This document shows, in pieces, positions 1 to 22,057 of a stretch of 22,057 nucleotides of DNA; within the stretch, counting starts at the first letter, position 1, and every line of letters starts with the position of its first letter. Source of the DNA: a virus; IMG/VR virus record IMGVR_UViG_3300042544_000722, positions 1-22,057 of that record. One strand, 5' to 3'. The position numbers and the translations under genes are program-made. The notes below the pieces were generated by a model. That model saw only the letters and a list, made by a program, of their open reading frames with translations. It was not told where the DNA came from and made no database searches.

Positions 1-522
1 TGAGTCGTAGTTGTATGCCTTTGCAGTCCACTTAAACTTATGGATGTCGCTCGTAGTCTTAAGGTCAATTACGGAGTCATCTGTAACAATGTCCGCCTTG
101 CCTTTCCACATCATGCCCTGTATCATACCAACTGCAGGAGTCTCATACAGATTGCCTGCCTTGTAAATCTCATCGTAGAATGCAATATTGCCATTGATAA
201 TGTTCACAAGACCCTGTATCTCATCCTGCTCCTTTTTAAGCATACAGAACGGAAGATTGTTATCCTCACAGAATGCTTTGTACTCTTTGGTTGTACGTGT
301 ACTCACATCAACGCTTAACATCTCTTTAGCCTTGCTAGGCTCTAATATTAACTGATGGAAGTATCTGCCATCCATGAACGCTTTACTGTCTTCTCTCTCT
401 TTACCGAAGTCCTGAGGGTTACTGAGCAACACGCCTATGTCTGAGTTGGATAAGTATTGCTTGCCTACACCTTTGTAATATTCTACATCGTCACGTAGTT
501 GTGTTATGATTTCTAATTCCAT
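1..522 (-). CDS. RecE-like PD-(D/E)XK exonuclease, N-terminal part (C-terminus beyond window)
   Basis: The first 174 residues of a leftward gene that leaves the window at base 1. They resemble the RecE/DUF3799 exonuclease family, which resects double-stranded DNA ends to leave 3' tails for annealing. Visible family features are FMDGRYFHQLILEP with H56, GKAD with catalytic-type D144, and VIDLKTT with D153 and K155, matching the H...D...D-x-K nuclease core. Its ATG (522-520) overlaps the stop codon of the annealing-protein gene by one base in TAATG, so the two are probably translationally coupled. An exonuclease next to a single-strand annealing protein is the standard phage recombination pair. 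The remaining C-terminal part cannot be judged. Confidence 0.8.
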   Translation of the reverse strand, partial: MELEIITQLRDDVEYYKGVGKQYLSNSDIGVLLSNPQDFGKEREDSKAFMDGRYFHQLILEPSKAKEMLSVDVSTRTTKEYKAFCEDNNLPFCMLKKEQDEIQGLVNIINGNIAFYDEIYKAGNLYETPAVGMIQGMMWKGKADIVTDDSVIDLKTTSDIHKFKWTAKAYNYDS

Positions 523-1172
523 TACTGTGCGTTTACAAGGTTAGCAATTTCTTTCTTGACAGCAGGACTAATCTTATACTTACGAACTAACTGACCACCA
601 ATCTTCTCAAGACCTAAAGCCTTGTTGGTTGTTACGTACTTAACAACGGCATCCCAATTAGCTGTGCCTTTCTTTAATTCAATTAAGCCATCATCTGTAG
701 CAGTATCTGCTTTTTTTGGTGCCTCAGGCTTCACTGTTGCAGTAGGCTCACCCTCAGGTAAGTCCTCACCTGCATAGATATAGATTCCCATTCCAAACAT
801 CGCTAAGTTTTTAACCAAGCAACGCATAATGGTCTTGTTAATGTCGAACATAGTAGCTGACTCAACCTGCTTATCGCCATATCTTGTGCTGTAGGTATAA
901 GAACGCTTAAGCATTGACTTGTTTGCTCCATCCATAACCGGTAGCCACATCTCCAATGTCTCTCCTTCAATGGTCACAGTAGTGTGACACATAAAGCCAA
1001 GAGACTCATCATAAACTGTATCTAAAACTTTATAGGTAGCATCAGGACACTCACGCTTAGTTGCTGACCATGCCCATGCCCATGATAGGTAGCTAAGGTC
1101 TTTTTTCTTCTCAACGTGCTCATTCACATTGATGGCGGATAGCCTCTCGAAAACTGATTTTTTCTTTTCCAT
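522..1172 (-). CDS. Single-strand annealing protein, Sak3/DUF1071-like
   Basis: A 216-aa protein that I recognise as DUF1071/Sak3-like from the N-terminal segment DLSYLSWAWAWSATKRECPD, the central LPVMDGANKS, and the FDINKTIMRCLVKNLAMFG helix. Such proteins anneal complementary single strands during phage recombination and usually partner an exonuclease, here the RecE-like gene immediately downstream with TAATG overlap. The frame is open 20 codons further upstream to 1232, but I prefer the ATG at 1172: family similarity begins there and it carries the AAATCAAATG start context seen at many genes in this phage. The C-terminal 45 residues are basic and less conserved. Family recall, not a search, supports the assignment. 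Confidence 0.75.
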   Translation of the reverse strand: MEKKKSVFERLSAINVNEHVEKKKDLSYLSWAWAWSATKRECPDATYKVLDTVYDESLGFMCHTTVTIEGETLEMWLPVMDGANKSMLKRSYTYSTRYGDKQVESATMFDINKTIMRCLVKNLAMFGMGIYIYAGEDLPEGEPTATVKPEAPKKADTATDDGLIELKKGTANWDAVVKYVTTNKALGLEKIGGQLVRKYKISPAVKKEIANLVNAQ

Positions 1173-1234
1173 TTGATTTGATTTAAGTGTTTGCACCTGA
1201 AGGTGCAAATATTTGATTTGATTAATTGACAATA

Positions 1235-1537
1235 CTAAATAAATACTGCTCTCTCTACCTCTTTGACAATGGACACATAGTCCCTGTCTTCTTCCATCCT
1301 CTGCTCAACAGAAGAGATTCCGTAGATTATTGAGGAATGCTTGATTTCGTATCCTGCTTCTCTCATATACTTTTGGATATATGTAATCTGCATAGGTCTC
1401 TTGTTACACAGGTAATAAACCAAATGCCTCGCATCTACGCACTCCCTCTTCTTTGACTTAGAGAACATCTCGTCCCTACTTACGCTAAAAAGGTCAGAGA
1501 CCCTTTCCACGTACTGATTAAAAACATCGTGCTTCAT
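1235..1537 (-). CDS. Free-standing DnaA domain-IV-like DNA-binding protein
   Basis: A 100-aa protein that aligns along nearly its whole length with the C-terminal DNA-binding domain of DnaA. It shows the V...F.VS.DE.FSKSKKR entry helix, the basic-loop segment ECVDARHLVYYL, and the second helix-turn-helix part ending HSSIIYGI around H67, which corresponds to the DHTT signature of cellular DnaA. The first residue of that signature is replaced by K66. No AAA+ domain is present, so it cannot be an initiator ATPase; it may bind DnaA-box-like DNA as a replication helper, competitor or regulator. It has its own promoter-like TATATTTG box upstream and is followed closely by the recombination genes. 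Confidence 0.7.
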   Translation of the reverse strand: MKHDVFNQYVERVSDLFSVSRDEMFSKSKKRECVDARHLVYYLCNKRPMQITYIQKYMREAGYEIKHSSIIYGISSVEQRMEEDRDYVSIVKEVERAVFI

Positions 1538-1557
1538 AACTTCTAATTAATTTAAAA

Positions 1558-1565
1558 CAAATATA
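1558..1565 (-). promoter_or_regulatory. Bacteroidota-type -7 box TATATTTG for the DnaA-like gene
   Basis: On the minus strand the gap before the DnaA-like gene reads TATATTTG, an exact match to the Bacteroidota TAnnTTTG -7 element, about 20 bases before the ATG. A TTG that could act as the -33 element lies 22 bases further upstream (1588-1590), slightly longer than the usual spacing. Confidence 0.5.
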
Positions 1566-1590
1566 GTGAATATGTTCATACATCGTTCAA

Positions 1591-1812
1591 TTATTTGTCA
1601 ATTTTTTCTAACAATTTTATTTCCGCTTCGTCAAGTGAGCGACTCTTAAATGTATCGTCTACGTAGAACTCTCCTGACTTCAAAACTTGAATGTAATACC
1701 CGTCAGCATATGCTACAACGTCAGTACATTCTTCTAATAGTTTCTCTGTTAGATTCTTTTTAAGGAATGATTCCTTGCATATAAACCTGCCCGTGTCAAT
1801 TAAATTCTCCAT
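1591..1812 (-). CDS. Hypothetical protein, 73 aa
   Basis: Not recognised. I start it at the ATG at 1812 (MENLIDTG), preceded by TTAATCAAATG, although the frame is open to 1881. The extension would run through a good promoter and into the MazG gene, so it is unlikely. The product is soluble-looking, with alternating aromatic residues (YADGYYIQVLKSGEFYV) suggesting a small beta sheet, and a charged C-terminal helix. It sits between the MazG-like gene and the DnaA-like gene, with promoter-like boxes on both sides, so it may form its own small transcript. Confidence 0.65.
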   Translation of the reverse strand: MENLIDTGRFICKESFLKKNLTEKLLEECTDVVAYADGYYIQVLKSGEFYVDDTFKSRSLDEAEIKLLEKIDK

Positions 1813-1843
1813 TTGATTAATGTTAATATGTATAATTTTTGTA

Positions 1844-1873
1844 CAAATATAGTACAATTTATTTGACTGCCAA
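1844..1873 (-). promoter_or_regulatory. Leftward promoter, TTG-N19-TATATTTG
   Basis: The minus strand shows TTG (1873-1871), 19 bases, then TATATTTG (1851-1844). This fits the Bacteroidota -33/-7 consensus in both sequence and spacing. It lies about 32 bases before the ATG at 1812, and the -33 part overlaps the 3' end of the MazG-like gene. It is the best complete promoter match in the window. Confidence 0.6.
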
Positions 1874-2281
1874 TAAATCATTGTACTTTACATACACAAA
1901 ACCATCGTGCGTAATCTTGTCAGCCTTCTCCCAAGACTCAGGAGTAATAAAATGAGTAGTACTAAACACTGACTCTTTTACAAATGTCCCGTCAACCATC
2001 TTGCCCTTACGGTCTTTGATTTCATTCCAAGCAACCTCCAAACAATCTAATGGCTCAAGACCTAACTGCTTTGATAATACAATCAGCGTGACCAATGAGT
2101 CCCCGATTCCGTCAATGATTTTTGCGTGGTCATTTTTAAGTATAGCGGAGGCGGTCTCACCGACCTCCTCCATTACCTTAAGCATCTGCTTTGGTGCATT
2201 CTCCTTCTCAAGTAACCCCTTCTCCTGAGCCCATGCTGTTACGTTTGTAACCAACTCATCCAATGTTAGTAGCTTATCCAT
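1859..2281 (-). CDS. MazG-like nucleotide pyrophosphohydrolase
   Basis: A 140-aa all-alpha NTP-pyrophosphatase-type protein. The metal-binding signature is visible: EEVGE (E38, E39, E42) and the downstream acidic pair in IIDGIGDSL (D57, D61), followed by a hydrophobic helix. Family members hydrolyse (d)NTPs or alarmones to monophosphates; phage versions are thought to adjust nucleotide pools or ppGpp. About 35 residues after the catalytic domain are extra and unrecognised. Its ATG lies inside the end of the upstream gene (8-base overlap), so it is co-translated within the leftward operon. Confidence 0.75.
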   Translation of the reverse strand: MDKLLTLDELVTNVTAWAQEKGLLEKENAPKQMLKVMEEVGETASAILKNDHAKIIDGIGDSLVTLIVLSKQLGLEPLDCLEVAWNEIKDRKGKMVDGTFVKESVFSTTHFITPESWEKADKITHDGFVYVKYNDLLAVK

Positions 2282-2669
2282 ATACCACCTCTCCCATCGC
2301 TAAATATTGGAACACCACATCTGCTGAACTAGCATCGCCTTCCTCACGTACATGGCTTTCTAATGCCCATCTGCTATCGCTATCTGATAGCAACTGTAGT
2401 CTTGCCTGCATTGTGCTTTTAGATACGACACCAATTAACTCATCCTCCTGCTCCGCATCATTGACAAGAACTTTTACATCGTGGTCTAAGATTGCCTTAA
2501 GTATGGCTGTACTGATATACGGGTCTTCTGACTTAGGAACTGCGTCCCTGATGGCTTTGATTGATTCCTCAGGTAGGTAGTACCAATAGTTACTGCCACC
2601 CTCCAATGCTGTAACAAAAACGTCTTCCAAGACCTCTCTGCTGATTGTTTGTTTGATTGTGATTTCCAT
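2274..2669 (-). CDS. Conserved phage hypothetical protein, 131 aa
   Basis: No function recognised. The N-terminal segment ITIKQTISREVLEDVFVTALEGGSNYWY has a look I associate with recurrent hypothetical proteins of Bacteroidota phages, but I cannot name a domain. The rest is acidic and predicted helical, ending AMGEVVYG. It overlaps the MazG-like gene by 8 bases and follows the next upstream gene after a one-base gap, so it belongs to the same transcript. The start is at 2669, shortly after AATCAAATAAC. Confidence 0.7.
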   Translation of the reverse strand: MEITIKQTISREVLEDVFVTALEGGSNYWYYLPEESIKAIRDAVPKSEDPYISTAILKAILDHDVKVLVNDAEQEDELIGVVSKSTMQARLQLLSDSDSRWALESHVREEGDASSADVVFQYLAMGEVVYG

Positions 2670-2670
2670 G

Positions 2671-2892
2671 TTATTTGATTTGACTTGATTTCAAATAGGT
2701 TTCGATTTTGCTGTAAAAATAATCATACTCATCCTGAACGTAGTCTCTATATTTTAACTCATCTTGACCATCTTCACAGATAGGCTCGTAATGATTTTCA
2801 TACTTTACTTGAATGAATAAGTCTGCTATCTCACACGCCAATTCATTTAGATAAAAGGTCGCCTTTGGCGTACCGTTGATTTGATTTTCCAT
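2671..2892 (-). CDS. Hypothetical acidic protein, 73 aa
   Basis: Not recognised. The protein is short, acidic and tyrosine-rich (YRDYVQDEYDYFYSKIE) and probably helical. It begins MENQINGTPK and lies 7 bases after the preceding gene and one base before the next, which fits a tightly packed operon. There is no membrane segment, cysteine cluster or known motif. Confidence 0.6.
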   Translation of the reverse strand: MENQINGTPKATFYLNELACEIADLFIQVKYENHYEPICEDGQDELKYRDYVQDEYDYFYSKIETYLKSSQIK

Positions 2893-2899
2893 GTTATAC

Positions 2900-3130
2900 T
2901 TACTCCTCTTTTAATTCAATTTTTAAATAATCACATTCAAAATGAATATCAACATTTACCTGCTCCATTATGCCTTCGCTTGATAATACCGTGTTAAGAA
3001 CATCATATGCTTGTTCATCTGTGCATTCGTAAATGTCTGTCACGTCTTGAGTGCTCCATAAATTGTCTACAAAATAACCGTGTTGCTTCAATATGGCTTT
3101 TGCTTTTTGTACCTCTGTTAACTGTTCCAT
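2900..3130 (-). CDS. Conserved hypothetical protein, 76 aa
   Basis: A small acidic protein with the pattern AKAILKQHGYFVDNLWSTQDV followed by CTDEQAYDVLNTVL. I recognise this pattern as a recurrent family of unknown function in Bacteroidota genomes and phages, but know no function for it. The start is put at 3130 (MEQLTEV), preceded by TTAAATCAAATG; the frame extends upstream to 3220, but that extension is antiparallel to nothing known and would overlap the small membrane-protein gene, whose reading frame is better supported. It follows that gene by 5 bases. Confidence 0.65.
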   Translation of the reverse strand: MEQLTEVQKAKAILKQHGYFVDNLWSTQDVTDIYECTDEQAYDVLNTVLSSEGIMEQVNVDIHFECDYLKIELKEE

Positions 3131-3135
3131 TTGAT

Positions 3136-3267
3136 TTAATTTATATTTAAGTAAAATTCTATAAAAACCTCTACAATAAAAACAACTACAATTATTGCAA
3201 CTGCTAATATTACTGCCCAAAAAGCACGATTTTCTTTTTCAGGCTCTTCTTCAATAAAGTGCATCAT
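3136..3267 (-). CDS. Small single-helix membrane protein, 43 aa
   Basis: A short gene starting MMHFIEEEPEKENRAF, then a strongly hydrophobic stretch (WAVILAVAIIVVVFIVEVFI, residues 17-36) that forms one membrane helix, and a short tail. The ATG at 3267 overlaps the stop codon of the upstream gene as ATGA, the coupling used repeatedly in this operon, which supports it as a real gene. The acidic N-terminus and hydrophobic core suggest an inner-membrane peptide. The function is unknown. Confidence 0.65.
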   Translation of the reverse strand: MMHFIEEEPEKENRAFWAVILAVAIIVVVFIVEVFIEFYLNIN

Positions 3268-3488
3268 AACTGTATAGCCTCAAAATTTTCTTCTGATATG
3301 ATTATTGCTCTTGTGTACGCTACGTGCAATGCTGATAGGTAGTCAAATGGATTACCTACCAAGTCATTCTCTCGCTCAAAGTTAACAATAGGCTGAACTA
3401 CCTTCCTGATTTGCTCCTCGCTTAAGGATGTCATTATATAAAAGTCATCCTCTGACCACTCTGTGGTCTTGATTATAAATACTTGCAT
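3264..3488 (-). CDS. Hypothetical protein, 74 aa
   Basis: Not recognised. It begins MQVFIIKTTEWSEDDFYIMT, with a beta-strand-like start followed by helical stretches and no membrane segment. It follows its upstream neighbour by one base and overlaps the downstream membrane-peptide gene as ATGA, so it is part of the segment that begins after the hammerhead at 3847-3897. Confidence 0.6.
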   Translation of the reverse strand: MQVFIIKTTEWSEDDFYIMTSLSEEQIRKVVQPIVNFERENDLVGNPFDYLSALHVAYTRAIIISEENFEAIQL

Positions 3489-3489
3489 C

Positions 3490-3822
3490 TCAATTCTCTC
3501 TTGTTTTTCTTTGAATGTCCTGTTCTCTCTTCTCGAAGGATTCTAGCAACCCCATCAGCTCATCTAGCTTATGACTTTCCCTAAACGATTCCTGAAGTTT
3601 GTCGTGTACGCTTTGTGTCGCAAGAATTAAGATTGCCTCCTGAGACAACTCCTTGTGTAGATACTCAGACAGAATACTTAAACTTAAAGAACCTGAACTG
3701 TCTTCAGACCATTTAGCTACTGCCATTGTAATACCCATTGCAACCTCTTCAGTTGATTGCTTCATTCCCAATGCCTTTGTCAATGAGCCGGCATTGTGGT
3801 TGAACTTAATTTCACTTTTCAT
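3490..3822 (-). CDS. Hypothetical helical protein, 110 aa; first gene after ribozyme 1
   Basis: Not recognised. The protein is mainly alpha-helical (TEEVAMGITMAVAKWSED, then LSEYLHKELSQEAILILATQ) with a charged C-terminus. Its ATG is about 25 bases downstream of the end of the hammerhead ribozyme, in the leader AAAAAAATATG, and would be the first gene on the RNA released by ribozyme cleavage. It is followed by the 74-aa gene with a one-base gap. Confidence 0.65.
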   Translation of the reverse strand: MKSEIKFNHNAGSLTKALGMKQSTEEVAMGITMAVAKWSEDSSGSLSLSILSEYLHKELSQEAILILATQSVHDKLQESFRESHKLDELMGLLESFEKREQDIQRKTREN

Positions 3823-3846
3823 ATTTTTTTGTTTATGGTTTAAAAA

Positions 3847-3897
3847 TCTGTTTCATGCTTTTGCAATCATCAGCCGAGACACTCATCCCGATACAGA
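3847..3897 (-). ncRNA. Hammerhead ribozyme, type III (copy 1)
   Basis: Read on the minus strand. Stem III is TCTGT (3897-3893) pairing with ACAGA (3851-3847). Cleavage is predicted after GUA, between 3892 and 3891. Stem I is TCGGGA/TCTCGG (six pairs, two of them wobble) closed by loop TGAGTG. The core CTGATGA is at 3873-3867, stem II is TTGC/GCAT with loop AAAA, and then GAAA (3854-3851). Order and core match the hammerhead consensus. The outer stem II pair is U-U instead of the usual G-C. Stem sequences differ from copies 2 and 3 while pairing is kept. It lies between the amidotransferase fusion and the 110-aa gene. Confidence 0.88.
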
Positions 3898-3923
3898 GGG
3901 TAGTGTCTTCACCGACACTACCC
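3898..3923 (-). repeat. 10-bp hairpin preceding ribozyme 1
   Basis: GGGTAGTGTC pairs perfectly with GACACTACCC around a six-base loop. It lies 6 bases after the stop codon of the amidotransferase fusion and directly before the ribozyme in the sense of transcription. It contains the GTGTC/GACAC core shared by six intergenic hairpins in this block. No T-run follows, so it does not look like an intrinsic terminator. It could protect the 3' end made by ribozyme cleavage. Confidence 0.7.
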
Positions 3924-3929
3924 ATAAAC

Positions 3930-5039
3930 TTAGTCCCAATGCTGAAACCGTAACACATCAGACTCAGTGAACCACTCATCGCACCCACTGCAATGATAGT
4001 TTGCGAACTCATCATGCTCCAAATCGTGAAAGCAATTTACACAAATTGGCTTCTCATTCTCAATGTCGAACTCGCACCCCTCGCATTCATCATCCTTTAT
4101 CTCAAGAAGATTCAACTCATATTCACTGAACCTACTGAATGACCTGACCGTCTCCACCTCGTCCTGCTCCTTATACCAACTGTATTGATATGGCTTCTGT
4201 GTGTACGTCTTGTGGTGAACCTCACCTGCTGAACGCTCCTTGATATTGAAGTATATCCAACAGTTGAACACCCTGCCATCTGTGGCTTTTATCTCAACCT
4301 GCTTCCTCCTGTACCAATTAGGATGCCCCTCTAACCTGTCTAACTCAGCCAATACTGTTCCACTGACTTTGAATATGTCCACCTCCACATTGTGACCTCT
4401 ACCCTTGTCCTCAATCAGATAGGGTAGACCCTTGATGACCAACGGATACTTGTCTTTGGTCTGACCTTTGCCAATGTACTTTGAACTCGTAAGGTAGCTG
4501 TAGTAGTTACTATAATTTTTCTTCAGCGTGCCATACACGGCAACTAAATTGTCCTCTAACACATTGTCCTTGCTGTACCATACGCCATCCTTCTGAACCC
4601 ACGATTCTTTGTTGTAAATCTGAAACGTCCTGCTGTACGTGTTAATCGTAACGAACCTACAATCATAACGCTCCAACTCTTGCTTCCACTTGTGACGTGG
4701 TACACGCCCGATATTCTCTGCCAATACTCTTGAGTCACTTTTCTTGTGGTCACCCAATGCTCTGATAGTACCGTTCATCATCAGCCACTCCTGCTTATTG
4801 TTACCGCACCTGAACGGGTGCGTATTGTCTCTGTTGATAGCCCCGACTGTAGCGTATCTGAAGTGAGCAATGTACGGACGCTCTGTATCCAATACCTTGT
4901 ACTCTGCTGATTTGTGGTACGTCACGTGAAACGTGTCCAACCAAATGATTCCCAACCCGTGCGGATTGATTCTTGCTGAAGTTTTTGCAACCTCCTGAGG
5001 AACTGTCTTCCCTGACTGCTTGATAATAATTATACACAT
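3930..5039 (-). CDS. Class II glutamine amidotransferase + gamma-glutamylcyclotransferase + zinc-binding tail (fusion)
   Basis: A 369-aa protein in three parts. Residues 1-155 look like a class II (Ntn) glutamine amidotransferase: C2 directly after Met is the expected nucleophile, followed by AHFRYATVG (58-66), NTHPF (72-76) and MNGTI (88-92). Residues 165-285 look like a GGCT/AIG2-type cyclotransferase, with YGTL at 169-172 and LDRLEGHPNWYRR containing probable catalytic E237. Residues 319-353 carry three CxxC pairs (C319/C322, C333/C336, C350/C353), a likely zinc ribbon. Together they could hydrolyse glutamine or glutamyl amides and cyclise gamma-glutamyl groups. A GTGTCT hairpin and a TAAATTTG box precede it, and ribozyme 1 follows. 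The fusion itself is unfamiliar to me. Confidence 0.75.
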   Translation of the reverse strand: MCIIIIKQSGKTVPQEVAKTSARINPHGLGIIWLDTFHVTYHKSAEYKVLDTERPYIAHFRYATVGAINRDNTHPFRCGNNKQEWLMMNGTIRALGDHKKSDSRVLAENIGRVPRHKWKQELERYDCRFVTINTYSRTFQIYNKESWVQKDGVWYSKDNVLEDNLVAVYGTLKKNYSNYYSYLTSSKYIGKGQTKDKYPLVIKGLPYLIEDKGRGHNVEVDIFKVSGTVLAELDRLEGHPNWYRRKQVEIKATDGRVFNCWIYFNIKERSAGEVHHKTYTQKPYQYSWYKEQDEVETVRSFSRFSEYELNLLEIKDDECEGCEFDIENEKPICVNCFHDLEHDEFANYHCSGCDEWFTESDVLRFQHWD

Positions 5040-5059
5040 AGTTTTTTGTTTAATAGGCA

Positions 5060-5075
5060 GTGTCTATGAAGACAC
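5060..5075 (-). repeat. GTGTCT-N4-AGACAC hairpin before the amidotransferase fusion
   Basis: GTGTCT pairs perfectly with AGACAC around a four-base loop. It lies about 20 bases upstream of the fusion gene's ATG, in its 5' leader. It belongs to the hairpin family found in each of the longer gaps of the leftward block, but here no hammerhead accompanies it. Confidence 0.65.
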
Positions 5076-5131
5076 AGAACCTAAGTAATGAACGAATAAT
5101 GAACTAAGATACGACATTTATCTGACATACG

Positions 5132-5139
5132 CAAATTTA
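5132..5139 (-). promoter_or_regulatory. Promoter-like TAAATTTG box for the amidotransferase fusion
   Basis: The minus strand reads TAAATTTG, a match to TAnnTTTG, with a TTTG 22 bases upstream inside the end of the neighbouring gene. It lies about 95 bases before the ATG at 5039, leaving a leader that holds the direct repeat GTTCATTA (two copies three bases apart) and the hairpin at 5060-5075. Confidence 0.4.
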
Positions 5140-5141
5140 TT

Positions 5142-5303
5142 TTAATAAACTATTCTTGCGTCAAATTTTTTACGTTCCAATTTTGGATGCTTTTCAATGA
5201 ATTTATAGTATGCCTTGTCAATAGCCTCCCACTTTGTGTGAGCGACTATTGACCATACGCATACCTTACCATAATAGACATTGAAGTAGTGACTGTTTTC
5301 CAC
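5142..5303 (-). CDS. Small basic protein, 53 aa, GTG start
   Basis: Starts with GTG at 5303, overlapping the upstream TAG stop by one base (TAGTG), in line with the TAATG couplings elsewhere. The frame is open to 5384, but the extra residues fall inside the membrane-peptide gene and read poorly. The protein (ENSHYFNVYYGKVCVWSIVA, then a lysine-rich helix) resembles the 49-aa product at 5404-5553 in layout: an aromatic strand, then V.A.T...A..KA. They may be distant paralogues. The function is unknown. Confidence 0.55.
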   Translation of the reverse strand: MENSHYFNVYYGKVCVWSIVAHTKWEAIDKAYYKFIEKHPKLERKKFDARIVY

Positions 5304-5407
5304 TATAAAAGGTTTTGAACTGCTACAACTATAGCCCCTAATACATACAATCCAACTACTATAGCCAAGATTGCTTTCAACCAATTGATGTTCTTTAATT
5401 CTCTCAT
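5303..5407 (-). CDS. Single-helix membrane peptide, 34 aa
   Basis: MRELKNINWLKAILAIVVGL continues as one hydrophobic helix (about residues 10-32) and ends QNLL. Its ATG overlaps the upstream stop as ATGA and its stop overlaps the next start as TAGTG, so it is coupled on both sides. That coupling is the main reason to accept such a short gene. The positive N-terminus suggests an N-in inner-membrane orientation. The function is unknown. Confidence 0.55.
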   Translation of the reverse strand: MRELKNINWLKAILAIVVGLYVLGAIVVAVQNLL

Positions 5408-5553
5408 ATTAATTCTATTAAATCTAAATCGTTTTTTATTCTTATTGCTTTTTTTCTTGCCAACTCATAGGCTTTGGCTCTTGTGCGTGCTTTTACTTTT
5501 ACGAACCTCATAGGGTCGTGATAGTAGTGTGCTGAAAATATATATTCTCTCAT
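5404..5553 (-). CDS. Small basic protein, 49 aa
   Basis: Not recognised by function. The protein is rich in Lys and Arg (MRFVKVKARTRAKAYELARK), with an aromatic N-terminal strand YIFSAHYYHDP and a basic helix, which resembles small single-domain nucleic-acid-associated proteins. That is a guess from composition only. It is coupled to the downstream membrane peptide by ATGA and has similar spacing of features to the 53-aa product at 5142-5303. Confidence 0.6.
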   Translation of the reverse strand: MREYIFSAHYYHDPMRFVKVKARTRAKAYELARKKAIRIKNDLDLIELI

Positions 5554-5580
5554 CTTTTTTAAGTTTGTAGTACCTACTAT

Positions 5581-5799
5581 TTACCTACTATAAATATCTT
5601 CCCAACCATCAACCGCACGCTCATTGTAGTGCCTCGGCTCATCCTGTTCCTCATTATCATCAGCCTCAACCCAATAGTCTAACTCAGGGAAACATTCAGT
5701 GTGACGCTTTAGCATCTCGCTTGCCTCCTGTTCTGTTAATCCTCTTGTATGGCATACAGCGTACTCACTACATGCCTCCATCAATCTAAATAGTCTCAT
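5581..5799 (-). CDS. Hypothetical acidic protein, 72 aa
   Basis: Not recognised. The N-terminal half is a helix with MRLFRLMEACSEYAVCHTRG; the C-terminal half is strongly acidic (EADDNEEQDEP). The ATG at 5799 overlaps the stop of the zinc-binding gene upstream by 4 bases (ATGA type). The 27 bases after its stop hold no clear signal before the next ATG. Confidence 0.6.
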   Translation of the reverse strand: MRLFRLMEACSEYAVCHTRGLTEQEASEMLKRHTECFPELDYWVEADDNEEQDEPRHYNERAVDGWEDIYSR

Positions 5800-6071
5800 A
5801 TTTTTCTTAGATTATAGGGCTCTGCATCAAGCCCATATTCAAAACTATACCCAATCTCATTTAGTTTGCTCTCAGCGTCCCGCAACGATTCATAGGACTG
5901 CTCCATCGCGTCAATGATTGCACGCACCTCATCAGGTAGCGTCTCGTAATGCTCGAATAAATCTTTTTGATTCTCGCACATCTCGCATAGGTCATACTCA
6001 AACCACATATCGTGGCGTCCTTGTAGGCGTGAACACTCTGAACACTCCCATACATCATTTGGTTTTGTCAT
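5796..6071 (-). CDS. Small zinc-ribbon protein, 91 aa
   Basis: Two CxxC pairs near the N-terminus (C10/C13 and C29/C32, in WECSECSRL and LCEMCE) form a likely zinc ribbon. A long charged helix follows. I start it at the ATG at 6071, one base after the upstream stop, because residues before it (from 6110) show no conservation-like features and would overlap the neighbour. The ATGs at 6095 and 6110 remain possible. The ribbon suggests nucleic-acid or protein binding; no partner is evident. Confidence 0.6.
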   Translation of the reverse strand: MTKPNDVWECSECSRLQGRHDMWFEYDLCEMCENQKDLFEHYETLPDEVRAIIDAMEQSYESLRDAESKLNEIGYSFEYGLDAEPYNLRKI

Positions 6072-6072
6072 C

Positions 6073-6258
6073 TTATAGGTTTTTAATTGTTTCATAAATT
6101 CTAACTCCATTCTTCACCTCCATTGGTATTTGATAAACTGCTGTAAGCCTATTCAAGTACGTCTCGTATTCAACCAACTCCTTCTCAGGCAAATACAATA
6201 GCCTGTCAATTACGTTCTGAATTAATTCATTCCGCTGTTCAATTGTTTCTGTTGTCAT
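6073..6258 (-). CDS. Hypothetical helical protein, 61 aa; first gene after ribozyme 2
   Basis: Not recognised. MTTETIEQRNELIQNVIDRL continues as a helical, acidic protein ending ETIKNL. It is the first gene downstream of ribozyme 2, with leader AAAAAATTATG and a short hairpin (6274-6293) between ribozyme and ATG. It is followed one base later by the zinc-ribbon gene. Confidence 0.6.
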   Translation of the reverse strand: MTTETIEQRNELIQNVIDRLLYLPEKELVEYETYLNRLTAVYQIPMEVKNGVRIYETIKNL

Positions 6259-6273
6259 AATTTTTTGTTTTGT

Positions 6274-6293
6274 GTAGGGTGTTTAAACCCTAC
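6274..6293 (-). other. Leader hairpin between ribozyme 2 and its downstream gene
   Basis: GTAGGGT pairs with ACCCTAC (7 bp) around a six-base loop, 16 bases before the ATG at 6258. The equivalent position after ribozyme 3 holds a similar bulged hairpin (7719-7738, GTAG...CTAC). The two are related in sequence (CACGTAG...CCCTACAC), suggesting a duplicated leader module. No equivalent is seen after ribozyme 1. Confidence 0.5.
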
Positions 6294-6360
6294 GTGTTTA
6301 AAATTCCGTTTCGTTCTTTTGAACTCATCAGCCTGAGCACTCACTCAGGGACGGTTACAC
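6294..6360 (-). ncRNA. Hammerhead ribozyme, type III (copy 2)
   Basis: On the minus strand, CCG-U (6354-6351) pairs with A-CGG (6309-6306) as stem III, and outer GTGT/ACAC may extend it across an internal loop. Cleavage is predicted after the canonical GUC, between 6350 and 6349. Stem I is CCTGAG/CTCAGG, fully paired, with loop TGAGTG identical to copy 1. CTGATGA is at 6331-6325. Stem II GTTC/GAAC is perfect with loop AAAA, followed by GAAA. All invariant core positions are present. This is the best of the three by sequence. It lies between the genes at 6407 and 6258. Confidence 0.9.
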
Positions 6361-6380
6361 AACCCCTAAGGGCTGTGTAA
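6355..6380 (-). other. Hairpin abutting ribozyme 2, competing with its outer stem III
   Basis: TTACACA pairs with TGTGTAA (7 bp), with an inner CCC/GGG pairing. The strand nearest the ribozyme is the same GTGTAA that could extend stem III by pairing with ACAC at 6294-6297. The hairpin may stack on the ribozyme or compete with its outer helix. Confidence 0.5.
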
Positions 6381-6382
6381 TT

Positions 6383-6398
6383 GTGTCTTTGCAGACAC
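6383..6398 (-). repeat. GTGTCT-N4-AGACAC hairpin upstream of ribozyme 2
   Basis: A perfect 6-bp stem. On the transcribed (minus) strand its loop is GCAA, a GNRA tetraloop. It lies 8 bases after the stop codon of the 68-aa gene, in the same relative place as the hairpins before ribozymes 1 and 3. Confidence 0.65.
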
Positions 6399-6406
6399 TA
6401 CCATTT

Positions 6407-6613
6407 TTAATCAGGCAACTGACCCACCTCAATTGCTAAGTCAAGCCCCGACTCCAACGCATCGTTAATGTCCGCATAGGACTCACATAGACTCTCACTG
6501 CCATTATCGTGCAACGTGTACACTTCAAACAGTCCGCTCTGAAACACTTCTTTTGCTTTGTCGGTTACCAATAACCACACAAATGCATCTCTAATTTTCA
6601 TTTGATTTTCCAT
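6407..6613 (-). CDS. Hypothetical protein, 68 aa
   Basis: Not recognised. MKIRDAFVWLLVTDKAKEVF is followed by an acidic region ending VGQLPD; the central LHDNGSESLCESYADINDAL looks like a small alpha/beta fold. Two starts are possible: 6613 (MENQMKIR) and 6601 (MKIR). The second has the recurrent AAATCAAATG context. Either way it overlaps the end of the 55-aa gene upstream. It is the last gene before ribozyme 2. Confidence 0.6.
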   Translation of the reverse strand: MENQMKIRDAFVWLLVTDKAKEVFQSGLFEVYTLHDNGSESLCESYADINDALESGLDLAIEVGQLPD

Positions 6614-6758
6614 TTTTTTTATTTTTTAATTTTAAGGTTTCTAATTGTTTTTCAAATTCAATTCTCATTCCATCTAAATCGTAACCCTCAACACTTAATT
6701 CTTCATCAATATAGTGGTACATTTTTCTCACCAAAATATAATCAGTTTCTTTTTCCAT
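6591..6758 (-). CDS. Small charged protein, 55 aa
   Basis: A short gene starting MEKETDYILVRKMYHYIDEE and ending in a lysine/asparagine-rich tail, mostly helical. It fills an otherwise empty stretch between its neighbours and overlaps the start of the 68-aa gene by 11-23 bases. The ATG is 14 bases after the upstream stop, in AAGATTATG. The function is unknown. Confidence 0.5.
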   Translation of the reverse strand: MEKETDYILVRKMYHYIDEELSVEGYDLDGMRIEFEKQLETLKLKNKKNGKSNEN

Positions 6759-6772
6759 AATCTTAAATTGAT

Positions 6773-7345
6773 TTAATTGTTTAATAAAACTCTAACTGCT
6801 TTTACTACGTCATCAGGATGAACCACTATAAAGTAGTTTGGTCTGTACATGCCCGCAGTGTCGGACTCCATACGCTTTGTCTCTATGCCCGCCTCTGTAA
6901 GCAACGCCTCCACCGCCTCAAGCCTTGACTCCACCAACGTATAAAAGACGCTGTACACGGGTCGACTGTAGCCCTCAGGCATCCATTCACTTGTCGTGTC
7001 AAACTCAGGCTCAATAGCCACCGCCTGATACTCAAGCTCCCACATTTGCCTTCTTCTATATCCGTCCCACACCCATACGTTAGTCCATTCACCGTTCCAC
7101 TCCCTGCCATTCAGAAACCATACGCCACGCTCCTGCCTTACACTGACACCATTCAGCCCGTTTAACCGTTCCTTTGTGGTCTTGCTATCCCATCCCGCAT
7201 CAGTAATCCATAGGTTATTACCACGCCATTCAGCTATCTTGTTTTCAAATAACCACAGGCAATCGCCATCCGTTCTGCTGTTGTCAATCTTTAACGACCT
7301 ACGTTCCTCAAACGCCCTCGTAATTTCTGCTGTAATCTGTCTCAT
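6773..7345 (-). CDS. Conserved phage hypothetical protein, 190 aa, two-part
   Basis: No function known to me. The N-terminal about 100 residues have the pattern SRTDGDCLWLFENKIAEWRG, ITDAGWDSKTTKERLNGLNG, then VWFLNGREWNGEW. I associate this with a recurrent phage domain of unknown role, possibly a small beta-rich fold. The last about 70 residues (VESRLEAVEALLTEAGIETK, then FIVVHPDDVVKAVRVL) look like a separate alpha/beta ferredoxin-like domain. Its ATG overlaps the upstream membrane-peptide stop as ATGA. Base composition is somewhat more GC-rich than its neighbours. Confidence 0.7.
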   Translation of the reverse strand: MRQITAEITRAFEERRSLKIDNSRTDGDCLWLFENKIAEWRGNNLWITDAGWDSKTTKERLNGLNGVSVRQERGVWFLNGREWNGEWTNVWVWDGYRRRQMWELEYQAVAIEPEFDTTSEWMPEGYSRPVYSVFYTLVESRLEAVEALLTEAGIETKRMESDTAGMYRPNYFIVVHPDDVVKAVRVLLNN

Positions 7346-7452
7346 TTTTTCTTTGATTTAAAGTCCTCAATTAATACGTTAATAGTAAGCCATAAAAATA
7401 AACTCAGACTGCCAATAATAACAGCCTCAATAATTGTGATTTGTGTTCCCAT
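7342..7452 (-). CDS. Single-helix membrane peptide, 36 aa
   Basis: MGTQITIIEAVIIGSLSLFL continues as one hydrophobic helix (residues 5-27) with the tail EDFKSKKK. Its stop overlaps the ATG of the 190-aa gene as ATGA. The lysine-rich C-terminus suggests an N-out, C-in inner-membrane orientation. It is the third tiny membrane protein of this operon, and its function is unknown. Confidence 0.6.
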   Translation of the reverse strand: MGTQITIIEAVIIGSLSLFLWLTINVLIEDFKSKKK

Positions 7453-7457
7453 TTTTT

Positions 7458-7703
7458 TTAATTATTAATTGCCTCGTTATACGTGTCAAAAAAGTTTTCT
7501 TCACCACCTCTTAGGGCTAAAAACTTTATTGCATAACCTCCCTGATAATTTGTGAAGTGCACAATCTCAATCCAATTTTCTAAACAGATACGTGCTTCAG
7601 TGACTGTCATGTCATAAACAGAATACTTGATTTTCACTGTTGGGCATTGCTCATTGTAAACTCTTAACAACTCATTGGTCATTTGTTTTTCACTTTTTCT
7701 CAT
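7458..7703 (-). CDS. Hypothetical protein, 81 aa; first gene after ribozyme 3
   Basis: Not recognised. MRKSEKQMTNELLRVYNEQC is followed by an apparently beta-rich middle (VKIKYSVYDMTVTEARICLE) and WIEIVHFTNYQGGYAIKFLA. The ATG at 7703 has leader TAAAAATTATG; a second possible ATG lies at codon 8. It is the first gene on the RNA that ribozyme 3 would release. Confidence 0.6.
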   Translation of the reverse strand: MRKSEKQMTNELLRVYNEQCPTVKIKYSVYDMTVTEARICLENWIEIVHFTNYQGGYAIKFLALRGGEENFFDTYNEAINN

Positions 7704-7718
7704 AATTTTTAAATTTGT

Positions 7719-7738
7719 GTAGGGCTTTTAACCGCTAC
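7719..7738 (-). other. Leader hairpin between ribozyme 3 and its downstream gene
   Basis: GTAG/CTAC plus GG/CC with one bulged base forms a short hairpin 15 bases before the ATG at 7703. It matches the hairpin at 6274-6293 in position and flanking sequence (CACGTAG...CCCTACAC), but has lost perfect pairing. Confidence 0.4.
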
Positions 7739-7747
7739 GTGTTTATA

Positions 7748-7803
7748 ATTCCGTTTCATGCTCTTGCAATCATCAGCATAGGCAACTACCTATGTACGGC
7801 AAT
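7748..7803 (-). ncRNA. Hammerhead ribozyme, type III (copy 3)
   Basis: On the minus strand, CCG-U (7799-7796) pairs with A-CGG (7754-7751), extended by ATT/AAT past a bulged G. Cleavage is predicted after GUA, between 7795 and 7794. Stem I is CATAGG/CCTATG, fully paired, with loop TAGTTG. The core CTGATGA is at 7776-7770, stem II TTGC/GCAT with loop AAGA, then GAAA. Stem I has a different sequence from copies 1 and 2 but full complementarity, i.e. compensatory change. It lies between the amidoligase-like gene and the 81-aa gene. Confidence 0.88.
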
Positions 7804-7810
7804 ATTGTAA

Positions 7811-7842
7811 ATGAGATAGTGTCTGCATAGACACTATCTCAT
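7811..7842 (-). repeat. 14-bp perfect hairpin upstream of ribozyme 3
   Basis: ATGAGATAGTGTCT pairs perfectly with AGACACTATCTCAT around a four-base loop. It lies 7 bases after the amidoligase stop codon. It contains the GTGTCT/AGACAC family core and is the longest member. No T-run follows, so an mRNA 3'-end-protecting role fits better than termination. Confidence 0.75.
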
Positions 7843-7849
7843 ATTGTGC

Positions 7850-8719
7850 TTATCTTGAGATATATGAATTTATTTCAGCATCAATAATGCCTGTCAAGAT
7901 ATATTTCCTGAAATGCTTTGCTACGCTGAATATAAAATCAACCCTGTTTTCTTCGCCATTGTACATGGATAGGATGATAGGCTTTATACGCTTCAGAAAC
8001 GCTTCGTGCGACCCGTTTGGGTTGTTTACACTAAAGTCAACCAATTCATAAAACAGCTCATAACGTCGCATCATTTGCTTAACAGACTCAAACCGTGACG
8101 GTAACCTAAACTCTAAGCAGTTATGCTTAGATAATGCCACCTCATAACGTGTGCCCGTGCTAATGTCTTCTAACCTGTTATTATGGTTACAATAGCTATT
8201 TCTTAACCTGTTGCGAAATAATGCAAACACAATGCCTGAATTTTTACGGACTGCCTGTCTTAATTCTCTGCCTGTCATGCCATCTACAGCGACCGTAATA
8301 TGACCGCCACAATTAGCACTTGACGGGCTGTAACGGTCATCTATTATCTTTTCAGCTTTATGCATCATATCAAAAACCTTTGTACGCCACTTGCCCGCGG
8401 GCAGTAATGGCAGTACGTGCGTAACCGCCTCATAACCGCACGAAGAGTCCCGCTCAAAACCGCAAAACAATTCATATTCCTTTACAGCGTTTCGGCTCAA
8501 TTCATTTTTTTCAACCTCAAAACCGATGGTAAATTTTGACTCAAAGTCCATACCGTCAAATTTGATAGCTTTGCTTTGCTCTGATTTTTTAAGACCCGAC
8601 ACGTCAACGGCGTGCTTAGTCTTGTTAAGAAATAAAGGTGCGGGCTTAGAATGATAGCCCGTAACGACACCTCTTTGGTGTTCACCTGTAGTCGTGTAAA
8701 CAATACCCTGATTGCTCAT
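7850..8719 (-). CDS. Amidoligase-like protein (glutamine-synthetase-fold COOH-NH2 ligase)
   Basis: A 289-aa protein with the ordered motifs of the putative amidoligase (Amidoligase_2) family: FTIGFEVEKN (E68, E70), ERDSSCGYEAVTHVLPL (D91, E97), NCGGHITV (C137-H140, the CGxH signature), and CLEFRLPSRF (E203, R205) leading into a long helix. The acidic and His residues fit a metal/ATP-binding GS-like site that joins a carboxylate to an amine. The first about 55 residues are an unrecognised extension. In other genomes, as I recall, such ligases are associated with class II amidotransferases and gamma-glutamylcyclotransferases; both activities are predicted in the fusion at 3930-5039. The substrate cannot be read from the sequence. 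Confidence 0.7.
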   Translation of the reverse strand: MSNQGIVYTTTGEHQRGVVTGYHSKPAPLFLNKTKHAVDVSGLKKSEQSKAIKFDGMDFESKFTIGFEVEKNELSRNAVKEYELFCGFERDSSCGYEAVTHVLPLLPAGKWRTKVFDMMHKAEKIIDDRYSPSSANCGGHITVAVDGMTGRELRQAVRKNSGIVFALFRNRLRNSYCNHNNRLEDISTGTRYEVALSKHNCLEFRLPSRFESVKQMMRRYELFYELVDFSVNNPNGSHEAFLKRIKPIILSMYNGEENRVDFIFSVAKHFRKYILTGIIDAEINSYISR

Positions 8720-8734
8720 AATTTTAGGTTTTTA

Positions 8735-8750
8735 GTGTCTGTAAAGACAC
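8735..8750 (-). repeat. GTGTCT-N4-AGACAC hairpin before the amidoligase gene
   Basis: A perfect 6-bp stem two bases after the stop of the upstream gene and 15 bases before the amidoligase ATG. It is a member of the intergenic hairpin family, without a hammerhead. Confidence 0.65.
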
Positions 8751-8752
8751 GG

Positions 8753-9322
8753 TTAGTTAATAGATGATATTAAAAATGCAATTGCCTGATTGATTTGCTC
8801 GCTTGTATTGGTAGTCTTTACTACGCCATTTGAGTCAACACGTACGGACACGTTACCGGCATCCGTTTTGTAGGTGAACGTCAAGACCGTACTTGCACGC
8901 TCTGCAGTCTCTTCACCATCTTTTCCGCCCTCGCTATCAGATGATTTGATGAATTTTAATAAGCCCTCAATTGTACGGTTATTTGGCTCAAACTCTTTGT
9001 ACTCCTCTACCTTTACCGTTTCAACCGTGCCCGCTTTTACTAACTTGTAAAAGAATGATTTTTGATAGCCGTAAACTTTTAATGCAAATTCTTCAGCAGT
9101 CCAAGTAATGCCCTCATTTGCCATCGTCGCTTTGCCCGCTGTAGATTTGTACCACTCAAAACCATCTGCCACTATCTGTGATAATTGCAAGCTTGTTTCA
9201 AATCGTTTCTTAGTGGCGTTCAAATCGGCTGTAGTTAACCGTCTCAATTCACGTAGTTTTAAGCCCTCAATTGCGTTTGCAGTGGTTAGGAAGTGGCTTT
9301 CAATTGCTAATAATGTGCTCAT
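8753..9322 (-). CDS. First gene of the leftward operon; hypothetical, possible DNA-binding protein, 189 aa
   Basis: Not firmly recognised. The N-terminal half is helical (TTANAIEGLKLRELRRLT, SLQLSQIVADGFEWYKS). The centre, TWTAEEFALKVYGYQKSFFY followed by KLVKAGTVE, has the spacing of a helix-turn-helix found in replication or regulatory proteins. An acidic linker (SSDSEGGKDGEETAE) leads to a small beta-rich C-terminal domain. I start it at 9322 because of the leader AAAATTATG shared by the genes at 8719, 7703 and 6258; the frame is open to 9394. Its position next to the control region suggests early expression. Confidence 0.65.
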   Translation of the reverse strand: MSTLLAIESHFLTTANAIEGLKLRELRRLTTADLNATKKRFETSLQLSQIVADGFEWYKSTAGKATMANEGITWTAEEFALKVYGYQKSFFYKLVKAGTVETVKVEEYKEFEPNNRTIEGLLKFIKSSDSEGGKDGEETAERASTVLTFTYKTDAGNVSVRVDSNGVVKTTNTSEQINQAIAFLISSIN

Positions 9323-9564
9323 AATTTTGTTTTTAAGTGTTAAATGTTCAATTTTCGTCAACCGTCCGTCGGTTGCATGTACAATTATCGTCAATTACTT
9401 TATATCTGCAAAATTTATTTTCACTTTTTTTCACTTTTTTTTAATTTATTTGATTTAGAGTAAGTTAGACGCGATTTTTTATTGAACAAAATTTAGACGG
9501 TTAGTTGACGGGCAAGGTGTTAAGCCCTCTTTTAAGGTGCTTTGTGTCTATAAAGACACGTTCT
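9323..9564. promoter_or_regulatory. AT-rich leader and promoter area of the leftward operon
   Basis: No gene is supported here. It holds an inverted repeat CAACCG/CGGTTG around five bases (9359-9375), two TCGTCAA direct repeats flanking it, two TTAGACG repeats further right (about 9466 and 9493), and a GTGTCT/AGACAC hairpin at 9544-9559. On the minus strand TAAATTTTG near 9411-9419 resembles a -7 box but with one extra base. This arrangement is typical of an operator/promoter zone for the leftward transcript, but the actual start site cannot be fixed from sequence. Confidence 0.45.
9544..9559 (-). repeat. GTGTCT-N4-AGACAC hairpin in the control region
   Basis: A perfect 6-bp stem around ATAA on the + strand. 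It is the most upstream member of the hairpin family, about 220 bases before the first leftward ATG, and not next to any gene end. Confidence 0.6.
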
Positions 9565-9780
9565 AACAGGTAAACAGGGACGCACACACGCACACAGGAC
9601 GCGGATACAGGGCACGGGCACGGCAAACAGGGCATGCACGGGTGCAATGGGCACGCAATGGGGGGCACGGGCACGGGATACGTGTAGCAAAACGCCAAAA
9701 AATCAGCAAAGGGCAAAGGGAAACGCACCCCCACCCCATGAAAAAAAAGTCACTTTCGGTCCGGGGCTCGCCTCGCCAAA
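9565..9780. other. GC-rich, G-tract-rich noncoding island
   Basis: Strikingly GC-rich and G-biased on the + strand compared with the AT-rich surroundings. It contains two copies of GGGCACGGGCACGG (9610-9623, 9663-9676), two GCAATGGG repeats 11 bases apart (9644, 9655), about five ACAGG units, and a TGCAC/GTGCA palindrome (9635-9646). Four or more GGG runs at 9649-9677 could form a G-quadruplex. Open frames on the minus strand here are Pro/Cys/Arg-rich low-complexity and not credible genes. Possible roles are an origin or terminus, a packaging signal, or a transcription block between divergent operons. Confidence 0.6.
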
Positions 9781-9817
9781 CCGCTATATAGCCCAAACAC
9801 TACTTGTATTTAATTCT

Positions 9818-9825
9818 TATATTTG
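9818..9825 (+). promoter_or_regulatory. Promoter-like TATATTTG box for the gene at 9862
   Basis: TATATTTG matches the Bacteroidota -7 consensus, 36 bases before the ATG at 9862. No convincing -33 TTG is found 17-21 bases upstream; the nearest TTG (9804-9806) is only 11 bases away. Confidence 0.45.
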
Positions 9826-9861
9826 ACTGAAATATTTCGTGTACGTTTTAAAACAATTATT

Positions 9862-10095
9862 ATGAAGTTAAAATTTGGAAACTCTGTTTACAAGGCAGAC
9901 TTGTCAAACAGTATTTATCAGCAGAGTGGTGCTGACTTTGGGTTGACTGTGAATAAGGGTATGTTGATTAACAACAGACCTGATGGACAGACCGGCATTC
10001 AGCAGGCTGCACAATTGAAGAGTGATGTTAAGCGTGCTAAGAAGATTGACATGTATGCTGAGGCTGTGATGTTGGGTAATATGAGGGAGATGTAA
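9862..10095 (+). CDS. Hypothetical protein, 77 aa, isolated rightward gene
   Basis: Not recognised. MKLKFGNSVYKADLSNSIYQ looks beta-rich at the start, then a basic helix (AAQLKSDVKRAKKIDMYAEA). I use the ATG at 9862 rather than the TTG at 9823, which lies inside the promoter box. It has its own promoter-like sequence and an intrinsic terminator, so it is probably transcribed alone, between the control region and the groEL operon. Small size, basic helix and position would suit a regulator, but nothing in the sequence proves that. Confidence 0.6.
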   Translation: MKLKFGNSVYKADLSNSIYQQSGADFGLTVNKGMLINNRPDGQTGIQQAAQLKSDVKRAKKIDMYAEAVMLGNMREM

Positions 10096-10117
10096 TTGGT
10101 GTATCATCCAATTTATG

Positions 10118-10152
10118 AGGGGTGTCTTTAATTAAGCTCCCCTTATTTTTTT
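10118..10152 (+). terminator. Intrinsic terminator after the 77-aa gene
   Basis: AGGGG (10118-10122) pairs with CCCCT (10139-10143), with inner CTT/AAG pairing, followed by TATTTTTTTTC. It lies 22 bases after the stop codon. A second small hairpin, AATTGG/CCAATT (10094-10113), overlaps the stop codon just upstream. Confidence 0.7.
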
Positions 10153-10553
10153 CTATTTAATGCATACATCAGATAATACCTTTGTAGGATTCTGATGTAT
10201 AAATGTCAAGATTGACATTTTATACCTGTTTTTATGTCGATTTTATGTCGATTTTATTTTCATAACTTCCTTATTATTAATACTTTATCTCTTTAATGTC
10301 GAAAATGTCGAAAAAAAAGAAGAAATGTAGTGTAAAAAAAATAGAAAGGAGGGGAATATATATAGTAGTAGTAGGGGAAAAATTTTCGACATTCTGTCAT
10401 TTCTATGGTAAACCATACCATAATCTTTGTTGTTGGTATTGTTAAGGCATATTTGCTTAAAATAAAATCGACATTATTTAAGAAATAATCGACATGGCAT
10501 AAAATTTGTTGACATTTGATTATATTTGTGGTATAAAAATTAAATCAAATTAA
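10153..10553. other. AT-rich noncoding region with palindromes and ATGTCGA repeats (candidate origin or operator array)
   Basis: No gene is supported. It opens with a 10-bp inverted repeat, ATACATCAGA (10164-10173) and TCTGATGTAT (10191-10200). The right arm overlaps a second palindrome, GTATAAATGTCAA (10197-10209) with TTGACATTTTATAC (10212-10225). Four ATGTCGA copies (10234, 10245, 10296, 10305) follow in one orientation and three TCGACAT copies (10386, 10468, 10489) in the other, plus TTGACAT variants at 10212 and 10509. A TATGGT/ACCATA palindrome lies at 10404-10417. Iterons next to AT-rich DNA suggest an origin or a repressor array controlling groEL. Confidence 0.55.
10521..10528 (+). 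promoter_or_regulatory. Promoter-like TATATTTG box for the groEL operon
   Basis: TATATTTG lies 25 bases before the groEL ATG. TTTG at 10505-10508 and TTGACAT at 10509-10515 lie just upstream, closer than a standard -33 box, so the upstream element is uncertain. The TTGACAT variant of the repeat family touches this promoter, so a protein binding the repeats could regulate it. Confidence 0.5.
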
Positions 10554-12170
10554 ATGATAGAGACATCAGGAATTGGGTATTCACCCAAGGACTTGCAGTT
10601 CGGAAACGAGGGACGCAAGAAATTAATCAGTGGAGTTATTAAAATGTCAAAGGCTGTCAAGTCAACCTTGGGTCCAAGTGGAAACACGGTGCTCATTGAG
10701 AGCCCGCATCATACTCATGGTATTACTGTGACTAAGGATGGTGTTACTGTGGCTAAGGCTATTGACCTGATTGACCCAAGTGAGAACCTTGCGGTTAAGA
10801 TGATGAAGGAGGCGGCAGATAAGACCGCTACTGCGGCAGGTGATGGAACGACTACGGCTATTGTCTTGACTGAGGGGTTAGTGTTAGGTGGTCTTGAGCA
10901 TATCAAGGACGAGATGAATAGGACTGAGGTGTTGAGACACATGGTGGACATAACTGCTAAGGTGGTGGACAAGCTAAAGCGTAAGGCAAAGAAGGTCAGC
11001 AGTACGATGCTATTAGACGTGGCATCAATCTCATCAAACAATGACCGTGAGATAGGGCGTATTATTTCTGAGGTATACAAGGATGTGGGTAAGACCGGTA
11101 TTGTTACGGTGGAGCGAAGCCAAACGGCTGAGACGTATGCCGAGACAACCAAGGGGTTGAAGATTGATAGGGGGTATTTAAGTCCGCTGTTCATTAATGA
11201 CACCAAGAAGGATGAGTGTGTGTTTGAGGATGTGATGGTATTGGTGGCTGACATGGAGATAGCAAACATATTGCAAATTGAGAACGTGCTAAAACCAATA
11301 ATTTCCGAAGGAAAAAAATTATTGGTGATATCGCCGTGCAATCCTAACGTGGTAAACACGCTTGCAGCAAACAGCATGAAGGGAAATTTGAAGGTAGTGG
11401 CTGTGCCGCCACCAAACTTTGGATATAAGCAGCATGAGCTGATGCATGACATAGCGATAAGCGTTGGTGCTACCTACTTCAGCGAGAAGACGGGTGACGA
11501 CTTGAGCATCATCAACTACGGTGACTTGGGTCACGCAAGTAAAGTCATTGTGAGCAAGGACAAGACGGTTATCATTCGCAGTGCAGCAAAGTCAGACGAG
11601 AGTATTATTGAGGAGCGTGTTAAGCAGTTGTGGAACGCACATAAGGAGGCAACTAAGAAGGGTGACAAAGACTTTATATTGGAGCGTATAGCATCACTTA
11701 CAGGTGGCATAGGTGTCATCTTTGTGGGTGGTCAGACTGACCTAGAGCAGAAGGAGCTGTACGACAGGGTTGATGACGCGGTCTGTGCGGTACGTTCAGC
11801 ACTCGAGGAGGGTATATTGCCCGGAGCAGGCAAAGCGTTGCTTGATGAGAGTGCTGACTTGGGACAGGAGAGTAATAGTGTTGAGTATAATGCCGCACTT
11901 GCTATTGTTCGCAATGCACTGATGGCTCCATTCCAACAAATATTGGCTAACGCAGGTCTTAAGCCGAGTGACGTGTACAAGGACAAAACTCCTATTGGTC
12001 ACGGATACAACCTAAAGACAGGTGAGATGGGTGACCTGATTGAGATGGGGGTTATTGACCCGCTAAAGGTTACACGATGTGCACTGCAGAACGCAGTGAG
12101 TGTGGCAGTGACCATACTTTCAACTAACGCAATCATTACAATGGCACGCACCTATGAGCAGCAACAATAA
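10554..12170 (+). CDS. groEL: Phage-encoded GroEL-type chaperonin
   Basis: A 538-aa group I chaperonin, close to the usual about 545. ATP-site motifs are present: TLGPSGN near 38-44, TKDGVTVAK at 60-68, GDGTTTA with D97, and VDDAVCAVRSALEEG, where D408 corresponds to the catalytic aspartate of bacterial GroEL. The hinge glycines appear as EEGILPGAG (bacteria usually have PGGG). The C-terminus ends ARTYEQQQ with no Gly-Gly-Met tail. It should form a folding chamber for virion or other phage proteins with the GroES encoded downstream. The start context is AAATCAAATTAAATG. The sequence is clearly divergent from host-type GroEL, which argues for long residence in phages. Confidence 0.95.
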   Translation: MIETSGIGYSPKDLQFGNEGRKKLISGVIKMSKAVKSTLGPSGNTVLIESPHHTHGITVTKDGVTVAKAIDLIDPSENLAVKMMKEAADKTATAAGDGTTTAIVLTEGLVLGGLEHIKDEMNRTEVLRHMVDITAKVVDKLKRKAKKVSSTMLLDVASISSNNDREIGRIISEVYKDVGKTGIVTVERSQTAETYAETTKGLKIDRGYLSPLFINDTKKDECVFEDVMVLVADMEIANILQIENVLKPIISEGKKLLVISPCNPNVVNTLAANSMKGNLKVVAVPPPNFGYKQHELMHDIAISVGATYFSEKTGDDLSIINYGDLGHASKVIVSKDKTVIIRSAAKSDESIIEERVKQLWNAHKEATKKGDKDFILERIASLTGGIGVIFVGGQTDLEQKELYDRVDDAVCAVRSALEEGILPGAGKALLDESADLGQESNSVEYNAALAIVRNALMAPFQQILANAGLKPSDVYKDKTPIGHGYNLKTGEMGDLIEMGVIDPLKVTRCALQNAVSVAVTILSTNAIITMARTYEQQQ

Positions 12171-12174
12171 AAAC

Positions 12175-12384
12175 ATGGGATGGCAATGCCCTAATTGCTT
12201 AGTAGTGTACGCTCCAAGTGTAGAAAGATGTGAGTGTTCTGTTCTACCAAAGGGGTCATTTAGTGGCTTTGGAACGACAACTACAGCAACAATAACAATG
12301 TGTAGTGGGTATATAAGTGAAACAAAAGATGGGATATGCTCTAAATGTGCAAATCCTAAATGGAATCACCCAACTTATACGTAA
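12175..12384 (+). CDS. Small zinc-ribbon protein between groEL and groES
   Basis: A 69-aa protein with CPNC (C5/C8) and CEC (C19/C21) at the N-terminus and C43, C55/C58 further on, so probably one or two zinc sites. The WQCPNC...YAP pattern is common in small phage proteins, but I know no function. I prefer the ATG at 12175, four bases after the groEL stop; the ATG at 12154 inside groEL is also open and would add seven polar residues. Placement between the chaperonin genes implies co-expression. Confidence 0.6.
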   Translation: MGWQCPNCLVVYAPSVERCECSVLPKGSFSGFGTTTTATITMCSGYISETKDGICSKCANPKWNHPTYT

Positions 12385-12395
12385 TTAAAAAATAT

Positions 12396-12653
12396 ATGAA
12401 ACCAATCGGAAAATATATAATAGTTAAAGACATACAAGAGACCATCACTACGGAGAGTGGTCTGATACTATCAGGTGAAGACACCAATCAGCTACGCTAT
12501 AAGCGTGCCTCTGTCATAGCACCCGGCACTGACGTGAGTGTTATTGACGAAGGTGACGAGTTATACTACGACAAGGGTCACAGCTTCACGATGCTCATAG
12601 ATGACAGTCAGTATACCATCATCTCTGAGCGTGACGTGGTTGTGGTGCTTTAG
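12396..12653 (+). CDS. groES: GroES-type co-chaperonin
   Basis: An 85-aa protein, slightly shorter than the usual 95-97. The beta-barrel start KYIIVKDIQE, the flexible loop ending in SGLIL (21-25, corresponding to the GGIVL motif that contacts GroEL), VIAPG (40-44), VIDEGDELYYDKG, and the end YTIISERDVVVVL follow the GroES order. The frame is open upstream to 12360, but the family similarity begins at the ATG at 12396. It caps the phage GroEL, possibly also that of the host. The stop codon overlaps by 4 bases the stop of the leftward gene that follows. Confidence 0.85.
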   Translation: MKPIGKYIIVKDIQETITTESGLILSGEDTNQLRYKRASVIAPGTDVSVIDEGDELYYDKGHSFTMLIDDSQYTIISERDVVVVL

Positions 12654-13117
12654 TCTTCTTCTTCTTTGACTTGTTTTGGTGGCGTACGGTAAGGGTTTGC
12701 TTTTTGGTAGGCGTTCATTTGGATAATCATGTTCCTATAAACCTTATCATTGTAGCAAACATTCTTATGGAACATTGAGTTGTATGATATGCTAACGGGG
12801 ATTTCTTCCCCGTTTAGTTTTCTGTAGATGTCCAATACCATGCGAGTAGCTTTAAAACTCAGTTGATAAAGTGCTTTACCATCCTTACCTTTCCTTCTGA
12901 ATCGTTCAATCCATCCTTCATGGCGTAGGCGTTCAAATCTTCCTAACTCCCAACTTACAAGTTCAGCAAATTCATCGAACTTTTCCTTGCCAAAATAGCT
13001 TTCTGAGTATAAAAAAAGTATCATGTCAAGGTCAGCTTGACCTAAACCATGCTTGGATTTCATGTAATATCTTATTACTCTCCAAAATTTTAGGTAGTCA
13101 TGTGGTTGTGTTTTCAT
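12650..13117 (-). CDS. Winged-helix (MarR-like) protein, leftward within the late block
   Basis: A 155-aa protein whose first about 100 residues read as a winged helix: LGQADLDMILFLYSES, ELGRFERLRHEGWIERFRR with the basic wing KGKDGKALYQLS, then helix TRMVLDIYRKLNGEEIP. I recall the pattern from Bacteroidota phage genes near structural clusters; a DNA-binding role is inferred from fold only. It is the only leftward gene right of 9400. It converges on groES and diverges from the gene at 13164, so it could control both or be a later insertion. Confidence 0.65.
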   Translation of the reverse strand: MKTQPHDYLKFWRVIRYYMKSKHGLGQADLDMILFLYSESYFGKEKFDEFAELVSWELGRFERLRHEGWIERFRRKGKDGKALYQLSFKATRMVLDIYRKLNGEEIPVSISYNSMFHKNVCYNDKVYRNMIIQMNAYQKANPYRTPPKQVKEEED

Positions 13118-13132
13118 TTAATTAAATTTTAT

Positions 13133-13140
13133 TACATTTG
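13133..13140 (+). promoter_or_regulatory. Promoter-like TACATTTG box for the late small-protein genes
   Basis: TACATTTG fits TAnnTTTG and lies 24 bases before the ATG at 13164, in the 46-base gap between divergent genes. An upstream TTG (13106-13108) is 24 bases away and only weakly supports a -33 element. Confidence 0.45.
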
Positions 13141-13163
13141 TATATCAAAATTACATTTTTATT

Positions 13164-13406
13164 ATGGCAACTGAAAAGAAGGAACCAACAACAAAAAGTC
13201 TACAACAACAATTGGATGCTATTACTTTCAAAAATGCCCAAGCTGAAAAGATAAAATCTATTCAAGAGGGCACAGAAAGGTTGAAGGACAATTTGGGTCG
13301 TAATAAAAAAAATTACCAAGCCGCTGTTGGCAGAGTTCAAGGACTTCAAGGTCTTCAGGGCATGGGTAATACACTAGGAATGCAATTTACAAAAACTAAA
13401 AAATAA
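13164..13406 (+). CDS. Hypothetical coiled-coil protein, 80 aa
   Basis: Not recognised. A polar, Lys/Gln-rich helix with coiled-coil character (residues 10-55), then repeats of the GLQ type (VQGLQGLQGMGNTLGMQF) and a basic end. It is the first gene after the divergent promoter. Its size, charge and position are typical of the minor virion or scaffold-associated proteins around phage structural clusters, but there is no direct evidence. Confidence 0.65.
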   Translation: MATEKKEPTTKSLQQQLDAITFKNAQAEKIKSIQEGTERLKDNLGRNKKNYQAAVGRVQGLQGLQGMGNTLGMQFTKTKK

Positions 13407-13410
13407 AAAG

Positions 13411-13599
13411 ATGAAATCAACTCCAAACTTACCGGCTTCTTCAAGAATGCAGATGCCATCAGGACCTGCAGGTCCTTCAATTAAGGGTGCATTAAAGGGG
13501 AAACTATTAGCAATGTTAGGTGGCGTTCCTTCAATAGGAGCAAGTTCTGCAATTAAAGCAGGTGGCGTAGCAAAAAAAATGGTTAAAAAAGGAAAATAA
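13411..13599 (+). CDS. Small basic Gly/Pro/Ala-rich protein, 62 aa
   Basis: Not recognised. MKSTPNLPASSRMQMPSGPA is a low-complexity start; the remainder (GKLLAMLGGVPSIGASSAIK) is mildly hydrophobic with a lysine-rich end. It is 4 bases after the previous gene and one base before the next. It may be a virion-associated peptide; the function is unknown. Confidence 0.6.
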   Translation: MKSTPNLPASSRMQMPSGPAGPSIKGALKGKLLAMLGGVPSIGASSAIKAGGVAKKMVKKGK

Positions 13600-13600
13600 C

Positions 13601-13774
13601 ATGGCAAGCGGATTAAAAAAGTCTAAAGACGAAATAATTGATGTCTCAGAAGAGGTATTGGTTGAAGTTGCAAAGGCGAAAGAAGTTAAAGATGTGTATG
13701 TAAAGCCTGAGCTAAAGCAAAAAGATGTAGTTGACCATGACCCGGGCAACAAAAATAGAGATTTTAGGCATTAA
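13601..13774 (+). CDS. Small charged protein, 57 aa
   Basis: A short gene beginning MASGLKKSKDEIIDVSEEVL and ending DHDPGNKNRDFRH, with alternating acidic and basic residues and no cysteine or membrane segment. It fits exactly between neighbours (one base after the upstream stop, five before the next ATG) with the same ORF density. The function is unknown. Confidence 0.6.
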   Translation: MASGLKKSKDEIIDVSEEVLVEVAKAKEVKDVYVKPELKQKDVVDHDPGNKNRDFRH

Positions 13775-13779
13775 TTTAC

Positions 13780-14070
13780 ATGGCTGACAAGTCAAACATG
13801 AAATGCAATAGTCCTGTTCCATCGGATAGACCCGGTAAGAAGAGGATGGTAAAAGCCTGTTCCGGTGGAGAAGAAAAACTTCTCCACTTTGGAGCAAAAG
13901 GCTATGGAAACAACTACAGCCCTGCGGCACGTAAGAGTTTTAAGGCACGACATAGTTGCGATACAGCTACTGATAAGTTAACACCTAGATATTGGGCTTG
14001 TAAAAATTTATGGGCGGGTCCGGGTGGAGCCACCACAAGTAATCCTAAAAACCGTAGAGGCAAATATTAA
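13780..14070 (+). CDS. Basic conserved viral protein, 96 aa (DUF6321-like)
   Basis: The pattern KCNSPVPSDRPGKKRMVKAC, GGEEKLLHFGAKGYG, then RKSFKARHSCDTATDKLTPR and YWACKNLW, matches a small basic family I recall from phages and from large eukaryotic DNA viruses (KCN.P...K..VKAC.GG.EK...FG...RKSFKARH...YWA...W). I believe it is annotated DUF6321, but the accession is from memory. Four cysteines and many Lys/Arg suggest a DNA- or virion-associated protein. It heads a set of similar small basic genes. Confidence 0.65.
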   Translation: MADKSNMKCNSPVPSDRPGKKRMVKACSGGEEKLLHFGAKGYGNNYSPAARKSFKARHSCDTATDKLTPRYWACKNLWAGPGGATTSNPKNRRGKY

Positions 14071-14074
14071 AGTT

Positions 14075-14248
14075 ATGAACAGAGATTATCCATTAGCACC
14101 TACATTCTTTGGAGACAAAGAGACTAGGATGAAGAGGCAGGCTGCAAGACAGGAAAACAGAGAGATAAGAAGAGGGGAAAGAAAAATTGAGCGTAGCACA
14201 GGTCTTGAGTATGAGCCTCGTGTTAGAAAGCGTGACAAAAAAATATGA
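14075..14248 (+). CDS. Small Arg-rich protein, 57 aa
   Basis: MNRDYPLAPTFFGDKETRMK is followed by a highly charged helix rich in Arg and Glu (RQENREIRRGERKIERS). The ATG at 14075 is chosen; the open frame from 14024 overlaps the previous gene. Its stop overlaps the next ATG (ATGA). Composition resembles internal virion or nucleic-acid-binding peptides. Not recognised. Confidence 0.6.
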   Translation: MNRDYPLAPTFFGDKETRMKRQAARQENREIRRGERKIERSTGLEYEPRVRKRDKKI

Positions 14249-14430
14249 AAAACATTGTTAAGAAAGCAGCAAAGTACGAGTCTAAAAAGTCATTAGATGG
14301 TCCTATGAAGTTCCTTAAGGGGAATGCAGGCAAAGCAAAGAAATCATTTCCTGATGTTAGTGGTGATGGTAAAGTTACCAAGAAAGATGTGTTAATGGCT
14401 AAAGGAGTTATTGCAAAGAGAAAGAAGTAA
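14245..14430 (+). CDS. Small basic protein with a dockerin/EF-hand-type calcium loop, 61 aa
   Basis: Residues 37-48 (DVSGDGKVTKKD) form a canonical calcium-binding loop of the dockerin/EF-hand type with ligands D37, S39, D41, K43 backbone, T45 and D48, followed by a helix. The N-terminus is lysine-rich. Similar FPDxxGDGKVTxxDVL peptides occur in phages, as I recall. It may be a calcium-stabilised virion component. Coupled to the upstream gene by ATGA, and one base before the next ATG. Confidence 0.65.
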   Translation: MKNIVKKAAKYESKKSLDGPMKFLKGNAGKAKKSFPDVSGDGKVTKKDVLMAKGVIAKRKK

Positions 14431-14431
14431 G

Positions 14432-14770
14432 ATGCCAAAGGACGCTTGTTACCGAAAAGTTAAAGCATCGTATGATGTATTTCCATCTGCTCGTGCATCA
14501 CAAGCAATTGCTAAGTGTCGCAAAGGTTCAGGTGTTGTTAGGAAGACTGAGGCAGGTAGTAACTTAAAAAGGTGGGAGAAAGAGAAGTGGCAAGATACTA
14601 AAAGCGGTAAAGCCTGCGGTTCAGGTGGAAGCAATGAGTATTGTAGACCAACAAAGAGGGTGTCTTCAAAGACACCAACAACAAAGTCAGAGATAAGCCC
14701 ATCAAAGTTATCTGCAAAGAAAGCTGAGAAGTCAAGAGTTGGCATGGGTAGAAGAGTTTCAAATATTTAA
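14432..14770 (+). CDS. Basic conserved viral protein, 112 aa (DUF5872-like C-terminus)
   Basis: The N-terminal motif DACYRKVKASYDVFPSARAS, then AIAKCRKG, is one I associate with cyanophage and large-virus small proteins. The second half, LKRWEKEKWQDTKSGKACG, EYCRPTKRVSSKTPTT, is typical of a family I recall as DUF5872 (RW..E.W...SGK). The tail is Ser/Lys-rich. I start at the ATG at 14432, one base after the previous stop, because similarity begins with MPKDACY. No enzymatic motif is present; it is probably a virion or DNA-condensing protein. Confidence 0.65.
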   Translation: MPKDACYRKVKASYDVFPSARASQAIAKCRKGSGVVRKTEAGSNLKRWEKEKWQDTKSGKACGSGGSNEYCRPTKRVSSKTPTTKSEISPSKLSAKKAEKSRVGMGRRVSNI

Positions 14771-14781
14771 AATCTAATCAA

Positions 14782-14943
14782 ATGCAAAGCAAAGGTCTTG
14801 GAGACACGATTGAGAAAATTACTACAGCTACCGGAATTAAGAAGGTAGTTGAAACGGTGGCTAAAGCTGCAGGCAAAGATTGTGGCTGTAAAGCACGTAG
14901 AGACGCATTAAACAGAGTATTCCCTTATCAAGATAAAAAATAA
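14782..14943 (+). CDS. Small conserved phage protein with CGC motif, 53 aa
   Basis: A short gene beginning MQSKGLGDTIEKITTATGIK and containing KDCGCKARRDALNRVFPY. I have seen this layout (GLGDTIEKIT..TGIK, then DCGC..R...LN..FPY) in proteins from flavobacterial phages; the function is unknown. The CGC could bind metal or form a disulfide. The start has the TAATCAAATG context, and the stop is 4 bases before the structural gene. Confidence 0.65.
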   Translation: MQSKGLGDTIEKITTATGIKKVVETVAKAAGKDCGCKARRDALNRVFPYQDKK

Positions 14944-14947
14944 AAAT

Positions 14948-15433
14948 ATGTCAGTATTTAAAACAACATTTTCAAGGTCGCTAAGAGCACACCCTTCGGA
15001 TAATGCAAACATTGCTTATCCCGGCTTGGCTGAGTCAGGAACAAATACAACAGCAACAGCATTAAAGCTGATTGACTCTGCTGCAACATTCATTACAAAT
15101 AATGTAGCTACAGGAGACATTGTTCATAATGATACAGCAGGCACAGCAGCAACAGTAGTATCTGTAGATAGTGAGACTCAACTTACTTTAAATGCAGACA
15201 TCTTTACTACAACTGCTCAGGCTTATATAGTTTATCCTGAGTCTCCTCAATCAGGAATGAGTAATCCGGGAGCTTTCTTATATGTAGGTGGAACGGGTAA
15301 TGTTTCTGTTATTACAATAGGAAATGACCAAATTACTTTTGCAGGTGTTCCTGCAGGGACAACGCTTCCTATTCAAGTGCTAAAATTAAGAAGCACAGGC
15401 ACAACAGCAACACTTGTTAACGCACTTTGGTAA
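14948..15433 (+). CDS. Probable virion structural protein, 161 aa
   Basis: A beta-rich, Thr/Ala/Gly-rich protein. SRSLRAHPSDNANIAYPGLA, then KLIDSAATFITNNVATGDIV and TVVSVDSETQLTLNADIF, has the look of a phage structural subunit (head decoration or tail-associated). The repeated T.LTLN-type strands suggest an immunoglobulin- or jelly-roll-like fold. It ends with ALW, which I recall from similar Bacteroidota phage proteins. No enzymatic motif or signal peptide is visible. Confidence 0.6.
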   Translation: MSVFKTTFSRSLRAHPSDNANIAYPGLAESGTNTTATALKLIDSAATFITNNVATGDIVHNDTAGTAATVVSVDSETQLTLNADIFTTTAQAYIVYPESPQSGMSNPGAFLYVGGTGNVSVITIGNDQITFAGVPAGTTLPIQVLKLRSTGTTATLVNALW

Positions 15434-15453
15434 CAGTTTTAAAAATAAACTAT

Positions 15454-15627
15454 ATGACAACCCACAATTATGCTGATTCAGCAACGATAGTAAGTATCTC
15501 AAGTGCATTATTGAGCATAGCTAATTTCCAACCTTTAGTTACTCTAATAGCCTCATTGGTAGCCATTGTATCGGGAGCCTTTGCTATTCGATATTATTAT
15601 CAGGCGACTAAAAAGCTAAATAAATAA
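15454..15627 (+). CDS. Small membrane protein, 57 aa (holin-like candidate)
   Basis: A hydrophobic centre (ANFQPLVTLIASLVAIVSGA) makes one or two membrane passes, with a polar N-terminus and a tail containing YYYQATKKLNK. The ATG at 15454 is preferred over the upstream in-frame start that runs into the previous gene. The stop overlaps the next ATG as TAATG. Size and topology are compatible with a small holin, but three other membrane proteins nearby compete for that role. Confidence 0.6.
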   Translation: MTTHNYADSATIVSISSALLSIANFQPLVTLIASLVAIVSGAFAIRYYYQATKKLNK

Positions 15628-15758
15628 TGGCAAAAGCAATGAACGTAAGTTCTTACGTTAAAAAATCCGACAAAAGAGGTGTGGCTGCTAAAAGCAAAAC
15701 AAGCAGCAATAAAACAAGCAAACTTTATAAAAAAAAATATAGAGGTCAAGGACGATAA
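15627..15758 (+). CDS. Very basic small protein, 43 aa
   Basis: MAKAMNVSSYVKKSDKRGVA continues as a Lys/Ser/Asn-rich chain and ends KYRGQGR. A KYRGQGR end on lysine-rich small proteins is one I recall from Bacteroidota phages. It is coupled by TAATG to the upstream membrane protein. It probably binds nucleic acid or is packaged; not proven. Confidence 0.55.
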   Translation: MAKAMNVSSYVKKSDKRGVAAKSKTSSNKTSKLYKKKYRGQGR

Positions 15759-15760
15759 CA

Positions 15761-16099
15761 TTGGAAAATTTTATTAAAAACTTCTTAGAGGGTGGATGGG
15801 TTGTATTACTCATTGGTGCAGCCGGAATGGTTGCTCGGCTTGTTACAACAAGTGAGAACCAATCGGGAGTTGATGTAATAAAAAAGATGGTAAGTGCAAT
15901 GATAGCGTCTCTTATTGCGTGGTTTGTCATGGAACAGTTTGAGATTAGTTCAATGTATAAAGCTATTACTTATGGATTAGTTGGGTTAAACAGTCCTGAA
16001 ATTATAAATGGAGTTCAAAAAATAAGTGGACAGTTTGCGGCTGACCCAATGTCTTTTTTAAAAAAAGAACAGCCTAAGCCAATAAGAAGAAGGAAATGA
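15761..16099 (+). CDS. Probable holin, 112 aa (TTG start)
   Basis: Begins with TTG at 15761, two bases after the previous stop; no ATG is available before the first membrane helix. Two to three hydrophobic segments are seen: WVVLLIGAAGMVARLV (13-28), MVSAMIASLIAWFVM (46-60), and a weaker ITYGLVGLNSPEIINGV (68-84). The tail is basic (KKEQPKPIRRRK). The GG..VLLIG..GM.ARL and YG..G...PEII.G patterns fit phage holin families that permeabilise the inner membrane. Its stop overlaps the next gene as ATGA. Confidence 0.6.
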   Translation: MENFIKNFLEGGWVVLLIGAAGMVARLVTTSENQSGVDVIKKMVSAMIASLIAWFVMEQFEISSMYKAITYGLVGLNSPEIINGVQKISGQFAADPMSFLKKEQPKPIRRRK

Positions 16100-16737
16100 A
16101 AAATATATTACTCATTATACTAACTGCTATAATTTTAGCTATTGCAGGATTTGGCAAATATGTGGAGCAAACTATCAAGCAAACTGCCATTAGTGTTTAT
16201 CAGGATAGGTTAGTGCCTCAACCTTATTTGAGCCGAAAGTTTGACTATTACGGCTCAACAATCCAAGACCAAATCAAAGTTATCAAAGGTGGCAAAATAG
16301 ATTTAGTGGCTATACAGAAAGAGAAGGCAATAACTGATACCATGTGGGCAGCTTATCTAAAGACTTATCAAACAGAAGAAGAAAAAGAGGTAAGCAATAA
16401 AGCCCAAATATATATTGATATGGCTGATATTTATTTTGAGCAGATTTCTAAAGACGATATTATTACAGACGATGAAGCAAAAGAAATGGATGCAAAAATC
16501 TATCCTGTCTTAGAGTATGTAAATAACTTAATAAATATTCAAACTACTATTGGAGCAAAAGACACTAAGGGAATGATAGCTTTATTAGATAAGTTTTCAA
16601 CCTTTATGATAGGGGCTATTGCTTTGGCTATTGCTCTTTTAGGTTCTATTGTTTATGATATGTTAAAAAAACCTGCTTTGCCTAAGAAACCTGTAAGAAA
16701 AGTAACAGTTAAAAAGGTGGCAGTTAAAAAGAAATGA
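16096..16737 (+). CDS. Two-helix membrane protein with an extracytoplasmic helical domain, 213 aa
   Basis: An N-terminal hydrophobic helix (3-20), about 140 residues of mostly helical, acidic sequence, a second helix (about 172-190, FMIGAIALAIALLGSIVYDM) and a very lysine-rich tail (PKKPVRKVTVKKVAVKKK). This is the layout of four-helix-bundle sensor domains such as those of chemoreceptors, without signalling domains. It lies inside the lysis cluster, coupled by ATGA on both sides. It could be a lysis regulator (antiholin-like) or a superinfection factor; I cannot decide between these. Confidence 0.6.
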   Translation: MKNILLIILTAIILAIAGFGKYVEQTIKQTAISVYQDRLVPQPYLSRKFDYYGSTIQDQIKVIKGGKIDLVAIQKEKAITDTMWAAYLKTYQTEEEKEVSNKAQIYIDMADIYFEQISKDDIITDDEAKEMDAKIYPVLEYVNNLINIQTTIGAKDTKGMIALLDKFSTFMIGAIALAIALLGSIVYDMLKKPALPKKPVRKVTVKKVAVKKK

Positions 16738-17168
16738 GATTAATATTTATTTTATTATTTTTTATTACTTTCAAATCAAAGGCTCAGTATTATATTATGG
16801 TTGCTCCTAATGTAGCGTTTGATACTAAGTTACAGGATACAAAAAACCTTTTAGGTGCGACTGTTGAAGCAGGAAGATATTTTGGAAATGTAGCAGTTGG
16901 CATTAATAGTGGGTGGTGGACATTTGATAAAAAAGATTTTTACCAAGAAGCTATGGGTACCTTTCCTATTTATCAAAGATTTAGCGTAAGTGCAGCTATT
17001 GGATATTTTTATTACCATAAAGATATTACGATGGAGTATGATTTTAATTATACAGTGCCTATAAAAAAAGAATATTCATTCGTGTTAAGTTATGGTGCTC
17101 AGAGTGCTTTTGGAGATACATTTGCATCTTATTCAATAGGAATTAATAAGGACTTTAAAATTAAATAA
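16734..17168 (+). CDS. Outer-membrane beta-barrel-like protein with signal peptide, 144 aa
   Basis: A signal peptide (MRLIFILLFFITFKSKAQ, cleavage probably after Ala17) precedes alternating hydrophobic/polar strands rich in Gly, Tyr and Phe, ending NKDFKIK. Strands such as LLGATVEAGRYFG, VAVGINSGWW, SVSAAIGYFYY and TFASYSIGINKDF give about eight passes, typical of a small OmpA/OmpW-like barrel. A phage-encoded outer-membrane protein could alter receptors on the infected cell, protect released virions, or aid lysis. It lies between the helical membrane protein and the second holin-like gene. Confidence 0.65.
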   Translation: MRLIFILLFFITFKSKAQYYIMVAPNVAFDTKLQDTKNLLGATVEAGRYFGNVAVGINSGWWTFDKKDFYQEAMGTFPIYQRFSVSAAIGYFYYHKDITMEYDFNYTVPIKKEYSFVLSYGAQSAFGDTFASYSIGINKDFKIK

Positions 17169-17169
17169 T

Positions 17170-17382
17170 ATGAAACAGTTTTTTTGTGATGAAAATGGAA
17201 ATCTAAGCATGAAGCGTTTATGCGGATTGTTATGTGTTATTGCTTTATGCGTTACTATGTATCATAACTCATTTAGCGAAGAACATACTGCACCCTCAAC
17301 TATATTGGTTGAGTCAGTAGCTTTATTAGCTTTTGGTTGTTTAGGATTAACATCTGCTGAAAAAATATTTAAGAAGAAATGA
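17170..17382 (+). CDS. Two-helix membrane protein, holin-like, 70 aa
   Basis: MKQFFCDENGNLSMKRLCGL starts cytoplasmic, followed by helix LLCVIALCVTMYH (20-32), a short loop containing APSTILVES, helix VALLAFGCLGLTS (50-62) and the basic end KIFKKK. It is located directly before the endolysin gene (ATGA overlap), the classical holin position. The starting motif with NG.LS..RL is one I recall from small holins of Bacteroidota phages. The gene at 15761 is the competing holin candidate; both may act together. Confidence 0.6.
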   Translation: MKQFFCDENGNLSMKRLCGLLCVIALCVTMYHNSFSEEHTAPSTILVESVALLAFGCLGLTSAEKIFKKK

Positions 17383-17843
17383 AACTATCTACACATTTAG
17401 ATTTAAGCGAAGTTACACGCAGCGAATCAGCAAAACGTAATCAAATCTCAAATATGCCAACAGGTGAGCATATTGCTAATTTTATAACATTAGCTGAAAA
17501 AGTATTTGAACCTATAAGAGAGCATTTTGGATTTCCTATACATATATCGAGTGGGTACAGGTCGGTTGAGCTTAATCGTCTCATTAAGGGTAGTTCATCC
17601 TCTCAGCATTGCAAAGGTCAAGCGATTGACATTGATATGGATGGTACGTCAAATGGTGTAACCAACAAAATGGTCTATGACTATATCAAAGATAACTTAG
17701 AGTTCGACCAATTAATTTGGGAATTTGGCGATAATACTAATCCGGATTGGGTTCACGTTTCCTATAGTGAAGGTAAAAATAGAGGTCAAAAATTAAAAGC
17801 AATTAAATCAAATGGCAAAACATCTTATACTGCTATTACTTAG
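17379..17843 (+). CDS. Endolysin, peptidase M15 type (D-Ala-D-Ala/L-Ala-D-Glu peptidase)
   Basis: A 154-aa zinc peptidase of the M15 family. HISSGYRSVELN is followed by SSSSQHCKGQAIDID, which is the SxHxxGxAxD signature with zinc ligands H77 and D84. FDQLIWEFG supplies catalytic E115 and NPDWVHVSY the third ligand H126. It cuts peptide stems of peptidoglycan at lysis. There is no signal peptide, so release through a holin is expected. The holin-like gene precedes it and the spanin gene starts inside its 3' end in another frame. Confidence 0.9.
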   Translation: MKLSTHLDLSEVTRSESAKRNQISNMPTGEHIANFITLAEKVFEPIREHFGFPIHISSGYRSVELNRLIKGSSSSQHCKGQAIDIDMDGTSNGVTNKMVYDYIKDNLEFDQLIWEFGDNTNPDWVHVSYSEGKNRGQKLKAIKSNGKTSYTAIT

Positions 17844-18267
17844 TGTCTCATTATTCTCTTGTGCATCTAGGAAAGTAGCAGTAAATAAAACACAAGTTGA
17901 AACACGAATTGACAGCACTGCTGTTGAAAAGAAGGATAGCGTATCTGTAAAGCAGAACGCTATTTCTATTAAAGAGGATATTGATGAAGTAGAGATAGTA
18001 CCAATTGATGCTACTCAACCTATAATAATAGGAGACAAAAAATACTATAACGCTATAGTTAGACTTAAAAAAACACGTAGACAAGTATTGGATACGTCCA
18101 AGATTACTGTATCTCAATCGTCTGAGAAAAAAGTTATAGTAAAAAAAGATTTAAAATTAAAAGTGTTTGACAAAAAAGTTGAGAAGAAAGCAAACTATTG
18201 GGTATTGTTATGGCTTTTATTCATACCCATTACGTGGTTTGTCCTAAGGAGGTTTGCTCTTAAATGA
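17812..18267 (+). CDS. Unimolecular spanin (lipoprotein with C-terminal membrane helix), 151 aa
   Basis: The N-terminal lipoprotein signal LILLLLSVSLFSC has its lipobox cysteine at C17, giving an outer-membrane anchor. A periplasmic region of about 110 residues rich in Lys, Ile and Val (beta-strand and coiled character) leads to an inner-membrane helix YWVLLWLLFIPITWFVL (129-145) and the basic end RRFALK. This is the u-spanin architecture that fuses inner and outer membranes as the last lysis step. The ATG lies 32 bases inside the endolysin gene in a different frame with AAATCAAATG context, as often seen for spanins. Confidence 0.85.
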   Translation: MAKHLILLLLSVSLFSCASRKVAVNKTQVETRIDSTAVEKKDSVSVKQNAISIKEDIDEVEIVPIDATQPIIIGDKKYYNAIVRLKKTRRQVLDTSKITVSQSSEKKVIVKKDLKLKVFDKKVEKKANYWVLLWLLFIPITWFVLRRFALK

Positions 18268-18281
18268 TAATTTTTATTTAC

Positions 18282-18289
18282 TATATTTG
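18282..18289 (+). promoter_or_regulatory. Promoter-like TATATTTG box before the gene at 18311
   Basis: TATATTTG lies 22 bases before the ATG at 18311, in the first sizeable gap after the lysis genes. No good -33 TTG is found at the expected distance. It could start a tail-fibre transcript. Confidence 0.4.
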
Positions 18290-18310
18290 TATAAATCAAA
18301 TTTAAATCAA

Positions 18311-18553
18311 ATGGCTAACAAAACAGTAAAATTAACAGAACAAGAATTAGAGTTCATCAAGACAGGTACTTCAGAGTACAATAAAATCAAGATGAGTATT
18401 GGAGAATATGAATTGCAAAAGCAAAATCTTGTTCTTCAAGCAGAAAAAATCAGAGAAGCATTCTCCAATAACGAGAAGATTCTTATTGAAAAGTATGGCA
18501 CTGATTCAGTGATTAATATACAAACAGGAGAAGTAACACAAAAAGAAAAATAA
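18311..18553 (+). CDS. Coiled-coil conserved phage protein, 80 aa
   Basis: MANKTVKLTEQELEFIKTGT is followed by a long amphipathic helix (MSIGEYELQKQNLVLQAEKI) and the end YGTDSVINIQTGEV. The L...E...I......I.....QK..L.......E......YG...INI.TGE pattern is a recurrent small phage family of unknown function, often near tail genes. The start at 18311 with TTAAATCAAATG is preferred over the in-frame start inside the spanin gene. Confidence 0.65.
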   Translation: MANKTVKLTEQELEFIKTGTSEYNKIKMSIGEYELQKQNLVLQAEKIREAFSNNEKILIEKYGTDSVINIQTGEVTQKEK

Positions 18554-18554
18554 A

Positions 18555-18821
18555 ATGGGAAAAATTAATTCATACCCAAATGCAGCTCTACCTATATTAA
18601 CCGATAAGTTAATAGGTACTAATGTTGTTGGTCCACCCGTTGATGCAACTTATAATTTTACGTTAGCAGATTTATTGGCATTATTCCAAGAAAACTTTAA
18701 TGCTCCTGCAATTATAATTGATTCGGTTCCCGTATATGTAAGTAATGCAGCAGCATTGTCAGGTGGATTAGTTATAGGTCAACTTTATAGAAATGGTGAC
18801 GTATTGAATATAGTACATTAA
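18555..18821 (+). CDS. Short adhesin-like protein sharing the tail-fibre N-terminal module, 88 aa
   Basis: Residues 1-45 (SYPNAALPILTDKLIGTNVV, then DATYNFTLADLLALF) closely resemble the first 45 residues of the fibre encoded immediately downstream, so the genes share a virion-attachment module. The remainder (PVYVSNAAALSGGLVIGQLY, RNGDVLNIVH) is a short unit I recall at the ends of many Bacteroidota phage fibre proteins. It is probably a small fibre or baseplate-associated protein. It may result from duplication of the long fibre's attachment domain followed by loss of the shaft. Confidence 0.7.
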   Translation: MGKINSYPNAALPILTDKLIGTNVVGPPVDATYNFTLADLLALFQENFNAPAIIIDSVPVYVSNAAALSGGLVIGQLYRNGDVLNIVH

Positions 18822-18833
18822 ATTTTATATAAT

Positions 18834-21800
18834 ATGTCAAAGATTAGTACATACGATGTAGCTCCTGTTCCTAAGTTAGCAGATAAACTAATCGGAACAA
18901 GTGTTGGTGGTACTCCTGATGATGGGACATATAACTTTACTTTACAGGAACTATTAACTTTATTTCTTCCAAACATTCCTGCAAATAATTTACAGGGTGT
19001 TTTAGATTACGGAAATACTGCTACTCAAGATATTAATCTTACAGGAACAATCTACACCACAGACTTAGATGTAAGTAGTATTGCAACCATTTTAGATAGT
19101 TTTTTAACAGGAGACACTCATATTACGGGCGGTCTTTATGATGTTAATACTTCAATTGGAACGGCAGGTCAAGTTCTTATAAGCACAGGATTTAATGTTG
19201 AGTGGTACACTATCCCTACAGTTATTCCTGATTTACAACAAGTTTTAACTGCAGGCAACACATCAACGATTGACATTATTTTAACGTCAAATCTTAGTGC
19301 ATTAGATGTCACTTCAGATACAGCTACAATCAATAATAATATTACTATTGACGGAACATTAACCGATGGAACCGCATCAGTTGGTACTGCAGGTAAAGTA
19401 TTAAGCAGTACAGGGACAGGGGTTCAATGGGTTAGCTTACCTGTTTATTCAGCAACATCTCCTTTATTTTTTGATTCCAATACAGGTGTATTTAGCATTC
19501 AGGTTGCAAATGGTACACAAGATGGGTACTTAACTTCTGCAGATTGGATTACGTTTAATGGTAAGCAGAATGCAGGAAATTATATTACAGCCTTAACAGG
19601 CGAAGCTACTGCAACAGGGCCCGGTTCTGTTGCTATTACCCTTACAAACTCTGCTGTAATAGGCAAAGTACTAACAGGTCTATCAATTACAGGCTCTACT
19701 ATTGCGGCAACCGATACAATCTTACAAGCATTTGGAAAGGTTCAAAATCAGATAAACGGTAAGCAAGATACTATTATCCTAACTACAACAGGAACAAGTG
19801 GAGCGGCGACTTTAATAGCAAACACGCTTAACATTCCTCAATATACCGATGCCTTTGTAGGTACAGTTACAAGCGTGTCTGCTCTAACATTAGGTACAAC
19901 AGGAACAGATTTAAGTTCTACGGTAGCCAATAGCACTACTACTCCTGTAATTACTTTGAATGTACCTACTGCAAGTGCAGCCAATAGAGGGGCGTTGAGT
20001 TCTACCGATTGGACTACTTTCAATAGTAAGCAAGATGCAGGCAATTACATAACTTCTTTAACAGGAGAGGCTACTGCATCGGGGCCGGGTGCGGCTTCCG
20101 TTACTCTTGGCAATACTGCTGTAATAGGCAAGGTATTAACAGGTCTTAATGTTACAGGCGGAACGGTAATATCAACTGATACTATTCTCGCTGCGTTTGG
20201 TAAAGTTCAAAACCAAATCAATGGATTAGTTGGTGGAAGCATCTTTCAAGGAACTTGGGATGCAAGTACAAATACTCCTGCTTTAGCAAGTAGTGTAGGA
20301 ACAAATGGATATTACTACATTGTTAGTGTTGCAGGTTCAACAAACCTTAATGGCATTACAGATTGGAAAGTTGGAGATTGGGCAATATTTGCAGGTACAA
20401 CTTGGCAGAAAGTAGACAATACTGATTCAGTAGCTTCTGTAAATGGGTACACAGGAACAGTTAGTTTAGTTACAGGAGATGTATTAGAGGGTGCAGGCTC
20501 ATTACCAAGCAGACCTTCACAACTATACTTTACAGATGCAAGGGCAAGAGCAGCGATTAGTTTAACTACTTCGGGCAGTTCAGGAGCTTCAACATACGAT
20601 AGTGCAACAGGGGTTTTAAATATTCCTAACTACTTGCAAGATTTAAGCGGTTACGTTACTTTAAACACCGCACAAACTATTACAGCGGCTAAGACTTTTT
20701 CAACTTCAGGGAATAGCGATACGCTAATTATCAATCATTCAAGTGGTTCGGGGATTGCGTTAAATATTACAAAGGGTGGGAATGGCGAGGGTATTTATGT
20801 TAATAAGACTTCGGGAAGTGGTAATGCGGTTACAATCATAGGAACTCTAAATGCTACAACTTTGGTTAAGAGTGGTGGCACATCTGCGCAATTTCTAAAA
20901 GCAGATGGTACAGTAGATTCAACAACTTATCAAGGTGCAATTACCTTAACCACAACAGGCACAAGCGGTGCAGCGACTTTTATAAGCAATACGCTAAATA
21001 TACCTGATTATGGAGGTGCGTTAACAGGTTACGTTCCCTATACAGGTGCTACTCAAAGTGTTGATGTAGGTACATTTGATTTAACGTCTAGATATTTAGT
21101 TGCAGCTGGAGCATCAGCATTAGGTGGTGTTATAAGTATGAGGCAAGATGCAGCTTATCTGCCAAAGGGTAACGGCTATTCTAGTATTGCTTCTTCAGGA
21201 GTTTTATTTGATTTCTATGGTTACACAGGAGTATCTACTTATAAGAATTTTTCATTTAGGTTTGACAGCTTAACAAATAACACTAATAGAACCTATACCC
21301 TACCTGATGCTACAGGAACTCTAGCTTTAGTAGGTGGAGCAGGTGTAGGAACTGTTACAAGCGTCGCTGCGATTACTTTAGGTACAAGTGGTACTGACTT
21401 ATCATCTACGGTAGCTAATGGCACTACAACGCCTGTAATTACGTTAAACGTACCTGATGCAAGTGCATCTAATAGAGGTGTTGTTACTACAGGAACGCAA
21501 ACATTTGCAGGTGCTAAGACTTTTAGTAGTCAATTAACTTTAAGTTCTACCATTACTAACGGAACATACACCTATACGCTACCATCAGCTACAGGTACTT
21601 TAGCTTTGACATCTGCTTTGAGTGGTTACTTACCATTGACAGGAGGTACGCTTACAGGTAGTTTAACAATTAATGGAGGTGGCTTATTAACTTTATTAGG
21701 TGCAAAAATAGGAGGTGATGCGGGTGGTACAATAGATTTTAATTATAATACAGGAGGTACTCCTTTGTTTACTTGGTGGGGTGGTACAACTTCATCTAAA

Positions 21801-22057
21801 TTTAGTGTTACATCCACAGGAGCAGCTACGTTTAGTTCAACTATTGCTGCTACAAGTGCTACGTTTAGTGGAAACACAAATTTAGGTACTAATGGAGGTA
21901 TTACAAGAATAGGACTTGGTACGACAACTTTTATAACAGACGAATTTTTAACAATAGCGTCAAATTCAGATAACCATAGTCAAATCATAAATGTAAAAGA
22001 ACAAAATGCAGCAGCAAGTGGAACACCATATCTTGTTTTAAGAAAAAGTGATGATAC
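18834..22057 (+). CDS. Repeat-rich tail fibre protein (runs beyond window)
   Basis: Open without a stop for 1,074 codons to the window edge. The N-terminal module DVAPVPKLADKLIGTSVGGT matches the preceding gene. The shaft is Thr/Gly/Ala-rich with repeated beta units, including two 75-residue copies and two 44-residue copies (listed separately). A segment at about 20241-20470 (FQGTWDASTNTPALASSVGT, then YYYIVSVAGSTNL, DWKVGDWAIFAGTTWQKVD) is a carbohydrate-binding-like fibre module I recall from other phages. Later TFAGAKTFSS, LPSATGTLAL and YLPLTGGTLTGSL repeats are typical of fibres. It should bind the host surface. Confidence 0.85.
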   Translation, partial: MSKISTYDVAPVPKLADKLIGTSVGGTPDDGTYNFTLQELLTLFLPNIPANNLQGVLDYGNTATQDINLTGTIYTTDLDVSSIATILDSFLTGDTHITGGLYDVNTSIGTAGQVLISTGFNVEWYTIPTVIPDLQQVLTAGNTSTIDIILTSNLSALDVTSDTATINNNITIDGTLTDGTASVGTAGKVLSSTGTGVQWVSLPVYSATSPLFFDSNTGVFSIQVANGTQDGYLTSADWITFNGKQNAGNYITALTGEATATGPGSVAITLTNSAVIGKVLTGLSITGSTIAATDTILQAFGKVQNQINGKQDTIILTTTGTSGAATLIANTLNIPQYTDAFVGTVTSVSALTLGTTGTDLSSTVANSTTTPVITLNVPTASAANRGALSSTDWTTFNSKQDAGNYITSLTGEATASGPGAASVTLGNTAVIGKVLTGLNVTGGTVISTDTILAAFGKVQNQINGLVGGSIFQGTWDASTNTPALASSVGTNGYYYIVSVAGSTNLNGITDWKVGDWAIFAGTTWQKVDNTDSVASVNGYTGTVSLVTGDVLEGAGSLPSRPSQLYFTDARARAAISLTTSGSSGASTYDSATGVLNIPNYLQDLSGYVTLNTAQTITAAKTFSTSGNSDTLIINHSSGSGIALNITKGGNGEGIYVNKTSGSGNAVTIIGTLNATTLVKSGGTSAQFLKADGTVDSTTYQGAITLTTTGTSGAATFISNTLNIPDYGGALTGYVPYTGATQSVDVGTFDLTSRYLVAAGASALGGVISMRQDAAYLPKGNGYSSIASSGVLFDFYGYTGVSTYKNFSFRFDSLTNNTNRTYTLPDATGTLALVGGAGVGTVTSVAAITLGTSGTDLSSTVANGTTTPVITLNVPDASASNRGVVTTGTQTFAGAKTFSSQLTLSSTITNGTYTYTLPSATGTLALTSALSGYLPLTGGTLTGSLTINGGGLLTLLGAKIGGDAGGTIDFNYNTGGTPLFTWWGGTTSSKFSVTSTGAATFSSTIAATSATFSGNTNLGTNGGITRIGLGTTTFITDEFLTIASNSDNHSQIINVKEQNAAASGTPYLVLRKSDD
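19536..19760 (+). repeat. Fibre repeat A, copy 1 (75 residues)
   Basis: Encodes DWITFNGKQNAGNYITALTG ... VIGKVLTGLSITG ... AFGKVQNQING. It aligns over its full 75 residues with copy 2 at 20001-20225, same length and mostly identical, so this is an internal duplication in the fibre gene. Confidence 0.8.
19860..19991 (+). repeat. Fibre repeat B, copy 1 (44 residues)
   Basis: Encodes GTVTSVSALTLGTTGTDLSS ... PVITLNVPTASAANRG. It is nearly identical in protein sequence to copy 2 at 21348-21479. Confidence 0.8.
20001..20225 (+). repeat. Fibre repeat A, copy 2 (75 residues)
   Basis: Encodes DWTTFNSKQDAGNYITSLTG ... VIGKVLTGLNVTG ... AFGKVQNQING. Together with copy 1 it shows duplication of a shaft unit. 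After this copy the fibre moves to the carbohydrate-binding-like module. Confidence 0.8.
21348..21479 (+). repeat. Fibre repeat B, copy 2 (44 residues)
   Basis: Encodes GTVTSVAAITLGTSGTDLSS ... PVITLNVPDASASNRG. It lies about 1.5 kb from copy 1 within the same reading frame, and is a potential site of recombination between fibre segments. Confidence 0.8.

Follow-up and report, generated by a model that had tools for sequence, protein, structure and literature searches.

Hairpins upstream of type III hammerhead ribozymes in the intergenic gaps of a phage gene cluster, and a putative role in cutting polycistronic messages

Results

Three hammerhead ribozymes between same-strand genes

The window – the whole stretch of DNA analysed – comprises 22,057 nt (positions 1 to 22,057) of virus record IMGVR_UViG_3300042544_000722, a virus of bacteria (phage). 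Three elements on its minus strand, hammerheads A (7750..7800), B (6305..6355) and C (3847..3897), each sit between two ORFs of their own strand. Upstream of hammerhead A is a 289-aa ORF (7850..8719, minus strand) whose product has no PHROG or Pfam match and shares 46.5% identity, at 99% coverage, with a hypothetical protein encoded by MW202828.1, and downstream is an 81-aa ORF (7458..7703, minus strand; no Pfam match). Hammerhead B is flanked by ORF calls of 68 aa upstream (6407..6613, minus strand; no Pfam match) and 61 aa downstream (6073..6258, minus strand). The 369-aa ORF upstream of hammerhead C (3930..5039, minus strand) encodes a gamma-glutamyl cyclotransferase domain (PHROG 2520; PF06094, 79.8 bits, cut-off 22.8) and has a weak match to class II glutamine amidotransferases (PF13230, 21.1 bits, below the cut-off of 23), and the 110-aa ORF downstream (3490..3822, minus strand) matches neither PHROG nor Pfam. 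When gap B was compared with phage records by BLAST, no match exceeded 24 bases and all had E-values of 1 or worse.

All three elements contain the CUGAUGA and GAAA core, the U16.1-A15.1 pair and an H17 other than G; stems I and II are closed by loops, stem III is open, and all three stems are paired. A covariance model (R1), trained on 33 hammerheads from other viral contigs with the window sequences left out, scores A at 58.2 bits (E 4.5e-17), B at 69.5 bits (E 7.6e-21) and C at 65.4 bits (E 1.8e-19), the next-best match in the window reaching only 7.3 bits (E 5.2). A descriptor scan of both strands of the window gives exactly three passes, which are A, B and C, and a search for the loose core CTGANGA...GAAA gives four sites, these three and one with a long spacer at 4784-4740. 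Sequence and descriptor scan thus locate the elements on the strand, and with the order of parts, given in the first-pass annotation, and the cuts predicted here, between A7795 and C7794 (A), C6350 and C6349 (B), and A3892 and U3891 (C), are the same as those it proposed. Its assignment to type III is backed by the R1 scores (58-70 bits) and by covariation in relatives, and on this independent model and covariation we identify A, B and C as type III hammerhead ribozymes.

The elements resemble Rfam family RF00008 (Hammerhead_3) in core, junction order and open stem III, and differ from it in having a 4-bp stem II with a tetraloop and, in A and C, a U-U start to that stem. Only hammerhead B is listed by RF00008 (36.1 bits, E 1.5e-4), below the gathering score of 48.5, which is a curated cut-off and not a structural feature; A and C have no Rfam listing at E-values up to 5. 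The refuting outcome named in the first-pass annotation, no covariance-model hit above threshold, is formally what the Rfam gathering score gives, while R1, a model of phage hammerheads, finds all three clearly. In the loci of eight relatives, eight of nine RF00008 matches are likewise under the gathering score. Because much of this group falls short of the cut-off of the Rfam type III model, phage annotation undercounts these ribozymes.

Stem II starts (position 10.1-11.1) with G-C in hammerhead B and with U-U in A and C. The stem II of A and C (TTGC/GCAT) consists of three pairs plus the U-U mismatch, which had been counted as a pair, so that the compensatory change claimed between GTTC/GAAC and TTGC/GCAT is only partly compensatory; stem I does pair in all three as claimed, with two G-U wobbles in C (UCGGGA/UCUCGG). 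Loop I, a candidate partner of loop II in a tertiary contact, is UGAGUG in B and C, which fits the UGWGUG conserved in relatives (one sample of which, set A below, was selected for this motif), and UAGUUG in A.

Covariation of the cleavage-site nucleotide with stem II

Among 298 natural sequences, H17 covaries with the first stem II pair far above every other position tested. C17 is mostly accompanied by a G-C start, A17 by U-U or G-C, and U17 by G-C, U-U or A-A; the combination of C17 and U-U is nearly absent, and that of A17 and U-U occurs in 76 of the 298 distinct hammerheads. Links at other positions within these molecules are much weaker, although some of them exceed permutation too, and this weakness makes shared ancestry unlikely as the sole cause of the H17 link.

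This distribution bears on whether A and C could be decaying, inactive ribozymes, with B alone at work. Such decay would fit the U-U at 10.1-11.1 in both, the two wobbles in stem I of C, and their absence from the Rfam listing, but it appears very improbable given how frequent U-U is with A17, the intact remaining pairs and the R1 scores of 58 and 65 bits. Moreover, G10.1-C11.1 is a consensus for type III and not absolute, and Perreault et al. (PMC3088659) record natural hammerheads with a U10.1-U11.1 start and U-U as the best tolerated mispair at this position.

Structures upstream of the ribozymes

A predicted 14-bp hairpin with a loop of 4 and a GTGTC-N6-GACAC core (7811..7842, minus strand) precedes hammerhead A, from which an 11-nt spacer separates it without contact. 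Stem III of hammerhead B is immediately preceded by a predicted 11-bp hairpin of unrelated sequence (6355..6380, minus strand), with a GTGTC-N6-GACAC palindrome just 5′ of it (6383..6398, minus strand), and stem III of hammerhead C is immediately preceded by a predicted 10-bp hairpin, again with the GTGTC-N6-GACAC core (3898..3923, minus strand). A predicted leader hairpin, GTAGGGT...ACCCTAC (6274..6293, minus strand), separates hammerhead B from the following ATG. The palindrome occurs seven times in the window versus 0.03 expected. Neither the upstream hairpins nor this repeat is mentioned in the first-pass annotation.

Relatives L065 and L012 share the hammerhead sites A, B and C and keep the leader hairpin of B. 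The sharing of sites, and the differences in stem I and upstream fold among the three window copies, led us to reject recently copied mobile repeats as an explanation. Intrinsic termination by the upstream hairpins was also rejected, as there is no U-run on the transcribed strand; in the 8 nt after 42 set-A hairpins the T count is at most 3 in 36, 4 in four and at least 5 in two. No promoter-like or terminator-like sites were found on the minus strand in the three window gaps.

Composites in other viruses

About six in ten hammerheads of other viral contigs have a hairpin, sometimes an H-type pseudoknot, directly 5′, and its sequence is freely replaced. Set A comprises 64 hammerheads on contigs that were not found through the palindrome, and a strict hairpin ending within 6 nt of stem III is present in 38 of these, compared to 8.0% of shuffles; at downstream control places it is present at 5/64. 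The strict hairpin abuts stem III in 29 of the 38 cases, and under a looser rule there is contact in 34/42. This looser rule, also passed by 29% of shuffles, leaves 19 of the 64 with neither hairpin nor pseudoknot. A pseudoknot of different build may replace an absent hairpin, with 11 distinct examples directly 5′ of hammerheads, and it matched no Rfam family in the eight loci searched.

Thirty composites covary in all stems, with 97.3% of cells pairing and a score of 0.586 versus 0.201 when shuffled, and with two-sided pair changes at 6/11 in the hairpin, 2/4 in stem III, 6/6 in stem I and 3/4 in stem II. In alignment A1 further pair types show no excess (38 versus 38.5 in shuffles), and other covariation measures exceed shuffles. 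Among set-1 hammerheads with both neighbours called, 129/136 are flanked by two genes of their own strand, with set-1 medians of 33 nt from stop codon to stem III and 28 nt from ribozyme to ATG. Composites occupy such same-strand gaps three to five times per genome in 13 relatives, chosen for carrying hammerheads. In bacterial genomes, a hammerhead was found in 25 of 286 belonging to the phylum of G015 (a Saccharibacteria bin, source of L214), with an upstream hairpin (12/25) hardly commoner than the downstream control (10/25); R1 finds none in 296 genomes from the phylum of a Bacteroidales bin (G014, the genome of L200), a set containing no positive control, so this zero is uninformative.

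Two other accounts of the upstream structures were considered. The ribozymes could be active and the hairpin serve folding only, stacking on the short open stem III and insulating the ribozyme from upstream coding sequence, with inconsequential mRNA ends. The hairpin does touch stem III without a spare base in the strict and looser cases above, and extended GTGTC stems end at most 1 base from stem III in 97/138, but stem III is about equally long with and without an upstream hairpin, so that its length lends a stacking role no support, and a pseudoknot would seem a costly fold for mere insulation; we regard this account as rather unlikely.

The second account concerns the GTGTC palindrome, which might be a binding site for a phage protein (a stoperator-like DNA operator or an RNA hairpin), the hammerheads sharing its gaps by chance and using it as a hairpin core. 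The palindrome occurs 304 times without an adjoining descriptor-passing hammerhead versus 138 times with one, copies occur within ORFs too, and MW202828.1 contains the operon genes and 14 identical palindromes with hammerheads absent. Yet pairs beyond the palindrome average 4.2 beside hammerheads versus 0.96 at solo sites, and these outer pairs covary; unrelated hairpins or the pseudoknot occupy the same place in set A; some solo palindromes are misfiled, one in L012 preceding a variant-core hammerhead missed by the descriptor; and the ribozymes would be left unexplained. As a replacement for a cutting device this is quite improbable, although the palindrome as a protein site and such a device may hold together. 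The 304 sites and MW202828.1 also led us to reject the palindrome itself as an integral part of any device.

Discussion

The gaps share a layout of stop codon, stable hairpin (replaced by a pseudoknot in some relatives), type III hammerhead, short leader and next start codon. We think it fairly probable, from sequence and predicted folding, that these composites split a polycistronic mRNA in its intergenic gaps, so that the upstream product carries a structured 3′ end and the downstream product starts with a 5′-OH hairpin. The operon would be transcribed leftward into a single RNA, and each hammerhead would fold on leaving the polymerase and cut after H17 (A7795, C6350, A3892). By analogy with known hammerheads, the upstream mRNA would end in the hairpin, extended in B and C by roughly 5-6 nt bearing a 2′,3′-cyclic phosphate, an end that should be a poor entry point for 3′ exonucleases; the downstream product would begin with a 5′-OH and the stem I hairpin, followed by leader and ATG, and the two pieces could have separate fates. 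Where the hairpin contacts the short stem III it probably stacks on it, aiding ribozyme folding. Processing of the leftward transcript by A, B and C is our leading model and a plausible one. The same-strand placement, the covarying stems, the abutting hairpins or pseudoknots of relatives and the three gaps free of minus-strand promoter-like or terminator-like sites speak for it; the 11-nt distance of hairpin A, the set-A hammerheads with neither fold, the near-equal upstream and downstream counts in the Saccharibacteria phylum, and MW202828.1, which has the operon genes and no hammerhead, speak against it.

Several hammerheads in one transcript could also release and join RNA pieces (circles, spliced forms) and not only cut mRNA, ligation being a known reverse reaction of hammerheads. 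Each ribozyme here precedes its own start codon, however, and Perreault et al. sought such products in their own clusters and detected none (PMC3088659); we consider joining exceedingly improbable.

The cutting model has parallels in known systems. Phage T7 has RNase III sites between its early genes, where polycistronic mRNA is likewise cut and structured ends are left; that cutting is done by a host protein, in contrast to the self-cleavage proposed here. In synthetic biology, RiboJ-type insulators similarly join a hammerhead to a hairpin for a defined mRNA end, but with the hairpin downstream of the ribozyme and not upstream as here. The closest precedent is the clustered hammerheads flanking prophage genes described, with cleavage tests, in 2011 by Perreault et al. 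(PMC3088659). These clusters do cleave, and they too place several hammerheads between phage operon genes, include U10.1-U11.1 starts, and were proposed to process RNA into gene-length mRNAs; the available part of that paper describes neither a fold fixed 5′ of the ribozyme nor an H17 link to 10.1-11.1 (PMC3088659). Three hammerheads in one 4-kb operon are consequently not new, and the suggestion that they are unusual is not supported, the relatives picked for hammerheads holding three to five each. In a literature search of partial coverage, we did not find in print a hairpin or pseudoknot of freely replaced sequence directly 5′ of a hammerhead, composites filling same-strand gaps three to five times per genome, or the coupling of H17 to 10.1-11.1.

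More tentatively, diverse viruses may share a modular device in which a 3′-end block (any hairpin or compact H-type pseudoknot) is set against an intercistronic type III hammerhead, making terminator-like 3′ and clean 5′ ends without stopping transcription, and whose core couples H17 to the first stem II pair, pointing to a direct or metal-mediated 17/10.1 contact in the active fold. As the upstream fold swaps freely, any stable 3′ block is predicted to do, and the H17 coupling is a specific active-site claim open to kinetic work. The biological purpose of such hammerheads was left open in 2011 (Perreault et al., PMC3088659). If the device operates as proposed, many phages would use catalytic RNA to cut up their own messages while protecting the end of the upstream piece, and hammerheads in bacteria and phages would have a concrete role.

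Three hammerheads in one operon

Three type III hammerhead ribozymes had been proposed in minus-strand gaps of this 22,057-base virus record by the first-pass annotation, and all three are recovered by a covariance model that was trained on 33 hammerheads from other viral contigs, with the window left out. Hammerhead A (7800-7750; 58.2 bits), hammerhead B (6355-6305; 69.5 bits) and hammerhead C (3897-3847; 65.4 bits) each lie on the minus strand in a gap between same-strand ORFs. The best remaining model match in the window has an E-value of 5.2, and a motif-descriptor scan of both strands returns A, B and C only; the Rfam type III model lists B alone, with 36.1 bits, short of the gathering score of 48.5. 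The stem II pairing originally drawn for A and C needs correction at its start, which is really a U-U mispair at 10.1-11.1. Natural examples with such starts exist, and U-U is the best tolerated mispair there according to an earlier study (PMC3088659). At site C of the relative L065, stem I is UUGGGA/UCCCAA (UCGGGA/UCUCGG in the window) and stem II is GUCU/AGAC (UUGC/GCAU in the window), so that pairing is preserved in both stems and the U-U is replaced by G-C. Pfam PF23790 (Kyanoviridae Gp96) scores 35.9 bits, against a cut-off of 27, on the ORF at 6773-7345, which separates A from B.

Perreault et al. (2011) described prophages in which hammerheads cluster around genes, proposed that transcripts are processed to mRNAs of operon or gene length, and reported that three clusters cleave in vitro and one does so in E. 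coli (PMC3088659). The three hammerheads of the window thus belong to an already known arrangement. Thirteen whole virus records, chosen because their loci bore hammerheads, contain 49 by model, with three to five per record on one strand only and spanning 2.2-6.0 kb; in the window, three span 4.0 kb. The phylum of a Saccharibacteria bin also yields type III hammerheads (loci L226-L255), in 25 of 286 genomes and usually one per genome, and a literature search for hammerheads in Patescibacteria found no paper.

Hammerhead positions were surveyed against mechanical ORF calls (at least 50 aa, ATG only). Among 163 hammerheads of one collection (set 1), 15 fall within ORF calls. A further 136 are intergenic and have an ORF called on each side; 129 of these are flanked by own-strand genes, seven are at mixed borders and none is between two antisense genes. 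The median distance from stop codon to stem III is 33 nt, approximately the length of the upstream hairpin, and from ribozyme to ATG is 28 nt. Own-strand genes flank 49 of 66 hammerheads in a second collection (set A), with 17 at mixed borders, among the matches listed, and 14 of 22 in a genome-contig set, with seven mixed and one antisense. The three window gaps have no promoter-like or terminator-like site on the minus strand in a search for sigma-70 types.

GTGTC palindromes and related genomes

The window contains seven copies of the 16-base palindrome GTGTC-N6-GACAC (0.03 expected), with first bases at 3903, 5060, 6383, 7819, 8735, 9544 and 14660; six fall within the operon or the region upstream of it, and the seventh lies in an ORF call to the other side. 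Four relatives have 12 to 17 copies. C runs and CCCGTGCCC-like repeats abound in the minus-strand segment 9740-9501, upstream of the operon.

The relative MW202828.1 is annotated with GroEL, 10-kd chaperonin and gamma-glutamyl cyclotransferase genes, and a model search of the record found no hammerhead. Matches to GroEL (10554-12170; phrog_5725) and gamma-glutamyl cyclotransferase are also present in the window, and a 289-aa window ORF is 46.5% identical to an MW202828.1 protein. The small ORF at 12360-12653, following GroEL, may encode its partner, by analogy with MW202828.1. That record has 14 identical GTGTCGTTAACGACAC copies within 11.4 kb (43745-55169) and none in the rest of its 60,850 bases; several are immediately 5′ of start codons, in a record without a hammerhead.

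A structured element precedes many hammerheads

A GTGTC hairpin abuts stem III of hammerhead C. Hammerhead B is abutted by an 11-bp hairpin of unrelated sequence with a GTGTC palindrome immediately 5′ of it, and at the same site two relatives, L065 and L012, have the GTGTC hairpin itself adjoining the ribozyme. Hammerhead A is separated by an 11-nt spacer from a 14-bp GTGTC hairpin upstream, similarly in L065, and in L012 the hairpin extends up to the ribozyme.

Scanning viral contigs for the palindrome followed by a hammerhead core yielded 98 stretches, certain ones with two to five copies, and 143 extracted matches. A ribozyme-only scan (loop I UGWGUG, core, 12-nt stem II, GAAAC) yielded at least 120 stretches, and 169 of 171 matches passed the descriptor, among the matches listed. 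Set A comprises 92 hammerheads, among the matches listed, on contigs from the ribozyme scan, and is poor in GTGTC hairpins because these contigs were not found through the palindrome; 64 remained once near-duplicates, and those having <45 nt of sequence upstream, were dropped. The mean fold energy in set A is -12.1 kcal/mol for the 40 nt 5′ of stem III, -5.8 for shuffles and -2.0 for the 40 nt after the ribozyme. A strict hairpin (score ≥6, ending ≤6 nt from stem III) precedes 38 of 64, touching stem III in 29 of the 38, among the matches listed, compared with 8.0% of shuffles and 5/64 downstream places. A looser rule (score 5, ≤3 nt), which 29% of set A shuffles satisfy, gives 42 hairpins, three pseudoknots and 19 with neither, among the matches listed. 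The descriptor was passed by 28 of 38 genome-contig matches, with strict hairpins at 12/28 (shuffles 6.7%; downstream 5/28). For model-only hammerheads of the Saccharibacteria-bin phylum, the looser rule finds 12/25 upstream, 15% in shuffles and 10/25 in downstream controls, so the hairpin-hammerhead link is not clear there.

Across 30 composites of hairpin and hammerhead, of equal length and thinned by identity, 97.3% of cells are paired, and both-sided changes occur in 6/11 hairpin pairs, 2/4 of stem III, 6/6 of stem I and 3/4 of stem II, the five GTGTC pairs being invariant by design because the scan demanded them. The covariation score is 0.586 (shuffles 0.201; slid alignments ≤0.138). GTGTC palindromes adjoining hammerheads have a mean of 4.2 further outer pairs (138 sites), and those lacking a descriptor-passing hammerhead 0.96 (304 sites). 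This pattern of substitution argues that the upstream fold acts as RNA.

A compact H-type pseudoknot (S1-CU-S2-N-S1′-...AAAC-S2′) replaces the hairpin directly 5′ of some hammerheads, in 11 distinct cases (loci L022, L026, L051, L064, L133, L151, L183, L190 and L194); another was recognised by eye at L232. The descriptor, in which CU and AAAC are fixed, matched seven times elsewhere, one (L048, no hammerhead) alike in look, and six times in equal-sized shuffled sequence. No Rfam family matched the pseudoknot at the eight loci searched.

The cleavage-site nucleotide covaries with the first pair of stem II

Nucleotide H17 is linked to the first pair of stem II across 298 distinct descriptor-passing hammerheads: C17 occurs with G-C 149 times, U-U 2 and A-A 6; A17 with G-C 34, U-U 76, G-U 5 and A-A 0; and U17 with G-C 10, U-U 9 and A-A 7. 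Mutual information with H17 is 0.48 bits at 11.1 and 0.44 bits at 10.1, and at most 0.11 at 14 other tested positions, several of which likewise lie above permutation, indicating relatedness. After removal of sequences >75% alike (79 left), the values are 0.45 and 0.40, with the next 0.20 at 16.4 and ≤0.13 elsewhere. Thirteen groups sharing a genomic site have multiple states: six differ at H17 and the pair together, three at H17 alone (all G-C), three at the pair alone (all A17), and one has three states; C17 with U-U appears in none of them. Against a universal rule, U17 accompanies G-C in 9/34 genome-contig hammerheads, and the Saccharibacteria-bin set has C17 with G-C in 22/25 and no U-U. 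We can only guess at the cause of the link, perhaps that positions 17 and 10.1 make contact or share a metal.

No precedent for the fixed upstream fold or the H17 link was found in the literature searched, which took in only a minority of subscription papers, so both are only putatively new. Most likely, the transcript would be cut between genes during synthesis, with the upstream piece retaining a structured 3′ end and a few bases beyond, and the downstream piece beginning at the stem I hairpin. The upstream fold may serve mainly in end protection, in ribozyme folding, or in both.

Follow-up and report, generated by a model that had tools for sequence, protein, structure and literature searches.

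An ATGTCGA box cluster upstream of groEL as one of two copies of a putative phage replication-origin element

A composite element upstream of groEL

The window analyzed here comprises an entire IMG/VR record (22,057 bp), which represents a fragment of a virus genome. Its left end, which lies within an exonuclease gene, carries part of a replication and recombination block, in which a gene for a Sak-type single-strand annealing protein neighbors a gene encoding a stand-alone DnaA domain IV protein. Some 9 kb to the right, in an AT-rich region (31% GC) before groEL, lies a dense cluster of short repeats with the sequence ATGTCGA. The features discussed in this work are the following (strand is given where one applies):

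1..522, minus strand: exonuclease, PDDEXK-like DUF3799, cut by the end of the window (PF12684, E 1.1e-15)
522..1232, minus strand: Sak-type single-strand annealing protein (coordinates of the open reading frame; likely start near 1169; PF06378, E 1.3e-46)
1235..1537, minus strand: stand-alone DnaA domain IV protein, 100 aa, candidate box-binding protein (Pfam PF08299)
10203..10218: inverted pair of variant boxes, ATGTCAAgaTTGACAT, read directly from the sequence; close relatives have the pair or at least its right half
10234..10251: outer tandem pair, ATGTCGA at 10234 and 10245, 11 bp apart; the DnaA-box register reads on the minus strand
10263..10283, minus strand: IHF-site-like segment, TAACTTCCTTATTATTAATAC, with two departures from the consensus YAANNNNTTGATW in the window and exact in most relatives
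10296..10311: inner tandem pair, ATGTCGA at 10296 and 10305, 9 bp apart
10312..10383: candidate DNA unwinding element with AAAGGAGGGGAATATATATAGTAGTAGTAGGGG, AT-rich and purine-rich on the plus strand
10386..10392, minus strand: inverted box closing the core
10468..10515, minus strand: extra boxes at 10468 and 10489, 21 bp apart, and the variant TTGACAT at 10509; outside the conserved core
10554..12170, plus strand: groEL, a neighbor that we do not judge to be part of the element

An initial annotation of the window had reported seven exact copies of ATGTCGA, 4 on the plus strand (10234, 10245, 10296, and 10305) and 3 on the minus strand (10386, 10468, and 10489), with spacings of 11 and 21 bp and near-variants TTGACAT at 10212 and 10509. 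All of these were found as described. In addition to the reported spacings, the boxes at 10296 and 10305 form a pair 9 bp apart, and an ATGTCAA at 10203, which had been overlooked, makes an inverted pair together with the TTGACAT at 10212. Counting the variant ATGTCAA as well adds the sites at 10203, 10212, and 10509 to the cluster. ATGTCGA occurs 9 times in the window, against 1.4 expected and a maximum of 4 in 100 shuffles. When each 7-mer was ranked by its densest 270 bp, ATGTCGA was the most clustered of all, with 7 copies; the runner-up had 5, and block shuffles that preserve local composition gave at most 4. The AT-richness of the region could in principle produce a chance or compositional cluster, but no shuffle reached the observed count, and the anatomy described below is conserved at 2 sites across dozens of divergent phages, so that the probability of this explanation is negligible.

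A search with GroEL yielded 80 related viral contigs, up to 95% identical. Of 74 relatives with 300 bp or more of sequence upstream of groEL, 72 had an exact ATGTCGA there (counted by eye), while the 2 exceptions, L055 and L073, carry variant boxes. The location, whose conservation had been put forward as a check, is thus retained in related phages. Alignment delimited a core of approximately 200 bp, consisting of the 11-bp pair, the IHF-like segment, the 9-bp pair, the AT-rich tract, and the inverted box, often preceded in relatives by an inverted variant pair. In the aligned relatives, the segment between the tandem pairs reads TAACTTATTGATTATTAATAC, the 9-bp-spaced pair reads ATGTCGAAAATGTCGA, and the tract, which is AT-rich, purine-rich, and box-free over some 75 bp, reads AAAGGAGGNAATATATATAGAGAGTAGGGGAA. 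Motifs within the tract were kept in many of the 36 groEL copies (TATATATA in 26, TAGGG in 25, and AGGAGG in 19). The 21-bp-spaced extra boxes toward groEL are present in some relatives (L008, L010, and L007) and absent in others. One groEL copy (L018, the same as G006) has no AT-rich tract at all, as if deleted, while the close relative L019 keeps it. This absence is either a natural loss or an assembly error, and it suggests that the groEL copy may be dispensable, secondary, or non-replicative in that phage.

The exact IHF consensus was found in 24 of the 36 nonredundant groEL copies, compared to about 1% in shuffles. It occurs at either of 2 positions about 10 bases, or one helical turn, apart, a shift that keeps helical phase and so should be tolerable for a folded protein–DNA complex. 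Judged by the site definition WATCAANNNNTTR, the groEL copies as a group contain a putative IHF site, from which the copy in the window departs at 2 positions. The same segment can be recognized in the second copy of the element described below, where a relaxed form was found on one strand in 22 of 31 copies (shuffle maximum, 5).

Several other features of the window and its relatives were recorded. Directly before the element lies a gene for a 77-aa protein (9862-10095), present in 10 of 11 related genomes, without a Pfam or PHROGs family. Farther left (9560-9740), where the 2 gene arms diverge, is a G+C-rich low-complexity tract with GGGCACGGGCACGG and similar sequences; such a tract lies 0.6 to 1.3 kb left of groEL in G003, G005, G007, G011, and MW202828 as well, conserved in position and not in its letters. 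Adjoining it, at 9686-9765, are GCAAAACGCCAAAAAATC and CCCCCACCCCATgAAAAAAAAGTC, which look conserved in G005 and G007 and may represent a terminator, a promoter, or a packaging signal. To the right, a minus-strand gene (12650-13117) overlaps the end of groES and is present in all 11 genomes; it is named “repressor protein” in MW202828.1 and belongs to a PHROG of unknown function. Elsewhere on the minus strand are genes for a 369-aa protein (3930-5039) that combines a gamma-glutamyl cyclotransferase domain with a part weakly resembling class-II glutamine amidotransferases and for a 190-aa protein with a Kyanoviridae Gp96 domain (6773-7345). No Rfam family matched within the window.

A second copy before the primase-helicase gene

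A profile of the element, built from the 36 nonredundant groEL copies, was used to scan 10 near-complete IMG/VR genomes and the circular GenBank record MW202828.1. In all 11 genomes it matched 2 places, always on the same strand: one before groEL and one 9 to 16 kb to its left. The second place in G013 consisted of 2 adjacent or overlapping tandem matches, and further matches were weak and mostly inside the same elements. The cluster is therefore not spread over the genome; a motif of equal density throughout is what the initial annotation had named as a refutation. What had been described as an iteron cluster upstream of groEL is real as a cluster, and forms one of 2 copies of a composite element to which a box-free AT-rich tract also belongs.

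The second copy lies between a gene for an SSB-like protein (104 aa, with the carboxyl terminus DDDGELPF) and a primase-helicase gene with BT4734-like_N, PriCT_1, and DUF5906 domains. Moving left, the block consists of the DnaA domain IV gene, the Sak annealing protein, the exonuclease, the SSB-like gene, the element, and the primase-helicase. A second copy in the phage of the window would lie beyond its left end, which cuts the exonuclease gene: in relatives (gene order in G003), one finds to the left of the exonuclease first the SSB-like gene, then the second copy and the primase. In these sister copies, the 11-bp pair sits directly before the start codon of the primase.

Such a placement could point to a purely regulatory role, in which the elements would not be origins and would act purely as operator arrays, through which a regulator (the DnaA domain IV protein or another phage protein) sets when the primase operon and the late genes led by groEL are expressed. 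Both copies are intergenic and precede important genes, and at the primase copy the outer pair abuts the start codon. The extra boxes near groEL differ in number, as regulatory sites do, and bacterial DnaA also acts as a transcription factor. The core, however, keeps one genomic orientation while groEL and the primase gene run in opposite directions, so that the 2 copies are oppositely oriented relative to their downstream genes and there is no constant arrangement of element and following gene. Similarly, the distance to groEL varies by hundreds of bases (about −165 to −720 for the 9-bp pair), and L073 has a further gene between the element and groEL. A fixed position relative to a regulated promoter, as in an operator array, was thus not observed, and the opposite gene-relative orientation and the variable distance together disfavor a plain promoter operator. 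An operator would also have no need for a box-free AT-rich tract of approximately 75 bp with conserved content and extremely low stability. We therefore consider operator arrays alone to be unlikely, although a transcriptional role, alone or in addition to another and perhaps through an operator of a different design, is possible, above all at the primase copy. The association with groEL in the initial annotation accordingly describes where this copy lies and does not tie the element to that gene, given its variable distance, the intervening gene, and the sister copy before the primase.

Duplex stability was calculated with a nearest-neighbor model over 60-bp stretches. Both copies fell within the least stable 0.51% of the genome in all 11 genomes, and the primase copy was the least stable place in most of them. 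Within the short window, the element region reached only the lowest 2.4%, with the minimum near 10251.

Two other features associated with origins were considered. DnaA-trios (3'-GAT-5') beside boxes, as in the basal origin unwinding system, are present in the window, and reading TAGTAGTAG in this way is attractive in single genomes. This reading was rejected, as trios were not enriched over shuffles: the counts of TAGTAG (3 of the 36 groEL copies, 6 of the 31 primase copies) were no higher than those reached in shuffles. GC skew, which had been suggested as a check on an origin, showed a detrended minimum 0.5 to 1.5 kb left of groEL in all 11 genomes. Gene direction flips at this minimum, however, and the skew is locally weaker at 12650-13117, where the only minus-strand gene of the right side lies. 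As the skew tracks the gene strand, it does not provide independent support for an origin and was set aside.

Finding 2 copies that always share an orientation would be compatible as well with a site for partition, packaging, or recombination composed of repeats that a protein binds. Neither copy, though, has a gene for partition or packaging next to it, the second being flanked by the SSB-like and primase-helicase genes, and the annotation of MW202828 lists no integrase and no partition protein. We regard this explanation as very improbable.

A stand-alone DnaA domain IV protein and its candidate box

The 100-aa protein encoded in the window scored above the Pfam cut-off for Bac_DnaA_C (PF08299; E 2.5e-9, 37.5 bits against a cut-off of 31.5). 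Its AlphaFold2 model (pLDDT 95.8) shows a six-helix fold that matches DnaA–DNA complexes: the 9 best PDB matches are all DnaA, including 1j1v and 3pvp, with TM scores of about 0.8, while the Foldseek E-values for these matches are only 1e-3 to 0.2. Rather than a full DnaA initiator, the protein represents domain IV alone, without the AAA+ domain III. In a limited literature search, we found nothing on point for stand-alone DnaA domain IV proteins of phages.

The gene for the 100-aa protein was present in all 11 genomes scanned with the element profile, and at least one DnaA domain IV protein of approximately 100 aa passed the Pfam cut-off in each of 18 related genomes scanned. A profile search recovered 187 viral relatives of the protein, and dozens of these showed the same anatomy before the primase, down to about 50% identity, with the lineage-specific box variants TCGACA, TTGACA, TTAACA, and TCAACA. 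The search of phages yielded no cultured relative, only the metagenomic record MW202828.1. Among 84,980 bacterial and archaeal genomes, a single relative was found (L345, JAAGZR010000163.1), on a contig from a metagenome-assembled genome labeled Aliivibrio, which is probably a binned phage contig.

To approach the association from the other side, loci were also picked by the primase alone. These contained 4.6 boxes per 250 bp, compared to 1.25 in shuffles, and the DnaA domain IV protein was encoded 2 to 4 kb away in 50 of 53 loci. The other 3 carried boxes and no DnaA domain IV gene within the stretch examined. With the protein present at nearly all of these loci, a comparison with phages that lack it had little power.

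The consensus of the box, WWWTCGACA, equals the DnaA box TTATCCACA with the C at position 6 replaced by G. Base by base, the groEL copies show T (72%), T (64%), T or A, T (97%), C, G, A, C, A, and then a T. The form seen most often in the primase copies was AAATCGACAT, and TTATCGACA also occurred. As the last bases of the box were fixed by the search, only the first positions and the choices between C and T and between G and A are informative. The box is thus not a bacterial DnaA box of the form TTATCCACA or TTATNCACA, since position 6 is a G, or an A in some lineages.

We then asked whether this altered box varies together with the protein. In E. coli DnaA, the bases are contacted by residues 399, 423, 432-435, and 438-439 (PMC5043019). 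The residue aligned with E. coli D433 is almost never an aspartate in the phage family. Classes of recognition helix and box first seen by eye were post hoc, so all alignment columns were ranked instead, with a correction for overall relatedness. Residue 66, the one aligned with D433 at a base-contacting position, covaried with box base 6 with a partial r of 0.19 (p 0.018), ranking sixth of 77 columns. L219 and L225 share a recognition helix and have different boxes, and G009 and G010 have degenerate recognition helices and have nonetheless kept their boxes. The covariation is weak, and is suggestive rather than proof of a DnaA domain IV protein that reads the box.

The element could also be an origin with another reader: the DnaA of the host, a larger DnaA domain IV protein, or a 155-aa protein encoded beside groES. 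A second DnaA domain IV protein of about 180 to 230 aa was found in MW202828.1 (60107-60676) and in G006, G010, G011, G013, G016, G017, and G018, in some cases with the canonical DHTT motif. The 155-aa protein, like the 100-aa protein, is present in all 11 genomes, and 3 box-bearing loci lacked the 100-aa protein nearby. Against these candidates, the larger protein was not detected in every one of the 18 genomes scanned, the box differs from the bacterial DnaA box at position 6, and the 155-aa protein belongs to no recognized DNA-binding family and is encoded outside the replication block. An origin read by one of these proteins seems improbable to us, about as much so as an array of operators.

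Twin origin-like elements and their relation to known origins

Based on these data, we propose that the cluster is one of 2 copies of a phage replication-origin element, for which the DnaA domain IV protein, the DnaA-like protein that the initial annotation had proposed for binding tests, is the best candidate reader. From the sequence comparisons presented here, we estimate the probability of this reading at roughly 64%. Of the 2 functions for which the initial annotation considered such repeats typical, an origin-like element is the better supported, while a repressor array is a live, weaker alternative. Co-occurrence, synteny, and gene content suggest that these phages probably have twin origins organized like those of SPP1 and read by the DnaA domain IV protein.

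In the proposed mechanism, the small DnaA domain IV protein would bind the WWWTCGACA boxes (TTTTCGACAT boxes), and a host protein of the IHF/HU type would bend the DNA between the 2 tandem pairs. The resulting protein–DNA complex would melt the AT-rich tract, at which the phage primase-helicase and the SSB could be loaded. Bacterial oriC is opened by the AAA+ motor of DnaA; as the phage protein consists of domain IV without this motor, melting would need another protein. The 2 copies may serve as primary and secondary origins, like oriL and oriR of SPP1, with the groEL copy possibly being the secondary site, and the copy before the primase could also autoregulate the replication genes.

Both DnaA boxes and twin origins of phages have been described before. 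Our limited literature search did not turn up a large group of uncultured phages that combines twin origins with a shifted DnaA box and a DnaA domain IV that stands alone. A broader proposition would be that a large group of uncultured phages has twin oriC-like origins with an altered DnaA box, a DnaA reduced to its DNA-binding domain, and a primase-helicase that replaces the AAA+ motor, to which we assign slightly less than an even chance. If true, a widespread group of phages would have taken the DNA-reading domain of DnaA, altered its preferred site, and dispensed with the origin-opening ATPase, offering a natural experiment on which portions of DnaA are required for the initiation of replication. 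It would also provide a short, defined origin/protein pair that is testable in vitro, and the element profile could be used to mark origins in the genomes of uncultured phages.

Of the known systems, the origins of E. coli and B. subtilis share with the element asymmetric TTATCCACA-like boxes clustered beside an AT-rich unwinding tract and a protein with the DnaA domain IV fold; oriC of E. coli also has an IHF-consensus segment. Unlike in bacterial oriC, base 6 of the box is G or A here and not C, the protein lacks an AAA+ domain, and DnaA-trios are not enriched. Iteron plasmid origins likewise carry direct repeats near an AT-rich region. Whereas these form a single array of iterons of about 20 bp, the boxes here are short, occur in both orientations, and are spaced 9, 11, or 21 bp apart, and no Rep protein of a plasmid family was recognized among the proteins scanned.

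The closest organization is that of SPP1, which has 2 origins about 13 kb apart, each with repeats and an AT-rich DNA unwinding element and both bound by a single phage protein, gp38, and whose early genes include an exonuclease, an annealing protein, and an SSB (PMC6316719). Similarly, each genome studied here contains 2 similarly organized sites with boxes and a candidate AT-rich unwinding element, 9 to 16 kb apart. As in SPP1, one site is associated with replication genes while the other is intergenic, and an exonuclease, an annealing protein, and an SSB-like protein are again encoded. The 2 systems differ in the reader, which is gp38 in SPP1 and would be the DnaA domain IV protein here, and in the IHF-like segment between 2 tandem box pairs, which sets these phages apart from SPP1. 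They differ as well in their replication genes, with a primase-helicase of the BT4734/PriCT_1/DUF5906 type here in place of the gp39/gp40 loader and DnaB-type helicase of SPP1.
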